From: Fibrobacterota bacterium
Lineage (GTDB): Bacteria > Fibrobacterota > Chitinivibrionia > Chitinivibrionales > FEN-1185
Direction of reading: 5' to 3'
Assembly: GCA_003165595.1 (NCBI GenBank)
Contig: PLWQ01000010.1
Span: forward strand, 1 to 64,000
Length of the DNA stretch: 64,000 nucleotides
Shown: one piece after another, positions 1-64,000 of the stretch
How positions within the stretch are numbered: the first letter of the stretch is position 1
How the letters are laid out: each line of letters starts with the position of its first letter
Translations under genes and position numbers: made by a program
The notes under the pieces: model-generated
Databases searched by the model: none
The model's input: the letters and a program-made list of their open reading frames with translations, nothing else
Told to the model about the DNA's origin: nothing

Positions 1-1587
1 ACACTGCCCTGGCACCGGGGCAAGCATAATGGCGTCGGCAATGAAGTAGCCAGCCGTATCTGCATGATATATGGAATCGTATTGCGGAAATTGTGGGTAA
101 GGTGGAGGTTCATTACTGATCCAGATCCATGCAGTGTCGCCAGCAATGAAGTTGTTTGTAACCAGGTATCCCCAGCGCCAATTCGTATCGAAAGAACTGG
201 TGTCAGTCTGACTGTCCAGACCGAAGTCAATGGCGGTTCCTTGGCTTTGTCCGAAGTTCTGATATGGAGGCCAAGAATATGCCATGCCCGCTACCATGCG
301 AGAATTTGCCGGACTCGGCTTGAAGTATTGCCACACAGAATAGTTGCCAGTCGCCATAATCGGAGCCTTAAAAATTGCGTGCTGATCTCTTTCATAGTTC
401 GGCAAATTCATAGGATTGAGGCGATAATCGAGGCTATCCAAGAAATAGCCGCCAGCCCAACCTTGGCCAGTTCTGAGCCAGTTTGCTGCCGAATATTGAA
501 TCCCGTTGGTTTGAGATCTGAAGGTGCCGTTTGCAGCATGCGGCCAACCGCTTGGGTCTAAATTGAAACCATGCAAAGAAAACAGTGAATGTTCATAGAT
601 TCCTGCCCATTCATATCCAAACGTATCCTGTGGCTGTATGGGAATTAGGTTTCCTCCTGGTATGAGGCTGTCCCAAAGGTGGGAGTTGGTAATCGTAATG
701 TTGTTCTTAGGACAGCCATAACTGCTTAGGTCCTGATATCGAGTTCCATTGAACGCACCAAGCGTTGTGCCGCCATAAGGGCCTTTTGTTAACTGAAGAA
801 GCCAGTTGCCAGGTGTGCTGGCCGTGTCAATAAAATCGAAAACATTTCTAAGATGAAGATTCTTCATTCCAAACTCATCAAATGCATCATGATATGGCCA
901 TTCGGTGATGCCCCCCATAGCGAAGCCTCTTGGAGGAACTTTTGCAGGCATGGTCATGCGCTGATGGAGCCGATCAAGATAGTTGTTGATAATAGTGTAT
1001 TCGTCCATCGCGGTTAAGCCATTTCTGAGGCCTCTAATTTGATTTGCCATGATCCGAGAGACCCAAACATCCATCTGCCCATCACCTTTATATGTCGTGT
1101 AAAGATTTGCTGTCGTATCGAAAGCAAATACCTGATTCGCATTGGTATAACATTTTCCTGTACTGTTGTTGTAGAGATCCATAAAATATCGATCATCAGT
1201 GGTAATCTCGGGGATGGCATACTTGCCCCAGGTAGCTTGTATGTAATTCCATAGGGAATCAACTCTCCAGGCAAATGGCAAATCACCGACCATTACAACT
1301 CCTTCCAAGGTGTCGCTCGAGGAAAGACTGCTTTTGTATTCAGCGCTAATAGTATCCCACAGCGGCTCGCATCTGTCCTGCACGTCAGCTTCATCGTTGA
1401 ACCAGGAAATCCGCATATCGACATTCTTGAAATCCACCTTTCGCACATCGTCAATGTAACGATTCACGTACGTGCTATCAGTGCCGTAATAATAGTAACC
1501 AGTGTCGACTACAACCAGAACCTTTGCGTTCGCGACGGAGGCAAATACAAGTGCTGCTATCACGATTTTTAAGAACGGCTTCTTCAT
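1..1587 (-). CDS. Exported C25/caspase-like protein with golvesin-like C-terminus (partial)
   Basis: I translated this by hand: 529 codons stay open from the ATG at 1587 to the left edge, so the C-terminus is missing. The start has a strong RBS (AGGAGG) and overlaps the upstream stop as ATGA. Residues 1-21 are a signal peptide ending ANA. Residues 96-108 (GVVMVGDLPFAWR), 131-139 (DDRYFMDLY) and 168-180 (GDGQMDVWVSRIM) resemble the core strands of gingipain-type (C25) peptidases. EHSLFSLHG at 332-340 could hold the catalytic His, but I cannot place a convincing Cys. Residues about 470-525, ending YFIADAIMLAP, look like the golvesin C-terminal beta domain found on secreted enzymes. The protein is probably exported. 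Peptidase activity is inference; it may be an inactive relative. Confidence 0.8.
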   Translation of the reverse strand, partial: MKKPFLKIVIAALVFASVANAKVLVVVDTGYYYYGTDSTYVNRYIDDVRKVDFKNVDMRISWFNDEADVQDRCEPLWDTISAEYKSSLSSSDTLEGVVMVGDLPFAWRVDSLWNYIQATWGKYAIPEITTDDRYFMDLYNNSTGKCYTNANQVFAFDTTANLYTTYKGDGQMDVWVSRIMANQIRGLRNGLTAMDEYTIINNYLDRLHQRMTMPAKVPPRGFAMGGITEWPYHDAFDEFGMKNLHLRNVFDFIDTASTPGNWLLQLTKGPYGGTTLGAFNGTRYQDLSSYGCPKNNITITNSHLWDSLIPGGNLIPIQPQDTFGYEWAGIYEHSLFSLHGFNLDPSGWPHAANGTFRSQTNGIQYSAANWLRTGQGWAGGYFLDSLDYRLNPMNLPNYERDQHAIFKAPIMATGNYSVWQYFKPSPANSRMVAGMAYSWPPYQNFGQSQGTAIDFGLDSQTDTSSFDTNWRWGYLVTNNFIAGDTAWIWISNEPPPYPQFPQYDSIYHADTAGYFIADAIMLAPVPGQC

Positions 1588-2297
1588 CGAGCGCCTCCTC
1601 TCGCCAAAATCATTTGCCTTGTTCTCTCGACAGCGGCAACAACCATGCCCATGCTTTTTACACTTCCTGTGTCCGCTGCGATTCTGGAAGTCGTCAGCGA
1701 ATCTCGCGTGAACTGTACCCTGGAAGACAGAGTGGAGAGTGTGGTGGTGGTCGTGCTGTCTCCCACTTGGCTCAGAGCCTTGAGGGCTGGAATGATGTCG
1801 CAAGCAATCTTGGGAGGCAGGGGGGTAGCCGCGATATTCGCCAGTGCATGCCTTGAGCTTGGGTTATTGAACTTCATCAGGCAGCCTGCAATTGACGTGT
1901 GGATGAGTTGCATTACACCACCATGTCTGCGCCTCGATGCTTGGTACACCTTCACAAGTGTGTCTGACAAGGAATAGATCTTGAGTTCTTGGGCTGCCAC
2001 GATGGCTTCATAGACGAGATACGGATCATGAGACATAGTGGCCTTCGCAATTTGTTGTACCAACCAATCCGGCGCTGGAGCAGTTATTCCGTTCTTTTCA
2101 ACAAATGGCACCAAAGCTTGGATCAAGTATTTGCGACCATAGGTTGTAGTATCTTTGGTAAATGCTGGAGCAAGCTGGTCCAGGGTAGAATACCCTTGAA
2201 AAGCCTTCTCACCCGGCCATGTAATTTGACATTCTGCCGAGACGGCGGCAAGCAGCCAAAAAAGCATGACAACCGGGGCAAATATATCTTTGCCCAT
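1584..2297 (-). CDS. Exported helical-repeat (HEAT-like) protein, unknown function
   Basis: The start chosen is the ATG at 2297 (MGKDIFAPVVML), which has AAAGGA upstream. The longer GTG start at 2327 lacks an RBS. The signal peptide ends around VSAECQ. The rest (237 residues in total) is mostly amphipathic helices, with segments such as DPYLVYEAIVAAQELKIYSL that fit HEAT/armadillo-type repeats. No catalytic motif is visible. The gene overlaps the following gene by 4 bp and sits 33 bp after the preceding one, so the three genes form one operon. A role with the C25-like neighbour (chaperone, inhibitor or partner) is only guilt by association. Confidence 0.75.
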   Translation of the reverse strand: MGKDIFAPVVMLFWLLAAVSAECQITWPGEKAFQGYSTLDQLAPAFTKDTTTYGRKYLIQALVPFVEKNGITAPAPDWLVQQIAKATMSHDPYLVYEAIVAAQELKIYSLSDTLVKVYQASRRRHGGVMQLIHTSIAGCLMKFNNPSSRHALANIAATPLPPKIACDIIPALKALSQVGDSTTTTTLSTLSSRVQFTRDSLTTSRIAADTGSVKSMGMVVAAVERTRQMILARGGAR

Positions 2298-2330
2298 AAC
2301 ATCATCCTTTCGATGATCGATTCCCACCGG

Positions 2331-3443
2331 TTATTTTGTGTTCATTTCTTCTTCAAGTCCGCTCATCCTCGCCCTAAGCTCGTCATTTTCTTTCTTTATC
2401 GCAATCGTGTAAAGAGTGAGTTCCTCAATTTTTTGCAAAAGCTTCGCCTGCATGTCGCCCACGGACACCCCATTTTTCTTCACATCTGCTCGCGTGGGTA
2501 TGCCTTCAAGATGTTTGTTCTTTTTGACGTATTCGGCGACCTTTTCGAGAGGCTTGAGGTTGTAATCGTCTTTGAAAACGAAGTCTGACCAGCCGGTTTG
2601 AGTAACAACAACTTCCTTTGCGCCGATCTTGCCTTTGACGGCGAGCTGGTAGGAAGTGCCAGGGTTGGTTGTGCCGATGCCTACTACACCATTCACAAGC
2701 AACCCATTCGATGGGGCGGCCGTACTCGTAGAATAACCGATCGCGGCCCCACCACTGACCTGCAGCGTGCTGCCTGGTGTCGTCGTTCCGATTCCCAACC
2801 GCCCTTGATAAATCGACATAGCATTCTGAAAAGTTGTTGAGTAATTGTAAAAGTCCGTTCGATAGTCTCCTGTTCCGACCCTGACGTTCGTAATCTTTCC
2901 CGTCATAGTATTGCCACTTACAGCCTCAAAACCTATGGCAACAGCTGTCCCATTTGTGCTGCTATTATTGTGAACAACTATTGGAATTGTTTCGGACCCC
3001 GAACCTGTACTCATCACCTCTAACATGTAAAATGGAGTCGTTGTTCCGATACCAACGTAGCCGGTTTTTGGCAGAAATATACCAGTACCCTCGCCAGTTG
3101 TTGCCCTGATTTCGAGACTATTGTAAGCCGATCCATTATAGCCAAGCATTCCTCCGCAGTCCGCCAAAGTTTGAAAATGCACGCCATTGGTTCCGTCCGT
3201 GATATTTGCAATGTTTCCCGTTGATCCCTTAACTTGAAGAGGAAACGCTGCTGTGGTGGTGCCAATGCCAACTTTGTCCGTTATGGTGGTCGGATAGATG
3301 TACGGCGCAGTCCGGCTCCACTGTGCAAGCGAACTCCCCACGATACAGATCACCGCCAACCCAAAGAAGTTCAGGCCGCAGTTTCGGATATTCCCCACCA
3401 CAACATTCAAGCTCCTACTCCGACTTGCACGAATCCCTCTCAC
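2331..3443 (-). CDS. Exported tail-fibre-like protein with VGIGTT repeats and C-terminal coiled coil
   Basis: The GTG start has an excellent RBS (AAAGGAGGGCACA). After an arginine-rich head and a hydrophobic export segment (about 24-41), the body repeats the motif VGIGTTTP (residues about 58, 130, 217, 254), each followed by a beta-rich stretch. Such repeats are typical of trimeric tail-fibre or surface-fibre stalks. The C-terminal 70 residues (KPLEKVAEYVKKNKHLEGIP, then KNGVSVGDMQ and a coiled coil to NDELRARMSGLEEE) match the widespread tail-fibre/surface-protein ending common in Bacteroidota and relatives. It probably forms a trimeric surface fibre. First gene of the AT-richer operon with the two genes that follow. 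Confidence 0.8.
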   Translation of the reverse strand: MRGIRASRSRSLNVVVGNIRNCGLNFFGLAVICIVGSSLAQWSRTAPYIYPTTITDKVGIGTTTAAFPLQVKGSTGNIANITDGTNGVHFQTLADCGGMLGYNGSAYNSLEIRATTGEGTGIFLPKTGYVGIGTTTPFYMLEVMSTGSGSETIPIVVHNNSSTNGTAVAIGFEAVSGNTMTGKITNVRVGTGDYRTDFYNYSTTFQNAMSIYQGRLGIGTTTPGSTLQVSGGAAIGYSTSTAAPSNGLLVNGVVGIGTTNPGTSYQLAVKGKIGAKEVVVTQTGWSDFVFKDDYNLKPLEKVAEYVKKNKHLEGIPTRADVKKNGVSVGDMQAKLLQKIEELTLYTIAIKKENDELRARMSGLEEEMNTK

Positions 3444-3983
3444 TGTGCCCTCCTTTGAAAAACGAAAAGTTGTCCATACGAAAAAACGTCCCTACTGTCC
3501 ACTTGAAAGGTGGGTCTATGTAAAACCAAGAAAGATTACAAAATCCTGCTGCCGGCTAACTGTCTCCCTGTTTTATCTAGCACTTCCCATTTTGCCGCAG
3601 CAAACAATTCCTGACTCTGATGCCAATATATCTCTTCAGAAATCTCTCTGAAACTGCCTCCCCCCAAAGACCGTTATCCACAGGAAACCATCATTTCCAA
3701 TCTTCACCAACACATTTGCCTTGCCGAAATTATCTCCCCGCAGTCCCCAACGGCAAATCGATAGAATTTCTCGCAAGACCTTGAGCGTGGTAGATGGCAA
3801 AGCCGCGTGCTTGGCTTGCTTCCGATGCAGGGGGTGATGGCTAACGAGCATTGAATAGCTCGAATGCATCGGTCAAAGGTGTTCGCACTTGGTGATAATC
3901 GCTGTGTCAATTATGTCATGCTCGATTATCAATATAGTGCTAGTGGAAGGCGTTGTCAAGAATAAAGTGAAGAGTACTAATCC
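3444..3983. other. AT-rich intergenic region, no gene recognised
   Basis: About 540 bp between the tail-fibre gene and the IS66 remnant. Short open frames exist on both strands, but none has an RBS plus a recognisable protein. The AT-rich sequence just upstream of 3443 must contain the promoter of the tail-fibre operon, though I could not pin one down. Confidence 0.5.
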
Positions 3984-3998
3984 GTAACAATTGTGTAA
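3984..3998 (+). repeat. IS66 left terminal inverted repeat
   Basis: GTAACAATTGTGTAA. It pairs with the right end at 5288-5302 and matches 11 of 15 positions. The divergence fits an element that no longer moves. Confidence 0.6.
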
Positions 3999-4022
3999 TA
4001 GACAACGATGGGGCGAGCCGAA

Positions 4023-4507
4023 TTAGTGCCACCCCATTTTTGCTTGGGAGACGGTGATTGAGTAGACTATCGTAAATGTCCGCAGATTCCCAGCGCCTTC
4101 GGGAACTTCATAGCGTAATGCCCTTGTTTGCGTTCGATTTTTGCAGATGCACCAATTGCGTTCGGCGCGCAGATTGCCTGTGAACTCGATAGACCCCTGT
4201 TGTCTCTTTGCCCCGGAAACCGACTTCATGAGCCGTATTCTTTCAAATGGCTTTTACGAGAAAAAGCCAGCTTCTTGACGGACAATTCGCCAATCATGTT
4301 GGAAAGGACGTGAAGCGTTGGATTGATACGTTCAAGCACTGCTCCTGTGGATGCAGGAGCAAGGTCTTTCTGCTCGAAGAACTTTCGCCGCGCATGCGCC
4401 CAGCACATCAGATGGGTCAGCCGTTGCTTTTTGACAACATCGTTGTACCTGGCATAGCCGTCCGACAGCAAATACCGGTCCGCTAGGTTGCGGGAATTGC
4501 GGGATCA
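4023..4507 (-). pseudogene. IS66 transposase (tnpC) C-terminal fragment, frameshifted
   Basis: The frame at 4471-4226 encodes the IS66 catalytic-domain block RYLLSDGYARYNDVV followed by LMCWAHARRKFFE, which is diagnostic of the DDE_Tnp_IS66 domain. The frame is closed upstream by a TGA near 4507 and downstream at 4226. Weak IS66 C-terminal similarity continues in another frame to 4023 (TFTIVYSITVSQAKMGWH resembles the usual AIYSLIETAKLNG ending). The N-terminal part of the roughly 500-residue transposase is absent. No active transposase can be made. Confidence 0.85.
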
Positions 4508-4563
4508 TTCGTTGCCCTGATTAACAAATAATATAGGGAATATATTTCCGGTTTGGCAAGAAA

Positions 4564-4911
4564 TCATGCGGAAGGAAGAACAAATCTTTTCCTGCGCCGT
4601 GCGCCGGACAGGTCGATGCCTTCCAGCACAAGCGTCACCTCTGGAATCTACATCGTCGCGGACGTTCCCGTATCGTACTGCGGCGCAACGACGAACGTAC
4701 CTGCTTCGAGTCGTTTATGATAAAGGCAATAGCCGGTGCGGTCCCAGAATAGAACTTTTATCCGGTTGCGTGAGCGGTTGATGAAAACGAATAGATGGCC
4801 TGACAGAGGACTTTGCCGGATAACAGACTCGGTCAGCGCAGCAAGGCTGTCGAAGCTTTTGCGCAGATCGGTCGGCTGCAGGCAGACAAAAACCAGAACC
4901 GCCGAGGGCAA
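4564..4911 (-). pseudogene. tnpB: IS66 accessory protein TnpB with internal stop
   Basis: Residues 1-87 (4911-4651) carry the IS66 Orf2 signature TDLRKSFDSLAAL ... SGHLFVFINRSRNRIKVLFWD. A TAG at 4648-4650 stops the frame. The same frame then continues with the expected C-terminus IPEVTLVLEGIDLSGARRRK and a natural TGA at 4564-4566. A single nonsense substitution has therefore truncated the gene. It lies 15 bp after tnpA, as in intact IS66 elements. Confidence 0.85.
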
Positions 4912-4926
4912 CCTGAAAATCGGCGA

Positions 4927-5229
4927 TTATTCGATTCGGCTGTGCTTCACTGCGCAAAGAATCTGCCGCAAGGCAACGGCATCCATCTGCGCAGAAATAC
5001 GGATCGTCGCGTTAGTTCCGGTAACGATCTCCGGAAAGGACGACTGCGGTACATCGAGCTTTACGAACTGCGGAGCAACAGAAGACCTAACCGCGGGAAA
5101 TCGCCTTTTCCGCCACTCCCTGAACGTCCAGTAATTCAGGCCCTGGTGCTGACAATACGGGTGGATTGACAGGCCGCTCTTCCGTTGTGCCTGCAGATGT
5201 TTCTTGATATCCTTAGGGGAATGTTGCAT
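4927..5229 (-). CDS. tnpA: IS66 accessory protein TnpA (orf1), intact
   Basis: 100 residues, the normal size for IS66 orf1. The HTH-like N-terminal half contains GLSIHPYCQHQGLNYWTFREW, the usual IS66 orf1 pattern (S..YC...G....TFY.W). It starts about 73 bp inside the right inverted repeat. It is open throughout, but its partners tnpB and tnpC are broken, so it is probably a relic. Confidence 0.75.
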   Translation of the reverse strand: MQHSPKDIKKHLQAQRKSGLSIHPYCQHQGLNYWTFREWRKRRFPAVRSSVAPQFVKLDVPQSSFPEIVTGTNATIRISAQMDAVALRQILCAVKHSRIE

Positions 5230-5287
5230 GGATCGCCTCCTCTCGTCTTGTAAAATCGGGAAAGGAATGGCGCATGAAAAGATAGGT

Positions 5288-5302
5288 TTACAGAACGCTT
5301 AC
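5288..5302 (-). repeat. IS66 right terminal inverted repeat
   Basis: Read inward on the minus strand: GTAAGCGTTCTGTAA, beginning with the GTAAGCG typical of IS66 ends. It defines the outer right boundary of the element, 44 bp from the next gene's stop codon. Confidence 0.7.
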
Positions 5303-5345
5303 AGATAAATCTCCCCCGAAACATCATCATTCAGCAGGCAAACCA

Positions 5346-6278
5346 CTACCGGCCAATCATAAACCTGGTTTCCTCGGATATTCCACTGCTCTCCAATCTC
5401 AGGAAATAGAAGCCGGGGCATAATCCCTTGATCGGCACGTTTTCCACGTGCGCGCCTGTGCAAAGCGGACCTTCCTGGAGATTCGAAACGGTCCTGCCGT
5501 GACAGTTGACAATAGATAAACTTGCTTTTCCGGCCTGCGGAAGGTCATAAGAAACCGCAAGCCTGTTGTTCACGCAATTTGCGCGAAGCGCGCATGAAGG
5601 GCCCATGTCCCCGCCGGTACGCATCGGCATGGAGCCGGTTTCGCTTTTAAGGGTGAAAATGAGCTTGTCGCAATTAAACGGTTCGTTGACAAAAGTAAGT
5701 TTCAATACCCAGAGGCCGGTATCGAGGGTCACCGTTGCGACATTGCTGAAGGTGTTCCAGTTGTGCCAGATCTCGTTGCCTGCCGGAGCCGTGGTTGGCG
5801 CCAGGTTGGAAATTGTAACCGGCGTTCCATCGTTAAATGAAATTGTCTGCGTATTTGGGGTAGACGCAACTGCTTCATAGGTGGTGATATTGTACACGCC
5901 GGCGGTCTTTACATGAACCGTGGATTTAACCCATTCGCCGGCTGCGATCCATCCAAGATGATATGATCCTTGCGGCGGTACGGATCCGTCTGCATTCCTG
6001 TCGCCACTGCCGAATGGCTGCATTCCTACCGTCATTTCGGCCGTGTCCACACGTATCGAGCCGAACGGGACAATCCGATCATCATGAAATCCAACTTCCC
6101 TTCCTCCCTCGTCGAAAAACACCGCTTTTACCACGCCGGGAATGGCCTGTGGATGACCCTTGAGCGTATCACCGGTAAAGACCTTTCCCGCGTACCCGGA
6201 CGGAATCGCGGCGTTGAGGAGAGAGGCAATGAGGAGGCACGGCGCTGTTGCGGCGACAATCCTGCTTAACATGTTCAT
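5346..6278 (-). CDS. Secreted CBM6-like carbohydrate-binding protein with C-terminal sorting tail
   Basis: 310 residues. The signal peptide covers 1-24. Residues about 100-210 look like a family 6 carbohydrate-binding beta-sandwich: GEWVKSTVHVKTAGVYNITT, then the TISFNDGTP strands, IWHNWNTFSNVATVTLDTGLW and a closing NCDKLIFT. The last 80 residues (NRLAVSYDLPQAGKASLSIV, then GFYFLRLESSGISEETRFMI) have the strand pattern of type IX (Por) sorting domains. No catalytic domain is present, so it is probably a cell-surface glycan-binding protein. The gene follows the GH2 and orphan-tail genes on the same strand. Confidence 0.75.
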   Translation of the reverse strand: MNMLSRIVAATAPCLLIASLLNAAIPSGYAGKVFTGDTLKGHPQAIPGVVKAVFFDEGGREVGFHDDRIVPFGSIRVDTAEMTVGMQPFGSGDRNADGSVPPQGSYHLGWIAAGEWVKSTVHVKTAGVYNITTYEAVASTPNTQTISFNDGTPVTISNLAPTTAPAGNEIWHNWNTFSNVATVTLDTGLWVLKLTFVNEPFNCDKLIFTLKSETGSMPMRTGGDMGPSCALRANCVNNRLAVSYDLPQAGKASLSIVNCHGRTVSNLQEGPLCTGAHVENVPIKGLCPGFYFLRLESSGISEETRFMIGR

Positions 6279-6304
6279 GTGGAAGGCTCCTTGCGAAATA
6301 GTAA

Positions 6305-6544
6305 TTAGTGAACGATCGTAATCGATTGTGTTTCCCTGCTGCCATTGCGTTCGACGGTAACAAAATATGTACCCCGGCGTAGGTTGCGTACGTCAAGGCT
6401 GACGCTGCGGCTTCCAACCGCGCTGTTTTCGTCAACGAACGACCGTACCGTTTTGCCCGCGATATCCACAAGGGAAATTCTTGCCGAAGCACCCGCGACG
6501 GCATGATAGGTAACCGCAAGCCGCGTACCGTGCAACGTGGTCAT
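6305..6544 (-). CDS. Orphan C-terminal sorting-domain fragment
   Basis: 79 residues consisting only of the secretion-tail fold seen at the end of neighbouring proteins (RLAVTYHAVAGASARISLVD, GKTVRSF, LRRGTYFVTVERNGSRETQS). There is no signal peptide and no clear RBS. An in-frame TAA lies 15 bp upstream of the ATG. This looks like the 3' relic of a larger secreted-protein gene whose front was deleted. Expression as a free tail is unlikely but cannot be excluded. Confidence 0.5.
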   Translation of the reverse strand: MTTLHGTRLAVTYHAVAGASARISLVDIAGKTVRSFVDENSAVGSRSVSLDVRNLRRGTYFVTVERNGSRETQSITIVH

Positions 6545-6560
6545 GAGATTGATCGGGCTT

Positions 6561-6587
6561 TAGGGGCGGGTTTCAAACCTGCCCCTA
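6561..6587. repeat. Perfect-type hairpin of the GGGGCGGGTTT family
   Basis: AGGGGCGGGTTT at 6562-6573 pairs with AAACCTGCCCCT at 6575-6586 (one G-T wobble), extended by T6561-A6587. It sits between the GH2 stop and the orphan tail fragment. It lacks a T-run, so it is more likely a REP-like repeat or mRNA-stabilising hairpin than a canonical terminator. Confidence 0.6.
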
Positions 6588-6599
6588 CTCGGCGCCGAC

Positions 6600-9377
6600 T
6601 CACCGTACCATGACGATGCGTTTGACATACTTGTATCCGCCGTCAAGGACGCAGCGGAAGAAGTACACGCCGTTGCCCTTTGTCATGCCCATGCGCGACG
6701 ACGGGCCCGGCAGAAGTCGGTGCCACCCGGCGGCCGCGAGCGAGCGCGGAACACCGGCGACGATCCTGCCCTGCGCGTCGAGAATTTGTATTTCAACGTT
6801 CGATTGCCTGCCGATAAACCAGCGGATCTCGCCGCCCACGGCGGCCGCGAAAATGTCCGGCGTCGCCGGCGAAAGGCCGCTGAGCCGTACAGGCTGTTGT
6901 AAAGCTACCTGCTGATCTGCGGCGACCGTGGTAAACGTGGCATTTCCCTGGCCCAGTCCGTCCGCAGTAGCGGTGATGGTGACCGTACCCGCATCGAATG
7001 AAGCCCGCACCGCAATTTTGCACATACCGCCTTCGGCGAGCAGATAGGGATCTCCCGGACTGCCTCCGTCGAAGTTGTCCGCGCCGCCTCGGTATATGCA
7101 AGGCCCGGAAACGCTGAAGTTGATCCTGTTGCTCGCGGTGGGGCACCAGATGCCGAGCGAGTCAACCACCGTGGCCAGGATAAAGGCGCAGTCTGAGCCA
7201 TTGGCCGTTATGTTGAATTTCTCGCCGTTTGGCTTGACAAGAGCTGGCTCAATGGTGAGCTGGACATGGTGCGGCGCGCCGGCCGTTTTCTTTTCGTCGA
7301 AGCAGACGACGTTGCCGAGCGAATCGAGCCCTTCGGCCCGCAGCGTGCCCGGTACCCACGTGATATTATCCCACCAGCACTGGTAGGGCAAAGACGTTGA
7401 CGTATTGGTCTTGTCGTCGCTTGTCGTGTTCCAGGGGTTGGGCGTTTTCTGGCCCAGGTCTGTGCCGTTAAGCAGGAGCCGTACTTTGGGGCAGTTGCTG
7501 AACGCGTTTACCCTCACCGTGCCCGATCGGTTCCAGTGATGCGCAAGGCATACGGAGGGTTTCACCGCATAGTCGATCCAGCATACCCTGTAGATATAGT
7601 AGAGCAGCTTGGGGATGCGGGAGAAATCCATGAGCGAGGTACCGAACGACCTGCCCAGGCCGGTTTCGCCGGGCGAATCCGCCATGTACCAGTGGGCAAG
7701 CCCGAACGTGTTCGCCTTGACGTCGTTTTTCCAGTTCTGCAGGTACTCGCCCGCAAACAAAAGTTCGTTGTCGTAGTCGAACCGCGCCGTCTTCGTGCCC
7801 CAGCCCTCCGCGCCCCACACGGGATAGGGCGTGCATTGCGTGGTCATTTTCATTCCTGCTTCGCAACCGGTGAGCGAGCACGACATGAGGTCGGATATGC
7901 CGTCGGTGCAGGCCTGCAGAATTCCTCTGTCGGATTGCGGGTGCTGTGTTATAGGGTCCCATTGCTTAGCAAGGTTCTTGAGCGTGAGGGAGAATCCCGG
8001 GCTGATGCCGGCATTGCTTACTTCCCATGCGAGAATGGAAGGGTTGTTCCTGTCCCGCACAATCATGTCCCTGTGGCACTCGCTCTTGAGCACGCATTTA
8101 TCTTCGGTTCCGGTCACGGTGCCGAACGACCCTTCGCCTTCGCCGCTGGGCTGGACGACCATGACCCCGAACGCGTCGGCCGCCGCCACCAGCTCAGGGC
8201 TGTGCGTGGAATGCCCCGGCCTCCAGAGCCTGCCGCCGCAGGCCGCTGCGAGCGACACGTCGCGCCACTGCTGCTCCTCGGGGATCGCGGTGCCGAGCGC
8301 CGGGTAGTCGTAGCGGCTGGCAACTCCCCACAGCAGGTGCTTGTGGCCGTTGATATAGGGGAAGTTCTTGTCCCAGGTGACCGTGCGTATGCCCAGCGGG
8401 CTCTCGAACACGTCCGTGGTTACGGTGCCGACTTTTACGATGTGATACACCTTATACAGATATGGTATTCCATAGAGACTGTTCGCCGGGTACCACAGGT
8501 GCGGGTTGGCGATGTCGCCGGACTGGTCGAACACGAAAGCGGAGTCTGCGGAAATAGCCTGGGAACTCTGTTTTGTCAAAACAACGGTGTTGTTTGCGTC
8601 AACGACCTTCGTAGTGAGGGAGACCGTCTGGACCGCACCGCTCTCGTTCTGCACATGGGTCATCATCCGAACCGTGGCGGAGGCGTCGGTGGCGGTCACC
8701 GTGCCTACGCAGGTGCCCCAGTTGTTGACAACCGAGTACACGTTGGCCGGGACATACACCTTGTCGGTGATGTGCATGTATACGGGACGGAACAGGCCGC
8801 CGGAGCCCTGGCCGAACCGAAAGGACCCGGAAAAGCCCGGGTCTTCAAAGAACACGCCGGAGCTGTTGCTCATGCGCACCGCGAGCACATTGTCGCCGCC
8901 GCCGAAGATTACCTTCCCCGTGACATCCACGATAAAGGGGATGAACCCGATCACGTGGGTGGCCTGAGGGTTTATCTTGCTGTTGCCGGGAATGAAGGTT
9001 CCGTTAATGTAGACCGCGGCGCCGATATGCGCCCCCTCGAATTCGATAAAGATTTTCCGCGATTCATAGGCGTTGTCGAGCGTGAAGTGCTTCCGGTACC
9101 AGGCCATGCCCGCGTATGCGCCGGTCACCCCGTCGGGCGAATTGACATAGGTGTCGTTTTCGTTCCAGCAGTAGGGTACACCCACCGTGGTCCAGCCGGC
9201 GTCGGAAAAGCCCGGCGCTTGCGCTCCCACCGGGTCGGATTTGATGAATTTCCAAGGTGTGACTCCCATGTTGATTTTCACCCGGTTGCTCTGCTCCGGG
9301 AAATAGGTCTCAGCATGACACGAAAAAGCGGCGATGGCCGCGGCAATCAGCATTGACATAAATGTTTTTGAAACCAC
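6600..9377 (-). CDS. Secreted glycoside hydrolase family 2-type protein (beta-galactosidase-like)
   Basis: 925 residues. The GTG start has a strong RBS (GGGGGAATC). The signal peptide covers 1-22. A GH2 sugar-binding jelly roll follows (about 30-205: WKFIKSDPVGAQAPGFSDAG, MAWYRKHFTLD), then an Ig-like domain (about 220-335) and a TIM barrel (about 340-600). Later Ig/Big-type domains and a C-terminal sorting tail (ending KYVKRIVMV) complete it. In the barrel, RNNPSILAWEVSNAG (446-460) aligns with the family motif HPSI..W..GNE. The usual acid/base Glu position is Ala456, while a Glu precedes it at 452. Substrate is unknown; a plant or algal galactoside is plausible. Confidence 0.85.
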   Translation of the reverse strand: MVSKTFMSMLIAAAIAAFSCHAETYFPEQSNRVKINMGVTPWKFIKSDPVGAQAPGFSDAGWTTVGVPYCWNENDTYVNSPDGVTGAYAGMAWYRKHFTLDNAYESRKIFIEFEGAHIGAAVYINGTFIPGNSKINPQATHVIGFIPFIVDVTGKVIFGGGDNVLAVRMSNSSGVFFEDPGFSGSFRFGQGSGGLFRPVYMHITDKVYVPANVYSVVNNWGTCVGTVTATDASATVRMMTHVQNESGAVQTVSLTTKVVDANNTVVLTKQSSQAISADSAFVFDQSGDIANPHLWYPANSLYGIPYLYKVYHIVKVGTVTTDVFESPLGIRTVTWDKNFPYINGHKHLLWGVASRYDYPALGTAIPEEQQWRDVSLAAACGGRLWRPGHSTHSPELVAAADAFGVMVVQPSGEGEGSFGTVTGTEDKCVLKSECHRDMIVRDRNNPSILAWEVSNAGISPGFSLTLKNLAKQWDPITQHPQSDRGILQACTDGISDLMSCSLTGCEAGMKMTTQCTPYPVWGAEGWGTKTARFDYDNELLFAGEYLQNWKNDVKANTFGLAHWYMADSPGETGLGRSFGTSLMDFSRIPKLLYYIYRVCWIDYAVKPSVCLAHHWNRSGTVRVNAFSNCPKVRLLLNGTDLGQKTPNPWNTTSDDKTNTSTSLPYQCWWDNITWVPGTLRAEGLDSLGNVVCFDEKKTAGAPHHVQLTIEPALVKPNGEKFNITANGSDCAFILATVVDSLGIWCPTASNRINFSVSGPCIYRGGADNFDGGSPGDPYLLAEGGMCKIAVRASFDAGTVTITATADGLGQGNATFTTVAADQQVALQQPVRLSGLSPATPDIFAAAVGGEIRWFIGRQSNVEIQILDAQGRIVAGVPRSLAAAGWHRLLPGPSSRMGMTKGNGVYFFRCVLDGGYKYVKRIVMVR

Positions 9378-9534
9378 GATTCCCCCTTCGAAACGATTAA
9401 GGGCAATTGGAGCAAAGAGCAGCGTGATAGTCCATTTCTTGTCAAATTTTTACTTTTGTTGCCCAAAGCGAGGACCCGCCTGCCGGGGCGTATCGCCTAA
9501 GACAGGGCCGAAAAACTCGAGAATGACTACCAAT

Positions 9535-9736
9535 CAAGAATTGAAGGACCCCGCCGCACCACGACTACGACTGCATGCGACACTACAGGAGTAGCCGCTC
9601 TTGCGAACCTGCGGGGACCGCGATTACAACCGGATGTACGCCCCAGTGAGCAGCCTGCAATCCTTCCATCCCTGTGGAAAAAGAAATTTTTGTATTCGCG
9701 CGCTAACCCCGAAGCACGCTTCGGGGTTAGCGCGCG
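9535..9736 (+). repeat. Full-length copy of ~200-bp dispersed repeat (ATTGAAGAACC family)
   Basis: The copy starts ATTGAAGGACCCC and continues through a roughly 120-bp core closely shared with 21604-21725. It then has CTTCCATCCCTGTGGAAAA, shared with the copy at 59377-59473. It ends in a near-perfect 19-bp hairpin at 9697-9736 (GCGCGCTAACCCCGAAG and its complement). No protein is encoded. The modular build (head, core, hairpin tail) resembles non-autonomous REP/BIME-like elements. Confidence 0.75.
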
Positions 9737-9926
9737 CTTTGGGAGTCAATATAGGCGAACAGGGGGCTCACGTCAACAGGGCAGGAAATTAAGTGTTATC
9801 AATTCGTGTAACTGTCATAAATGATGGCATTGGGCGGAAACCTCTTTGTTCACAAAGACGAGCAATAAATAATGCCGGAAGGGCCGTCTGGTGAGACGAC
9901 AAGGGACAATTCGAAGCGCCCGGCGC

Positions 9927-10433
9927 TCACGGACGCGTACCCATCGGGGCTGGTTGCGCTGCGCCGGGGACGTCCGGTTTTGCGAGTTCCTTCTTGTATA
10001 ATTGCATGAAGTCGGGGCCCAGGAGATTGCTGCTGAATTCGAACTTGTCAAGCACAAGACCCCTCGCAGCCGGACTGAAGTCGAACCGTATGTAGCCGGG
10101 GCCGGCCTCAAAGTCTCCTTCAAACTCCACTCGAATGATGCTGTCTTTGTCCGATACCGGGATAAATTCCACGTCGGAGATGCTGCCGCCCTTGACTGGT
10201 CCGAGCTTCCGGCGGAACATCCGGAGCATCACCGACAGACGGTGTTGTGCGGCCGCATCGAGGGTTTGTGCATTGCGTGTGCGCAGCATGGTTATTATCG
10301 AATCGTAGGCTGACGAGGAGTACAGCCTGCAAAACCGGTCGACCGTGGGTTGCGCCATTTCCCGGAATGTGGGTTTGGCGCAGGAGAACGCCAGCAGGAC
10401 TGCTGCAAAAATGAACGGTTTGACGGTTGTCAT
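9927..10433 (-). CDS. Small predicted lipoprotein, unknown function
   Basis: 168 residues from the ATG at 10433. The open frame extends to 10652, but that part has no export signal or RBS, whereas this start gives MTTVKPFIFAAVLLAFSC, a clear lipoprotein signal with the lipid-attachment Cys at 18. A GGAG lies about 10 bp upstream. The mature part has a helical N-terminal half (REMAQPTVDRFCRLYSS) and a beta-rich C-terminal half (DSIIRVEFEGDFEAGPGYIR). The shape recalls small DUF4878/NTF2-like domains, but I cannot assign a family. It is monocistronic, facing away from the tRNA-Cys gene. Confidence 0.65.
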   Translation of the reverse strand: MTTVKPFIFAAVLLAFSCAKPTFREMAQPTVDRFCRLYSSSAYDSIITMLRTRNAQTLDAAAQHRLSVMLRMFRRKLGPVKGGSISDVEFIPVSDKDSIIRVEFEGDFEAGPGYIRFDFSPAARGLVLDKFEFSSNLLGPDFMQLYKKELAKPDVPGAAQPAPMGTRP

Positions 10434-10777
10434 GAAGGCTAAGCTCCGGTTGGTAGTGGGTCCGCCGGCAAATTCCCATGAAAAATACCGCATCGGCGGG
10501 CCGATGTAAAGGCGGATTGCATACCCGTGCTTGCGTGCTGTGCCTTGGAGGTGATGCTGTCGGCTCTTGGCGAAGACCAGCGCATAACACGTGATGTTTT
10601 CTTGAAGAAAACACTTTTTTGTCAATCTTCTTGCACACATGGGCGCTCCCATACGATATTATGCTTGACTGCCGGTTCGACAGCCAACAGTCAAGGACGA
10701 CAGTCGAAAAGAACACGATCCAGTCTCAGCGGCAACCGGCATCGGCGGGCTGGCTCCAGCGTTCGATGACATCACTA

Positions 10778-10852
10778 GCCGCTATAGCCAAGTTTGGTAA
10801 AGGCCTCTGTTCGCAATACAGACAATCCCCAGTTCGAATCTGGGTAGCGGCT
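10778..10852 (+). tRNA. tRNA-Cys (GCA) with unusual C33
   Basis: The acceptor stem GCCGCTA/TAGCGGC pairs perfectly with discriminator U73, a CysRS identity base. D-arm GCC...GGC. Anticodon stem TCTGT/ACAGA encloses loop TCGCAAT, giving anticodon GCA. The T-arm CCCAG-TTCGAAT-CTGGG is perfect. Position 33 is C instead of the nearly universal U, and CCA is not encoded. Fold and U73 support tRNA-Cys; the C33 is odd enough to question normal decoding. Confidence 0.8.
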
Positions 10853-11026
10853 CTTTAATTCGTTATCGTTAGATTGGCCGAAATCCCTTCGGGAGTTTTG
10901 TCGCTGCCGCTTGGGCAAGGGTAAGGTAGTGCAGCGTTTTCAGCACTGAGACACTTATGTCTTTTGTCCTTCGGGCGTGGTTCTCGGCCTTTGGCTGTGT
11001 ATGTCTATTGCTTAAGGAGCCTGCCA

Positions 11027-12166
11027 ATGAAAAGAACATCGGGTAGTGCGGGTCCGTGTCTTCTCGCCTTGCTTTGTGCAATGACTATTTGGGCAGGGCA
11101 AGAGAAAGAATCTCAATGTCTGAGCGCCGATTGCCTTTCGGGCTGGGGACGGGTCAATCCGCCGGACAGCAATGGGAATATCTCAGCTTTGGCTGTCTTT
11201 TCCCCGGGGCTCATTGTCGTGGGAAACGACAGCGGCATATGGCGCACCAACTTTTCGTACGTGTACAGCAATCTTAGTTGGTCGCGCTTGTCCAATATCC
11301 GCGCAACGTGCCTTGTCACCGATTCGTTGGGCAGCACCGTTTTTGCCGGCACAAATGGACTCGGTCTGCTTAAGATCAGCAACGGAGCCAGAACCGGCAC
11401 CGGGTTGACAAACATGTATGTGAGGGCTCTCACAAGGGATACCAGAGGCTTTCTTTACGTAATTTCCAGTCCCACCGCAAACGGCAACTACACAGTGTCG
11501 TGTTCTTTTGACAGCGGAAGAGCATGGATAGGGATTGGAAAACCGACTTCCGTCCCTCCCGTATCCGCGACAGCACTGGCGGTTGATACAAGCAACAATC
11601 TTCTTGCAGGCACAAGCAGGGGGGTCTTTCGCTATGTTGGCGGATACTGGGACAGCGTTAATACCGGAACCGCAATGTTGCCCGACAGCCAGATCACAGC
11701 TCTTGCAGTCGGCCTGGATTCCCGCATCTTTGTCGGAACCAACTACGGAGCATATTTCTCTGTGGATCATGGCTGGAGTTGGGTTCAGCTCGGAGGCCCC
11801 GGATTGCCAAACCACATAACTGCTTTGGGCGTCGGCACTCCCGGAGCAATGATGCCGGTCGTGGGAACCGATACGGGGCTCTACGAATATGCAGCTTCAA
11901 CGCAGGCTGTGACGAGAGACAAACAGGTTTTTTCGGCAATTTCAAAAGGACATTCCCTGAGGTTTTCTGTTGGCAAACAGGAATTGGTCGACCTGAGACT
12001 GTACGATGCAAGAGGCATCGAACGGATGCGACCGCTGCACCAGGAGGTTGCGTCCGGGACGCATGAGGTGTCGTGGGGCACATTGCCGGAGGGCGTCTAT
12101 TTTTGCCGGCTCAGAGTCGGGGCCGCCGCTCTTGAGGTAAGGAAGATCGTCGTTCTGCAACAGTAG
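11027..12166 (+). CDS. Secreted beta-propeller (BNR/two-component-propeller-like) protein with sorting tail
   Basis: The start is the ATG at 11027, with AAGGAG 8 bp upstream; the frame opens earlier but without a signal. 379 residues: signal peptide to about 25, then five to six repeats of the type ALAVDTSNNLLAGTSRGVFR, each ending in a G-T-x-x-G-x-F pattern and some with an Asp-box-like segment (SFDSGRAWIGIG, SVDHGWSWVQLG). This indicates a beta-propeller. The final 75 residues (RFSVGKQELVDLRLYDARGI ... GVYFCRLRV) form the secretion tail. A binding or sensing surface protein is likely; no catalytic residues are evident. Confidence 0.75.
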   Translation: MKRTSGSAGPCLLALLCAMTIWAGQEKESQCLSADCLSGWGRVNPPDSNGNISALAVFSPGLIVVGNDSGIWRTNFSYVYSNLSWSRLSNIRATCLVTDSLGSTVFAGTNGLGLLKISNGARTGTGLTNMYVRALTRDTRGFLYVISSPTANGNYTVSCSFDSGRAWIGIGKPTSVPPVSATALAVDTSNNLLAGTSRGVFRYVGGYWDSVNTGTAMLPDSQITALAVGLDSRIFVGTNYGAYFSVDHGWSWVQLGGPGLPNHITALGVGTPGAMMPVVGTDTGLYEYAASTQAVTRDKQVFSAISKGHSLRFSVGKQELVDLRLYDARGIERMRPLHQEVASGTHEVSWGTLPEGVYFCRLRVGAAALEVRKIVVLQQ

Positions 12167-12187
12167 ACGGGAAAGGCTCGCTATCAT

Positions 12188-13999
12188 ATGAAAACACTGG
12201 GCACACTACTTGCAGTTCTGGTGATGATATTGGGCGACGCTGCCGCCACCTGTATTCCGCCGTCAATTTTGCTCCAGCCTGCAAGTCAAACCGTCGTGGT
12301 CGGCTCCACAGTCACCTTTACCGTTGCGGCAACCGGAACTCCTCCGCTCAGCTACTTGTGGTTCAGGAACGGCACGCTTGTGGGCGGCGGGTTACCTTCC
12401 TATACAACACCGGCGGCCAAGACCACCGATAGGGGACCATTCAAGATCTATTGCATTGTGACGGATTCTTGTGGAAGCGTCCAGTCGAGTAATGCGATTC
12501 TCACGGTTTCTTGCGGCCCGTTTTCGATAACCACTCAGCCCGCAAGTCAAACTGTCAGGGGAAGATCATCAACTTTTGATACGGCGGTGATCGTGTCCTT
12601 CTCAGTTGTCGCCGCAGGCGTGGAACCGTTGACGTATCAGTGGCAAACCAGCGATTGTAATGGTTTAACCTGGGTAATTGCACAGGATGGTTTCGATACC
12701 GCCTGCTGCTACCAAGGAGCAACGACCCCTACATTTACGACGCCGGAAATAACCACCAAGTATGACGGTTATCTCATCCGGTGTATCGTGAAGGACGCCT
12801 GCGGAACCGCCGATACCTCGCAGGCAGCAAGACTAACCGTGACCACCGACACATGTATTTGGGCCACTTCTCAGCCCAGAGACCGGTATGTCAAGGTTGG
12901 AGACACGGCAACGTTTTCGGTCTCGGCCGCCGGCGCCTTGCCGCGGACGTTGCAGTGGTTCCAGCGCTCCGATTTGGTGCCGTACGGCGGGTCGACAGCC
13001 GCGTCGATTCAAGGGGCTACATCAGGCTCCTACACAGCAACTGCAACCTCAATGATGCTGGACACCGCAACCGGATTCTATTGCATGGTGAGCGGGCCAT
13101 GCGGCTCCCCGGTGCAAATGTGGGCAGGGTATCTCTATGCGATTCCGTGCGCGCCAACAACACCCAATCCTCCCAACGGCGCCGCAAATGAATCCCAGGA
13201 TCCTGTGCTGGGATGGAGCGCACCCGGGGCAAAAGTTTGCACACTGCAGGTGTCAACCGCCAAGGATTTTTCATCAAACGATTCCATCTTTACGGTTATT
13301 GGTACGGACCAGCCGTTGTCTCTGTCGGTCAACACGACTTATTATTGGCGTGTCAACGCCTCAAACCAAAACGGTTCCAGCGGATACTCGGCAACCTGGA
13401 GCTTTACAACCGCGCTTTGGCCTCCGGCCGCGCCCATCCTCATGAGGCCCGCCTACGGGGAGCCCGGCGTGAATCCCACTCCGACGCTTGCCTGGACCTC
13501 CGTAAAGAACGCGTCGGCGTACCGTGCGCAGGTGTCAACCATCAACGATTTCTCCACGATTCTTTTTGATGATTCCGCTTTGACCGCCGATTCGGTGAAG
13601 CCTGGAACCCTTGCCAACGACAGCACCTACTACTGGCGGGTTTGTGCAAGGGATGCCGCAGGAACAGGTCCATGGTCGCTTGTTTCGCGATTTGCAGTTG
13701 CCTCCACGGCTTCCCGGTGGGCCGGAATTTCGGGGATCCATCAACTAAGAGTATTTTTCTCGCCGCGATCTTCAACGAGCGATCTCATGATAGCGATCCC
13801 CGAAAGTTATCTTCCGGAAACCGAAGTCACGCTCAGTACAATCGCCGGCAAAATCGTGGGCCAGTGGCGACTCCTGGGTACCGGGCTGCATCGAATATCG
13901 ATTGGCGGCCATGCGCAGGTGACGGGAGTCTGTTTTTGCAGAATAACAAATGGAAATAACAGTGTGGTTCGGAAATTGCCTGCTTTGAGTTTGCATTGA
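12188..13999 (+). CDS. Secreted multi-Ig/FN3 surface protein with sorting tail
   Basis: 603 residues; GAAAGG lies upstream of the ATG. After a signal peptide (1-21) come three Ig-like domains. The first two begin with PASQTV (about 31 and 118) and the third with QPRDRYVKVGDTATFSVSA (about 228); all carry the W..........A.......Y.C.V pattern. Two FN3-like modules follow (about 330-410 and 418-505) with the characteristic TYYWRV. The C-terminal 95 residues end in a sorting-type tail. It is 21 bp downstream of the propeller gene and probably cotranscribed. Likely an adhesin or scaffold; binding partner unknown. Confidence 0.8.
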   Translation: MKTLGTLLAVLVMILGDAAATCIPPSILLQPASQTVVVGSTVTFTVAATGTPPLSYLWFRNGTLVGGGLPSYTTPAAKTTDRGPFKIYCIVTDSCGSVQSSNAILTVSCGPFSITTQPASQTVRGRSSTFDTAVIVSFSVVAAGVEPLTYQWQTSDCNGLTWVIAQDGFDTACCYQGATTPTFTTPEITTKYDGYLIRCIVKDACGTADTSQAARLTVTTDTCIWATSQPRDRYVKVGDTATFSVSAAGALPRTLQWFQRSDLVPYGGSTAASIQGATSGSYTATATSMMLDTATGFYCMVSGPCGSPVQMWAGYLYAIPCAPTTPNPPNGAANESQDPVLGWSAPGAKVCTLQVSTAKDFSSNDSIFTVIGTDQPLSLSVNTTYYWRVNASNQNGSSGYSATWSFTTALWPPAAPILMRPAYGEPGVNPTPTLAWTSVKNASAYRAQVSTINDFSTILFDDSALTADSVKPGTLANDSTYYWRVCARDAAGTGPWSLVSRFAVASTASRWAGISGIHQLRVFFSPRSSTSDLMIAIPESYLPETEVTLSTIAGKIVGQWRLLGTGLHRISIGGHAQVTGVCFCRITNGNNSVVRKLPALSLH

Positions 14000-14118
14000 T
14001 CTTGCCAAGACATCGATTGCCGCATTCTTTCCGCAGCATTTGTATCGGCTGAACCGTATCGCCGGATCCGGGCACGGCTGTTGCTCCGTATTTATAGAAA
14101 CCACAACAAGGGGCATTC

Positions 14119-15000
14119 ATGAACCGTTCAATACTTGTCCTGATCGGCCTGGCTCTGTCGGTTTTCGCCGAATCGCCGCCGGACTCGCTAAAAGACCATA
14201 TCACCGCGGGCAAAGATTGCGATTCCTTCAGCTACGTTGCGGGAAACGGTACCCGATTCCGGGCCGAGCTTCCCAAGAGCCGCCTGCCAACCGATTATAC
14301 TCCCATCGGGTTTGTGCGTCAGCCATCGTTTGTGCGCGGAGCCGGCACGCTTAACAAAGGAGAGCATTCGTTCGTGCTGTATTCCGACGGCGACCTTATT
14401 CCGCAGCCCACAATGCTGGGATACCGATACGGGATATTTTATTGGTGGGACATCGGGTACGACGTAGGCGCCAACGCCGGCGTCTTCCAGACGTTTGTCC
14501 GCACGCGCATGGAGAACCTCAAGACCCGGAAATCGGAGGCCTTTTTCTGGTCCAACGAATGGAGCGCCGGATACAAGATCCACGATATCGCGTTGCGCGA
14601 CAACGTGCGGTTCGACGACAAGTCGCTGGTGGGAACCTTTGATAACTCGCTTGCCTATCGGATGGGACCGGCGCGTCGCGCGTCGATTTATCTGCTGAAC
14701 GAGCTGTATGTCGACTACGACCTTCATTCGCCGCGGCGCCAGACCGATTACTATGTGATGCCCGCGATACTCGGGTTTGAGGCCATGGTTGGAAATCACG
14801 CGAGCTTCTTCGCCGAACTTGGCGCAGCGTACAGTATCAACGGCACGCAGTTCGCCGACGGCAGCAAATTGTACGACAAGACATGGTTCCCGACATTCAG
14901 GATCGGTACTGCTTTACGGACCGGAAGCTCCACCGCAATCTATTACACCCGCGAAACCAAACCCCTGTCGCGCGGAAAACAGCCCAAGCCGGTGTATTAG
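14119..15000 (+). CDS. Exported protein, probable outer-membrane barrel, unknown function
   Basis: 293 residues. Signal peptide MNRSILVLIGLALSVFAE. The rest alternates hydrophobic and polar residues in strands (GIFYWWDIGYDVGANAGVFQ, ARRASIYLLNELYVDYDL, FRIGTALRTGSSTAIYYT) with charged turns, as in beta-barrel porin-like proteins. The end (GKQPKPVY) is not a sorting tail. No family recognised. Confidence 0.6.
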   Translation: MNRSILVLIGLALSVFAESPPDSLKDHITAGKDCDSFSYVAGNGTRFRAELPKSRLPTDYTPIGFVRQPSFVRGAGTLNKGEHSFVLYSDGDLIPQPTMLGYRYGIFYWWDIGYDVGANAGVFQTFVRTRMENLKTRKSEAFFWSNEWSAGYKIHDIALRDNVRFDDKSLVGTFDNSLAYRMGPARRASIYLLNELYVDYDLHSPRRQTDYYVMPAILGFEAMVGNHASFFAELGAAYSINGTQFADGSKLYDKTWFPTFRIGTALRTGSSTAIYYTRETKPLSRGKQPKPVY

Positions 15001-15213
15001 TCCTTCTGCGGAAGCAGAGACCGTGCCGGGAGAGAAATAAGATTTGCGCGGGCCGGGGTAGCGCCCGATCCAGAACCATTCCTGCTTGTCATGACTAAAC
15101 ACTTGATTTGAAGGGCCGTAAAGCACAATTGGCCTGTTTGGACACAAGTTCCTCCGGCTGATATATTTTTTCCCCAGAGGTACCTTGTTTCACCACCTTC
15201 CCGGAGACCATGC

Positions 15214-16287
15214 ATGAAAAAGTCCGATCCCATTTCCCGCCGAAATTTCCTGTCTTCCGCCGCAACAGGAGCGGGTACGCTTCTTGCCGCCGGCGCACTG
15301 CCCGTACTTGCAACCGAGGAGAAAAGCGGCTGGTTTGACAAAAAGCAAATCAACCCGAACATAGACAACTTGCGCGTCGTAAGCTGCTGTGACCCGAAGA
15401 TGATTTCCGCCGATCCCCGCAAATGGGACATGGCGTCACAGAATGCGCCGGTTATCGCCGAGCGCGTTCAGGCAAACATGGACGCTCTGGCATGCGGCCT
15501 GGCGCAGAAGAAAACCGCCCATGAAGCCTGGGGGAGCATTTTCCGCAAGCCCGCCTCCAAGGAGTGGCAGGATGTCAAGGTCGCGATCAAGCTCAATTGT
15601 CTCGGCGACAACCACCCGAGAGTCGCTGTCGTCAACTCCGTGTGCCGGGCGCTTGTGTCGCTTGGCATAGCGCCCGGCAACATCGTTCTCTACGACGGCG
15701 TCGGAAACGCCGGACCCCTCTACCGGTCTCTTGTAGGCTCCGGTATCGTGTCGGGCGTGGCGGTGAGCGACAAGAATGAATTGCTCGGCGGAACGACCTC
15801 TACGCAGGTCCCGAAGCCGCACGCCGGCTCGTTCAAATGCACGGCCGCGATTGCAAACGGGACCATCGACATTCTGGTGAATATCGCGGTCAATAAGGGA
15901 ACGCCGATTGCCGGCATGACCATGACAATGAAGAACCATGCCGGCACGTTTGAGCCCATGCCGATCCATTTGGGCGGCGGGCTCAACTACATTATCGCAT
16001 TCAGCAAGTCGGAAGCGCTGCTCGGAGGCGATCCGGTACGGCAGCAGCTGTGCATTGTGGACTCCATCTGGGCCAACACGGGAGGACCTTTCGGAGTACC
16101 CAACAAACGGCCGTGTATGCTGGCCATGGGAGCCTTTTCCCCCGCGGTTGACTATGTTATGGCCAGGCGGGTCCGGGAGCCGCTTATGGGTTGCAAGCAC
16201 CCGCCGGAGCTCAGCAAGATCATGTCCGAATTCGGCTACGCGAATTTCGAGACGTTGGACATGGTGAAAGTTGAGCCTCCGGCCTAG
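15214..16287 (+). CDS. Tat-exported DUF362 protein
   Basis: 357 residues with an RBS (GGAGACCATGC). The N-terminus SRRNFLSSAATGAGTLLAAG is a classical twin-arginine signal (RRNFL), so the protein is exported folded, usually with a bound cofactor. The mature part matches the DUF362 family: VKVAIKLNCLG, the NIVLYDGVGNAG block, the DILVNIAVNKGTPIAGMTMT block with the conserved KNH, and a Cys near residues 58-59. Some DUF362 proteins bind Fe-S clusters, but the clustered CxxC ferredoxin motifs are absent here. Function unknown. It is followed 18 bp later by a DUF6599-like gene, and a second DUF362 protein lies at 36004-37881. Confidence 0.8.
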   Translation: MKKSDPISRRNFLSSAATGAGTLLAAGALPVLATEEKSGWFDKKQINPNIDNLRVVSCCDPKMISADPRKWDMASQNAPVIAERVQANMDALACGLAQKKTAHEAWGSIFRKPASKEWQDVKVAIKLNCLGDNHPRVAVVNSVCRALVSLGIAPGNIVLYDGVGNAGPLYRSLVGSGIVSGVAVSDKNELLGGTTSTQVPKPHAGSFKCTAAIANGTIDILVNIAVNKGTPIAGMTMTMKNHAGTFEPMPIHLGGGLNYIIAFSKSEALLGGDPVRQQLCIVDSIWANTGGPFGVPNKRPCMLAMGAFSPAVDYVMARRVREPLMGCKHPPELSKIMSEFGYANFETLDMVKVEPPA

Positions 16288-16305
16288 AAGAAAAAGGGGA
16301 GAAGT

Positions 16306-16863
16306 ATGAAACAATCTTGGGGTGTGGTCGGCCTGGCTTGGGCATTCCTTTGCATATGCGCATCCGGCTCGATTGCGGCGCGTCCGGATTCCCTGAAACT
16401 CAATGCGTATCGTTCGGCTGTGGACAGCGTTGCCGGCTGGAACGAACAAAGAGACGGGTTCCATTCCTTTGGCACCAGGGAGTTGTACGAACTCATCGAC
16501 GGCGGGGCAGTGGAGTACGAAAAACCCGGGCTGGTTGCCGGCATCGTGATGGAATTAACCGCTTCGGGCAACAGATCAGTCAAGATTTACATAGAGGATT
16601 TCGGCACGCAGGCGCGGGCGCAAGCCATGGAAAAAACCAAGCGGAAGACGGCCTCCGATCCAAAGCCGCTGCCCGGGGCGCCAAAAAACAGTTTTACCGA
16701 CGAGGTTATCGGCGGGTGCGTCGCCTATGCGAGCAGCGGGAATTTTTACTTCGAACTGGTTCTCACCGGGTACGAAAAACTAGAGAAGTCTGTCGAGGAT
16801 GCAGGATCATTCTTGGGAGTTCTCTACGACAAGACCAATCCAAAACCGGTAGGGCATCGTTAG
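16306..16863 (+). CDS. Exported DUF6599-like protein
   Basis: 185 residues with a good RBS (AGGGGAGAAGT). Signal peptide to AAR at about 26. The segment RELYELIDGGAVEYEKPGLV matches the YELINGGA.LY.. core of DUF6599-type proteins; VKIYIEDFGTQARAQAMEK and GNFYFELVLTG follow in the family order. It directly follows the DUF362 gene. In other genomes these families often neighbour each other and may act in one periplasmic redox or reporter process, but that is inference. Confidence 0.65.
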   Translation: MKQSWGVVGLAWAFLCICASGSIAARPDSLKLNAYRSAVDSVAGWNEQRDGFHSFGTRELYELIDGGAVEYEKPGLVAGIVMELTASGNRSVKIYIEDFGTQARAQAMEKTKRKTASDPKPLPGAPKNSFTDEVIGGCVAYASSGNFYFELVLTGYEKLEKSVEDAGSFLGVLYDKTNPKPVGHR

Positions 16864-16903
16864 CCCTCTTGTGCCCCAGTCTTGACAATTGTGCAAATTC
16901 GCC

Positions 16904-17095
16904 TCTGCCAAGCGTTAGGTGGACTGGAGCGGTGCGCGGGAGTGCAGTGCCGGCCGACGACCCTTGGAAGTACCCGACGGGGTACCCGGCCGCAGGCATC
17001 GGGCGGACCGGCACCGAGGCCGAACGGCCGAGCCGGCAAGGAGACCGACCCTTTGGCAGGGGCGCGCTGCGCCCACGCCAAAGGGGAATGCCCAA
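16904..17095 (-). repeat. GC-rich multi-hairpin dispersed repeat, copy 1 (reverse orientation)
   Basis: Read on the minus strand it begins TTGGGCATTCCCC and ends CACCTAACGCTTGGCAGA, with CTCGGCCG..CGGCCTCGGTGCCGG in the middle. The copy at 32906-33106 has the same blocks in the same order in the opposite orientation. It fills the gap between the convergent DUF6599-like and DUF2341 genes and could form several strong hairpins. Confidence 0.75.
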
Positions 17096-17135
17096 ACCTT
17101 TATCTCAATCTGGCAGCGGGTGCAGATTTTACCTT

Positions 17136-18800
17136 TTACTTCTCAATCTCAATAGTCACAAGATGCTGATCCTGGCGCTGATTCTCAAACGCCAGCATGA
17201 TCCAATCATCGGACCGCGCCGTCCTCGACACGTGCAGCTCGTCGATCGCGCCGCTGAGGTAATGGGTGCCGTCGGAGCCGATAATAAATTTGTCGGCCGG
17301 ATCGTCCGCCGCTTGCGGCGTGTACGATCCGGTAAAACCGCACAGGCCGCCGTCGATGAAGAAGGCCGCCGCTGCGGGCATCCAGCGCAGAGAGTAGAAA
17401 TGCCATTGATTGATCCCCATGTCGCGCTGTGCGGTGAGCGTGCCCTGGCCGATGCCGCCGAATGTGGGCCGCAACCCGGGTGCGCCGGATGCTGCGCTGT
17501 CGCCGAACCACAGTTCCTTGTCGCCGGTGTCGGCCGTGACACCGGTTTTGTTTTTTGAGAACACCACGCCGCCCGGCGCGGAAAAGTTCACCCAGACGCA
17601 GATTGTAAACGCCGCCGCGGCCAGGTCGGCCACCGGGCGCGAAACCACGATTTTGTCCGGAGCGGCAAAGGAGGCCGCGTTTCCGACCCAGCTGGCCTGC
17701 GCCGTCGACGCGACGGAGTCGTCGCCGTTTGCGGCGTCGGGTGTTGCGTCTTTGTAAAGTCCGGCGGTTCCGACGCCGGCTTGCGATTCCTCAAAGTGCC
17801 ACACGCCGGCGTATCCGCGGGCAGTATCGAAAACCGCCTGCGGATTCGACGCGGACGAAGCTGCTGCGTTTCCCCAGAACATGCGCACGAACTGGTCCGT
17901 GCTATTCGGAAGCACGGTGTCCAGGCCCACCCATACAACCGCCTGCGAGTTGGCCGAGTCCCATTGCGCAATCTCGAACGGAACCGGCTTTCCGGCGGCT
18001 GTTGTAAATCTGATGTCCGCGCCGCCGTGCCGTGCCTGCGAAAAGGGGAATGTCGCGGCTGAGAGCCGCACGGCCAGGGCGAAACCCGTAGCAGGCGTCG
18101 TAAGGATCACGCCGGTAATCGACGTGTTCACGAGAATCTTCGCGGAATGCAGCCACCCCGGAAACGGATTAAGGGTTGTGGTGTCAAACGGCCCGATCGT
18201 CGCGTTTGTAAGGAGTCGCACACCGGGCGACGACGCCGAAGTCTCGAACATAAGCGCGGGAATGGTGCCTTGGGCGACTGAATCGAAGAACAGGGACGTA
18301 TCGCCCGCGTTTTTTCGCTTGTACATGGTGGTGCCCCTTGCCACAACATATCCCTGCATCGCGGCGATACTGTCCGGGAGATTCACCATGAGAAGGACGG
18401 GCTTCCTGAGAGAATCCGCGGCGAGTAACAGCGTTGCAGCGCCGCGGGCGACGCCGACATTGCCCATGAGAATGCGGGCGCCGGACGCAGGATCGGCTGC
18501 CTGAATGTCGTATGTGCCGGCTGACACGTTTGCAAACCGGTAGCCGCCGCTGGTGTCTGTTGTTTCGATATCGTTGGCAGGAATCCGGCCGCCGAACGCA
18601 GGGTCATAATCGTTTCGCAAGAGCATCACCTGCACGCCGGACAAACCTCTGCCGCTTGGCGTTACGATCTTTCCCGACACCTCGGTGTCGGATCCGCCGC
18701 CCGCATACATTGGCGAGCATACGAGAGACGCGGAACACGAGATGCCCCACAGCGGCAGGAGAACCGATTTTACGATGCGTTTAAGCGGGGTGGGGAACAT
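17136..18800 (-). CDS. Exported DUF2341-LamG protein with carboxypeptidase-regulatory-like domain
   Basis: 554 residues. Export signal at the N-terminus (KSVLLPLWGISCSASLVCS; the Cys could make it a lipoprotein). Residues about 40-110 form a CarboxypepD_reg-like domain (VSGKIVTPSGRGLSGVQVML ... YDIQAAD). Residues about 235-330 are a DUF2341 module (GADIRFTTAAGKPVPFEIAQ, FVRMFWGN). Residues about 340-550 are a LamG/concanavalin lectin domain (YAGVWHFEE, FTICVWVNF, WHFYSLRW, GAIDELHVSRTARSDDWI). This architecture is common in Fibrobacterota-like genomes. Probably a surface glycan-binding protein. No sorting tail at the end. Confidence 0.8.
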   Translation of the reverse strand: MFPTPLKRIVKSVLLPLWGISCSASLVCSPMYAGGGSDTEVSGKIVTPSGRGLSGVQVMLLRNDYDPAFGGRIPANDIETTDTSGGYRFANVSAGTYDIQAADPASGARILMGNVGVARGAATLLLAADSLRKPVLLMVNLPDSIAAMQGYVVARGTTMYKRKNAGDTSLFFDSVAQGTIPALMFETSASSPGVRLLTNATIGPFDTTTLNPFPGWLHSAKILVNTSITGVILTTPATGFALAVRLSAATFPFSQARHGGADIRFTTAAGKPVPFEIAQWDSANSQAVVWVGLDTVLPNSTDQFVRMFWGNAAASSASNPQAVFDTARGYAGVWHFEESQAGVGTAGLYKDATPDAANGDDSVASTAQASWVGNAASFAAPDKIVVSRPVADLAAAAFTICVWVNFSAPGGVVFSKNKTGVTADTGDKELWFGDSAASGAPGLRPTFGGIGQGTLTAQRDMGINQWHFYSLRWMPAAAAFFIDGGLCGFTGSYTPQAADDPADKFIIGSDGTHYLSGAIDELHVSRTARSDDWIMLAFENQRQDQHLVTIEIEK

Positions 18801-18916
18801 CTTGGCGCCCGTTAGTTGCGGAATAGGGGTGGTTGCCGGCTGTCGTTGGAAATATACACGAATTCGGGAAGGATTTCACGGAACAATTGTACCATATTCA
18901 GCACCAAAAAGAGCTG

Positions 18917-18957
18917 GGCACCCCTTGGTCGGGGCTCGGGGGCGAAGCTCCCGATTT
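18917..18957 (+). repeat. Short structured repeat (CCCCTTGGTCGGGG family), copy 1
   Basis: CCCCTTGGTCGGGGCTCGGG followed by GGCGAAGCTCCCGATTTTG. The same sequence with four or five changes occurs at 33405-33445, there preceded by an added perfect hairpin. It lies in the 300-bp gap between divergent genes, in which I see no gene. Confidence 0.6.
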
Positions 18958-19100
18958 TGTGAATGCGCAGGCGACATGATTTTCTCAGTGCGGTGGCCTC
19001 TTTACATGATCAGCGAACGTGATAGTATAATGTATTTTGGATGCGAAAATGCCGTTAGTGCTTCCCTGGAACCGACAAACGCATCCAGGACCAGCCCCGA

Positions 19101-20102
19101 ATGAAAAGATCGTTGCGCCCCATCGCCCCAATCGTCGCTTCCTTTCTGTTGCTGCCTCTGTGGGTATCCGCGCAGCGCATCGAGAAATACTCGGTCTTCT
19201 TCGGTTCCTGCCAAATGCCGGGCGACACTGTCCCGTGTATGGCCATGCGCTCGTTTGCACGGGAGAACAAACGATACTTTCTCACGGTGAACCTTGCAAC
19301 CCTTGTCACACGCGTCGTGGACCGCGACAGCGTGCGCTGCGACACATCGACGATCGGGAAAATGAGGCGGCGTTTCCGGAGCACTCCTTATGTACTTGCG
19401 CTTGACAGTGCGGAAAAGCGGTCGGCGCTGGTCCAGGACGCGGGGATTATTCGCGGCCGTCCGGGCCAAAATGGTATCAATCTTACCGCAGATCTGTGTC
19501 CAACTAAACTTCCTATGGACAGAAAGTTCTTTACCGGTCTCATCGGCCAGTTCCTCCCGGAAGAAAAGCCGATCCCCATCGCGCTTGCGGTAACGGGAAA
19601 TTGGATATACGGACACCGGGAAGACCTGCAATGGCTCATCGGTCTTCGGGACTCAGGAAAACTCAACATCACCTGGATCAACCATTCGTACAACCACCGC
19701 TGGTACGATAGCGTGCCAATGCAGGAAAACTTTCTTGCGAACAAGGAAACGAATCTGGACCTGGAAGTGCTCAAGACCGAGCGGAAAATGATGGAATACG
19801 GGCTCACGCCTTCGGTGTTCTTTCGGTTCCCCGGCCTGGTTTCCGACAGCACCCTGTTTGCCCGGATCACCGCCTACGGTCTTGTTCCGGTGGGCACCGA
19901 TGCCTGGCTTGCCAAAAATCAATCACCCGGGAGCGGATCCATCGTGCTGGTCCATGCCAACGGCAACGAGCCCTATGGCATCCGCCGGTTCTTCGATCTC
20001 GTCCGCGCTCACAGGGACGGCATTCTGGCCGGCACATGGCTGTTGTACGATCTGCGCGAAAGCATCGCGTCCAAAGCCTTCTCCGCAACCGGAGGCCGCT
20101 AG
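19101..20102 (+). CDS. Exported polysaccharide-deacetylase (NodB)-like protein
   Basis: 333 residues, signal peptide 1-24. The NodB signature blocks are visible in order: NLTADLCPTKLPMD (about 126-139) replaces the usual TFDDG-type motif 1 and keeps one Asp; ITWINHSYNHRWY is the H-S-x-x-H zinc motif 2; and VFFRFPG is motif 3. These predict a metal-dependent amide hydrolase of the carbohydrate esterase 4 fold, acting on N- or O-acetylated glycans outside the cytoplasm. The altered first motif resembles the TFDxC variants. The next gene begins immediately after its stop, so the two are translationally coupled. Confidence 0.75.
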   Translation: MKRSLRPIAPIVASFLLLPLWVSAQRIEKYSVFFGSCQMPGDTVPCMAMRSFARENKRYFLTVNLATLVTRVVDRDSVRCDTSTIGKMRRRFRSTPYVLALDSAEKRSALVQDAGIIRGRPGQNGINLTADLCPTKLPMDRKFFTGLIGQFLPEEKPIPIALAVTGNWIYGHREDLQWLIGLRDSGKLNITWINHSYNHRWYDSVPMQENFLANKETNLDLEVLKTERKMMEYGLTPSVFFRFPGLVSDSTLFARITAYGLVPVGTDAWLAKNQSPGSGSIVLVHANGNEPYGIRRFFDLVRAHRDGILAGTWLLYDLRESIASKAFSATGGR

Positions 20103-21449
20103 GTGCGTGCCGCTCTCTCAGGCTGCTGCTGGACGATTGTATTGACATTTGCAATCGCATGGGCGGCCCGGCCCGATTCGTCCGCGGCGCCGCTGTTCCG
20201 TCTGGACCTTACTCTCGTTGATTTTCCGGCCAATGCCGGGCCCGGCGCATACTGGCCCACCATGGCGCAAACGAAATCCTCCACCCTTGCGTTTTGCGAA
20301 CTCAGCAATTCCTGCGTCGCGCTGGCGGTGTCGCGCATTCGCAACCCGTTTGCGCAGGCAAGCGCCACGCTGGGCCTGGAGGCATGCGCGCTTCTGGTGA
20401 ATGCCTATCTGCCGTTCGGCGTCACCTGGATGCACGAGGAGTATCATCGCGCCGTTCTATCGAACCGCGGCATTTCGTCGTACGACGGCGTATACGATTT
20501 CAACATCGATGTAACCGCGATTTCGGTTTCTCACGTAACTGACGAGGCGCTCGAGCAGCTTAAAGCAAGCCATCCCGAAGATCTGGTACGCTGCGAGGAA
20601 GCCGGTTACGAAGGCCAGATCGACCTTGCGGACGGATTGCTGCAGGACGCACTGATGCACGGCAGCCGCCTGGTTGAACCCATGGCGTTATATGCGTTGT
20701 TTTCCAACTCGTTTTACATTTGGTACAATACCTCTGCCGAGGCGGATGAGGAGATTGCCGAGTTCAACCAACGCGAGACAACGGTTGCGCAGCGTGATAT
20801 TGTCGGATGGGACTTTTCCTCGTGGACCTACGACCTGCACCGGCCCAGCGAAGCCTATGCGGCCCGCGGCATTCACCCGGGCGGCGTCGGCATCAACCGA
20901 TACATCACCTGGTCGCAACTCTCGCCGTCCGAACAAGCCTACCTTCGGCTGCAGGCCGCTCTCTCGTTGCTCAATTTCGCCCGGCCTCAGCTCTATTTTG
21001 CAAAGCCGTGGCGGTGCGGCGTTTTCGGCGAGCAGGCCGATGTCACGGCGGGACTCAGACATTGTCTCACGCCGTTCGGGTTCGAGGCGGGCGCCTACGC
21101 AATGGCGCGCATGCGCTTCGGCGCTGTCGCGAGCGTCAATGTGTACGCCAACAACAACCTTGCGCTTCCCGGTATCGACGTATCGCTGTTGGAAATTCCG
21201 CTTGGCAGCGCGGCCTCCGCGCTCCTGTGGTCGCCGCGGCTTTCGCTCTGGTTGCAGCCGCGGGATGAGCGATTCGACAGCCGGACTGCGGAGCCGGGCC
21301 TGCTCACGACTCAAAGGCTGGACGTGAAACTAACTGGATTCACAAGTGCGTATGCGGAACTTGAGGCGAAGTCCGGCGGCTGGTCGGCAGGTACGGCGGA
21401 ACTCGGGGGCGCCCTTCTCGTTCGTGCGGGCGGGACAATCACTTTCTAA
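20103..21449 (+). CDS. Exported barrel-like protein with HEEYH zinc-protease motif
   Basis: 448 residues. The GTG start follows the upstream TAG with no gap, implying coupled translation. Signal peptide to about AAR at 22. The segment GVTWMHEEYHRAVLSNRGIS (about 106-125) contains HExxH, the zinc-binding motif of metalloproteases. No obvious third ligand is placed, though acidic residues follow. The second half (about 290-448) alternates strands (AGAYAMARMRFGAVASVNVY, TSAYAELEAKSGGWSAGTAE) and ends in F, as outer-membrane barrels do. I read it as an outer-membrane protein with a possible protease-like motif; family not recognised. Confidence 0.65.
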   Translation: MRAALSGCCWTIVLTFAIAWAARPDSSAAPLFRLDLTLVDFPANAGPGAYWPTMAQTKSSTLAFCELSNSCVALAVSRIRNPFAQASATLGLEACALLVNAYLPFGVTWMHEEYHRAVLSNRGISSYDGVYDFNIDVTAISVSHVTDEALEQLKASHPEDLVRCEEAGYEGQIDLADGLLQDALMHGSRLVEPMALYALFSNSFYIWYNTSAEADEEIAEFNQRETTVAQRDIVGWDFSSWTYDLHRPSEAYAARGIHPGGVGINRYITWSQLSPSEQAYLRLQAALSLLNFARPQLYFAKPWRCGVFGEQADVTAGLRHCLTPFGFEAGAYAMARMRFGAVASVNVYANNNLALPGIDVSLLEIPLGSAASALLWSPRLSLWLQPRDERFDSRTAEPGLLTTQRLDVKLTGFTSAYAELEAKSGGWSAGTAELGGALLVRAGGTITF

Positions 21450-21468
21450 TTAATAGTGAAGAAAGGAT

Positions 21469-21541
21469 TGAGCCGCCAAGGATTCGAACCCCGATCTCCG
21501 ACAGAAAGAATGTCGTGCTTTACCAATTAAGCTAGCAGCTC
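21469..21541 (-). tRNA. tRNA-Lys (CTT)-like gene with unusual anticodon loop
   Basis: Minus strand: acceptor GAGCTGC/GCGGCTC (one T-G wobble), discriminator A. D-arm GCTT-AATTGGTA-AAGC. Anticodon stem CGACA/TGTCG with loop TTCTTTC, giving anticodon CTT with U33. T-arm CGGGG-TTCGAAT-CCTTG has two G-T wobbles. Position 37 is T rather than the expected purine. It folds as a complete 73-nt tRNA, but the wobbles and T37 raise the possibility of a degenerate or special-purpose tRNA. Confidence 0.7.
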
Positions 21542-21603
21542 AAAGACCATGTAATATACCAATCACCACGCCGTCCAGGCCATTATATTATTTTATGCCT
21601 GTC

Positions 21604-21725
21604 GCATTGAAGAACCCCGCAGCACCACGATTACGACCGCATACGGCACTACAGGAGTAGATACTCTTGCGAACCTGCGAGGACCGCGATTACAACCGGA
21701 TGTACACCCCAGTGAGCAGCCTGAA
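21604..21725 (+). repeat. ATTGAAGAACC-family dispersed repeat, second copy (head and core)
   Basis: Close to 90 percent identical by eye to 9537-9659: ATTGAAGAACCCCGCAGCAC through TACAGGAGTAG, GCGAACCTGCG, GATTACAACCGGATGTAC and CCCAGTGAGCAGCCTG. The hairpin tail of the first copy is missing. It lies about 60 bp from the tRNA-Lys-like gene and ends just before the DUF2156 gene. Confidence 0.75.
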
Positions 21726-21782
21726 ATGCGACCGCTGGGGGATTCAGCACGTATGCCATCTGCCGGAAAGAGTCCCAACAGC

Positions 21783-22748
21783 ATGACCGTTCCAGACTAC
21801 TCCACAAGGCTGGCTCACACCAAGAAATTCGGCATCAATTCCTTTTCAACGCTGCTCCTGTACGATGACGTTACGGCATTCCCCCTCACTTCAACCGAGG
21901 GATTCATAGGATACCGAAACGGACGTCAGCTGCTGGTGGTGTTTGGAGAACCCATTTGTGATCCCAAGGACTATCGCGTCGCCATCCAGGAATTCAACGC
22001 GTTTTGCAAGACCAAGGGATACCAGTCCATATTCATTTGCTGCGGCGAGAAATTCAAGAACGAGGTGGAAGACCTCGGGTTCAGTTCCATCCGCATAGGC
22101 GAGGACTTTATTTTCGACACCGCAAGCTACGCGCCCAAGGGCGACAAGGGCAAGATGGTGCGGCTGGCAAGGAATCATGCATTGCGAGCCGGCGCGGTTG
22201 TGAAGGAATATGATTGCAGCAAGGGCCCGGATTTGGACCTGGAAAGAGAACTTACGGAAGTCTCTGTGCGCTGGCTCAAGAAGACGGCCCGGTTCAAGGC
22301 GCACATTCTTGGCCTCAATTTGTTCGACCACCGGGAACTCAAGCGGTATTTTTATGCCGAAGTCGGCGGCAAACCCGTTGCTTTCATCACGTGCATTCCC
22401 ATTTACGGCCGCGACGGCGTCCTCCTCGAAGATGCCATTCGTGATCCTCACGCGCCATACGGGGTCATTGAGCTGATTACCCTCACGATTATCGACGATC
22501 TAAAGCTGCATGGCGGCAAAATGCTCACCTTCGGCATATCCCCCAGACTCGACGTGACCACGCTGTCGGGACCGTCGCGGTTTGTCGCCAACGTCGGCGT
22601 TCAGGTTGCGAACAAGGTGTTCAATCTGCACAAACTGTATCACTTCAGGAATAAGTTCCACGCAACTGTCGCCGAGCCTTCCTACCTGCTCAAGTATCCC
22701 GAAGGGTTTGGTCTGCTCGATCTTGCGAGAATCCTCACCTCGTTTTGA
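21783..22748 (+). CDS. DUF2156 / phosphatidylglycerol lysyltransferase C-terminal-like protein
   Basis: 321 residues from the ATG at 21783. The frame opens at 21726, but that part overlaps the dispersed repeat. The sequence follows the two-GNAT fold of the MprF C-terminal catalytic domain: STEGFIGYRNGRQLLVVFGE early, ICCGEKFKNEVEDLGFSSIR, then KGKMVRLARNHALRAGAVVK, and AFITCIPIYGRDGVLLEDAI. Homologues transfer aminoacyl groups from tRNA to lipids or small acceptors. The N-terminal membrane part of MprF is absent, so a soluble aminoacyl- or acyl-transferase is likely. A tRNA-Lys-like gene lies 240 bp upstream on the other strand. Confidence 0.75.
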   Translation: MTVPDYSTRLAHTKKFGINSFSTLLLYDDVTAFPLTSTEGFIGYRNGRQLLVVFGEPICDPKDYRVAIQEFNAFCKTKGYQSIFICCGEKFKNEVEDLGFSSIRIGEDFIFDTASYAPKGDKGKMVRLARNHALRAGAVVKEYDCSKGPDLDLERELTEVSVRWLKKTARFKAHILGLNLFDHRELKRYFYAEVGGKPVAFITCIPIYGRDGVLLEDAIRDPHAPYGVIELITLTIIDDLKLHGGKMLTFGISPRLDVTTLSGPSRFVANVGVQVANKVFNLHKLYHFRNKFHATVAEPSYLLKYPEGFGLLDLARILTSF

Positions 22749-23038
22749 GGGCGACGGTGTGACCTTCGGGCCGGTACGCTGATGGTGGAACTGGCGCAAA
22801 GTCTCCCCACAAATATTTTAGGCCTGCCTTCGCCATAAGCTGCTGAGCAATAGGAGACAATGCCCTGCGCATTTTCGCGGAGCACGCCTGGAAATCCCCT
22901 TTATTTGCGCCCGCCCGCATGATACAATAACATCAAAGCCCATGTCCCGTTTCCTGCCCTGATTTGCCAACGCACTGCAAACCTCGAAAGCTTTCCCGAC
23001 ATGCGGCTGCGGACTTCTATTGACAAAGGAGGCGTGTC

Positions 23039-24550
23039 ATGACCAAAGAGGCGAGACTTGTCTTCGTGGCCGCCGTGATTTTCGCGCTGTGCGTGGCGAG
23101 CGCTTCCCTCCGGGCTCAAACGGTCTCCATTACGGGCACCGTCACCAACGACGACCAACTGTCAGTCAAGGGCGCAACCGTGGCCCTGCAAAGAGGCGGG
23201 CTCTCCGCAGTCACCGATGCCAAGGGCGAATTTTCCCTGTCGGGAAACGCCGGCGTAGTTTCCCCGCTGCCGGCGCTGGTGCCCGGAACGATTCTCATAC
23301 GCAACGGCGTGCTCCGACTGAACCTTGCGAAGAGCGAGCGCGTGGTTGTGTTCGTGTGCGACTGCAGGGGCCGGTTAATTGCAACGCCGTGCAGCGGAAC
23401 GCGCGGTCCCGGACTCTGCTCCGTTGACTGTGGTGCCGGTTTTGCCGGGTTGGAAATCGTGCAAGTTGTTGTCGGCTCCACGTCGCACACGTTTCGATCG
23501 GTCAACACTCTGCACGATGGCCGCGGCTTGAACGCCTCCGCGGGCGTCGATTCGCCTGCGCTTGCAAAAAATGCCGCCGCTGTCGACTCCCTCCTGGTAA
23601 CGGCAGCGCGGTACAAGCCCCTGGCCCGGGGACTGGACAGCTACTCGCAATCGAACCTTTCGCTCGTTATCGCTTCTCTCGTCGACACCGGTATCGGCGC
23701 GAACCTGCACGGCGTTCGGCCCTTTCCGGACGACAATCCCTGGAACACGCCCGTCGACAAAGACTCCCTTGACCCGAAGTCAAGTCAGATTATCGCCGGC
23801 ATCGGTATCAGCGTGTCTCTGCACCCGGATTTCTGCGGCCAGTATAACAACGGCGTATGCGGGATTCCCTATGTCGTGGTAACCGCGAAAACGCCCAAAG
23901 TCAACGTAACCTTCGACTACGCCGACGAAAGCGATCCGGGTCCGTATCCCATTCCAGCGGACGCGCCCATCGAAGGCGGGGCGACATCAACGGGCGACCG
24001 GCATATCTTGATTATTGAAAGAGACAGCTGGATCCTGTACGAATTATGGTCCGCGTATCCGCCCGGCACAGGCTGGACCGCGGGTTCGGGCGCGATTTTC
24101 AGGCTCGGTTCGGACAGCCTGCGGCAGGCGGGCTGGACATCGGCCGACGCGGCCGGACTGCCTGTTTTCCCGGGTCTGGTGCGCTACGACGAAGTGGTGG
24201 AACAAAAGGCGATCCTTCACGCCGTGCGGTTCACGGTTGTCAATTCACGTCATGCCTACCTCCCGCCCGCAACGCATTACGCAAGCAGCAAGGCCGCCGA
24301 TACCCTGCCGCCCATGGGCATGCGCGTTCGGCTCAAGGCGAGCGTGGATATTTCGGGATATTCCGCCAGCATGCAGGTGATCCTGAAAGCGCTCAAAACC
24401 TACGGCATGATCATGGCCGACAACGGCAGCAACTGGTATGTGTCGGGTGCGCCGGACTCTCGGTTCGACGACAATGAACTGAATACGCTCAAACAGATAA
24501 AGGGCGGGGATTTTGAGGTTGTCAAGATGCGGGGAATGGTAACGCAATAG
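23039..24550 (+). CDS. Exported protein with carboxypeptidase-regulatory and large unknown C-terminal domain
   Basis: 503 residues; AAAGGAGG lies 8 bp before the ATG. Signal peptide to RAQ at 27. Residues about 28-70 are a CarboxypepD_reg-like module (VSITGTVTNDDQLSVKGATV). Residues 75-140 resemble an internal copy of the secretion-tail fold. Residues 220-500 form a conserved domain seen in exported proteins of myxobacteria and actinobacteria, with PFPDDNPWNTPV, DESDPGPYPIP, GDRHILIIERDSWILYELW, GWTSADAAGLPVFPGLVRYD, PPMGMRVRLKAS and YGMIMADNGSNWYVSGAPD. The clustered conserved D, H, R and W residues suggest a glycan-binding or hydrolytic site, but the function is unknown. Confidence 0.75.
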   Translation: MTKEARLVFVAAVIFALCVASASLRAQTVSITGTVTNDDQLSVKGATVALQRGGLSAVTDAKGEFSLSGNAGVVSPLPALVPGTILIRNGVLRLNLAKSERVVVFVCDCRGRLIATPCSGTRGPGLCSVDCGAGFAGLEIVQVVVGSTSHTFRSVNTLHDGRGLNASAGVDSPALAKNAAAVDSLLVTAARYKPLARGLDSYSQSNLSLVIASLVDTGIGANLHGVRPFPDDNPWNTPVDKDSLDPKSSQIIAGIGISVSLHPDFCGQYNNGVCGIPYVVVTAKTPKVNVTFDYADESDPGPYPIPADAPIEGGATSTGDRHILIIERDSWILYELWSAYPPGTGWTAGSGAIFRLGSDSLRQAGWTSADAAGLPVFPGLVRYDEVVEQKAILHAVRFTVVNSRHAYLPPATHYASSKAADTLPPMGMRVRLKASVDISGYSASMQVILKALKTYGMIMADNGSNWYVSGAPDSRFDDNELNTLKQIKGGDFEVVKMRGMVTQ

Positions 24551-24555
24551 GAACA

Positions 24556-24640
24556 TTCACCGCAAAGGCGCAAAGGACGCTAAGGAGCGCAAAGAAAAGA
24601 ACATTCACCACAGAGGCACAGAGGACACAGAGAAGAACAA
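24556..24640 (+). repeat. CACCGCAAAGGCGCAAAG / CACCACAGAGGCACAGAG repeat pair
   Basis: Two tandem related copies: GAACATTCACCGCAAAGGCG with CAAAGGACGC, then GAACATTCACCACAGAGGCA with CAGAGGACACAGAG. The second is a variant of the 31-bp inverted repeats that bound the GxxExxY gene at 30623-31080. Here no such gene is attached. Confidence 0.7.
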
Positions 24641-24675
24641 GTCAATGGTCATTTGGGAAGACAAGAAATATCAAC

Positions 24676-24703
24676 GTCATTGCGAGCGAAGCGAAGCAAT
24701 CTC
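24676..24703 (+). repeat. GTCATTGCGAGCGAAGCGAAGC dispersed repeat, copy 1
   Basis: GTCATTGCGAGCGAAGCGAA then GCAATCTC. A second copy with two changes lies at 34502-34528. Both are in 5' leader DNA of exported-protein genes (beta-helix protein here, outer-membrane barrel there). Confidence 0.6.
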
Positions 24704-24746
24704 CCGATGATACTTCAGTAAATCGGCATTACGTGAAGGGGAAGCA

Positions 24747-26213
24747 ATGAAAACATCTTTCCACTTGTATGTTTTTCTCTGCTTAACGATTGTCTTCACG
24801 ACCGCAAATTCCCGGACAAGGTATGTGGCCGATTCCACCGGCCTCGACGCCTACGCCGGCACCTCTCTCTCGCCATGGAAAACCCTTCAGCACGCTGCGG
24901 ACAACGCCGTTGCCGGCGACACCGTGATCGTGAAGCCGGGGACGTACGCGGGATTTGAAATGGGCTGGGACAACCCGCAAAACGGCACGGCCGCATCGCC
25001 TATCGTATTTCTCGCTCAAAGGGGCGCAGTTGTGAATAGCCGCAATGCCAAGACCGCAGACGGAATCGACCTCGAAGGCGCGAGCTACATCGTTCTGGAC
25101 GGTTTCACCGTCAGGAATGCAGGCACCATCACGCGGGCCGGGATTAGGGCGGTCACCGACACGGGCGTGGTAATCCGCAATGACATTATTGACAGCTGCG
25201 GAACGTGGGGCATTATCACGGGCTTCAGCCAGAACATCGTTATCCAGAATAATACCTGCTCTCGGTCGGTTGTCCAGCACGGCATTTACTTCAGCAACAG
25301 CGCGGACAATCCCGTGATCCGCGGCAACACGGTTTTTTCCAACAATGCCAATGGCATTCACATGAACGGTGACGTATCCCAGGGCGGGGACGGCATCATT
25401 GCCAACGCACTGGTGGAAAACAACATCATTTTCGACAACGGCCGCGCCGGCGGGTCGGGCATAAACTGCGACGGCGTCAAGAATTCCCGCATCCAGAACA
25501 ACCTTCTGTACAACAACCACGCGAGCGGGATATCCCTGTATCAGATCGATGCGAGCGGCCCATCCGTCAATGACACTGTTGTCAACAACACCATTATCGA
25601 GGCCGTAGACGCGCGATGGTGTATCAACGTCAAGAACGGTTCCACAGGCACAATCTTGTACAACAACATTCTCTACAACTACCATCCGTCGCACGGCAGC
25701 ATCGATTTTGACGCAGCCAGCATGCAGGGCCTCAAGAGCGACTACAACATTGTGATGGACAGGCTCACTGCCGATGACAATACCACCCTGACGCTTGCGG
25801 CTTGGCGCGCGGCAACGGGCCAGGACGCTCATTCCGGGGTTGCAATACCGGCGCAACTGTTCGTCAATCCGGCGGGAAACGATTACCATCTTCTTGATAC
25901 ATGCGCAGCCGTGGACAAGGGGACATCGGCGGACGCTCCGGCCCAAGACATCGACGGCAGGGCCAGGCCGCAGGGAAAAGGCTGGGACATCGGGGCATAT
26001 GAGTGGTGGAGCGGAGCGGGGAGGGTTGTCAATCGGATCGTTACACATGCCATTGTTCGTTGGCCCGGAGGAATGGCAATTGTTGATTTGAGGGGAAGGG
26101 TTGTTGGAGCAGACGGCGGTTCGCTTGGAAGAATGCCTTTTGCGGCGGGATTTTATGTTGAGACAGTTGAGACGCAGGTCGGCAACAAAGGAAGAATTCT
26201 GGTGAAGTACTGA
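24747..26213 (+). CDS. Secreted right-handed beta-helix protein with sorting tail
   Basis: 488 residues, RBS GAAGGGGAAGCA. Signal peptide to NSR at about 23. It opens with the DUF1565-like motif SPWKTLQHAADNAVAGDTVI followed by KPGTYAG. About ten parallel beta-helix rungs of the NxxIxxNxx type then follow (VVIRNDIIDSCGTWGIITG, IVIQNNTCS, PVIRGNTVFSNNANGIHMNG, SRIQNNLLYNNHASGISLYQ). The domain ends at DIGAYEW; the last 60 residues are a secretion tail (GRILVKY). Such proteins are polysaccharide lyases or glycan-binding helices; I do not see a diagnostic catalytic site. Confidence 0.8.
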   Translation: MKTSFHLYVFLCLTIVFTTANSRTRYVADSTGLDAYAGTSLSPWKTLQHAADNAVAGDTVIVKPGTYAGFEMGWDNPQNGTAASPIVFLAQRGAVVNSRNAKTADGIDLEGASYIVLDGFTVRNAGTITRAGIRAVTDTGVVIRNDIIDSCGTWGIITGFSQNIVIQNNTCSRSVVQHGIYFSNSADNPVIRGNTVFSNNANGIHMNGDVSQGGDGIIANALVENNIIFDNGRAGGSGINCDGVKNSRIQNNLLYNNHASGISLYQIDASGPSVNDTVVNNTIIEAVDARWCINVKNGSTGTILYNNILYNYHPSHGSIDFDAASMQGLKSDYNIVMDRLTADDNTTLTLAAWRAATGQDAHSGVAIPAQLFVNPAGNDYHLLDTCAAVDKGTSADAPAQDIDGRARPQGKGWDIGAYEWWSGAGRVVNRIVTHAIVRWPGGMAIVDLRGRVVGADGGSLGRMPFAAGFYVETVETQVGNKGRILVKY

Positions 26214-26262
26214 GATTTTGACTTATGGGGACCTCTATTTATTCAAAAACCGTTTCATATGG

Positions 26263-26382
26263 TGTCATTCCCGCGAAAGTGGGACCGCGACTTTGACCGC
26301 ACACGAACGGCGGGAGCAGAGGCTTTGCCAATCCATTTCTCCTATTGAAAAGATGGATCCCCGATCGGCGTCGGGGATGACA
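26263..26382. repeat. GTCATTCCC...GGGGATGAC dispersed inverted-end repeat
   Basis: The element begins GTCATTCCCGCGAAAGTGGG and ends GATCCCCGATCGGCGTCGGG then GATGAC, so its ends are mutually inverted. This is a widespread bacterial intergenic repeat type. It lies between the two beta-helix genes; no coding potential. Confidence 0.65.
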
Positions 26383-26433
26383 AGGATGTTTTAGACAATA
26401 TTTAGAGATGCCCTTAAGAACAAGGAGCCCTAA

Positions 26434-27942
26434 ATGTCCGGAAATTCCGCCGTGATGATTTTCCTCTTGGCCCTTGCTACCTGTGGCCTCTCCTCAACCC
26501 TTTCCGTCGGCCCCGGGAAAACCTATTCCCGCATCGAGGCAGCGTACCAGGCCGCCGCTGCCGGCGACTCGATTCTCGTGTACCCCAAAGATGCCGGCGC
26601 ATCGTACGACTCCGTGGCAGTGTACCTGACCAAGAGGAATCTCGCGATCCTCGGCGTCGCAGCTTCCGGCCAGCGTGTTGTTCTGCACGGCAACGGATAC
26701 AATTATACCGGCGCCGGCTCGGTCCCGCGCGCCATGTTTCAATTCAATCCGGGAGCGGACAGTTGTGATGTGGAGAACTTCGACATCTCGGGTTGCAGCA
26801 ACGATTCGTACAACGGCGCAGCTTGTCGCATCAATCAAGTGAACGACATCACGATCCGCAACTGCGAGATACACGCCAACGACATGGGCCTCATGTCGAA
26901 CGGCTCGGTGGTTGACAACAGCGCCGCAAACCAGCTTATAGAAGACTGCATTGTCCATGACAACGGCAATGCAAATGATGCCGGCTACAACCACAATTTC
27001 TACATGGGCGGAACCAGCGTGATCATCCGGGGGTGCAACGTGTATGCGGCTACCACGGGTCACGACATCAAGAGCAGGGCGCACATTACCATCGTGGAAG
27101 GGTGCTTTGTCCACGATTGCCAGAACAGGGAATTCGATCTCGTGGACGATGCGACCAACACCACGGCGCCCGGCAGCCACGCCCTTGTGGCCGGGTGCGT
27201 GATTGTCAAGGCGGCCAATGCGAGCGGGAACAAAACCGTCATGCACTTCGGGCAGGACGGCGGCAACGACCATGTCGGCACGCTGTTTGTGGTTCACTGC
27301 ACAATCGTCACTCCCTACGTTTCCCCCGTGGTGGACCTGAGCGCGCCCGGCGCGGGCGTGAGCTTCACAAATACAATTGTCACGGACCCCTCCGGTTCGG
27401 CAAGCGGCCAGGTGCTTGTCAATGCACGCAACGGCGCGCTGATGTCCAACGCGGCAGGCCGGTACCTCTGGATTTCTCACGGGTTTTCCGCTCCTGCGGG
27501 CGGCGTTTTCGACCACGGCTTCACCGGCGCGGCGGGCGTTGTGCCGAAGTTCGTCAATGCCGCCTCCGGAGACTACGGTCTGGCCGACAGCAGCGCCGGC
27601 ATTGTGGACGCGGGGCTCGACTATTCGTCAATTTCGTTGCCGCCGCAGATTGCGGGACGCCCTGTGGAAGCCTTTGCATTGCCGCTGGGATTTTTCAAGC
27701 GGACCTTTGCCGGGAAACCGGATAACGGCGCTTACGAATGGAAGAACGGCGCGAGCGCAGCGGTCTTCAATACTGTCGCTATTGTCAAGGCTTCTTCGTG
27801 GCGGCAAACCGCTCGAACCGACCTGCGGGGAAGGCTCGTGTCCCGCGTCACGCCGGTCGCCTGCGCAGGGGTAGCGTCGGGCTATTACATCGAGTCAACG
27901 CTTGCAGGGAAAGCTGGCGCCGGATCTGCGCTCGTCCGGTGA
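26434..27942 (+). CDS. Second secreted beta-helix protein with sorting tail
   Basis: 502 residues, RBS AAGGAGCCCTAA. Signal peptide to about 22. SVGPGKTYSRIEAAYQAAAA, then GDSILVYPKD, is the usual entry of a pectate-lyase-like helix. Rungs include CDVENFDISGCSND, ITIRNCEIHANDMGLMSNG, NQLIEDCIVHDNG, VIIRGCNVYA and ITIVEGCFVHDC. NGAYEW closes the domain, as in the preceding gene, and a related tail (RTDLRGRLVSRV...YYIES) ends it. It resembles the upstream gene in layout but is clearly diverged. Probably acts on or binds extracellular polysaccharide. Confidence 0.8.
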   Translation: MSGNSAVMIFLLALATCGLSSTLSVGPGKTYSRIEAAYQAAAAGDSILVYPKDAGASYDSVAVYLTKRNLAILGVAASGQRVVLHGNGYNYTGAGSVPRAMFQFNPGADSCDVENFDISGCSNDSYNGAACRINQVNDITIRNCEIHANDMGLMSNGSVVDNSAANQLIEDCIVHDNGNANDAGYNHNFYMGGTSVIIRGCNVYAATTGHDIKSRAHITIVEGCFVHDCQNREFDLVDDATNTTAPGSHALVAGCVIVKAANASGNKTVMHFGQDGGNDHVGTLFVVHCTIVTPYVSPVVDLSAPGAGVSFTNTIVTDPSGSASGQVLVNARNGALMSNAAGRYLWISHGFSAPAGGVFDHGFTGAAGVVPKFVNAASGDYGLADSSAGIVDAGLDYSSISLPPQIAGRPVEAFALPLGFFKRTFAGKPDNGAYEWKNGASAAVFNTVAIVKASSWRQTARTDLRGRLVSRVTPVACAGVASGYYIESTLAGKAGAGSALVR

Positions 27943-28095
27943 CGGAATCGCCCGCAGTAGAAGTGGTGATTCTTACCGAGAGGAAGAAAAAAAGGCTGGG
28001 TGGATCGCAAAGATTCAGGTAAATTACTACACAGATTCTTACTCCCTCTAACCCTAAATAAGAATCTGTTGAACGGGTCAAACCTTCAACAATGC

Positions 28096-28142
28096 AAAGC
28101 GGGCATTTTCCTTGACCCCCTCTAGGATATGCCCGCTTTTTT
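28096..28142 (+). terminator. Rho-independent terminator
   Basis: The stem AAAGCGGGCAT (28096-28106) pairs with ATGCCCGCTTT (28129-28139) across a 22-nt loop and runs into a T-rich tract. It lies 150 bp after the beta-helix gene, facing the same way. Confidence 0.7.
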
Positions 28143-28171
28143 ATTTGTGTTTGCGGTCGTGGTCAATGAAT

Positions 28172-28290
28172 TTGGGCGCCCCGCCGCCACGCGTGGGGGC
28201 GACCCGGCACCGAGGCCTTGGGGCCGAGCCCGGAGATTCAACCCGCCCAACCGGAAGGGCGGGTTACTGGCCGCGAGGCGGAACGCCCAA
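28172..28290. repeat. GC-rich multi-hairpin dispersed repeat, copy 2 (short)
   Basis: It begins TTGGGCGCCCCGCC and ends GGCGGAACGCCCAA, so the ends are inverted copies. Inside are CCGGCACCGAGGCCTTGGGG, matching the family middle in reverse, and a CCCGCC..GGCGGG hairpin. It lacks the CTAACGCTTGGCAGA end seen in the longer copies. Confidence 0.65.
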
Positions 28291-28402
28291 TACTCTCTAG
28301 TAAAGAGTGTCAAGACCTCCAGCTAAATACTATTTTACAAAGCTGCTTGGGTGTGCTTTGGAACCAATATTGAAATATGAGTGCCAACAATCGGAGGCGT
28401 TT

Positions 28403-29080
28403 GTGAATATCATCGAAACTCGCGGTCTCAAGAAGAACTATGCGCTGGGAACTACCACGGTGCACGCGCTGCGCGGGATAGACCTGGCCATAGAGAAGGG
28501 AGATTTCCTCAGCATCGTCGGGCCGTCGGGCAGCGGCAAGACCACGCTGCTCAATATTATCGGATGCATAGACTTTGCAACCGAAGGAAGCGTGCGGGTG
28601 GGTGACCTGGAGATTACGTCGCTGTCCGACCGGCAGATCACCGATATCCGCCTGCACAAGATCGGGTTCATCTTCCAGACCTTCAACCTGATTCCGGTGC
28701 TCAACGCCCTTGAGAACGTGGAATTTCCTCTCCTGCTCATGAAAGACCATTCGAGGGTCGACGTAAAGAAGAAGTCGGAACAATTGCTTGACGCAGTGGG
28801 ACTGGCGGACTATATGAAGCACAAGCCCGCCGAGCTGTCCGGCGGACAGCGGCAGCGCGTTGCCATTGCGCGTGCGCTGGTGACCAACCCCGACATCATC
28901 CTTGCCGACGAGCCCACCGCCAACCTGGATTCCGTGACCGGCGCGTCGATTCTCGACTCGATGCGGGAAATGAACAAGCGGGAACACACCACGTTCATTT
29001 TTTCCACGCACGACGCAAACGTGCTCAAGTACGCGAGCCACGTTATCAAGATCAAAGACGGCCTCATCACCAAGGAATAG
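28403..29080 (+). CDS. LolD/MacB-type ABC transporter ATP-binding protein
   Basis: 225 residues from the GTG at 28403, which has GGAGG 6 bp upstream; the longer frame from 28307 has no RBS and runs through the upstream region. All ABC motifs are present: Walker A GPSGSGKTTLLN, Q-loop FIFQTFNLIPVL, signature LSGGQRQRVAIARAL, Walker B IILADEPTANLD and switch His STHD. NLIPVL plus LDS is typical of the LolD/MacB subfamily, which powers lipoprotein or substrate extraction from the inner membrane. First gene of an operon with two FtsX-type permeases, a LolA-like protein and an outer-membrane barrel. Confidence 0.92.
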   Translation: MNIIETRGLKKNYALGTTTVHALRGIDLAIEKGDFLSIVGPSGSGKTTLLNIIGCIDFATEGSVRVGDLEITSLSDRQITDIRLHKIGFIFQTFNLIPVLNALENVEFPLLLMKDHSRVDVKKKSEQLLDAVGLADYMKHKPAELSGGQRQRVAIARALVTNPDIILADEPTANLDSVTGASILDSMREMNKREHTTFIFSTHDANVLKYASHVIKIKDGLITKE

Positions 29081-29083
29081 AGC

Positions 29084-30616
29084 ATGAACCTCATCGTAAA
29101 AATCGCCTGGCGCAACATCATGCGGCACCGGGGGAAAAGCCTTATCATCGGCGCGATCCTGTTTGTGGGCGCGTTTATCATGACCATGGGCAACGGCGTG
29201 ATGTCGGGCATGGACGCAGGCCTCAACCGGACCGTGGTCAACAGCTTTACCGGCGATATCGTCCTGGTGTCCGACAAACAGGAAAACGACAACGTGTTCG
29301 TCGAGTTCATGGGCAAGGCCGTCGCGCCCATCTACAACTACGTTGACATAAAGAAAGCTCTCGATTCCCTGCCCTATGTGGAACGCGCCCTGCCCGAGGG
29401 GAAGAACATGGCGATGGTGCTCAACGAGGAAGGCGGCGCGCCGGGAAATGCGAACCTTCTCGGCGTGGACATCGGCCGGTACAGGAAGATGTTCCCGGGA
29501 AGCGTTACCGTGGTCGAGGGGCGCATGCTGGAGCCGGGCGATCAGGGTGCCCTGGTGCCGGTCTACGCTCAGAAGGAATTCGAGGCCTATACCAATATCT
29601 GGTTCATGCCCGAAAGCACCGTGCTCGATTCGGCACGGCTTCCAAAGGAAGTGAAGCCCGATTACGCCGCGCTCATTCCCAAGACAAACGCCGTGCTCAT
29701 GGGCTTCAACGAGGACAATTCAACGACGGACATCCGGCTGGGTATCAAGGGCATTATCAAATACCGGGCGCTCAATTCGCTCTGGGGACAGTTCGTGGTG
29801 ATCGACATAGAATCGTACCGCCGCTGCCTGGGCTATTTCGCCGCGAGCGACAAGGTGGACGTGCCGGCCTCGGAGCAGAAACTGTTTTCGCTGGCGGATG
29901 AAAACCTCGACGCAATGTTCACGCAGGATTCGCTCATGACAAGCGCCCGCGGTGCGCATACCGTGCGCGCAGCCGCGGCCAAACCCGCCGCTATCCGGAC
30001 GGCCGCACCCCCGCGGGTCGACGTGGACGCGGGCGCGTACAACCTGGTGTGCGTTCTTCTTAAGAAGGGCCAGAGCGCCCCGGACTGCATCGGAAAGCTC
30101 AACAAGTTGTCCAAAGAACGGAAGCTCGGTTTCCGGGCAGTTTCATGGAAGAAGGCCATGGGCGCCGTGGGCAGCATGGCAACCATCATCAAGGGCGCGC
30201 TGTTCGTGTTTGTCATGTTCCTGTTTTTCGTCGCCATCATCATCATCGTCAACACCCTGAGCATGGCGGCAATCGAGCGCACCACGGAAATCGGCATGAT
30301 GCGCGCCGTCGGCGCGAAGAAAGGGTTCATCTCGGTGATGTTCCTCGCCGAAACCGCGATGCTGGCGTTTGTGTTCGGCGGTGCGGGCATCGTCGCGGGG
30401 ATCATCGGCGTCAACGTTTTCGCGGTATTCAATATCACAAGCACAAACGACATGATCCAACTGCTGTTCGGCGGCGACACGTTCCATCCACTGCTCACGG
30501 CCGCCGACATCATGGTGAGCATCGGCCAGCTTGCCATCGTGACGCTCATCGCGGTGATCTACCCGACCCGTGTTGCCCGGAGCATCACGCCGCTGGACGC
30601 GGTGACGAGAGACTGA
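29084..30616 (+). CDS. FtsX/LolC-type ABC transporter permease
   Basis: 510 residues starting 3 bp after the ATPase stop, RBS AAGGAAT. The N-terminal helix follows [20 protein letters not shown], a conserved MacB/LolC-family entry. A long periplasmic domain (about 45-360) precedes three C-terminal helices: the [20 protein letters not shown] segment, [20 protein letters not shown], and [13 protein letters not shown]. The coupling segment [15 protein letters not shown] (E-I-G-x-x-R-A-x-G) contacts the ATPase. Probably half of a heterodimeric transporter with the permease at 31100-32872. Confidence 0.9.
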
Positions 30617-30622
30617 AGAAAA

Positions 30623-31080
30623 GATTCACCACAGAGACACAGAGTACACAGAGATGGAAAAGAAGAATGATGGTGAATTAACCGGCCAGATTATCGGGGC
30701 GGCAATAGATGTGCACAAGGAACTTGGTCCGGGATTGCTTGAAAGTGCGTACGAAGAGTGTCTGAGTCACGAACTGACTCTTCGAAGGATTTCCTTTGAA
30801 CGACAAAGGACATTACCGATCGCGTACAAGGGTATCAAACTTGATTGCGGCTACAGGATGGATTTAGTCGTGGATCGCACGGTAATTGTTGAATTGAAAT
30901 CCATCGAATGCGTCGAGCCTGTTCATGAAGCCCAGCTCCTCACATACATGAAATTGTCAAACATTCGCATGGGACTACTCATAAACTTCAATGTCCCGAT
31001 GTTGAAAAACGGGATTAAACGCTTCGTCTTGTAGATAGCCAGATTTCTACTCTGTGTTCTCTGTGTCTCTGTGGTGAATC
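30623..31080 (+). mobile_element. Inverted-repeat-bounded GxxExxY cassette inserted between ABC permease genes
   Basis: A 458-bp unit bounded by 31-bp inverted repeats that differ at one position (30623-30653 and 31050-31080; outer end GATTCACCACAGAGACACAG). It contains only the GxxExxY gene, whose ATG abuts the left repeat. It separates two permease genes that normally adjoin. Related solo repeats occur at 24600-24640 and 63732-63762. No transposase is encoded, so movement would need help in trans. Confidence 0.65.
30654..31034 (+). CDS. GxxExxY family protein
   Basis: 126 residues. It contains [20 protein letters not shown], which gives the family name (GxxExxY), and the nuclease-like core [20 protein letters not shown], where D and E-x-K resemble PD-(D/E)xK nuclease residues. 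It ends [16 protein letters not shown], as the family usually does. The function of GxxExxY proteins is not established. The start codon immediately follows the left inverted repeat, so the repeat supplies whatever RBS is used (CAGAG). Confidence 0.9.
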
Positions 31081-31099
31081 CTTCTTCCGGAGCCTTGTT

Positions 31100-32872
31100 A
31101 TGACCACCATAATCACAATCGCCCTGCGCAACCTGCTGCGGCAGAAGCGCCGGAACATCCTGCTGGGCATCGCTATAGCCTTCGGCATGATGATCCTGGT
31201 GCTGGCCAACTCGTTTTCGCACGGGATATCGGACGTTATCTTCAATAAGATCCTGCGGTATACCTCCGGGCACGTGAGCGTGGCATTCAGCCGGAACGGC
31301 AACATATACCGGATGCTCTTCAAGGACGGTGACCGCATGATGGCCATTGCAAAGCAAACGATCCCCGATGTCGCCGGCATGCAGGAGGCAATCGGCATCA
31401 TGGCGCGCGCCATCGGCAACGGGGCGAACGACAATGTGATCATGGTCGGCATGGATCCCAAGGGCACGGGATCGAAAAAGGACAAGGAAGAGGCGGCCGA
31501 GAATTTCAAAATGATCACCGGATCATTCAAGGATCTTACGCGCACCGACGTGGAAAACCCGGTGCTGCTCGCGGAATCCAAGGCAAAATCGCTTAATGTC
31601 AAAAAGGACGACATCCTCCGCGTGCGGTTCCAGGATGTCAACGGGCAGAACCAGGCCGGCCGTCTCACCGTGGTGGGCATTTTCAAGCCCGCGAACGTCT
31701 TCATGTCTGCGCCAATTTTCCTTAACATCCACGATCTCAAGCGGCTCGGCGGCTACGGGCCGCACGACATCGGCCAGCTGTACATCATGCTCAACAAAGA
31801 CCCGAGAAAGTTCGCCGTTACCTATGCCGACAAACTGCACGCGGCTCTCGAACCCGGGCTTGCAGCGGTGTCCGGCACAGCCTCTTTCGGCCACGCAAAC
31901 GCGCGGGCCGTGGCACTGTGTTTCAAGAATGATTCGGTCGAGCGCGTGCTCTTGTCCGATTCGCTCAAGACCAGCGCGGCACTTCCCGGACAACGGCTCC
32001 TCGGCAGGGAATCCGTGGTGCTGGGCGCCGGGCTGGCCGCCGCATTGGGCGTGCGGCCCGGAGACACCTGCTCGCTTTCGTACAGGCCCAAATACGAGGA
32101 ACAGGACTATGTTGAGCGCTTGCCGGTTTCCGCGGTGCTCGCTCCGTCGAAACTCGTGCCGGACAATGTCCTTCTCGTCAACGAGACCCGGTTCTACCGG
32201 TTCTTCTACGACCACTGGCCGCGTCCATTGGATTCTGCCGTTCTCGCGGGGCTTCCCGCAAAGGGGAGCCTGTTTTACAACGCGCTTTCTCCTGAATGGA
32301 TCCTGCTTGCCCGGACAAAGACTACTACCGAAATGCAGAAGCAGACAAAGGAGATATCCAAGCTCAGGTCGTCGGCGTTTACCGTGAAGGTGCAGTCGAT
32401 GTACGAGAGCGCCAGTATGGTGGTGAACCTCGAGCACGCGCTCAATCTTATTACCCTGGGCGCGGTGCTTGTCCTGTTCTTTATCATCCTTATCGGCGTG
32501 GTAAATACTCTGCGCATGACCATCCGCGAGCGCACCCGCGAGATCGGCACCATGCGCGCCATCGGCATGCAGAAGAATGACGTCCGGAATTCCTTTCTGT
32601 TCGAGACCTATTTTCTTGCGCTTTTTTCCACGCTCGCCGGCACGGCGTTGGCGTTCGGCATCATAGCAGCATTGTCCTTTGTGAAGATCGACGCCCAGGA
32701 CAATCCGCTGGGAATGCTTCTGGTTAACGGCCATCTCAATTTCGCCCCCACCGTGGCGGCAACCGTGGGCTACCTCATCCTGATCCAGCTCATCGCCGTT
32801 GCTACGGCCTATTTCCCTGCCCGCCGGGCGGCCAGGATGTCTGCCGCGGCGGCGTTTAGGCACTACGAATAG
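31100..32872 (+). CDS. FtsX/LolE-type ABC transporter permease
   Basis: 590 residues. The N-terminal segment IALRNLLRQKRRNILLGIAI and the C-terminal helices (LITLGAVLVLFFIILIGVVN; FETYFLALFSTLAGTALAF; VGYLILIQLIAVATAYFPA) frame a large periplasmic domain of about 400 residues. The coupling motif TREIGTMRAIGMQ is present. The RBS is weak (CTTCCGGAGCCTTGTT, GGAG 8 bp upstream) and lies just outside the cassette's right repeat, so the insertion left this gene's start intact. Pairs with the 29084 permease. Confidence 0.9.
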   Translation: MTTIITIALRNLLRQKRRNILLGIAIAFGMMILVLANSFSHGISDVIFNKILRYTSGHVSVAFSRNGNIYRMLFKDGDRMMAIAKQTIPDVAGMQEAIGIMARAIGNGANDNVIMVGMDPKGTGSKKDKEEAAENFKMITGSFKDLTRTDVENPVLLAESKAKSLNVKKDDILRVRFQDVNGQNQAGRLTVVGIFKPANVFMSAPIFLNIHDLKRLGGYGPHDIGQLYIMLNKDPRKFAVTYADKLHAALEPGLAAVSGTASFGHANARAVALCFKNDSVERVLLSDSLKTSAALPGQRLLGRESVVLGAGLAAALGVRPGDTCSLSYRPKYEEQDYVERLPVSAVLAPSKLVPDNVLLVNETRFYRFFYDHWPRPLDSAVLAGLPAKGSLFYNALSPEWILLARTKTTTEMQKQTKEISKLRSSAFTVKVQSMYESASMVVNLEHALNLITLGAVLVLFFIILIGVVNTLRMTIRERTREIGTMRAIGMQKNDVRNSFLFETYFLALFSTLAGTALAFGIIAALSFVKIDAQDNPLGMLLVNGHLNFAPTVAATVGYLILIQLIAVATAYFPARRAARMSAAAAFRHYE

Positions 32873-32905
32873 CGCGAGAGGAATTTCTATGTTATCAATA
32901 AGAAA

Positions 32906-33106
32906 TTGGGCGCCCCGCCGCCATCCTTAGATAGTAATTCGGGCGTTTCCCCATGCAGGGGCGCGATTGAAATGCGCCCCTGCATGGGGCCGGTCTCTCT
33001 GCGGGCTCGGCCGTCGGCCTCGGTGCCGGGCCGCCCTATGCCTTCGGCTGGGTCGCCCGGCACCGCGCTCTAGCGCGCCCTTCGGTCCCCCTAACGCTTG
33101 GCAGAA
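32906..33106 (+). repeat. GC-rich multi-hairpin dispersed repeat, copy 3 (reference copy)
   Basis: It starts TTGGGCGCCCCGCCGCC, contains a perfect hairpin of GCAGGGGCGC...GCGCCCCTGC (about 32956-32984), then GGGCTCGGCCGTCGGCCTCG, GTGCCGGGC, and ends CCCCCTAACGCTTGGCAGAA. The copy at 16904-17095 is its reverse complement in layout. It separates the second permease from the LolA-like gene. Confidence 0.75.
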
Positions 33107-33382
33107 GGCTTTTTGCAACATTTGTCAATTCAGCATAAGCGAGTTTGGTCCGGTAGTGTGACTTTCAAAATCGGACATGTTAGTTTGTTTTTCGCCATCA
33201 GCGACGCCCCTGAGGCTGTTGGATCGACCGCTCGTGCTGTTCGAGCCCGGCATGGTCTGGCATGGACAAAAGGCATGGAAATGTGCCGATGCAAAAGGTT
33301 CCCGCAGGATACTTGCCGGGTGAGTTCACGAGCGGTCCAACGGCCTCAGGATCAGGCGGCGCTGCAGGCGCGGCAGGGGGAT

Positions 33383-33445
33383 CCAAGGGGCGCTTGCTGG
33401 AGAGCGCCCCTTGGTCGGGGTTCGGGGGTGAATCTCCCGATTCCG
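33383..33445 (+). repeat. Short structured repeat (CCCCTTGGTCGGGG family), copy 2
   Basis: The perfect 12-bp stem CCAAGGGGCGCT/AGCGCCCCTTGG (33383-33394 and 33403-33414) is followed by TCGGGGTTCGGGGGTGAATC then TCCCGA, matching 18917-18957. It lies in the leader of the LolA-like gene. The rest of 33107-33529 shows no gene. Confidence 0.6.
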
Positions 33446-33529
33446 TTCGTGCTTTTGACTTTAGGCAGAGGTGCAAGCCCATCATCAATTATTTTGAGAA
33501 CGCTAAATGTACCAAAGAGAGGACTACCC

Positions 33530-34285
33530 GTGAAAAACATAGTACTAGCTTTGCTTGCGCTGTGCATGCCCGTGCTCGCCGCACCCACGATAGGCGAATT
33601 GCTTCAGAAAATCGAGGCCAGCCACAAAATGACATCCGATGTCAAGGCAAACGTCACGCTCACGCAGCAGAAGACGGGCCAGGGCATCAAGCAGTTCGAC
33701 GTGCTGTACTACCGCCGCGACGCCGACGATTCGTACCTGATCATCATGACCGCGCCGGAATCGGAAAAGGGCAACGGCTATCTGCGGGTGGAAGACAATT
33801 TCTGGATGTATCGCACCAACACCCGCACCTTTCAGCATATCAACCGCGATGAGAGTATCGCCGGCTCCAACGCGAAGGGCGAGGACTTCGAACGCAGGCC
33901 GCTCAACGAGCTGTACGAAGCGGCAAAGGACTCATCCGGCAAGGAGACCGTTACCGAGGAGAAACTCGGCCAGATCCCCGTGTACAAATTCGATGTTAAG
34001 GCAAAAGTAAAGGATGTGGATTATCCAAAGAAGCGTTTCTGGGTACGCACCGACAACGCGCTCCTGCTCAAGGAAGAAGACTATTCATCCTCGGGTACGC
34101 TCATGCAGACCGCCTATGACCTCAAATACACAACTGTCAACGGAAAATTTATCCCGGTTACGCAGATGTTTATCGACGAATTCGAAAAAGGGAACAAGAC
34201 CAAGGTGGAGATAAGCGGCATATCAACGGAAAAGCTTGACGACAAGATTTTTACAAAGGCGTATCTGGAGAATCTTAGCAAGTGA
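33530..34285 (+). CDS. Outer-membrane lipoprotein-sorting (LolA-like) periplasmic protein
   Basis: 251 residues from the GTG at 33530 (RBS AGAGAGGA). The longer frame back to 33098 is repeat DNA. Signal peptide ends VLA-APT at about 18. The sequence matches the LolA-like family of outer membrane lipoprotein-sorting proteins: TIGELLQKIEASHKMTSDVK, YLIIMTAPESEKGNGYLRVE, NFWMYRTNTRTFQHI, DYPKKRFWVRTDNALLLKEE and LMQTAYDLKYTTVNGKFIP. Such proteins carry lipoproteins or lipids across the periplasm. Position between the ABC permeases and an outer-membrane barrel supports a trans-envelope route. Confidence 0.85.
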   Translation: MKNIVLALLALCMPVLAAPTIGELLQKIEASHKMTSDVKANVTLTQQKTGQGIKQFDVLYYRRDADDSYLIIMTAPESEKGNGYLRVEDNFWMYRTNTRTFQHINRDESIAGSNAKGEDFERRPLNELYEAAKDSSGKETVTEEKLGQIPVYKFDVKAKVKDVDYPKKRFWVRTDNALLLKEEDYSSSGTLMQTAYDLKYTTVNGKFIPVTQMFIDEFEKGNKTKVEISGISTEKLDDKIFTKAYLENLSK

Positions 34286-34623
34286 TGAGTCCCCGAAAAG
34301 TGGGTATGTTTGAAGGGGGAGGTTTCCCCCTCGCTTCAGCCTTTGCTACGCAAAGTCTTCCGCTACCCCTTCCTGGGTAACCCCCCTGTGGATGCGGTTG
34401 CAAGAAGCAATCGGCTGTGTGGGGGCACCCACGAGCGATAGTTGAAAGGAAGCCGGTTGGGCGTTTACTTTGTCTCATCAAGAGTGGAATAAAGAAAAGG
34501 TGTCATTGCGAGCGGAGCAAAGCAATCTACCGTTGTTCGTCTTATGGAAAGATGCTGGCATCCCTAATCTCGGCGCTAATCTTCTCAATATGCATCTTGT
34601 TGAGGTGTCTTTTGGAGATCGCA
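34286..34623. other. Repeat-rich leader of the barrel gene, no gene
   Basis: A 338-bp gap. It contains GC-rich potential hairpins (for example GGGGGAGGTTTCCCCCTC near 34314-34331) and the GTCATTGCGAGC-type repeat at 34502-34528, a two-change copy of 24676-24703. An open frame runs through it but lacks an RBS and is an extension of the downstream gene. Confidence 0.5.
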
Positions 34624-35973
34624 GTGAATAGAACATTTTCAGTCATCCTTGCGCTATCCTTTGCATTCTGCAATCTCGCCCTAGCAGGCGATCCGGCCAT
34701 AGACGAGAACGCCCTGTTCGCCGACACCGCAACGGTGGTGCAACAAAAAGGGCTGGTGGATTCCGCGCACATGAAGGACGCCACGGAGAAAAAGGGAACA
34801 AGCATCGGCGGCAATGTGATTGCCGCAGCAATCGGTACCGCGACGCGCGACTGGCTGTTTAAAGGCCATCATACCTCCGACACGTACCTCACCAGCCTCC
34901 TTGTCGGCAACATTCTGCTCGACGCGCGGCTGCTGGACAACGTGAAGGCGTTCGGCAACGGAGAAGTGGACTATTCGCCGTCGTCCGATACGATAGGCGT
35001 TGACCTGCGCGAGCTCTTCTTGGACGCGAATATCAACAAGGAGGTCTATTTCAGGGCCGGCAAGCAGGTGCTGCAATGGGGAAGGTGCTTTCTGTGGAAC
35101 CCCACTGACCTCGTCAACGTGGAGAAGAAGCCGTTTATCGACAAAATCGGGTCGCGCGAAGGGACCTATGGCCTGCGCGTGCATGCGCCCTTCGGCACCA
35201 AAATGAACCTTTATTCCTTTATCAATTTGAATTCGGTGGACCGTGTCGACAAAACGGCGGCAGCTCTCAAGTTCGAATTTCTCGCCGGCGGTACGGAAAT
35301 GGCATTCTCGGCATGGGGCAAGAAGAATCGGCCGCCCGTCGCCGGCTACGATTTCTCCGCGCAGGCGTTCAACATCAATTTCTATGGCGAGGCAACCATC
35401 TCCAATGGCGACAACACCGCAAAGATGAAAGAGAGCGGCGGCTTTTTACATATCGATACCGTGTCGTACGGATGGACGCCTCGCGTGAGCCTCGGGCTCA
35501 ACAGGCCGTTCGACTTCTTCGACATCAAAGACGGCATTACCGTGGGGGCGGAGGTCTTTTATAACGGTGGAGGATATTCCGGCAATATTTTCAACGACAG
35601 CAGGATGTTCTTTTTTCGCGACACGGTGACCGTGGCGGTTCCGCAACACGCGCCTGTAAAGACCGCGGCGGGCACCAGGGAAATGTTTCTGCTGGCCAAC
35701 GGCCTGTACGAACCCAATTACCACTCGCGGTACTATGCCGCAATCTTCACCGGCATCAGCCGGTTTCTTCTGAGCGACATGACCCTCAACCTCAACGCGC
35801 TCGCGAACCTCGAACAGCGCTGCGGCGTGGTATCGCTTTCCTATGCGTACACGACGCTGAGCAACTTGACCTTCGGAATCACCGCCGATGGCTACTTCGG
35901 CGCAAGCAATACCGAATACACCTTCTTTAACGGCGCGTGGGACACGAGGCTCACCGTGAGCGTGTCGTTCTAA
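34624..35973 (+). CDS. Predicted outer-membrane beta-barrel protein of the ABC/LolA module
   Basis: 449 residues from the GTG at 34624 with GGAG 6 bp upstream; a signal peptide to ALAG follows (about 21). From about 90 on the protein alternates beta strands and ends in TVSVSF with a terminal Phe, the barrel-assembly signature. The motif EVYFRAGKQVLQWGRCFLWN followed by PTDLVN recurs in the barrel at 61779-62954 as FQARAGRARVNWGMNLVWNP then NDVFN, and resembles the RxGxQxxxWG...PxD pattern of DUF1302-like porins. It is probably the outer-membrane component served by the LolD-FtsX-LolA system. Confidence 0.8.
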   Translation: MNRTFSVILALSFAFCNLALAGDPAIDENALFADTATVVQQKGLVDSAHMKDATEKKGTSIGGNVIAAAIGTATRDWLFKGHHTSDTYLTSLLVGNILLDARLLDNVKAFGNGEVDYSPSSDTIGVDLRELFLDANINKEVYFRAGKQVLQWGRCFLWNPTDLVNVEKKPFIDKIGSREGTYGLRVHAPFGTKMNLYSFINLNSVDRVDKTAAALKFEFLAGGTEMAFSAWGKKNRPPVAGYDFSAQAFNINFYGEATISNGDNTAKMKESGGFLHIDTVSYGWTPRVSLGLNRPFDFFDIKDGITVGAEVFYNGGGYSGNIFNDSRMFFFRDTVTVAVPQHAPVKTAAGTREMFLLANGLYEPNYHSRYYAAIFTGISRFLLSDMTLNLNALANLEQRCGVVSLSYAYTTLSNLTFGITADGYFGASNTEYTFFNGAWDTRLTVSVSF

Positions 35974-36003
35974 CCCGGCCTTTTCCACGCCGCTTTGCAC
36001 TAG

Positions 36004-37881
36004 TCATTTTGCAACCACCGATACGGTGGCCGATGCGACCAATTTTGGAATCCCGCTGCCTTTACCGTAGAGAGCGGCAACGTACGATCCGGGCGGCAGG
36101 GCTGCTCCTTGTGCGACATCCGCCTCGCACCGGCCCGCCGGCGCCACTCCGTCGACAATCGTCCTTATTTTTCGACCCCGGCCGTCAAAAAGCGCCAGCA
36201 GCACGGCCTCACTCGCCGGAACCGAAAACTCAAGCATGGCCGATTTGGCAAGCGGGCGTATGCAATAACCCGAGGATCGGGCAGGTGACCGGTTTGGGGA
36301 CCGGACCACGCTCGGACCGAGATTGATAAAAACGAGCTCGATGCCGTTTCCCGTACCCAGGCTGCGCGAGTACTTCCTGTCAACATCGTTGTTCCAATGC
36401 TCGAAAACGCCCAGGCTCTGGAGCCTTTGCGTGGGCGTGGCATGATTGGGATCGTAAAACGTTCCCGACGGGGGATTGCCGGCCATGGCCGCCTCAATCA
36501 GATAGTCCGATGCCCCGGGAATCTTGGGGTACTGGTACGGGTCGTTGTCGAGCTGAAACAGGTCAAAGAGCACGCTTTCGAGCGCGACAGGGTCCTGTGA
36601 GGCGAATACACTTGCGGTCCAGCCGCCGCCAAACGGCTCCACGCTCCAGCGGTGGGGCACGGTATCGTTGTTGTGGTTGCCGGAATACAAACCGTCAATG
36701 AGATACAGTACGGTCTTGCCTCCCAGGTCCGAGTGCCCCATGAGATCCACCAGCGCGCGGTAGCTGCCCATGTTCGGCGACATGAATGCCAGGCTTTGGT
36801 GCAGGTCGTAATAGCCGCTGTCGGTAGGCAGACGTATGAGCGAGCCGTAGTGATTCTTTGCGCACAGCGTGACGCCGCCGCCCACATGCGATTTCATGTT
36901 CGCCAGGTTGATTACATAGGTTGCCTCGGCATAGTGCTTCGCAACGTAGTCTTGTTTTAGTCCTGACGGACGGCAGCTCCAATATACCGGCGAGGTTGAA
37001 AACTCGACTCTTGTTCGGTTGAACTTGCCTGCATGATCCATGTAATGGACATTGGGGAATTCCGCGTGGCACGAATCGTAATACTCGTTCGGATAATACC
37101 CGGTCGGATCTCCCACCGAGATGTCGGCCTGATTCACTCCCACCACGTCAACCAGTTGACGAAGCAGAGACCGGATCATCTGGGGCGAGGTGTTCATGTA
37201 GTCGAGTTCCTTGTTGAGGGAATAGGTGATGCTGTCGACGCAGCAGTAGGCGGGGAAGGCATTGCACATCGTGAAGTTCACCTTGATCGCGATTTTTTCG
37301 CCTGCCGTGTACCCTGCGCCGCCCCGGCCGTGACTTCCGTTGTAATACCTGAACAGTGTGTCCCACGCAGATGCATCGGTTGTCTTCCCGGCGAGCGCGG
37401 TGAGCGACTGCGACATCATCCTGTCCACAGCGGTCTGGTTCGTATGCGTGCTTTCCCACCAGTGACCGTCGCCCAGCCCTTTCCAGGGGGTGGCGCTGGA
37501 ATCGTGCACCCACACAACGCGGCCCGGGTTCGCGCCTTTGGCGTCGCCCACGGGCGCGGCGGCCTTTGTCGCGGCATGCGCCGGAGCATTAGGCAGGGAA
37601 ATAATGATTCCTCCGACTATTCCGCCGGCGGCGAGGCAGAGGGCCGCCACGACATAGCGCGATCGTGCCAGGGAAGCGCGCGCCCGCCTGATAAATGCAA
37701 AAGAAGCTGCCAGGCCCAGCAGCCAGAGCACGAAAGTGGACGCGATCGGCGCCGCCACGCGCATGCACGGATATGCAGCGCGGCTGGGTTTGGGAATGAC
37801 TCGTGAAAGGAACCAGAGAAGCGACGCCAGTCCGGCCAGGGGGAACAGGAGCCTGCCAAAAACGTTCTTTTTCTGCGCCAT
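36004..37881 (-). CDS. Membrane-anchored DUF362 protein with sorting-like tail
   Basis: 625 residues from the ATG at 37881 (GAGGCGG upstream). Three N-terminal hydrophobic segments (about 8-25, 40-62, 75-98) precede a DUF362 domain: KIAIKVNFTMCNAFPAYCCV, DISVGDPTGYYPN, TYVINLANMKSHVGGGVTLC followed by AKNHYGS, and SQDPVALESVLFDLF. The KNH..S block with a nearby Cys also appears in the smaller DUF362 protein at 15214-16287. The last 90 residues (LEFSVPASEAVLLALFDGRG, LPPGSYVAALYGKG) form a tail of the secretion type. Membrane helices plus such a tail is an unusual pairing. Function unknown. Confidence 0.75.
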   Translation of the reverse strand: MAQKKNVFGRLLFPLAGLASLLWFLSRVIPKPSRAAYPCMRVAAPIASTFVLWLLGLAASFAFIRRARASLARSRYVVAALCLAAGGIVGGIIISLPNAPAHAATKAAAPVGDAKGANPGRVVWVHDSSATPWKGLGDGHWWESTHTNQTAVDRMMSQSLTALAGKTTDASAWDTLFRYYNGSHGRGGAGYTAGEKIAIKVNFTMCNAFPAYCCVDSITYSLNKELDYMNTSPQMIRSLLRQLVDVVGVNQADISVGDPTGYYPNEYYDSCHAEFPNVHYMDHAGKFNRTRVEFSTSPVYWSCRPSGLKQDYVAKHYAEATYVINLANMKSHVGGGVTLCAKNHYGSLIRLPTDSGYYDLHQSLAFMSPNMGSYRALVDLMGHSDLGGKTVLYLIDGLYSGNHNNDTVPHRWSVEPFGGGWTASVFASQDPVALESVLFDLFQLDNDPYQYPKIPGASDYLIEAAMAGNPPSGTFYDPNHATPTQRLQSLGVFEHWNNDVDRKYSRSLGTGNGIELVFINLGPSVVRSPNRSPARSSGYCIRPLAKSAMLEFSVPASEAVLLALFDGRGRKIRTIVDGVAPAGRCEADVAQGAALPPGSYVAALYGKGSGIPKLVASATVSVVAK

Positions 37882-38052
37882 GGGAACCGCCTCGTGGGGA
37901 AAGGGTGCCAACCTTGAAGAATCCATCGGCCGGAAGGCCAGGTCTGCTGATATCTAATCTACCTAAACCGGGGCCATTTGTAAATAGGAGAGGACAGAAT
38001 GTGTTTTCTGGCAGAAAACTCGCGGGGACCGGGGCCGGACTTCGGTTCTCGA

Positions 38053-38913
38053 CTATCTCGCGGAAGCCGATTCCTTCCATACGGCGTAATTGACGCTGCC
38101 TTTTCCCTCGCGCTTTGCGCCGTACATAAGGTTGTCGGCCTTCTTGATGAGTTCGTCGACGTTTGCCGGTGATCGCAGGTAGGTGATGACCCCGATTGAG
38201 AAGGTAACGGGCCACTGTTCCGTCTGCATGCGGTCCAGGAGGGCTGTGTTGATTTTCTCGATAACAGCCGTGGCCTGTTCTGCGCCGGTCTCGGCCAAAA
38301 GGAGCACGAATTCGTCGCCGCCGATGCGCGCGAAGATGTCGGAGGAGCGGATGTTGCGGGGCACCGTGGTTGCAATGGTTCTGAGAACCATGTCGCCAAC
38401 CTCGTGTCCCAGGGTGTCGTTGATTTCCTTGAAATTGTCACAATCGATGTAGGCGAGGGTGAACGGGTGCTTATAGCGGTGCAAGCGGTCAATCTCGGTT
38501 TGCGCCGCTTCGAAAAATGCCCTGCGGTTGGCCGCTCCCGTGAGCATGTCCTTTCTCGCCAGATCCTTTTCGCGGTCCACGGTTTCCTTGAGGCGCGAAA
38601 GGATTCCCGCGCAAATGAGAAATACGCAGAGCTTGACCGATACATTCCAGTAAGGAACGATCGGGTGGGAGTAGCTGGAGTGAGAAACCACGTCCGCGTA
38701 GAACCAGGCGCACGCGCCGGCAAACGCCATGGCATAGGCGATTCGTCTTCCGGAGAACCATGCGGCAAGGAGGATGGGGAGAAGGTAGAAAATTATGAAT
38801 GAAAGGTCGGGTCCGGTGACTATATCAAGAACCAGGAACAGCCCGATCAGCCCGAGATAGAGAGCAACGAGCAAAGGCTGCGAGGCGGTTTTGAGAACGT
38901 TCAGAGGGTTCAT
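38053..38913 (-). CDS. Membrane diguanylate cyclase (GGDEF)
   Basis: 286 residues from the ATG at 38913. Four or five N-terminal membrane helices (LLVALYLGLIGLFLVLDIV, FIIFYLLPILLAAWF, IAYAMAFAGACAWFYADVV, LCVFLICAGIL) form a compact sensor. A GGDEF domain from about 120 follows: RKDMLTGAANRRAF, AYIDCDNFKEINDTLGHEVG, ARIGGDEFVLLL and KKADNLMYGAKREGKG. The intact GGDEF predicts c-di-GMP synthesis; no RxxD inhibitory site is seen five residues before it. No RBS of note. The neighbours do not suggest a specific output. Confidence 0.92.
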   Translation of the reverse strand: MNPLNVLKTASQPLLVALYLGLIGLFLVLDIVTGPDLSFIIFYLLPILLAAWFSGRRIAYAMAFAGACAWFYADVVSHSSYSHPIVPYWNVSVKLCVFLICAGILSRLKETVDREKDLARKDMLTGAANRRAFFEAAQTEIDRLHRYKHPFTLAYIDCDNFKEINDTLGHEVGDMVLRTIATTVPRNIRSSDIFARIGGDEFVLLLAETGAEQATAVIEKINTALLDRMQTEQWPVTFSIGVITYLRSPANVDELIKKADNLMYGAKREGKGSVNYAVWKESASAR

Positions 38914-39076
38914 GGGATGTCGTAAATGTTTGTCCGGTCTCGAAACCGGCGCCAGTCGTTTGAGGTGAATCCTGGCAAACTGCGCTGAACCGCACCATCG
39001 GCCATGGTCAAGAAATATACGATACATCAACAGATGCGGCAATCGAATAGTGCGTGGGCACATGACAAACAGGGAA

Positions 39077-40615
39077 TTATGTCAATCTCCTGTTTATCAA
39101 AATCTTTGCGGTCTTCCATCCGAGCGCAAGGGATCCCGCGAGCAGGGTAAGGCCCGCAACCCCGGGAACGCCGGCAATAAAGAACAGAAGAACCGCGAGG
39201 AACGGAAACAGCATGAGCAGCGAAACAATGGTGAACTTCTCGAAGTAAACTAAGAAGACATATCTGCGAAAATCCGTGGGGGGCTGACCGTAGAACCGGA
39301 GGAAACGCACGCCTTCCTGGAGCCTTTTCCGCCTGAGGCGTTTGTGGCGGGCAAACTGGGTCATCACGTCGTTCCATCCGCTTTTCTCCACATATCGCAT
39401 GAGGAAAGGCGTGGTGTACGAAACATGCCCCATATCGAGCATGATGTTGACCATGGGCGGAATGAGTTCCTTTTCGCCGGGCATGCTTTCGTACGCCCGG
39501 TGCAAATAGCTGAATGCCTTCAGGTTTTCACCGTTTTCCCGGTAATAGTCGGCGAGAAACCAATAATCTTCGATGCAGTAGGGGCGTTCCAGCCTGATCA
39601 CCCGTTGCACGTATTTTTCCATTTTCGCGAGACTGCCGGTGTCGCGAAGAAAATGATAGTAGTCCCGCAGGATCTCGGGGTTCTCGGGCTCAATGGCCAG
39701 CGCCGCGTCAAACGATTTTTGCGCGTCCTTGTCCTGCCGCTTTTCCGAATAAGCAATTGCCTTAACGCGCAGCGCCTCGGCGTCCAGCGGAGACACATCC
39801 AGCGCCTTTTCGGCCGCGGCCAGCGCCAGGTCCGCGTTCCCGGCGTTGAGGTGGACATAAGCAAGGTCCACGTAGCCGACCGGCGAATTAGGGTACAGCC
39901 GTATGGTCTCCTGGGCCAGTGCAAGCGCGTCGTCGGCCTGGTTGTTTTGCGAGAGACAGAACACCAGGCGCGACAGGGTCCGAATATTTCTCGGGGAGTC
40001 CTTGAGATATTCCCCGTACAGCGTTACGCTTTTCTCGGTTTCCCCGAGAAAAATGTAATGGTCGGCAAGGAGGTCACGTACCTCGTCGAATTGCGGATTG
40101 AGCTGGAGCGCGGTCCGGAAGCAGCGCTCGGCGTTCTCAAAATCTCCGGTCCGCTCGTAGGCAATGCCGCCGTTGCGAAACGTTTCGGGATTGTCGGTCC
40201 CCGCCTTCAGTGCCTTTTCGAAGTAAAGGATCGCCGTGTCAAACTGACTTATTTCGGTGTAATACCAGATCATCGCGCAGAAAACGGACTCGGTGCCGGG
40301 ATTATAATTGTCCGCGCGGGTAAGGTACTTGCCGGCTTTCTTGAGGCCGCCGAGCTGGCTATATGCATAGAACAGCCCGAGTAGAACGTCGACATTCTTC
40401 TTGTCGATTTTGAGGGCCTTTTGAAGGTTGGGGATAGCCTTATGCGGATCATCCTGCTCGAGGTAAACGCGGGAATAGAGGAAGTAAATCTCCCATTCGT
40501 CCTGATAGAAAGATGCATAGCTGTCCAAAAGCGAAAGCGCGTCCTCGTACAGCCCGAGTTCCAGAAACTCCTGGATACGGTCGACTAAATCCTGCAATTC
40601 GAGCCATTCGTCCAT
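39077..40615 (-). CDS. TPR-repeat protein with C-terminal membrane anchor
   Basis: 512 residues from the ATG at 40615 (GGAG 8 bp upstream). About ten tetratricopeptide repeats run from residue 20 to 370 (YEDALSLLDSYASFYQDEWE, DPHKAIPNLQKALKIDKKNV, DPETFRNGG-type, GNADLALAAAEKALDVSPLD). The C-terminus has two hydrophobic helices (FTIVSLLMLFPFLAVLLFFI and GVPGVAGLTLLAGSLALGW). It faces the cytoplasm or periplasm as a scaffold; partner unknown. Confidence 0.85.
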   Translation of the reverse strand: MDEWLELQDLVDRIQEFLELGLYEDALSLLDSYASFYQDEWEIYFLYSRVYLEQDDPHKAIPNLQKALKIDKKNVDVLLGLFYAYSQLGGLKKAGKYLTRADNYNPGTESVFCAMIWYYTEISQFDTAILYFEKALKAGTDNPETFRNGGIAYERTGDFENAERCFRTALQLNPQFDEVRDLLADHYIFLGETEKSVTLYGEYLKDSPRNIRTLSRLVFCLSQNNQADDALALAQETIRLYPNSPVGYVDLAYVHLNAGNADLALAAAEKALDVSPLDAEALRVKAIAYSEKRQDKDAQKSFDAALAIEPENPEILRDYYHFLRDTGSLAKMEKYVQRVIRLERPYCIEDYWFLADYYRENGENLKAFSYLHRAYESMPGEKELIPPMVNIMLDMGHVSYTTPFLMRYVEKSGWNDVMTQFARHKRLRRKRLQEGVRFLRFYGQPPTDFRRYVFLVYFEKFTIVSLLMLFPFLAVLLFFIAGVPGVAGLTLLAGSLALGWKTAKILINRRLT

Positions 40616-40724
40616 GGGATTACTCCGCCTCCGGGGCAAAAATAATTGAGGCTTGGGCCGGGAAAGCTAGTATTTGATTGCGGATTACGGGGGAAGATGT
40701 TTCAACATCATTAAGATAAAGATC

Positions 40725-40865
40725 CGGGCGCCCCGCCTTCGGCGGCGGTTCTCCTTCTGGGCTCGGCTGGTCAGCCTCGGTGCAGCCTGCCGCCAAGGCC
40801 TGCGGCCGCGGTCAGGCTGCCCTGCGCTCTCGCGCACCCGCCAGTCCAACCTGGCGCGGCGCAGA
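40725..40865 (+). repeat. GC-rich multi-hairpin dispersed repeat, copy 4
   Basis: It starts CGGGCGCCCCGCC, then GGGCTCGGCTGGTCAGCCTC, GGTGCAGCCTGCCGCCAAGG and a GCGCGCACCCGCC segment, keeping the family order with more divergence. The intergenic region 40616-41079 otherwise holds no gene. Confidence 0.6.
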
Positions 40866-41079
40866 GGAATGGTGGCCATACGTCAATCACGGCTTTCGCA
40901 GATTTGTTTTCATTTTGTCTTTTGTCTTCCGCCATCAGCGCCGCCCGGCGGCCGGAAGCAATTGTTTTCTCACAGAAAACACTTTCTCCACATTCTCTTG
41001 ACGTTGGGCTTTGGAAGCTCTATATTCTTAAATGGAAGCAAGACCTTTTGTGATGCGACCTACAAGAAGGAGGGTATCT

Positions 41080-41946
41080 ATGCGTATTATTCCAGGTATT
41101 GTTCTTGCAGTAACGCTATGTCTGTCGTCGTATGCCGGTACGGCATCCCTGCCCAGTCAGTCGTGGGCGAGTTTTCGGCCCCTAAACCTCTACGATTTCT
41201 CCTGCGCCGTATATCACGATCCATCGGGTAACCCGTCATGCGCATCCATCACGGACAGCACCGATTTTTACTGGACGTACTACGATGGCTGCACCTGCAT
41301 GACACCTTGCTGCCCGTGCCTTGCGGTTGCATCCAAAAGACCCTTTTACCTATCAAGGAAGGCTATGAATTACAGCGACTACAAGGGTGATATTGCAAAG
41401 CTGGCCGACACGACCGCTTTTATGAAATGTACGACGTCCGTATCATATCCGTTCTATGGATGTTCCTTTTCCTCCACTGCTCTTGTGGGCTATCCAAACC
41501 TTGTTCCGGGCGGCGTTGATTCCCTTTCCACGCGTCTCCTTGTTTTTCGAACAAGATCCGGCAATTACGTTCCCCTGCGAATCGACAGGATCGTTTTGGG
41601 GCTAATTGTCTGGCCCGCCAGCGGTCAGTCTTTCACCAAATATGACAGCATGAGTGTGACGTTCGGCAATTCCCTTCTGACAGAGACGGCGGGCCCGGCA
41701 CGGCGAGACCCGGGCTTTCGCAGCGCGCTTCGCATTTCAAAGACCCGGGAAGGGTATATGATTTCGGGTCTGGGCGCAGGCAGGAGCCGTTTGGACATTG
41801 TCAATGGTCATGGGAAAATAGTCTATTCCCGGCCTGTGTTCTCTTCTTCATGCATGATTGGGAAAAACGATCTTGCGACAGGCATATACTTCGTACACCT
41901 GTATTCGCAGGCGGGAATTTCGTCGGTGATGCTGCCGGTATATTGA
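41080..41946 (+). CDS. Secreted protein of unknown function with sorting tail
   Basis: 288 residues from the ATG at 41080 (AGGAGG 8 bp upstream). Signal peptide to SYAG at about 20. The mature part is rich in Cys (a YYDGCTCMTPCCPCLAVAS cluster around 72-90) and aromatic residues. The C-terminal 85 residues are a secretion tail (YMISGLGAGRSRLDIVNGHG, ATGIYFVHLYSQAG, ending VMLPVY). No recognised domain; the CxCxxxCCxC cluster could bind metal or form disulfides. Confidence 0.65.
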   Translation: MRIIPGIVLAVTLCLSSYAGTASLPSQSWASFRPLNLYDFSCAVYHDPSGNPSCASITDSTDFYWTYYDGCTCMTPCCPCLAVASKRPFYLSRKAMNYSDYKGDIAKLADTTAFMKCTTSVSYPFYGCSFSSTALVGYPNLVPGGVDSLSTRLLVFRTRSGNYVPLRIDRIVLGLIVWPASGQSFTKYDSMSVTFGNSLLTETAGPARRDPGFRSALRISKTREGYMISGLGAGRSRLDIVNGHGKIVYSRPVFSSSCMIGKNDLATGIYFVHLYSQAGISSVMLPVY

Positions 41947-42000
41947 GGAAGGGGGCACGCCGGCGCATTACCAATATAGAAATCGGTAATACGAAGATCT

Positions 42001-42168
42001 GGGCGCCCCGCCGAAGACGGCGGCGGTTCTCGTTCATGTTTCGCATCCAGCTACGCGCCCCTTGGACGCACTTTGTGCGTGGTCTCCGCCGCCGGAGGAT
42101 CAGCGGCGAGGACGAGCTTGCCGTCTTCCGCGCCCGGGGACCTCGCGCCCTGCTCCAACCGCCCTACA
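42001..42168 (+). repeat. GC-rich multi-hairpin dispersed repeat, copy 5 (diverged)
   Basis: It starts GGGCGCCCCGCCGAAGACGG and keeps GGCGGTTCTCGTTC, but the second half (GACGCACTTTGTGCGTGG hairpin, GCCGCCGGAGGATCAGCGGC) is different. It overlaps the last bases of the binding-protein gene at 42164. Confidence 0.5.
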
Positions 42169-43138
42169 AAACATTTGACGGCTTTTTCACCGGTGTCCTG
42201 GCAAGCATTTGCGCCTGCTGCAGGAGAAACACTTTGTGCCGCAGCTCCGCACGGTACTTTGAAACCTGGCGGGCGAGAAGGATGATCACGACTGCCGCAA
42301 TAATGAGCCCGGCAGCCTCGATGTTTTCCACGAACACCGCGGGTACGGGTGACGCTACGAATTCATTCCCTCCAAGCCATCGGCCGAGAGACTTGTAGTA
42401 GGTGGAGCCGAAATCGTTCTTGATGATCCTCATCCGGTTGTCAATTGCGTCAAGCAACTTCTTGTTCTGATAGGAGGAAGCCGCAAAAAATACGCTCGCT
42501 GGATAGAATATGATGCCGGCCTGCGCCACATTCCCCGGACAGTCGCCCGAATGCTGGAAGAAGCGGCTTGCCAAAGCGGCATCGGCTTGTCCATTTTGCA
42601 CCAGTTTGAGGCATCCCGCGTAATCGGGCGCGGTTTTTACATCAGGTTTGATGCCGAGCTGCAGGATCCGGATGTACAGCATTTCCTGTTCCGCCGATTT
42701 GTCGACCACTGCTATTTTCTTCCGGTCAAGTTGATCGAAACGGTCGAAAGGGTCGCTGGTCCTTTTGTAAACGTCGAGCCAGTCGGAAAGCACGGGGATT
42801 CTGTTCAGATAGAACCTCTTTGACCGTTCTTCCGAGAACAGCACGTCGGGCAACAGATCGATGGAACCGTTTTCCAGATTCTTCAGAGATTCGGACATCG
42901 TTGCCCGAATGTACCGGACTGTCCAGCCCTCCTTGCTGGCAACGGCATTTGTGATGTCAACCAGAATGCCCTGCGGCATTCCCTGCGCATCCGTAAACAT
43001 TTTCGGAGGGTCGTCAAAAATGCCGACTCTCACAACAACTGCGCCGGCCTGCGCACTGCAGCAACACACAAGAGCCGCACTCCCTGCGGCGCACCAGGCG
43101 CGTGCGCCTGCCGCAAACCACTTCGGACCCTTATGCAT
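42164..43138 (-). CDS. Membrane-anchored periplasmic solute-binding (SBP_bac_3) domain protein
   Basis: 324 residues from the ATG at 43138. After a signal peptide (to AQAGA at about 33) comes a family 3 solute-binding fold (VVRVGIFDDPPKMFTDAQGM, GILVDITNAVASKEGWTVRY, SIDLLPDVLFSEERSKRFYL, DRKKIAVVDKSAEQEML, QADAALASRFF). A transmembrane helix (AAGLIIAAVVIILLARQV, about 277-294) and a short cytoplasmic helix follow. This is the sensor half seen on many histidine kinases, but no kinase follows. Last gene of the sigma-54-type receiver-Pal-Pal operon, 14 bp after the second Pal gene. Confidence 0.8.
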   Translation of the reverse strand: MHKGPKWFAAGARAWCAAGSAALVCCCSAQAGAVVVRVGIFDDPPKMFTDAQGMPQGILVDITNAVASKEGWTVRYIRATMSESLKNLENGSIDLLPDVLFSEERSKRFYLNRIPVLSDWLDVYKRTSDPFDRFDQLDRKKIAVVDKSAEQEMLYIRILQLGIKPDVKTAPDYAGCLKLVQNGQADAALASRFFQHSGDCPGNVAQAGIIFYPASVFFAASSYQNKKLLDAIDNRMRIIKNDFGSTYYKSLGRWLGGNEFVASPVPAVFVENIEAAGLIIAAVVIILLARQVSKYRAELRHKVFLLQQAQMLARTPVKKPSNVL

Positions 43139-43152
43139 ATTTTCCAATCTTC

Positions 43153-43638
43153 CTATGCAACGCTCTTGGTAACCGTAAACTCCACCCGCCTGTTTTTAGC
43201 ATGGCAAACCAGGTCTTCCGCGCAAGCCTGAATTGCCTTGGGATCTCCGCCATGCAACCGGACACTGATCCGGGCGGGGTCGATGTGAAACGGACCATAG
43301 GAAACAAGCCAGTCGCTTGCCGCCTTGGCCCGGTCGCCGGCAAACAAGCTGTCGTTCTCGGGAGAATTTCCTTCATCCGCATAGGCGTCTATAACAAGCT
43401 GGGCGGAACCATGGACTGCCAGAAATCGGCCGACCTCATTGAGAACATCCATGGTTTCAGGGCTCAAGAGCGTGCGCGCCCGGTCGAAATATACGGGGCC
43501 GAAGGAGACATTCTTCTCGTGCGGAATTGCTTCCGCGACGGGTTTTTGAGACGAGCGTGACACAATGGATGGCGCACATCCCCAGAACGCGGCCCCGGCG
43601 CATGCGATCACAACGACAATGCGAAATTCAAAGTTCAT
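43153..43638 (-). CDS. OmpA/Pal-like lipoprotein (second in operon)
   Basis: 161 residues from the ATG at 43638 (GGGGATTTAAG upstream). Lipoprotein signal FRIVVVIACAGAAFWGC with Cys at about 21. The OmpA-C peptidoglycan-binding fold covers about 50-158: VYFDRARTLLSPETMDVLNE, QLVIDAYADEGNSPENDSLF, GDRAKAASDWLV, and a final NRRVEFTV. The canonical Pal/OmpA diaminopimelate contacts D and R are kept in part (YADEG rather than the usual HTDSxG). It is the most diverged of the three Pal-type proteins here. Confidence 0.8.
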   Translation of the reverse strand: MNFEFRIVVVIACAGAAFWGCAPSIVSRSSQKPVAEAIPHEKNVSFGPVYFDRARTLLSPETMDVLNEVGRFLAVHGSAQLVIDAYADEGNSPENDSLFAGDRAKAASDWLVSYGPFHIDPARISVRLHGGDPKAIQACAEDLVCHAKNRRVEFTVTKSVA

Positions 43639-43701
43639 CTTAAATCCCCTTCCCGCGCAAATGCGGCAGTTCAATCAAGGAATCTCAGGTCTTTAAAGAC
43701 G

Positions 43702-44271
43702 CTACTCAGCCCGGCTCAAGGGTTTCTCGGTATTTTCCAGCACGGAAAACTCATCCCGCCTGTTCTTTGCATGGCAGGCTTCGTCGGTGCATCCCGTTAT
43801 CGCGAGGCGCTCCTTGCCATACGATGTCACTTCGATGCGGCTTGCCGGGACGCCGTCGTTCACGAGAAAATCCTTTGCACTCTGTGCGCGCCTCTGTCCA
43901 AGGCCGATGTTATATTCGCTTGAACCCCGTTCATCGCAGTTTCCCGCGACCATGATCCTAAGAACAGGGTGGTCGTTCATGAACTTGCCGATTGTCGTCA
44001 GCCTGGTTTCGCCTTCCGGCTTGACGGTTGATTTGTTGAAATCAAAGTAGATGTTCTGCAACGCCTCCTTTGCCTGTTGCGCCATTTCTCCCTGAAGCTG
44101 GGCCTCTTTGAACGTCGATGAATCGTAGGGAGCGGGCGGGGAAACCGGTTTCTCCGCAACTGCCGGATGCTCCACACTCAGTTTCGTGATTTTCTTTGAG
44201 CACGACACCGCAGTCAGCGAAAGTACCGCGGTACCTGCAAGGACTACCGAAACGAGAAGATGTTTGCGCAT
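43702..44271 (-). CDS. pal: Pal-type peptidoglycan-associated lipoprotein
   Basis: 189 residues, RBS AAGGAGGAGCGT. Lipobox LTAVSC (Cys24). The OmpA-C domain (about 70-180) carries the full Pal signature: YFDFNKSTVKPEGETRL, VAGNCDERGSSEYNIGLGQR and RAQSAKDFLV. NRRDEFSV near the end is typical too. It anchors the outer membrane to peptidoglycan non-covalently. No TolB, TolA, TolQ or TolR lies nearby, so this copy belongs to the local sigma-54-type operon rather than a tol-pal cluster. It follows the receiver gene by 14 bp. A Cys pair (CTDEACHAKNR) is shared by all three Pal paralogues here. Confidence 0.88.
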   Translation of the reverse strand: MRKHLLVSVVLAGTAVLSLTAVSCSKKITKLSVEHPAVAEKPVSPPAPYDSSTFKEAQLQGEMAQQAKEALQNIYFDFNKSTVKPEGETRLTTIGKFMNDHPVLRIMVAGNCDERGSSEYNIGLGQRRAQSAKDFLVNDGVPASRIEVTSYGKERLAITGCTDEACHAKNRRDEFSVLENTEKPLSRAE

Positions 44272-44285
44272 ACGCTCCTCCTTGG

Positions 44286-44759
44286 TTAGGTATGTATAGA
44301 GTTCTTGCTTGCCGATGGTTTTGCGGTATGAGAACTACCCACTTCATTGTCCGCTCCAGGCGTGCCTGCGGAGTAGTCGTTGGTTGTTAGGGCCAGGGAA
44401 ACGGCGGCAACCAGCTCCCGTATGTTGAATGGCTTATCAAGGCAAAACAGGCTGCCGCGGTCTTTGAGTTCCTGCTGCAGCTCTTTGGACCCATATGCGG
44501 TGATCATGCCGAACGGAACCGTGACGCCTTCGGCTTTGACATGATCGATCAATTCGATGCCGGAAATGACAGGCAGATGGTGGTCGGTAATGACGAGATC
44601 GAACTGCTCTTTCATCTCGTGTGCGGTAACGATCTTCGCAAACGCATCCGCCCCGTTATCAACCGCGACAACAGTGTAGCCGTTTATCCGCAGCGTCAGA
44701 TCAATTGATTTCAGGAGGTCGCGTTCATCGTCGACTATGAGGATTCTTTTTGGTTTCAT
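44286..44759 (-). CDS. Stand-alone response-regulator receiver protein
   Basis: 157 residues. Receiver domain with acidic pair DDE (10-12), phosphorylation Asp at about 59 in DLVITDHHLPVISG, Thr in GMITAYGS and Lys in FCLDKPFN. The C-terminal 35 residues are polar and carry no output domain. It is first in the operon with two Pal lipoproteins and a binding protein, downstream of a predicted sigma-54 promoter. A phospho-sink or phosphorelay role with the adjacent kinase is plausible. Confidence 0.88.
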   Translation of the reverse strand: MKPKRILIVDDERDLLKSIDLTLRINGYTVVAVDNGADAFAKIVTAHEMKEQFDLVITDHHLPVISGIELIDHVKAEGVTVPFGMITAYGSKELQQELKDRGSLFCLDKPFNIRELVAAVSLALTTNDYSAGTPGADNEVGSSHTAKPSASKNSIHT

Positions 44760-44815
44760 GATGCTATGCCTTGATCATTGTCGCTCGAACTTCCATCATC
44801 CGGTCCATATCTCAA

Positions 44816-44831
44816 AACAAGAATTGTGCCA
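44816..44831 (-). promoter_or_regulatory. Predicted sigma-54 promoter of receiver-Pal operon
   Basis: Minus strand TGGCAC-AATTC-TTGTT. The -24 element is perfect and spacing is right; the -12 element has TTGT where TTGC is expected. It lies about 57 bp upstream of the receiver ATG at 44759, with two palindromes 80-155 bp further upstream. Confidence 0.65.
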
Positions 44832-44908
44832 ACGTTTCAAAGTGGAGCTAACCTCCAACGCCACTTGCAGTTACAGGTGGCCGGCGTAATTCCTCATTGT
44901 CAAATGGA

Positions 44909-44922
44909 GGGACAATTGTCGC
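44909..44922. promoter_or_regulatory. Candidate activator-binding dyad (proximal)
   Basis: GGGACAATTGTCGC, with core GACAATTGTC perfectly symmetrical. It is about 80 bp upstream of the predicted sigma-54 promoter, the usual distance for enhancer-type sites. Confidence 0.55.
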
Positions 44923-44970
44923 TCTTGGACAAAGCTGTAGAGGTAATCATAGCTGGGGGTGTGGTAGTTT

Positions 44971-44988
44971 GCGGGACAAATGTCCCGC
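44971..44988. promoter_or_regulatory. Candidate activator-binding dyad (distal, perfect palindrome)
   Basis: GCGGGACAAATGTCCCGC: 8-bp arms around AA. Its minus-strand core GGGACATTTGTCCC recurs with one change at 49936-49949 and 59675-59688, both next to predicted sigma-54 promoters. Confidence 0.65.
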
Positions 44989-45067
44989 TCACAGCAGTTT
45001 CCCTGGAGGCAGAGCAGGGTAGGAATCGTAGAGGCCGGGACGTGAGCCGAAATCCGCAGTTAGGTTC

Positions 45068-46522
45068 CTATGAAGGCGGTTGGGCGTCATCGGAAGGGGA
45101 GTCGAACTGACGTCCTCGCACAAGCCGCTTATTGAGAGCCGAACGGGTCATGCCGAGCAATTGCGCGGCAAGCGTCTGATTGCCGCTTGACCGGCGCAGG
45201 GCTTCGTCGATGAGCATCTGCTCCGCGTCCTTGAGGGCCGGCAGACACTGCCAGCGCGGAAGGTTATCTTTTGTGAACTGTTCCGCCGCCGAAGAGTCCG
45301 GGCCCGGCGATACCGGGGTCTTGTCGAGCCGATCCTTTACATAGGATACCGAAACGGCTCCGGCCCGGTCCCTGCTTAGCGCGTCAAACACCAGGTTCTT
45401 CAGCTCACGGATGTTTCCCGGGAAGCTGTAGGTCGAAAGAACTTCGTACAGTTCGGGCGGAGGAGCCACAGGATCGGTCCTGCCCAGATCACGGGTTGTC
45501 TGTTCGTAGAAGGTGTCAATAAGCAGGGGAATATCTTCCTTTCGGTCACGCAACGGCGGAATGTCGATTTGGTGACTCTGCAGCCGGAAGTACAGATCGT
45601 TTCTGAAAACGCCTTCCTTGCGCAATGCCTGCATGTCCTTGTTCGTCGCCACGATCACCCGGGCGCTGGACGTTCGCACCGAATCCGACCCGACCGGGTA
45701 ATACGTTCTGTCTTCAAGAAGGCGCAGCAGTTTCACCTGCGACTCACGCGCCAGGTCTCCTATTTCGTCAAGAAACAGGGTGCCGCCGGAAGCCTTGGCA
45801 ACGAGTCCGTCGCGGTGCGCAGCCGCGCCTGTGAACGCGCCCTTTTCATGACCGAACAGGGTGTCGCTTATCATCGCGTCATCGAGCCCGGCGATGTTGA
45901 CGGAGACATATTCGCCACCGCGGCCGCTCGCATCATGAATGATCCGGGCGATCATTTCCTTGCCGACTCCGGTCTCGCCGGTAATGAGCACCGGCATGGG
46001 CGTTTGGGCGATGGCCTCGACATATTGGAAAATTGCGGACATCTTCCTGTTCCGTGTGACGATGCGCTCGAACAACTCGGGCCGCTTGAGCCTATCGTCG
46101 AGCAGATACCGAGTGAGCCTGCTGTTCTCGTTTCGGATCTCGACAAAGTCCATCGCCCGGCGCACGCTTGTAACAAGCCTGTCCTTTTCCACCGGTTTTA
46201 CCAGGTAATCGAAAGCACCCGACCGCATGCATTCCACCGCGGTTTCCACGCTGTTGATCGCGGTGAGCATGATCACCGGCGATTCGGGAAAACCCTTCAC
46301 GATTTCCGGAAGCAATGCAGTGCCCGGCGTGCCCGGCATCATCACGTCGAGGAGCACCAGCGCAAACCGCTGTTGTACCATAAGCGAGAGAACCTCTTGG
46401 CTCCGCGAGCAGGTGGAAACCTCAAAGCCCGCAACGCGCAGGGTGATGCTCGCGCTCTTTAGGAAATTGATTTCGTCATCAACCAGCAGTATGGGCAGTG
46501 GGGGAGCAATGTGAGTTTCCAT
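45068..46522 (-). CDS. NtrC-family sigma-54-dependent response regulator
   Basis: 484 residues from the ATG at 46522, 26 bp after the kinase stop. Receiver domain (about 1-120): VDDE acidic pocket, Asp in LVLLDVMMPGTPG, Lys in YLVKPVEKD. AAA+ domain (about 165-400): Walker A GETGVGKE, the sigma-54 contact loop GAFTGA, Walker B GGTLFLDEIG, sensor FPGNIRELKN. The C-terminal Fis-type HTH (RRSSGNQTLAAQLLGMTRSA) binds DNA. When phosphorylated it should activate sigma-54 promoters. It is the obvious candidate for binding the GGGACAWWTGTCCC dyads found beside neighbouring predicted sigma-54 promoters. Confidence 0.93.
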   Translation of the reverse strand: METHIAPPLPILLVDDEINFLKSASITLRVAGFEVSTCSRSQEVLSLMVQQRFALVLLDVMMPGTPGTALLPEIVKGFPESPVIMLTAINSVETAVECMRSGAFDYLVKPVEKDRLVTSVRRAMDFVEIRNENSRLTRYLLDDRLKRPELFERIVTRNRKMSAIFQYVEAIAQTPMPVLITGETGVGKEMIARIIHDASGRGGEYVSVNIAGLDDAMISDTLFGHEKGAFTGAAAHRDGLVAKASGGTLFLDEIGDLARESQVKLLRLLEDRTYYPVGSDSVRTSSARVIVATNKDMQALRKEGVFRNDLYFRLQSHQIDIPPLRDRKEDIPLLIDTFYEQTTRDLGRTDPVAPPPELYEVLSTYSFPGNIRELKNLVFDALSRDRAGAVSVSYVKDRLDKTPVSPGPDSSAAEQFTKDNLPRWQCLPALKDAEQMLIDEALRRSSGNQTLAAQLLGMTRSALNKRLVRGRQFDSPSDDAQPPS

Positions 46523-46547
46523 GATTATAAAATACTTCCGCTGCGCC

Positions 46548-48566
46548 TCAAGATACAGGAAGCAACATGGTGACGCAGGTGCCCTTGCCGGCCGCCGATT
46601 CGACAACAAGCTCGCCGCGGTGGTCCTTTATTATGCTGTACGATATTGCAAGCCCGAGGCCCGTGCCGCCCTTGTCTCTCTTGGTGGTGAAGAAGGGGTC
46701 CATTATATATTTCAAATTCTCCGGCTTGATGCCCGGTCCCTGGTCTCGTATGGCCACCGAGACTTTGTTGGTTTCCTGCAGCAACGATATGGTCACGGTT
46801 ATAGGCTTGGCGGCATCCTCGTTAGCTTCGCAAGCGTTTTCGATGAGATTGATGACGACCTGTTCGAGACGCTGGAAATTGCCCTTTACTTCGGGGACTC
46901 TTTCTTCTTGAATCACCTCGAAATGGCTTGTTGATTTTTTGATGAGGCTGCCGATAATCACCAAGGCGGCCTCGACAACGCGCCCCATGTCAACGAGCTG
47001 GTTCGGGTCGCCGGGTTCTTTGCGGGCAAAATCCTTGAGGCTCTGAACGATTTTCTTGATGCGCTGCGCTCCGTCGGTGATGCCGCTCAAAAGACTTGGA
47101 AGCTCCTCACGCATTTCCTTGTAGGAAAGTCCGGCCAGTTTGTACCCCGGATCTTGCCGGTAATGTTCGTCGAGTACCGGCCAGATATCCTTCCACATGT
47201 CCGTGAGATTCTCGCCGTTGAGGATGATGAAGTTGTTCGGATTGTTGATTTCGTGAGCTATGCCGGATACCAGAATTCCCAGGGTCGCCATCTTGTCGGT
47301 CTGGATCAGCGTGCGCTGCTGAGTCTGCGCAAGCTCCTCAGCCCTCTTTCGGGCGGTAATATCACTGCCCACACATAGAATTTCCTTTAATACCCCTGCC
47401 TCGTCGTAGATCGGCCTGATGGCCCACGCTACCCATTTCCTCTGGCCGTTCTTTGTAATCACTTCCTCTTCGTAGTAGAGGCCTCTTTCCGGTGAGCTGA
47501 GAGCCTCCTGTAGGACTGTGTGCGCCAGGAGATTCGCTGCGCCCACGGGCGTGGCGATGATGTCGGAGATAGTCTTGTCCCGTATTTCCTCGAATGCATA
47601 CCCGAACAGACGCTGCGCGTATTCGTTGAAGAAAAGCACGTTGCCCTTTTTGTCAATACGTATGATGGCGCTGTTGGCATTTTCGACGAGCTCCTGGTAT
47701 TTGCGACCGTTTGCCTCCAGCTTCTTCATGGCGGATTCGATGTGGCCGAGCATAAGATTGAAACTGCGGGCAAGCCTGCCGATTTCGTCGCGCGATGTAA
47801 TGCCGATTCGTTCGGAGTATCCCTTTCGCTCTGAAGTTATCTCCTCCGTCAGCGCGGCAAACCTATTGATGGGGCTGGTGATCATGCCGGTAAAAATGAC
47901 GATGGCTATCATGCAGAGAACCATGACGACGGCGGCAAAAATAATCCGTTCGCGGATGATGGCCGCGATTTCGCCCTTGGTCTGGGCTACGCGTTTGTTT
48001 ATGATCGCTTCAATATCGTCGGTATACCGCGCCGAGGCAACTGTCCATCCCCGCGGCCCGTACAGTTTGGCGTAGCAGAGCATCGGAAACAGCGAATCGG
48101 ATAACCCTGTTTGGTCTAGCCTCGGCCAATCGGGCTGGGAATATCCCTCTCCATTACCGCGCACCATGACGTTGACGGACTCAACGAGAGAAAGCACTTT
48201 GAGCCTTTGGGTGTCGGCTAGGTTTCCGACATACGGATGGATGAGGAGTTCGGGCGGCGTGCACGTGTCGGCAATCCAGAAATAGCCCCTGCCGTTGTCG
48301 TAGGTGACGTTCTTTATGCTCTCCAGCCTGGCTATCAGTTCTTTCCTTGTTATGGATCGCTGGCTCTGGGCGCTGATAAGCGAATAAACGAAATTGACCT
48401 GCTCCCTGATCACATTCTTGATGCGCGCGGTTTCAAACGTCCGGATTTCCGCAATGTTCTTCTCTCCTCGTTTGTAGGTTTGTTGCAGCGAAATCCATAG
48501 AATCGCAACGGCCGCCAGGAATACGAAGAGGAGAGTAAGTAGAGGAAGCTTGATGCGAAGACTCAT
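46548..48566 (-). CDS. Sensor histidine kinase (Cache-HAMP-PAS-HisKA-HATPase)
   Basis: 672 residues from the ATG at 48566; an upstream TTG (48605) lacks an RBS. Transmembrane helix 1 (LPLLTLLFVFLAAVAILWI) precedes a periplasmic single Cache domain (about 35-200: YFWIADTCTPPELLIHPYVG, PRGWTVASARY), then helix 2 (IIFAAVVMVLCMIAIVIFTG). HAMP (about 230-285), PAS (about 295-405: ANSAIIRIDKKGNVLFFNEY), HisKA-like LVSGIAHEINNPNNFIILN with the phospho-His, and HATPase motifs (NLIENACEA; DQGPGI; GTGLGLA) follow. It should phosphorylate the NtrC-type regulator encoded next. The Cache domain suggests a small-molecule signal in the periplasm. Confidence 0.92.
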   Translation of the reverse strand: MSLRIKLPLLTLLFVFLAAVAILWISLQQTYKRGEKNIAEIRTFETARIKNVIREQVNFVYSLISAQSQRSITRKELIARLESIKNVTYDNGRGYFWIADTCTPPELLIHPYVGNLADTQRLKVLSLVESVNVMVRGNGEGYSQPDWPRLDQTGLSDSLFPMLCYAKLYGPRGWTVASARYTDDIEAIINKRVAQTKGEIAAIIRERIIFAAVVMVLCMIAIVIFTGMITSPINRFAALTEEITSERKGYSERIGITSRDEIGRLARSFNLMLGHIESAMKKLEANGRKYQELVENANSAIIRIDKKGNVLFFNEYAQRLFGYAFEEIRDKTISDIIATPVGAANLLAHTVLQEALSSPERGLYYEEEVITKNGQRKWVAWAIRPIYDEAGVLKEILCVGSDITARKRAEELAQTQQRTLIQTDKMATLGILVSGIAHEINNPNNFIILNGENLTDMWKDIWPVLDEHYRQDPGYKLAGLSYKEMREELPSLLSGITDGAQRIKKIVQSLKDFARKEPGDPNQLVDMGRVVEAALVIIGSLIKKSTSHFEVIQEERVPEVKGNFQRLEQVVINLIENACEANEDAAKPITVTISLLQETNKVSVAIRDQGPGIKPENLKYIMDPFFTTKRDKGGTGLGLAISYSIIKDHRGELVVESAAGKGTCVTMLLPVS

Positions 48567-48933
48567 AGATACCGCTCTGGTTCCTTCCGTGCGAGGTGAA
48601 GACAATAGGTAGAGTCCTCCGCACGGTCGATCTTGTTCGACATGCTTCCCTTGATTGGAGCGGAGCCCCCAACATTATTAGACCTGCGGAATTGTAGCTT
48701 GGTCACCAGTGTGTACGGCTCTGCGGTGAGGTGAAATGATTTCGATTCCTGCGTCCCAAAACCTGTCTCAAATGTCTTGGCCCAACAGCAAATTTCTTCG
48801 CTCGTCAAAAGGCGGCATAACGGCCGCCTTCTGACCCAGAAGAAATATAAATTCCATCATCGCTCTTTGGACAAAGCGCGTAGGTTTTCGGTGCGCATGC
48901 AAAACAACTCTTATGCGTTTTCCCAAGAAGGCG
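48567..48933. other. Intergenic region between LRR gene and kinase
   Basis: 367 bp with no convincing gene. It contains the LRR gene's terminator. I found no -24/-12 element or GGGACA dyad here, so the kinase-regulator pair probably uses an ordinary promoter. Confidence 0.5.
48806..48830 (-). terminator. Terminator after the LRR gene
   Basis: Minus strand: AAGGCGGC, loop CGTTAT, GCCGCCTT, then TTGA. The 8-bp GC-rich stem with a short T run lies about 105 bp after the LRR stop. Confidence 0.6.
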
Positions 48934-49665
48934 TCACCGGCAAAACTGTGCCGCGGGATACTGGTCGTTCCATTTCTTGAGCCATGTCCGGATTTCAGGC
49001 GAAACGCTGCACAGGTTGTTAAAACCAAAATCCACATACACCAGATTACCCATTCTCATGATGCATGACGGCAAGGTTTGCAAGCGGTTGCGTTGCAGAT
49101 AGAGTTCGCGCAAACTGTCGAGCTCACAGAAATTTTCTGGAAGCGTGCTGAGTTTGTTTCCCCACAACTGGAGCTTCCTGAGGTTCTTCATCGACATGCA
49201 AACCGCGGGCAATGCTGTAAAGTTGTTGTAGCGCAGATCAAAAACCTCAAGCTTAATAAGGTTCTTCATACTTTCCGGAAGCGTTGCCAACCTATTGTCT
49301 CCAAGCTTCAATACCCTCAGTTCCGTCAATAGCCCGATCTCGGGCGGAAGCTGATTGAGAAAATTCCCCGAAAGAGTGAGCTCTTTGAGGGAGGTGAGTT
49401 TGCCTATGTCCGCCGGAAGGGTTCGGATCAGCGGTTCATCATAGTTTGTGTTCTTGAGATACAGTCCCACGATCCGCCCGCTGTCTATCTTGACTATTTC
49501 GTCGGGGTCTGCGTTTGTGATCTTGTTGGCATTGAGAATGGCGATTACGGCCTGCATGCCCTGCAAATAGAGCCGTTTGTAGGCGGAGTCCGCCTGAGGA
49601 AAAACAAGGGAGGGTACACAACAACAAATCAGGACCACATGAGGAATGATTGAGGATATTCGCAT
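48934..49665 (-). CDS. Exported leucine-rich-repeat protein
   Basis: 243 residues from the ATG at 49665 (AAGGAGG 8 bp upstream). Signal peptide to VFPQA at about 25. Residues about 85-220 hold six LRRs of the 23-residue ribosomal/bacterial type (SLKELTLSGNFLNQLPPEIG, ELRVLKLGDNRLATLPESMK, KLEVFDLRYNNFTALPAVC, NLRKLQLWGNKLSTLPENF, SLRELYLQRNRLQTLPSCI). It binds proteins or glycans outside the cytoplasm. A predicted sigma-54 promoter lies 108 bp upstream, divergent from the lipoprotein-HtrA operon, so it probably belongs to the local regulon. Confidence 0.88.
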   Translation of the reverse strand: MRISSIIPHVVLICCCVPSLVFPQADSAYKRLYLQGMQAVIAILNANKITNADPDEIVKIDSGRIVGLYLKNTNYDEPLIRTLPADIGKLTSLKELTLSGNFLNQLPPEIGLLTELRVLKLGDNRLATLPESMKNLIKLEVFDLRYNNFTALPAVCMSMKNLRKLQLWGNKLSTLPENFCELDSLRELYLQRNRLQTLPSCIMRMGNLVYVDFGFNNLCSVSPEIRTWLKKWNDQYPAAQFCR

Positions 49666-49772
49666 AGAAAGACCTCCTTGGAATATGCGGTGGCGGTTTC
49701 TTGGATACAAAATCTTAGAATGCTTTTTAAGGAACCTCTCAAACTGGATACCCCGCCGGCTGTTTTGCTATG

Positions 49773-49789
49773 ATGCAATGGTCATGCCA
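49773..49789 (-). promoter_or_regulatory. Predicted sigma-54 promoter of the LRR gene
   Basis: Minus strand TGGCAT-GACCA-TTGCAT: both -24 and -12 elements are perfect. The candidate dyad at 49936-49949 is about 150 bp upstream and is shared with the divergent promoter at 50012. Confidence 0.75.
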
Positions 49790-49832
49790 GGCTCTATTGT
49801 TCGCAAACTTAAGTTGGGCAGGCTTCCGATCC

Positions 49833-49903
49833 TACGGCGTGCGCATTGCAGGCTGCTCGCTGTGGCGTGTATTCGGTTGCAATCGCGGTGCTGCGGCGTT
49901 CTT
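49833..49903 (-). repeat. ATTGAAGAACC-family repeat, internally deleted copy
   Basis: Reverse complement of the family: ATTGAAGAACGCCGCAGCAC at the head joins directly to GCGATTGCAACCGAATACAC and CAGCGAGCAGCCTGCAATGC, skipping about 50 bp of the core present at 9537-9659. It lies between the divergent sigma-54-type promoters. Confidence 0.65.
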
Positions 49904-49935
49904 CAATCCTTTGTGAGGCCAATGACGGCATGTGA

Positions 49936-49959
49936 GAGACATTTGTCCCTTGAGGGACA
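49936..49959. promoter_or_regulatory. Shared activator-binding dyad between divergent sigma-54-type promoters
   Basis: GAGACATTTGTCCC (49936-49949) differs by one base from the perfect dyad at 44973-44986, followed by an extra half site GGGACA (49954-49959). It is about 150 bp from the LRR promoter and about 55 bp from the lipoprotein-HtrA promoter. Confidence 0.65.
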
Positions 49960-50011
49960 TGCGGCTACAAAGTCGGAATCGAAAAAGGTCCGCGCACCCT
50001 GTTGAGGGGGC

Positions 50012-50026
50012 TGGCATAGTTGTTGC
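50012..50026 (+). promoter_or_regulatory. Predicted sigma-54 promoter of the lipoprotein-HtrA operon
   Basis: TGGCAT-AGTTG-TTGC: perfect -24 and -12 elements, about 60 bp before the lipoprotein ATG at 50087. Confidence 0.75.
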
Positions 50027-50086
50027 GCTTTGACTGCTTGCGGATATGAAAGCGGTCAACGGTAAAGAGCTAAAAGGAGGCTTGCC

Positions 50087-50791
50087 ATGTTCCATTTCAA
50101 ATTCGTCTCTCCAGCCGCGCTTCTCGTTTGTCTCGTGGTCTTCTCGGCTTGTCCTGCCGAACAGAAATCGCCCGCGGCACAGTCCAGTGGCAAGGCCAAC
50201 GCGGGCCTTCAGGTTGACGAATCGGATTGGGCGGTCTTTATGGACGCCCCTGCGTACCACTTTGCACTTGCCAGAGAATACCTGCAAAAAGGCGACAAAT
50301 CGAAGGCGGCCGCCGAATTGAAAAGGGGAAATACATTCTTGAATTTTGAAAAGAACCGCATTTCTTTTGCGGAAAAGCAAATCGAGGCGTTATCGAATGG
50401 CATATCATCCGGTAAGGAAAAGGACCTTGCCAAGCTGGATGCCGAGACATCGACGGCGCTCAACATCGTCAACCGCAAGTATGCCATGATTCCGGTTGAA
50501 ATTGACGCGACTTCCGTTTTTGAGGATGCGTACAGGTACCATTTCGACATGGCAAAATCAAAACTGCAGGAAAACGACAGGGCCGGATCCGCTTCCGAAC
50601 TCCGGAGAGTCGCCGCATTCCTGAGGCTTAATGGCGCGTACATGGGCCACGTGGCAAATACCGAAATGGATTCGGCGGAAAATGCTTTAAAGGAAATGGC
50701 ATCAAAAGTAGAATCCGGTACCGTCAAGGACGTAAAAGAGTTGGAACAAGCGTTTGAAAAGGCGGTCTCGGTTGTTTCCAGGAAGAGATAG
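50087..50791 (+). CDS. Lipoprotein with two tandem helical repeats
   Basis: 234 residues, RBS AAAGGAGG. Lipobox VFSAC (Cys22). The mature protein is two diverged copies of one helical unit: about 53-133 (APAYHFALAREYLQKGDKSK ... AELKRGNTFL ... LNIVNRKY) and about 147-232 (AYRYHFDMAKSKLQENDRAG ... SELRRVAAFLRL ... VSVVSRKR). No family recognised. It sits 18 bp before the HtrA gene under a predicted sigma-54 promoter, so an envelope-stress role, perhaps as adaptor or sensor for the protease, is plausible but unproven. Confidence 0.8.
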   Translation: MFHFKFVSPAALLVCLVVFSACPAEQKSPAAQSSGKANAGLQVDESDWAVFMDAPAYHFALAREYLQKGDKSKAAAELKRGNTFLNFEKNRISFAEKQIEALSNGISSGKEKDLAKLDAETSTALNIVNRKYAMIPVEIDATSVFEDAYRYHFDMAKSKLQENDRAGSASELRRVAAFLRLNGAYMGHVANTEMDSAENALKEMASKVESGTVKDVKELEQAFEKAVSVVSRKR

Positions 50792-50809
50792 TGGAAGGAG
50801 GAAAATCCT

Positions 50810-52381
50810 ATGAAACGCGCCTTTTCCCACAGCAGAAGCGCAAGTTTGTTTGTTGTTTGTCTATTGTCCTCCAGTCTCCTTTGTTCTCCGGGCAATTCCC
50901 AAACGCCGGTACCGGCTTCACCGCCGGCGGTGTCCGGTCCGATCGCAAAAGCAATTGGATCGGACAATTTCAAGACCATATTCGCGGATATCGCGGCGAA
51001 GATAACGCCGAGCGTAGTGTCCGTAATTCTTACCAAGATCGACACGGTCGCTTATTCCCAGAATCCGTTCTACAATTTTTTCAACGACAGCTCAATGGAC
51101 AACCCGTTTCAATTCTTTTTTGGCGCGCCACAGCAGCAGCCCCAAAACAAAAGGGGCCCGGGAGTTGAAAAACGCGAATTCCGGCAGCAGGGGCTCGGCT
51201 CGGGAGTTATCGTCTCGGAGGATGGGTACATCCTTACAAACTACCACGTGGTTTCCGGCGCGAGCGAGATCCGGGTGAAACTGTCCGACGATCGCGCGTA
51301 TGAGGCAAAAATTGTCGGCACGGACTCGCTGTCAGATGTCGCGGTTATCAAGATCAAGGAAAAGGTGCACCATCTGCCCGTGGCCGAGCTTGGCGACGCC
51401 TCACAACTGCGGCCCGGAGATTGGGTGCTCGCAATAGGTAATCCTTTCAGCCTCACCTCCACCGTGACGCTGGGAATCGTGTCGGCTCTCGGACGCGAAG
51501 TAGGCAACCCGAACCTGTATCAGAACTACATCCAGACCGACGCGGCAATCAATCCGGGCAATTCAGGCGGTGCGCTTGTCAACATTGACGGAAAGGTGAT
51601 AGGCATCAATGCCATGATCTACACCCAGACCGGCGGATTCATGGGAATCGGATTCGCCATTCCCATTAACATGGCGCAAAAGGTGATGGACGACATAATC
51701 CATAAAGGGAAGGTGACGCGCGGGTGGATCGGCGTTTCTATTCAGAACATCAACGAGGCGACGCGCGAGGCCCTCAACCTCGGGGAACACAAAGGTGTCT
51801 TGGTGAGCGACGTTTACAAGAATCAGCCTGCTTTCGAGGCGGGAATCAAGCGCGGGGACGTCATCATTTCGATAGGCGGAAAGAATGTTGAGAATTCGAA
51901 TCAGCTCCGCAACTCCGTGGCCGACCTCGCGCCGGGCAAGGGCGTGCCGGTGGTTATCATCCGCAACGGCCGGGAACAGACGATAACACTAACGCCGAGG
52001 GAGCGCAATGAGAAGGAAATCGCCGCGCTCAACCGGGGCGAGGCGGGAAAGAACGAGAGTGCCGCCTCCGTAGTGAAGGAACAGCGCCTTGGATTTTCGG
52101 TCGCGAACCTCACCTCGGAACTCAGGAAGAAATACGGAATCGGCGAAAACATACGCGGTGTGGTGATCGAGACCGTGGACCAATTGCTGGCCGACGCCCG
52201 TGCCGGTCTCAAGGAAGGGGACGTCATCGAGCAGGTCAAGGTGAAGAACAGCGACTTCCAGACAGTCGTATCGGTAAATGAATTCGACGCGATCGTCAAG
52301 AGTGTCAAGAAGGACGACTCGGTGATGCTCCTTGTCGCGCGGGGAGAAACCACATTCTTCACTGCGTTCACGCTCAGGTGA
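50810..52381 (+). CDS. Periplasmic serine protease, Do/HtrA (DegP-like)
   Basis: 523 residues, RBS AAGGAGG. Signal peptide to about 30. Trypsin-like domain with the full triad: His146 in LTNYHVV, Asp176 in SLSDVAVI and Ser252 in NPGNSGGALV. Two PDZ domains follow (about 295-390: RGWIGVSIQNI, GVLVSDVYKNQPAFEAGIK then RGDVIIS; and about 425-520: RLGFSVANLT, ARAGLKEGDVIEQV). Loop LA (about 80-118) is Phe/Gln-rich. Degrades or refolds damaged envelope proteins. Cotranscribed with the tandem-repeat lipoprotein under a predicted sigma-54 promoter, which differs from the sigma-E/Cpx control known in enterobacteria. Confidence 0.95.
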   Translation: MKRAFSHSRSASLFVVCLLSSSLLCSPGNSQTPVPASPPAVSGPIAKAIGSDNFKTIFADIAAKITPSVVSVILTKIDTVAYSQNPFYNFFNDSSMDNPFQFFFGAPQQQPQNKRGPGVEKREFRQQGLGSGVIVSEDGYILTNYHVVSGASEIRVKLSDDRAYEAKIVGTDSLSDVAVIKIKEKVHHLPVAELGDASQLRPGDWVLAIGNPFSLTSTVTLGIVSALGREVGNPNLYQNYIQTDAAINPGNSGGALVNIDGKVIGINAMIYTQTGGFMGIGFAIPINMAQKVMDDIIHKGKVTRGWIGVSIQNINEATREALNLGEHKGVLVSDVYKNQPAFEAGIKRGDVIISIGGKNVENSNQLRNSVADLAPGKGVPVVIIRNGREQTITLTPRERNEKEIAALNRGEAGKNESAASVVKEQRLGFSVANLTSELRKKYGIGENIRGVVIETVDQLLADARAGLKEGDVIEQVKVKNSDFQTVVSVNEFDAIVKSVKKDDSVMLLVARGETTFFTAFTLR

Positions 52382-52701
52382 CGGGATCTTCGGCCTTTGT
52401 GCGACCCGTCCGGTGCGGTATCTCCGCGGGTCGCTGGAGGCCGACGTGGATTAAGAATCTCATCCGGGCTGTTTCCTGCACCTTTGTGGATCGCATGCGA
52501 GAATCGGTCAAGAACAGCTCCGATGTTGAGCCTGCAAAAGGTCCTGACGTGGAACACCCGGGCAGTTGGTGATTGGAACGAATCGAAAAGGAATTTGGAA
52601 ACGAGTCGAAGGGATTCTTATTAACTGGAAAGGAATTCCGGGAAACAATGATTCTTCTGAATCTGTGAACAACCACTCGACAGATATGTGAACAAATGCT
52701 G

Positions 52702-52717
52702 TGGCACAGGTATTGCA
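52702..52717 (+). promoter_or_regulatory. Predicted sigma-54 promoter of the aquaporin/ATPase/PPK2 operon
   Basis: TGGCAC-AGGTA-TTGCA: perfect -24/-12. The first start codon (leader peptide) is at 52863, leaving a leader of about 130 nt. No GGGACA dyad is visible. Instead TGTGAACAA occurs twice (52665-52673, 52687-52695), which could mark a different activator. Confidence 0.7.
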
Positions 52718-52862
52718 TTCGCTATAGTTTAGCGGTCGACTCAATCGTCTTGACCCCACAGGCGGCTTTGCTTCATCGCGCCAGATGCAACCGTGCAGGT
52801 CGCCACGAGCGAATATACTGCCGCGAATGGATTTTGCCATTTAAGATTATGGGGGAGGAATC

Positions 52863-52904
52863 ATGAATTTTCAAAATGGTGCAACAAAAGGACATCTCGT
52901 ATGA
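52863..52904 (+). CDS. 13-residue leader peptide, coupled to the small membrane protein
   Basis: ATG with the best RBS of the region (GGGGGAGGAATC). It encodes MNFQNGATKGHLV and its TGA overlaps the ATG of the following gene (ATGA). Its size and overlap suggest translational coupling. I cannot say whether the peptide itself has a role. Confidence 0.5.
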   Translation: MNFQNGATKGHLV

Positions 52905-53035
52905 ACCATATGATGAACTTTTCAAACGGATGGATGGGCGGCTGGATGGGTGGAGGAACGTGGCTTTGGACGACGATAGGCGTACTCGTGGTTGTCCTGC
53001 TGATCGTCGTTATTGTCAAACAACTCAAGAAATAG
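52901..53035 (+). CDS. Small single-pass membrane protein (GWMGGWMGGG)
   Basis: 44 residues. The N-terminal MNHMMNFSNGWMGGWMGGG is Met/Gly/Trp-rich, followed by one transmembrane helix (TTIGVLVVVLLIVVIVKQL) and a KK end. Small proteins of this SHOCT-less YMGGW-type pattern are common next to stress and metal genes. First real gene of the sigma-54-type operon; function unknown. Confidence 0.65.
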   Translation: MNHMMNFSNGWMGGWMGGGTWLWTTIGVLVVVLLIVVIVKQLKK

Positions 53036-53102
53036 CAAAAGGTTTTCACTTTATGGAAGAGGAATGCGGTGTGAAATCAGTGACGAGACAGACTTCAAAT
53101 TT

Positions 53103-53870
53103 ATGTCGAATGAGCACATGCTACACCGCCAGAGGCCGCCCGATTTCCTCGACTATTCGCTTGAATGGCGTCGTTTGTTTGCCGAGGCTTGGGGCACTTT
53201 CTTACTTGTCATGGTGGCGGCCGGCGCGGGTGTGGTTGCCGCAAAATCCGGTGGCGCGGTAACTTTGGAGATGGCAGTTGTCGCTCCAGGACTCATGGTG
53301 ATGGCAATTATTTACTTCATGGGAACAGTGAGCGGGGCGCATCTGAATCCGGCCGTCACTTTTGCTTTTGCTTTGCGCAGAAATTTCCCCTGGCGGCGCG
53401 TGCCTGGGTATATCCTCGCGCAGATAGCCGGGGGTATCGCAGCGGCATTTTTTCTCAAAACGTTGTTTGGCACAACCGCTGCTTTGGGTGCAACTTTGCC
53501 CGGAAAACAAGTGAACGATTTTACAGCACTTGCCATCGAAATCGTTTTGACCACGGGGTTGGTAAGCACAATCCTCGGTACCGCATCGGGAGCCCGCAAT
53601 ATCGGCACCAACGGCGCTATTGCCGTGGGCGGATATATTGCCCTCGCGGGGCTCTGGGCTGCGCCGATCAGTGGAGCATCGATGAATCCGATTCGGTCTT
53701 TTGCGCCTGACTTTGTTCGCGGCAATTTGAGCATTACATGGATCTATATCGTCGGACCCTTTGTTGGTGCTCTTATCGGGGTTGCTTTCGAATGGGTTCT
53801 CAAAGGAAAAGCCACAACCGCAGGTTCAATGGCGGCCCAGGGCACACTCCGCAAAACTGCAAAGAACTGA
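53103..53870 (+). CDS. MIP-family aquaporin/glyceroporin
   Basis: 255 residues from the ATG at 53103. Starts at 53064 or 53118 are possible, since none has a clear RBS. Six transmembrane helices, with the first half-helix motif SGAHLNPAVTF intact and the second as SGASMNPIRSF, where NPA is changed to NPI but the selectivity-filter Arg is kept. The family conducts water, glycerol or small neutral solutes across the inner membrane. It lies 13 bp before a P-type ATPase gene in one operon, suggesting a combined osmotic/pH response. Confidence 0.9.
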   Translation: MSNEHMLHRQRPPDFLDYSLEWRRLFAEAWGTFLLVMVAAGAGVVAAKSGGAVTLEMAVVAPGLMVMAIIYFMGTVSGAHLNPAVTFAFALRRNFPWRRVPGYILAQIAGGIAAAFFLKTLFGTTAALGATLPGKQVNDFTALAIEIVLTTGLVSTILGTASGARNIGTNGAIAVGGYIALAGLWAAPISGASMNPIRSFAPDFVRGNLSITWIYIVGPFVGALIGVAFEWVLKGKATTAGSMAAQGTLRKTAKN

Positions 53871-53883
53871 AAGGCTATCTATT

Positions 53884-56478
53884 ATGAAACCAAAGGTCCC
53901 CGAGTCAAATTCGAACACAAAAGACGATTTGAAATCCCTGCCCCTTCCCGAAGTGGAAAAAAAACTGGGATCGTCGCCGGAGGGACTCACCCAAGCCGAA
54001 GCCCAGAAACGGCTGGCTGAATACGGGCCAAACGAAATCCAGGAAAAGAAGACCAATCCGCTGCTCAAATTCCTTTCGTACTTTTGGGGACCAATTCCCT
54101 GGATGATCGAAGCTGCTGTGATTCTATCGGGCGTGGTGAGGCATTGGCCGGATTTTTTCATCATACTTGTCTTGCTGCTAGCCAATGCACTGGTGGGATT
54201 CTGGGAAGAACGCGAGGCGGGCAATGCGATCGCCGCGCTCAAGTCCAAGCTGGCGGTTAAGGCCCGAGTGAAACGCGACGGGAAGTGGACAACGCCTGCG
54301 GCGCGCGAACTGGTTCCGGGCGACGTTATACGTTTGCGTCTGGGAGACATTGTTCCGGCCGACGCGCGATTGCTCGACGGTGATCCGGTGGAAGTGGACC
54401 AGTCCGCCTTGACAGGAGAGTCCTTACCCGCAACGCGAAAGCCGGGCGATGCCGTGTTTTCCGGTTCTGTTATACGTCAAGGTGAAGCCGGCGCAATGGT
54501 ATACGCCACGGGCGCAAAGACATACTTCGGAAAAACCGCGCAGTTGGTGCAGGAAGCGCACACCGTCAGCCACTTTCAAAAAGCGGTTTTGAAGATCGGC
54601 AATTACCTGATTATTCTCGCTGTGGCTTTGGTTGCCGTGATTATTACGGTCGCCCTTGTCCGCGGCGATAAGATTCTCACGACTATTCAGTTCGCTTTGG
54701 TCCTGACTGTGGCCGCGATACCGGTTGCAATGCCCACGGTGCTGTCCGTCACCATGGCGGTCGGCGCCCGGCTGCTTGCGAAGAAAAAGGCGATTGTGAG
54801 CAAGTTAACCGCCATCGAGGAACTGGCTGGGGTCGACATACTATGTTCGGACAAGACCGGAACGTTGACGCAGAACAAGTTGACGCTTGGAGACCCATTC
54901 GGCGTGAATGGAATTCCTAGCGATCAAGTCATTCTTAATGCGGCGCTGGCGTCGCGCGCGGAAAACAACGACACCATTGACCTGGCTGTCCTGGGCGGAC
55001 TCAAGGAAAAAGAAGCGTTAAAATCCTATAAAGTGGTTCATTTCCAGCCGTTTGACGCGGTGCATAAACGCACCGAAGCAACTGTCAAGGGCTCGGACGG
55101 AAAAGAATTCAAGGCGACAAAGGGTGCGCCCCAGGTGATTCTCGAATTGTCCGCCAATGCCGGCCAGGTGAAGGCGGCGGTGGATAAGGCAGTAACCGAA
55201 TTTGCCGCCCGGGGTTTTCGATCTCTTGGTGTAGCTCGGGCGCAGGGAAACGGCCAATGGGAATTTCTTGGCGTGTTGCCCTTGTTCGACCCTCCACGGG
55301 ACGATGCCAAGGCGACCATCGAAACCGCAAGGAACATGGGCGTGAAAGTCAAGATGGTTACCGGTGATGCATTGGCAATTGCACAGGAGACCGCCAAGAA
55401 GCTCGGCATGGGCGCAAACATCCTCGATGCCGCCGGTCTGGGCGATTCGAAAAAGGAAGAGAATGCAGAGACTTCGGAGTCCATTGTCAAGGCCGATGGT
55501 TTCGCCCAGGTTTTTCCCGAGCACAAATTCCACATTGTAGATGTGCTGCAGAAACGAGGTCATATTGTGGGCATGACCGGCGACGGGGTGAATGACGCTC
55601 CTGCGCTCAAGAAAGCGGACTGCGGCATCGCGGTTTCCGGGGCGACGGACGCGGCGCGTGCCGCAGCGGCAATCGTTCTGATGACGCCGGGCTTGTCGGT
55701 GATCATCGACGCGATCAAGGAAAGCAGGAAAATTTTCCAACGCATGAACAGCTACGCGATCTACCGCATTGCCGAGACGCTTCGCGTACTGTTGTTCATG
55801 ACGGCGGCGATATTGGTCTTCAACTTCTATCCGCTCACTGCGGTGATGATCGTGATGCTGGCGCTGCTCAACGACGGCGCCATTCTGTCAATCGCATACG
55901 ACAACGTTCATTACAAGAACCAGCCGGAGGCCTGGAACATGCGCATGGTGCTGGGGATCGCAGCGGTGCTCGGCGTTATCGGCCCTATCGCCGCGTTCGG
56001 TCTGTTTTTCCTCGGCGACCGTGTTTTCCACCTCGATCATCCGCATCTCCAACCCATGATGTATCTGATGCTGTCGGTGGCCGGACATTTGACTATATTT
56101 CTTACGCGAACGCGCGGTCCGTTCTGGAGCATTCGCCCAGCGCGAATTTTGTGGATGGCCGTGCTCGGCACGCAGGTGCTGGCCACGTTAATCGCGGTCT
56201 ATGGGTTTCTCATGCCGCCGCTGGGCTGGGGCTGGGCCGGGTTCGTATGGGGCTATGCGTTGCTGTGGTTTTTCCTGAATGACCGGATCAAGCTGCTTGC
56301 GTACCGGATTTTCGATCCGGTCAAGTCCAAGATCTCGCCAATAACGTCCGATTTGACGCCGCAGATTGCGGCACGGGCCTATGAACTTTACGAACAGGAA
56401 GGACGACGCGAAGGAAACGCCGCCGGGGACTGGGAAAAGGCGGAGAGGGAAATTCGTAAGGACAAGTTGCATAGGTAA
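53884..56478 (+). CDS. Plasma-membrane proton-efflux P-type ATPase (P3A-like)
   Basis: 864 residues from the ATG at 53884. The frame opens 123 bp earlier inside the aquaporin gene. Cation-transporter N-domain (LPLPEVEKKLGSSPEGLTQA), actuator LTGESLP, phosphorylation site DKTGTLTQNK, nucleotide-binding KGAPQ, hinge TGDGVNDAPALKKADCGIAV, and ten predicted membrane helices. Overall layout and the short C-terminus match archaeal/bacterial homologues of the yeast/plant H+-ATPase rather than Ca2+ or heavy-metal pumps; no CPC motif. Expected to use ATP to expel H+, maintaining membrane potential or pH under stress. Confidence 0.9.
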   Translation: MKPKVPESNSNTKDDLKSLPLPEVEKKLGSSPEGLTQAEAQKRLAEYGPNEIQEKKTNPLLKFLSYFWGPIPWMIEAAVILSGVVRHWPDFFIILVLLLANALVGFWEEREAGNAIAALKSKLAVKARVKRDGKWTTPAARELVPGDVIRLRLGDIVPADARLLDGDPVEVDQSALTGESLPATRKPGDAVFSGSVIRQGEAGAMVYATGAKTYFGKTAQLVQEAHTVSHFQKAVLKIGNYLIILAVALVAVIITVALVRGDKILTTIQFALVLTVAAIPVAMPTVLSVTMAVGARLLAKKKAIVSKLTAIEELAGVDILCSDKTGTLTQNKLTLGDPFGVNGIPSDQVILNAALASRAENNDTIDLAVLGGLKEKEALKSYKVVHFQPFDAVHKRTEATVKGSDGKEFKATKGAPQVILELSANAGQVKAAVDKAVTEFAARGFRSLGVARAQGNGQWEFLGVLPLFDPPRDDAKATIETARNMGVKVKMVTGDALAIAQETAKKLGMGANILDAAGLGDSKKEENAETSESIVKADGFAQVFPEHKFHIVDVLQKRGHIVGMTGDGVNDAPALKKADCGIAVSGATDAARAAAAIVLMTPGLSVIIDAIKESRKIFQRMNSYAIYRIAETLRVLLFMTAAILVFNFYPLTAVMIVMLALLNDGAILSIAYDNVHYKNQPEAWNMRMVLGIAAVLGVIGPIAAFGLFFLGDRVFHLDHPHLQPMMYLMLSVAGHLTIFLTRTRGPFWSIRPARILWMAVLGTQVLATLIAVYGFLMPPLGWGWAGFVWGYALLWFFLNDRIKLLAYRIFDPVKSKISPITSDLTPQIAARAYELYEQEGRREGNAAGDWEKAEREIRKDKLHR

Positions 56479-56520
56479 AAGCGTGCAACTCGCCCATTCG
56501 ATGCAACAAAAGGGGAGAGC

Positions 56521-57384
56521 ATGAAAATCGATTCGAGTGATTTTCGCGTTCGGCCGGGAGAAAAAGTAAGACTTAAGAAATGGCGCACGCGGATCAAGCC
56601 TTACTACAAATCCAAGGAACACTATCAGGAAATCCTCGTCGAGCACGTGAGGGAAATGAGCGCGCTGCAGAGCATGCTCTATGCATATGGCCGCTATTCG
56701 GTTCTGCTTATTTTCCAGGCCATGGATGCGGCGGGCAAGGACGGCGTCATTAAGCACGTGCTATCGGGTGTCAATCCACAGGGCTGCGAAGTCTTCAGCT
56801 TCAAGCAGCCGAGCGCAGAGGATTTGAAGCACGATTTTTTGTGGCGCACCACATGCAGGCTTCCCGAGCGCGGCCGCATCGGCGTGTTCAACCGTTCCTA
56901 CTACGAGGAGGTGCTCATCGTCCGCGTGCACCCGGAGATTCTCAAGAGCCAGGGGCTTCCCGATGACTTGCTCGACGAGAAGACAATTTGGAAGGAACGG
57001 TTTCGATCCATCGTGGACATGGAAGATCATCTCCACCGCAACGGCACGCGAATCATCAAGGTGTTTCTTAACTTGTCAAAGGACGAACAGCGACGACGGT
57101 TCATCGAACGCATCGATGAGCCGGACAAGAATTGGAAGTTTAGCCTGGCGGACATTCAAGAACGGGGTTACTGGAAGGATTACATGAATGCATATGAAGC
57201 GTGCCTGCATGCGACGAGCACGCATCACGCGCCCTGGTATGTCGTCCCGGCCGATGACAAAGAGAATGCACGGCTGATTGTTTCCCGCATCGTTCTTGAC
57301 GCGCTCAACGATCTCGAGATGTCGTACCCCAAAACCACGTCGAAACGACGGCGGGAATTGGAAACGATCCGCAAACGTGTCTAA
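56521..57384 (+). CDS. Polyphosphate kinase 2 family protein
   Basis: 287 residues, RBS AAAGGGGAGAGC. PPK2 core: Walker A-like [85 protein letters not shown], and lid [20 protein letters not shown]. Single-domain PPK2 enzymes move phosphate between polyphosphate and ADP or AMP (class I or III). It follows the H+-ATPase gene by 42 bp, so it could regenerate ATP for the pump from polyphosphate; that is inference. Confidence 0.92.
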
Positions 57385-57425
57385 ATGATTTTAGCATCAC
57401 ACACTCTTCAAAGAAGGGACATTGA

Positions 57426-58067
57426 ATGGGCTTGACGCATTTGCTGTTTCAGAATCCGCTCCTGTTTGCCGCAGTCGCGGTGGCGCTGTTGTATTCCGTC
57501 ATCGCCCATGAAGTGGCGCACGGATGGGTGGCTCACCTGTTCGGAGACGACACGGCGCTGCGCTATGGGCGCCTCACGTTCAACCCGCTGCCGCATCTTG
57601 ATATCATAGGAACACTGATGCTGTTCTTTGTGGGCTTCGGCTGGGCAAAACCCGTGCCCGTGAACTACGGGGCCCTGGAAAGGTCACGGTTCGGACTGAT
57701 TGCCGTTGCCTTGGCCGGTTGCGCAACAAACATTTTGATCGCCTTCGCGGCCATGGCTGTCCTGCAATTTTCCGCCATCGCCGCCATGCCGGAGCTTTCA
57801 ACCATTCTCTCGGTTGTTGCGCGGATAAACATCATCCTTGGAGCGTTCAATTTGATCCCGATTCCACCGCTTGACGGATCGAGAGTCTTGATGCGTCTCC
57901 TTCCGCCGGCCGGCCAGGAGGCCCTGGCGCGCATAGAGCCGTATGGATTCTATATTTTGGCTATTTTCCTTTTCACCGGCCTGCTCAATCCTGTAATCAT
58001 GTTCATGCAGAACGTTATTTATGGCCTTATCTCACTTATTATCGGCTCGGTAAGGCCAGGCGTTTAA
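57426..58067 (+). CDS. Site-2-protease (M50)-like membrane metalloprotease
   Basis: 213 residues, RBS AAGAAGGGAC. Zinc site HEVAH (about 28-32) within helix 1-2 and the third ligand Asp in PIPPLDGSRV (about 150-155). FNPLPHLDIIGT and GWAKPVPVNYGAL are typical of the compact M50 group (YwhC/S2P-like) without a PDZ domain. It cuts substrates inside the membrane. Last gene of the aquaporin-ATPase-PPK2 operon. Such proteases often release membrane-held regulators, which would suit a stress operon. Confidence 0.88.
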   Translation: MGLTHLLFQNPLLFAAVAVALLYSVIAHEVAHGWVAHLFGDDTALRYGRLTFNPLPHLDIIGTLMLFFVGFGWAKPVPVNYGALERSRFGLIAVALAGCATNILIAFAAMAVLQFSAIAAMPELSTILSVVARINIILGAFNLIPIPPLDGSRVLMRLLPPAGQEALARIEPYGFYILAIFLFTGLLNPVIMFMQNVIYGLISLIIGSVRPGV

Positions 58068-58168
58068 CGAGTTGTATTGACAGGGCAAGCCCGCGACGGT
58101 TTTCCCCGCCGCCCCGGTCCTTTTCCGGGATTGCACATGTCAACATGGTTTCCGCACACGCCCGCCGT

Positions 58169-58705
58169 CTACTTCGCAAGGGCCTTCCATTCGTCGCGTC
58201 TGTTCTTGCCGCGGCAAATGTCGTCCGACACGGGACAGTTGGGAACGGCCGGCCGTTCTTTGCCGTAGGAAGTAATTTCCAGCCTGTCGCCCTTTATTCC
58301 ATACGTGACGAGATACTCCTTTGAGGCACGCGCGCGGCGTTCTCCGAGCCCCATATTGTACTCGTCTGAGCCGATTTCGTCGGCATTGCCTTCAATCAAG
58401 ATACGAACGTCGGGATTTTGCTGAAGAAAGGACCCTATTTTGCCAAGTGAAGCGATTGCGACATCAGACAATGAGTAATCGTTGAATTTGAAGTAAATGG
58501 GCACAAATATGCCTTTCATTTTGGCGTTGAGGGCTACCGTTTCGAATGAGTCGCTCAGTGCTTGAACTGAAGGCTCAGGAGCCTTTGAAGCGCTCGCCTG
58601 CGGACCTGCATTCGCTTCAACCTTTACAACCTTCTTGTTGCAGCCGACCGAGAATACCAGAGCTGCGCACAGCACTGCGCTATAAACGACGATTCTACGA
58701 AACAT
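58169..58705 (-). CDS. Pal-type OmpA lipoprotein (third paralogue)
   Basis: 178 residues, RBS GGGAGGCC before the ATG. Lipobox VFSVGC (Cys22). The OmpA-C domain includes YFKFNDYSLSDVAIASLGKI, IEGNADEIGSDEYNMGLGER and RARASKEYLVTYGIKG, plus the Cys-containing end CPVSDDICRGKNRRDEW shared with the 43702 protein. Compared with true Pal (GHCDERGTxEYN) it has NADEIGSDEYN. It lies 92 bp after the YajG-like gene and probably shares its predicted sigma-54 promoter. Confidence 0.85.
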   Translation of the reverse strand: MFRRIVVYSAVLCAALVFSVGCNKKVVKVEANAGPQASASKAPEPSVQALSDSFETVALNAKMKGIFVPIYFKFNDYSLSDVAIASLGKIGSFLQQNPDVRILIEGNADEIGSDEYNMGLGERRARASKEYLVTYGIKGDRLEITSYGKERPAVPNCPVSDDICRGKNRRDEWKALAK

Positions 58706-58797
58706 TTGGCCTCCCTTGAAATAAGTGTGTGTGAGTGATTGCGGTTACAATAGCCCGTTAGTAAAACATCTTACTTCCCGCCAATTCCCTTCCGCCC

Positions 58798-59496
58798 CTA
58801 CAGGCCGTTCAAACTCTGTAGGGTCTCGATGAGTGCATTCCCCAGCGCGCTGCGAATCAGCTTCCCGGAATTTCGGCCCGAATTGAAAACGGCGCGGGAT
58901 CTTTCACTGTCAATGTCAAAACTGCGCACGACCTGCGACGTGCGTGCATCGACCAACCCCACTCTCAATTGCACGGAAGCCGCAATGGTTTGATAGAAGA
59001 AATGCGGCGTTTCTTTTAGAGAAAAGCCCAGAATGGAAACACGGATGAGATATGTTGCGGAATTGCGATCCAGGGCGGCGGCCCCTTTCTTTTCGAGAAA
59101 CGTTTGCAGCGACTGCTCGACTGCCGCCGCGGGCAGCGGATGGCAAATTATCGCCCTCGGATGACCCAGCCGGGTGTGCACATAGCCCACCAGCCCGGAA
59201 TCGGCCCGGCCGCGAACGGTGTCGCTTACCACGTCGACAAAGAACTTCGCGCCGGCCTTCACATCAGGAAAACTGTCGTAATTTGCTATGGTGGGATCAA
59301 CGGTCTGTTGATCCGCCTGGGCGGGAAGCCACGCGGAGGCGACAGCGAAAAGAATGAATCCCACAGCGACCGCATGCCTCGGAGCTTGCTCCGGGGCTAG
59401 CGAGCGACTATAAGTATGTCTTTTTTCCAGAGGGATGGAAGATACCTCGCAGCTTGCTGCGAGGTTCTTCAATGCGAAATTTCCCCGTGTGTTCAT
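58798..59496 (-). CDS. YajG-like exported protein with repeat-interrupted signal peptide
   Basis: 232 residues from the ATG at 59496 (AGGGAG upstream). The frame to 59733 crosses promoter DNA. A hydrophobic export helix (VAVGFILFAVASAWLPAQA) begins only at residue 42, because an ATTGAAGAACC-family repeat is inserted in frame after codon 8. The mature part (YDSFPDVKAGAKFFVDVVSD, HPLPAAAVEQSLQTFLEKKG, RVGLVDARTSQVVRSFDIDS) has the fold order of YajG/LpoB-like envelope proteins; confidence in that family is low. Preceded by a predicted sigma-54 promoter and two GGGACA dyads, followed by a Pal gene. Confidence 0.65.
   Translation of the reverse strand: MNTRGNFALKNLAASCEVSSIPLEKRHTYSRSLAPEQAPRHAVAVGFILFAVASAWLPAQADQQTVDPTIANYDSFPDVKAGAKFFVDVVSDTVRGRADSGLVGYVHTRLGHPRAIICHPLPAAAVEQSLQTFLEKKGAAALDRNSATYLIRVSILGFSLKETPHFFYQTIAASVQLRVGLVDARTSQVVRSFDIDSERSRAVFNSGRNSGKLIRSALGNALIETLQSLNGL
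59377..59473 (-). repeat. ATTGAAGAACC-family repeat inside a coding region
   Basis: Minus strand: ATTGAAGAACCTCGCAGC, hairpin CCTCGCAGCAAGCTGCGAGG, then CTTCCATCCCTCTGGAAAA as at 9660-9680, and CCCCGGAGCAAGCTCCGAGG as the closing hairpin. It encodes residues about 9-40 of the YajG-like protein. Confidence 0.7.
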
Positions 59497-59566
59497 CGGC
59501 TCACTCCCTTCGGCTGTGCTCGGCCAGGTGTTTGGTCCGGGGCACGATAAGCACGCTCTTAAAACA

Positions 59567-59583
59567 ATGCAACAAATATGCCA
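59567..59583 (-). promoter_or_regulatory. Predicted sigma-54 promoter of the YajG-like/Pal operon
   Basis: Minus strand TGGCAT-ATTTG-TTGCAT: perfect -24 and -12 elements, about 70 bp upstream of the ATG at 59496. Confidence 0.75.
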
Positions 59584-59643
59584 GACGTCTCCGGCTACTG
59601 GTTCGTATTTGGTACGATGCACCGATTTGGTGAATGCGGAAAA

Positions 59644-59688
59644 AGGACAAAATTCCCCTACGAGGCGGTATGCTGGGACTTTTGTCCC
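59644..59688. promoter_or_regulatory. Pair of candidate activator-binding dyads
   Basis: GGGACTTTTGTCCC at 59675-59688 (one base from the shared consensus, flanked by CT..AG to make an 18-bp palindrome) and a weaker AGGACAAAATTCCC at 59644-59657. They lie 60-105 bp upstream of the predicted sigma-54 promoter. Confidence 0.6.
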
Positions 59689-59807
59689 AGGATGGCAAGA
59701 GATTGAGGCTTCCTGCGGATCGGGGCGCCTCAATCTTCACTCAAATCGCATCGCGAGGAACTCTATTGTCTCTTTAACTTCGTGGAAACGAGCAAAGTTC
59801 ACGTCGG

Positions 59808-60137
59808 CTAGTTTGGTTTGGTCTTCATCGTCATTCCCGTCACCTTTGTCGCCAATTTCTGCCCGTTCTTCATCGCATACCAAACGTTGACCTTCATGTC
59901 GGGCTTGAGATCATCGGCGCTCATCTTCATCTTGCCCATCAGGAATTTTGTATTCGGGGTGATCTTGATGGTGTCCTCCACCTTGTCCTTAACGATTAAA
60001 GAACTGTCCATCATACTATAGAACTCCACAGTGCCGTGCAATTCATGCGTTGCGCCGGATTTACTTCCAGCCCAACTTGCCGTTGAAATCATTGCAAGGC
60101 AAACAGCTGCCGCGATCAGAATTTTGGTCGACTTCAT
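59808..60137 (-). CDS. Small exported protein, DUF5666/OB-fold-like
   Basis: 109 residues from the ATG at 60137 (AAGGAGG 8 bp upstream). Signal peptide to SWAGSK at about 24. The mature 85 residues form short strands (ATHELHGTVEFYSMMDSSLI, TIKITPNTKFLMGK, DDLKPDMKVNVWYAMKNGQK, ATKVTGM) in the order of small periplasmic OB-fold/DUF5666 domains. It is Lys- and Met-rich; metal binding is possible. A weaker -24/-12 element lies 69 bp upstream. Confidence 0.7.
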   Translation of the reverse strand: MKSTKILIAAAVCLAMISTASWAGSKSGATHELHGTVEFYSMMDSSLIVKDKVEDTIKITPNTKFLMGKMKMSADDLKPDMKVNVWYAMKNGQKLATKVTGMTMKTKPN

Positions 60138-60205
60138 ACAAGACCTCCTTGGGTGGATAAATTGGGATTTCAAAACCCAGAGTTTCTACGCGCCCAAGAT
60201 AGCCC

Positions 60206-60220
60206 GCAAATTCTGTTCCA
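60206..60220 (-). promoter_or_regulatory. Possible sigma-54 promoter of the DUF5666-like gene
   Basis: Minus strand TGGAAC-AGAAT-TTGC: spacing and GG/GC landmarks are right, with one change in the -24 element. No GGGACA dyad nearby. The rest of 60138-60393 shows no gene. Confidence 0.45.
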
Positions 60221-60393
60221 AGATTTATGGGAAGAGGTTGGTTGAGAAGAGCAATATAATAACGCAGCGCGACGCCGCCCGTACCGTTCGCGGGCAACGG
60301 CCGAACACCGAGTACTGCGCTATCGACCTGTTGGGCTACATCAACCCTTGTGTCAAGAGAGGCGCGTTGTTCCCGCCCACGTCTTCAGCCTAT

Positions 60394-61680
60394 TTAGCGA
60401 TTCTGTTTATTCTCTGCTGACGCGGCGGCGTCTTTCGTTTTTTCAATCCCGCGCGTATGGAAATAGGCGAATACGCCGAACGCACGGGCCGCTTCGCCTT
60501 GCGCATGAACCGTGCCCACTTCTCCAACGCCATAACCGTCCTCTCCGCCAACAGGATTCCACCCGTTGCGGATGCCGTCATCGCTTGTTCGATGGAGTAC
60601 CACCACCGCTTTTCCATGGTTGTTGGTCCAGACGTGTTCCAGCATTGCCTGGACCTTGGGCAGAATATCCTGCAGTTTGTCCGGCGCGATTTCATACGCA
60701 TCAAGCAGAAAGTTCACGAAAGCCCCGCCGCCGTCCATCCGAAGCTGGTAATAGTCCTTGGGCGCAACCCAGCCGGTCTTGGGGTCCATAATGCGTCGGG
60801 CGGTGGCCACAGCGATGGTCCGGTATTTTTCGTTGTGTGTTGCCTTGTACAGGGCAGCCAGGACCGAACAGTATCCGGTTCCGTCCCAGGGGAGTTGTTT
60901 GCTGAATGCCGCCGAAGTGCCGGAGCCCTCCCACCTGCCATTGCCACGGTAGAATGTCTTTTCGATGCCGGGTATATGGCCATCACCGTTCCATATTTTA
61001 AGAGCATCGTCGAGGAACCGCCGGTTGTTGGTAGCTTCATACAATTTGCAGGCCACGGTTACCATTTGGTTCATGTTGGAGTTGGTATAGATGTGCTCGT
61101 TTACGCCGGATTGCGGGGGCCAGTTGTACCAACTCCAGAACCCTTCGTGCGATGAGAGCCGGCCCTGCGTTTTGGCTTCGTCGTACCGGTAAATCGCATC
61201 GGCAACGAGATCCTGGCGCGTTTTCCCGGTTACGTTCCACCACTTGAGCTCGGCGAGGCAAACCCAGGCGCGATCGTCGACCCATCTGCCTTCACACATC
61301 TTTTTGAGATCGTGATCGACCAGGTGAAACCGCAGCAGAGCGGAGTCGCCGGTTGCGGCAAACAGGTAGGCGTCCCCAATCGCGCCGTAGGCTCCTTCCC
61401 AGCATGGCGTATATACGCGATGAAACTGCGCAGTCACGGCCAACGCTCGCTGGAGCCAGAGGTCGTTGGTTTTGAACGTATCGATCGGCTCTGCCGGCGC
61501 AGGAAGGGCAGCCTCTACCTGACGCACAGGCTCAGGAGACGATGTCACTATCTTCACGGTAATAATGCCTCCCGCGATTATGGCGACCGCGATCGCAGCC
61601 TCAATCTTCCATAAAGACTTTGTCTTCGCCGGTGCGGTTTTAGACGGAGTCTTCGATTGCTGTTTCCTTTTCTTGGCCAT
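60394..61680 (-). CDS. Membrane-anchored GH76-like glycoside hydrolase
   Basis: 428 residues. A Lys-rich head and one transmembrane helix (IEAAIAVAIIAGGIITVKIV) anchor it. The (alpha/alpha)6 barrel carries the GH76 signature RWVDDRAWVCLAELKWWNVT, with the adjacent catalytic Asp pair (about 134-135), then EGFWSWYNWPPQSGVNEHIY, NSNMNQMVTVACKLYEATNN, TGYCSVLAALYKATHNEKYR and GGGAFVNFLLDAYEIA. GH76 enzymes cut alpha-1,6-mannan; bacterial members process cell-wall or fungal mannans. It looks complete and stands alone between operons. Confidence 0.85.
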   Translation of the reverse strand: MAKKRKQQSKTPSKTAPAKTKSLWKIEAAIAVAIIAGGIITVKIVTSSPEPVRQVEAALPAPAEPIDTFKTNDLWLQRALAVTAQFHRVYTPCWEGAYGAIGDAYLFAATGDSALLRFHLVDHDLKKMCEGRWVDDRAWVCLAELKWWNVTGKTRQDLVADAIYRYDEAKTQGRLSSHEGFWSWYNWPPQSGVNEHIYTNSNMNQMVTVACKLYEATNNRRFLDDALKIWNGDGHIPGIEKTFYRGNGRWEGSGTSAAFSKQLPWDGTGYCSVLAALYKATHNEKYRTIAVATARRIMDPKTGWVAPKDYYQLRMDGGGAFVNFLLDAYEIAPDKLQDILPKVQAMLEHVWTNNHGKAVVVLHRTSDDGIRNGWNPVGGEDGYGVGEVGTVHAQGEAARAFGVFAYFHTRGIEKTKDAAASAENKQNR

Positions 61681-61778
61681 TTGTTTCTCCTGTTATTTGG
61701 TTGGAATATGATCTCAATCGATAAGAATTCGTTTACGATCTTATGTCCCCGGCTATTTGTTTTTTCGCGCCGCCGTTC

Positions 61779-62954
61779 CTAGAAACTCCATTTTCCCCGG
61801 ATCACGGCAACGGTGCCGTATCCGCCGAACGCAGTGTTCCTTTCACCGAAGAATCCCTGGCACACGAGGTCGAGATCGATATTGTCGGTGATGGAAAAGG
61901 TGACACTGGGCCCGGCCACGCCGGATCCGTCGATCGGATTTGCCATTGCGAACGCGTCGAGGTGCACAAGCGGCGTAATCTGGTCGGCGCATTCGCCGAA
62001 CAGCGTGAGGGCGGCGGGCGAAAGATGCTTGGCCAGCGGGCCGTCCATGGGAATTGCCGCATAGGTATCGCGCTTCTTTGAACTGCCTGCGCTATTGTAA
62101 AGCGCGCTTCCCTGCGCGTACACGTTGTGGGGAAACGTGTAGTCGCCGGACACGCTCGCCGCGACCGATTCGCGGCGGCCGGCCTTGTCAAGCACCGGAC
62201 GAAAATAGGTGAGCTCGCCGCGGAACGCGCCGCCGCCGATCTGGCCCGACCATCCGAGTCCGGCGCACCCGTCGCTTTTGACAACACCTGCCAGGACCTG
62301 CATGTCGTAGTTCCACACGTTCCACCGCGCCAATGCCGCGCCGCCCATTGCGGCGAGCGAATCGCCTGCCTCGTACACTGCCGAAACCTGCGACGTGGCG
62401 GCCGGGTACCAGGTGACGCTCGCGCCGTCGGTGCCCTGCTTTTCCTCGTAGTCGAAATCCAGGTACGACGAGGGGTTGAATACGTCGTTGGGATTCCACA
62501 CCAGGTTCATGCCCCAGTTGACGCGGGCGCGGCCCGCGCGCGCCTGGAACCTGTCGGACGCGTATTGCGCGTACAAACGGTCCAGCTCGCTTGTCAACCG
62601 ATAGGAGGGGCCGCTCGAAAACGTCCGGTTGAGGCCGAAGAATCCCGGCGTCACCGCGGTGAGCTGGGCCGGGCCGGCCCCGCCGGCGGCGGTATCGCCG
62701 TAGAGCAGAAGGTTGCGCATGCCGGCGGTGATGGAGAACGGTCCGTTGGGCAGCACGGTCACGTCGAACCGGTTGTGCAGCAGCCCGAACACCGCCCACG
62801 GGTCGTGCAGGCCCTGGCCCACGGTGATCTGGAGGACTTTCACATATCCTTTTGCGGTCACGAAATCGGACAGGCGAGAAGAATCGGGCGCCGCGGCGTG
62901 CCCAACGGCCCACGCGACAAGAAGCGTCTGCAGGCCGCGGCGCAGCGCGGTCAT
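61779..62954 (-). CDS. Predicted outer-membrane beta-barrel protein of the second ABC module
   Basis: 391 residues. The ATG overlaps the ABC ATPase stop (4 bp), so the genes are coupled. Signal peptide to about AAP. Motif ARAGRARVNWGMNLVWNPND then VFNPSSYLDFDYEEK parallels the barrel at 34624-35973. Alternating strands run to the end, which is VIRGKWSF with terminal Phe, typical of barrels. Probably the outer-membrane partner of the LolD/FtsX transporter encoded just upstream. Confidence 0.8.
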   Translation of the reverse strand: MTALRRGLQTLLVAWAVGHAAAPDSSRLSDFVTAKGYVKVLQITVGQGLHDPWAVFGLLHNRFDVTVLPNGPFSITAGMRNLLLYGDTAAGGAGPAQLTAVTPGFFGLNRTFSSGPSYRLTSELDRLYAQYASDRFQARAGRARVNWGMNLVWNPNDVFNPSSYLDFDYEEKQGTDGASVTWYPAATSQVSAVYEAGDSLAAMGGAALARWNVWNYDMQVLAGVVKSDGCAGLGWSGQIGGGAFRGELTYFRPVLDKAGRRESVAASVSGDYTFPHNVYAQGSALYNSAGSSKKRDTYAAIPMDGPLAKHLSPAALTLFGECADQITPLVHLDAFAMANPIDGSGVAGPSVTFSITDNIDLDLVCQGFFGERNTAFGGYGTVAVIRGKWSF

Positions 62955-63634
62955 ACCGTCTGGTCCTTGAGCACTTTTCCGTCTTCCAGGGTTATAATGC
63001 GCCTCGCCTTGTGCATCACGCGCGCGTCGTGCGTGGAGAAGATAAAGGTGACGTTTTCGTCTTTGTTAAGTTTGCCCATGATGTCGAGCAGGTTCTCCGC
63101 CGACTTTGAATCGAGGTTGGCCGTGGGCTCGTCGGCGAGCACGAAGCGCGGCCTCGACGCGAGCGCCCGCGCCACGGCCACGCGCTGCTGCTGGCCGCCG
63201 GACAACTGGCCCGGCCTGCTTGCCGCCCGGTCCGGTATACCAACCTGCGCAAGAAGCTCCTGCGCGCGTGCCGAGCGCTGCGCCCTGGGCTTACCCTGGA
63301 GCTGCATAATGAACTCGATATTCTCCTGGGCGGAAAGGACCGGAATAAGATTGTACGACTGGAACACAAACCCGATGTTGTGCAGCCGGAAGCGCGTGAG
63401 GTCCCGGGACGACAACGTTCCCATGTTTGTTCCCGCGATGTCGATGGCGCCGCCGCTGGGAACGTCCAGGCCGCCCAGAATGTTGAGCAGGGTGGTCTTT
63501 CCCGAGCCGGACGGCCCCACGATCGCGGTGAACTCGCCCTCCTCAAATGTCAAGTCTATCCCGTTGAGGGCATACACCGGGACCGATGTTTCGTCGTATA
63601 CCTTGGTAAGATTCTTGATAGTGATGATGCTCAT
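62951..63634 (-). CDS. LolD/MacB-type ABC transporter ATP-binding protein (second module)
   Basis: 227 residues. Walker A GPSGSGKTTLLN, Q-loop FVFQSYNLIPVL, signature LSGGQQQRVAVARAL, Walker B FVLADEPTANLD and STHD are all present. It is clearly a paralogue of the 28403 ATPase (shared NLIPVL and HNIGFVFQ/HKIGFIFQ blocks). Upstream lies a permease gene separated by 141 bp that include a CACCACAGAG repeat; downstream a barrel gene overlaps by 4 bp. Confidence 0.93.
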   Translation of the reverse strand: MSIITIKNLTKVYDETSVPVYALNGIDLTFEEGEFTAIVGPSGSGKTTLLNILGGLDVPSGGAIDIAGTNMGTLSSRDLTRFRLHNIGFVFQSYNLIPVLSAQENIEFIMQLQGKPRAQRSARAQELLAQVGIPDRAASRPGQLSGGQQQRVAVARALASRPRFVLADEPTANLDSKSAENLLDIMGKLNKDENVTFIFSTHDARVMHKARRIITLEDGKVLKDQTV

Positions 63635-63731
63635 GAGCGTTCTCCGGTACTAATTGAAGATTCCAGATTCCAGATTCCAAATTGCATAGTCTGAGGTCTA
63701 AAGGTCTTAAGGTCGAAAGTCCAAGTTTCTT

Positions 63732-63762
63732 CTCTGTGATCTCTGAGTCTCTGTGGTGAATC
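63732..63762 (-). repeat. CACCACAGAG-type repeat (solo)
   Basis: 29 of 31 positions match the right inverted repeat of the GxxExxY cassette at 31050-31080. It lies between an ABC permease gene and the ATPase gene; no GxxExxY gene or second inverted copy is present. Confidence 0.7.
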
Positions 63763-63775
63763 TTTTCTTCTTCCT

Positions 63776-64000
63776 CTAAATAGTCCTTATCGCCTTTGCC
63801 GGTTGCAGCCGCAGGGCGCGCAGCGCGGGATACACCGATGATGCGATGCCGGTGGCCATGATGAGAATGCTCAGCGCCACATAGAACGCAACGTCCATCT
63901 GGGGATATACCAGCGACCCGTATCCCAGGGCCGACAGACCCCGCGACACCGACGACAAGTCGATGCCTTTGTTCCCAAAGTAGGCGATGGCGGCCGCGGA
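63776..64000 (-). CDS. FtsX-type ABC permease, C-terminal part (runs off the edge)
   Basis: The last 74 codons of a permease, open to the window edge: AAIAYFGNKGIDLSSVSRGL, then a helix FYVALSILIMATGIASSVYP and the end ALRALRLQPAKAIRTI, which is the standard MacB/LolC finish (P-A-x-x-x-x-x-x-P-x-x-A-x-R). The upstream part is outside the window. Partner of the 62951 ATPase. Confidence 0.85.
   Translation of the reverse strand, partial: SAAAIAYFGNKGIDLSSVSRGLSALGYGSLVYPQMDVAFYVALSILIMATGIASSVYPALRALRLQPAKAIRTI

Follow-up and report, generated by a model that had tools for sequence, protein, structure and literature searches.

Divergent sigma-54 promoters with a candidate shared activator dyad between an LRR gene and an HtrA operon in a Fibrobacterota bacterium

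The gap between the gene of a secreted LRR protein and an HtrA operon in this Fibrobacterota genome is probably a two-way sigma-54 control region, in which a dyad read by the adjacent NtrC-type regulator would serve as activator site, and which would form part of a small, local envelope-maintenance regulon. The window that was analyzed comprises the first 64,000 nucleotides of contig PLWQ01000010.1, referred to below as C16 where positions outside the window are given. The promoters, the dyads, their spacing and clustering, and the pairing of dyads with promoters in a congener are read directly from the DNA.

The divergent promoters and the region between them

The features of the LRR/HtrA intergenic region and its flanking genes are as follows.

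48934-49665, minus strand: secreted LRR protein with a signal-peptide-like N terminus and LRR_8/LRR_4 repeats
49775-49789, minus strand: sigma-54 promoter TGGCATGACCATTGC of the LRR gene, exact pattern match
49828-49907, plus strand: copy of a dispersed repeat (~95-bp element) with an internal gap of ~10-12 nt relative to the consensus
49936-49949, no strand: candidate activator dyad GAGACATTTGTCCC, one mismatch to the 14-mer GGGACAWWTGTCCC
49944-49959, no strand: inverted repeat TGTCCC-TTGA-GGGACA overlapping the dyad, found exactly once in the window
50012-50026, plus strand: sigma-54 promoter TGGCATAGTTGTTGC of the periplasmic-protein/HtrA operon, exact pattern match
50087-50791, plus strand: all-helical periplasmic protein without a Pfam or NCBIfam family; this copy carries FSAC
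50810-52381, plus strand: HtrA/DegP-family (Do) serine protease

The original prediction placed a perfect TGGCAT-N5-TTGC site before each of two divergent genes. Both sites are indeed exact, at 49775-49789 (minus) and 50012-50026 (plus), with GG at -24 and GC at -12 in the exact spacing of TGGCAY-N5-TTGC, and the LRR gene and the 50087/HtrA operon are divergent, with a good Shine-Dalgarno sequence at both. For the LRR gene, transcription is predicted to start at ~49763, giving a leader of ~98 nt before the ATG at 49665; for the 50087 gene, the predicted start is ~50038, with a leader of ~49 nt before the ATG at 50087. The Shine-Dalgarno sequences are strong in both cases. The window holds four TGGCAY-N5-TTGC sites where shuffles predict 0.5, and every shuffle stayed below four. 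Genome-wide, TGGCAT-N5-TTGC occurs 35 times versus 7 times for the reversed control pattern, whereas TGGCAC-N5-TTGC, with 25 sites versus 20 in the control, is barely above it. With a weight matrix built by hand on the known consensus, the minus promoter scores 17.3 (maximum 18.3) and is the stronger match, the plus promoter scoring 14.2; our conclusions rest on the exact patterns. The genome encodes rpoN once (Sigma54_DBD, 204 bits, over the cut-off).

Functionless matches to the sigma-54 consensus are known in general, and the region contains a sigma-70-like match, so that both sites could be chance occurrences with sigma-70-type starts driving the two genes. We regard this as very improbable, since the match in question (plus strand, 49745-49774) is the only one, lies within shuffle expectation, and is badly placed for both genes, and since promoter–dyad pairs were zero in the controls described below.

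From 60 sites, 0.07 divergent sigma-54 pairs within 400 bp would be expected. Two more divergent TGGCAC-N5-TTGC pairs, 220-300 bp apart and without this dyad, are present in the genome (C21:70803-71037 and C37:341539-341851) and probably answer to other activators. A further perfect sigma-54 site, TGGCACAGGTATTGC at 52702-52716 (plus strand), lies 3' of htrA, ahead of genes for an aquaporin-like protein and a P-type ATPase, with no dyad nearby.

A deleted dispersed repeat had also been noted between the promoters, and it is real: the copy at 49828-49907 is gapped relative to the consensus, and its whole length falls between the dyad and the minus promoter. The element is intergenic and ~95 bp long (TGAATCCC...TTCTTCAAT), with 44 matches in the genome, the window copy included; 29 other copies were aligned. 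It often stands beside further palindromic modules (CCCCGCAGCTTGCTGCGGGG). The proposal that the repeat altered the promoter spacing holds insofar as the copy sits inside the minus-side spacing, but the insert of 80-83 bp leaves a spacing near one used by other members of the regulon, so that a functional effect of the repeat is hypothetical. Without the insert, the minus-side spacing would be 72-75 bp, compared with 71 bp on the plus side, which suggests that the two spacings were nearly equal before the repeat arrived. No relative with an empty repeat site was found.

The dyad as the motif of a local regulon

The predicted dyad between the two promoters is present; GACATTTGTCCC at 49938-49949 forms the core of the 14-bp palindrome GAGACATTTGTCCC, and the TGTCCC-TTGA-GGGACA repeat provides a second half-site, GGGACA (at 49954), beside it. 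Its description as the only such dyad was wrong. GACATTTGTCCC recurs exactly at 44984-44973 (minus strand), and near-identical palindromes occur at 44909, 59675, and C16:67752. The first reading is thereby corrected: judged by its copies, the 49936 dyad is a candidate regulon motif, the signature of a regulon, and not a local oddity. Dyads of the GGGACAWWTGTCCC type precede three sigma-54 sites on this contig besides the 49936 pair, as listed here together with the genes behind the first two.

43153-44759, minus strand: receiver/Pal-like target operon, with a single receiver domain (44286-44759) and OmpA/Pal-like proteins (43702-44271 and 43153-43674)
44817-44831, minus strand: sigma-54 promoter TGGCACAATTCTTGT before the receiver/OmpA-like operon
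44909-44922, no strand: proximal dyad GGGACAATTGTCGC, 86 bp from the 44831 promoter
44973-44986, no strand: distal dyad GGGACAAATGTCCC, 150 bp from the 44831 promoter
58798-59496 and 58169-58705: secreted protein and OmpA/Pal-like protein, respectively, behind the 59583 promoter
59569-59583, minus strand: sigma-54 promoter TGGCATATTTGTTGC before these two genes
59644-59657, no strand: weaker second dyad site, 69 bp from the 59583 promoter
59675-59688, no strand: dyad GGGACTTTTGTCCC, 100 bp from the 59583 promoter
C16:67752, a little beyond the window: dyad GGGACAATTGTCCC, upstream of the sigma-54 site TGGCGTGCTAGTTGC at ~C16:67673 (minus strand)

Searching the 5.39-Mb genome with the gapped pattern dyad-N62..92-TGGCRY-N5-TTGY gave three places (C16:44817-44920, 49938-50026, and 67659-67763), and a longer gap, dyad-N130..160-promoter, gave two (44817-44984 and 49775-49947). 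All five matches are on this contig, and the reversed-pattern controls of both searches yielded zero matches genome-wide. Judged by these patterns, no dyad in the genome other than that at 49936 has a promoter on both sides. Palindromes matching GGGACAWWTGTCCC with at most one mismatch number 12 in the genome, five of them on this contig, and no such dyad appeared in 20 simulated windows of the same dinucleotide make-up. A good sigma-54 site lies 70-160 bp away from 5/5 of these near-perfect dyads on this contig and from 0/7 elsewhere (1 in 792), for a motif that was defined partly from the window sites after these had been seen, so that C16:67752, the congener sites, and the reversed-pattern controls are the only independent tests.

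The center of the dyad lies 71 bp from GG(-24) of the plus promoter and 155 bp from that of the minus promoter. In the other pairs of the regulon, including those of the congener, the corresponding distances are 69, 77, 86, 87, and 100 bp, and 144, 145, and 150 bp. Both intergenic spacings thus fall in or beside the two distance classes of the other dyads (69-100 and 144-150 bp), and both arms use distances that the system uses elsewhere. The claim of two divergent sigma-54 promoters with one candidate activator dyad between them is supported by these spacing classes and by the two-sided pairing: one dyad lies within looping distance of both promoters, and the same motif stands before other targets. 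We infer that a single hexamer may serve both promoters.

Alternatively, both promoters could depend on sigma-54 while the dyad is used on the HtrA side only, the LRR promoter having another activator or being a passenger with a spacing stretched by the repeat. The repeat does lie within the 155-bp minus spacing, the plus side is favored by its 71-bp spacing and by the additional half-site at 49954, and LRR paralogues lack sigma-54 sites, a point that also counts against the shared-site reading. Against this stand the stronger match of the minus promoter (17.3 versus 14.2), the spacings of 144-150 bp at three other regulon dyads, and the lack of a clear alternative palindrome near the minus promoter, and we consider plus-side use alone unlikely. 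A site at C8:26445 was rejected as a second divergent LRR example, because the sigma-54 site there points toward a FlgJ-like gene, and the copy of the LRR gene has none.

The motif GGGACAWWTGTC (at most one mismatch) occurs 100 times in this genome versus 34 times for the reversed control, with sigma-54 pairing on this contig only, and 60 versus 41 times in the congener.

The candidate regulator, its kinase, and their relatives

Next to the LRR gene lie a kinase and a regulator, separated from it by a hairpin.

45068-46519, minus strand: NtrC-type sigma-54 response regulator, candidate owner of the dyad, with receiver, AAA+, GAFTGA, and Fis-type HTH
46548-48605, minus strand: sensor histidine kinase with dCache, HAMP, PAS, HisKA, and HATPase domains
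48804-48835, minus strand: strong hairpin between the LRR and kinase genes (-31.8 kcal/mol for 61 nt, z -6.8)

The 45068-46519 regulator combines the parts of an NtrC-type two-component system, namely, a receiver, an AAA+ domain with a Walker A motif and GAFTGA at residue 227, a Fis-type HTH, and a neighboring kinase. The promoter-linked dyads are all found within 23 kb around it. Most likely, on this evidence, the 49936 dyad is read by the adjacent kinase/regulator pair, which appears to switch on other envelope operons as well. The genome has at least nine strong NtrC-type matches, this regulator included, and some dyads lie far from it and lack sigma-54 sites, so that another NtrC-type protein might be the reader. 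That possibility seems to us quite unlikely: the promoter-linked dyads cluster around this regulator, the congener dyads flank its orthologue, and the two closest paralogues in the genome (~48-50% identical) have recognition helices (QSTLWRR and QSTLSRR) that differ from its TRSALNKRL.

In the congener (G001), the orthologous regulator is 72% identical, and its recognition helix, TRSALNKRL, is the same. The gene order there is LolA-like, LolC-like, LolD-like, 61779-like, kinase, regulator, OmpA-like, receiver, and Pal-like. Dyads precede both operons flanking the orthologous kinase and NtrC-type regulator: two lie 77 and 144 bp before the sigma-54 site TGGCACATGCATTGC that heads the first gene run, and one lies 145 bp before the sigma-54-like site TGGCACGGTTATTGG of the receiver/Pal operon. 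The latter promoter has TTGG in place of TTGC, and the strict gapped dyad–promoter patterns gave no match in this genome; both observations count against the preferred reading of an adjacent regulator with a shared motif. Synteny in relatives had been proposed as a check: the locus of the congener contains no orthologue of the LRR gene and none of the 50087 protein, so that the divergent pair as such is known from a single genome, which also counts against the preferred reading. The kinase comes directly after the 61779-like gene in the congener, whereas ~13 kb (48.7-61.7 kb) separate the two here. The LRR gene and the HtrA operon both fall in this block, as does the 59583 promoter, and the block may have been gained here or lost in the congener.

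Among members of the order with ~50% identity, several keep the order kinase, regulator, sigma-54 site, and receiver without the dyad. The regulators of G006, G022, and G028 (~50% identity) have a very similar recognition helix, and no such dyad was found for them, which again counts against the preferred reading. For relatives of the regulator from other phyla, a search of 1.26 Mb of surrounding sequence gave no near-perfect dyad. A gapped-pattern match in G002 was set aside, since it belongs to a different activator (36% identical). At G002:C456:1711-1797 (L338), a similar GACAAAAGTC dyad comes after the gene of a different sigma-54 activator, and the sigma-54 site there stands in front of the gene of a secreted protein.

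In the mechanism that we propose, sigma-54 RNA polymerase would wait in closed form at both TGGCAT-N5-TTGC promoters of the 420-bp gap until the kinase, which has a Cache sensor domain, phosphorylates the regulator. The phosphorylated regulator would bind the GAGACATTTGTCCC dyad, and its AAA+ ring would open both promoters through DNA looping, so that the LRR gene would be induced to the left, and the genes of the helical periplasmic protein and HtrA to the right. The same regulator and dyad may drive at least three further envelope operons, those for receiver/Pal-like proteins, for secreted/Pal-like proteins, and for LolA/LolC/LolD-like export, so that the site would belong to a compact envelope-maintenance regulon whose members cluster locally. 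The parts of the scheme that we infer are binding by this regulator, looping, simultaneous use of the one site, and the stress signal. The hairpin at 48804-48835 is terminator-like, although its T run is short, and suggests that few LRR transcripts extend past it; autoregulation of the regulator through the LRR promoter is accordingly uncertain.

More tentatively, and with somewhat less than even confidence, we suggest that this is an undescribed two-component sigma-54 regulon in which one Cache-domain kinase is coupled to lipoprotein export of the LolA/LolC/LolD-like kind, to Pal-like proteins, and to HtrA, and that the 13-kb block that separates the export operon from the kinase gene recruited the dyad to new promoters here, one dyad serving the LRR surface protein and HtrA together.

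Comparison with known systems and the target genes

In the envelope-stress response of Escherichia coli and Salmonella, zraSR and zraP have divergent sigma-54 promoters that are both driven by ZraR (PMC4987338). The present system resembles it in having a kinase and an NtrC-type regulator, divergent sigma-54 promoters, and, probably, a periplasmic envelope-stress function. It appears to differ in that the regulator operon is one divergent arm there, whereas the arms here are the LRR gene and the HtrA operon, with the kinase 330 bp beyond the LRR arm and behind the strong hairpin. Identity with ZraSR was rejected (the 45068-46519 regulator reaches 273 bits against a cut-off of 760 for the ZraR model), and no homologue of ZraP was found here. 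The hyc and hyp operons are likewise divergent and share sites. One sigma-54 activator with one binding motif, FhlA, controls them in enterobacteria (PMC4987338). FhlA is, however, a one-component activator that responds to formate and acts on hydrogenase genes. The orange-protein operons of Desulfovibrio vulgaris are reportedly divergent sigma-54 operons too. For type III secretion in that species, a common activator motif has been predicted in the shared upstream region of divergent sigma-54 operons (PMC4641369), with other activators, other cargo, and in another phylum. The general survey of Francke et al. 2011 (PMC3162934) treats sigma-54 control of envelope and lipoprotein functions, a theme that the LRR/HtrA regulon fits, and its passages on that theme mention neither this regulon nor the dyad. 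Divergent sigma-54 promoters with a shared activator are thus already known (zraP/zraSR), and the type of control is well supported but ordinary, in a group that is little studied. What is offered for this group is a testable sigma-54 envelope regulon with a candidate activator, a binding motif, and four target regions, in which an LRR protein of obscure role is tied to HtrA and outer-membrane lipoprotein handling.

The targets of the regulon comprise LolA_like, an FtsX/MacB permease, a LolD-like ATPase, three OmpA/Pal-like proteins, a receiver domain, HtrA, and the LRR protein, a set that points to outer-membrane and lipoprotein maintenance. The assignment of the protease as HtrA stands, with 476 bits to the Do-family model TIGR02037 (cut-off 416). 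Orthologues of HtrA in two relatives have sigma-54-like sites upstream, directly in G002 (L331 1722) and at ~450 bp in G001 (L330 3514); the dyad was looked for at HtrA orthologues and was not found. The 50087 product had been called a lipoprotein, which is doubtful: the lipobox Cys of this copy (FSAC) is absent in homologues, most of those that show the site having FSAY, FSIY, or FSAD, with Tyr or Asp for Cys, and the lipobox is thus not conserved. Its predicted structure is all-helical (pLDDT 75), with no match in the PDB at E < 0.001. Members of the 50087 family also lie behind sigma-54 sites elsewhere, at L169 2992-4772 (G000:C14, in this genome), L042 (G002), and L043 (G031). Those in C14 and G002 follow an SPFH/stomatin-like gene, and that of G031 lies directly behind the sigma-54 site.
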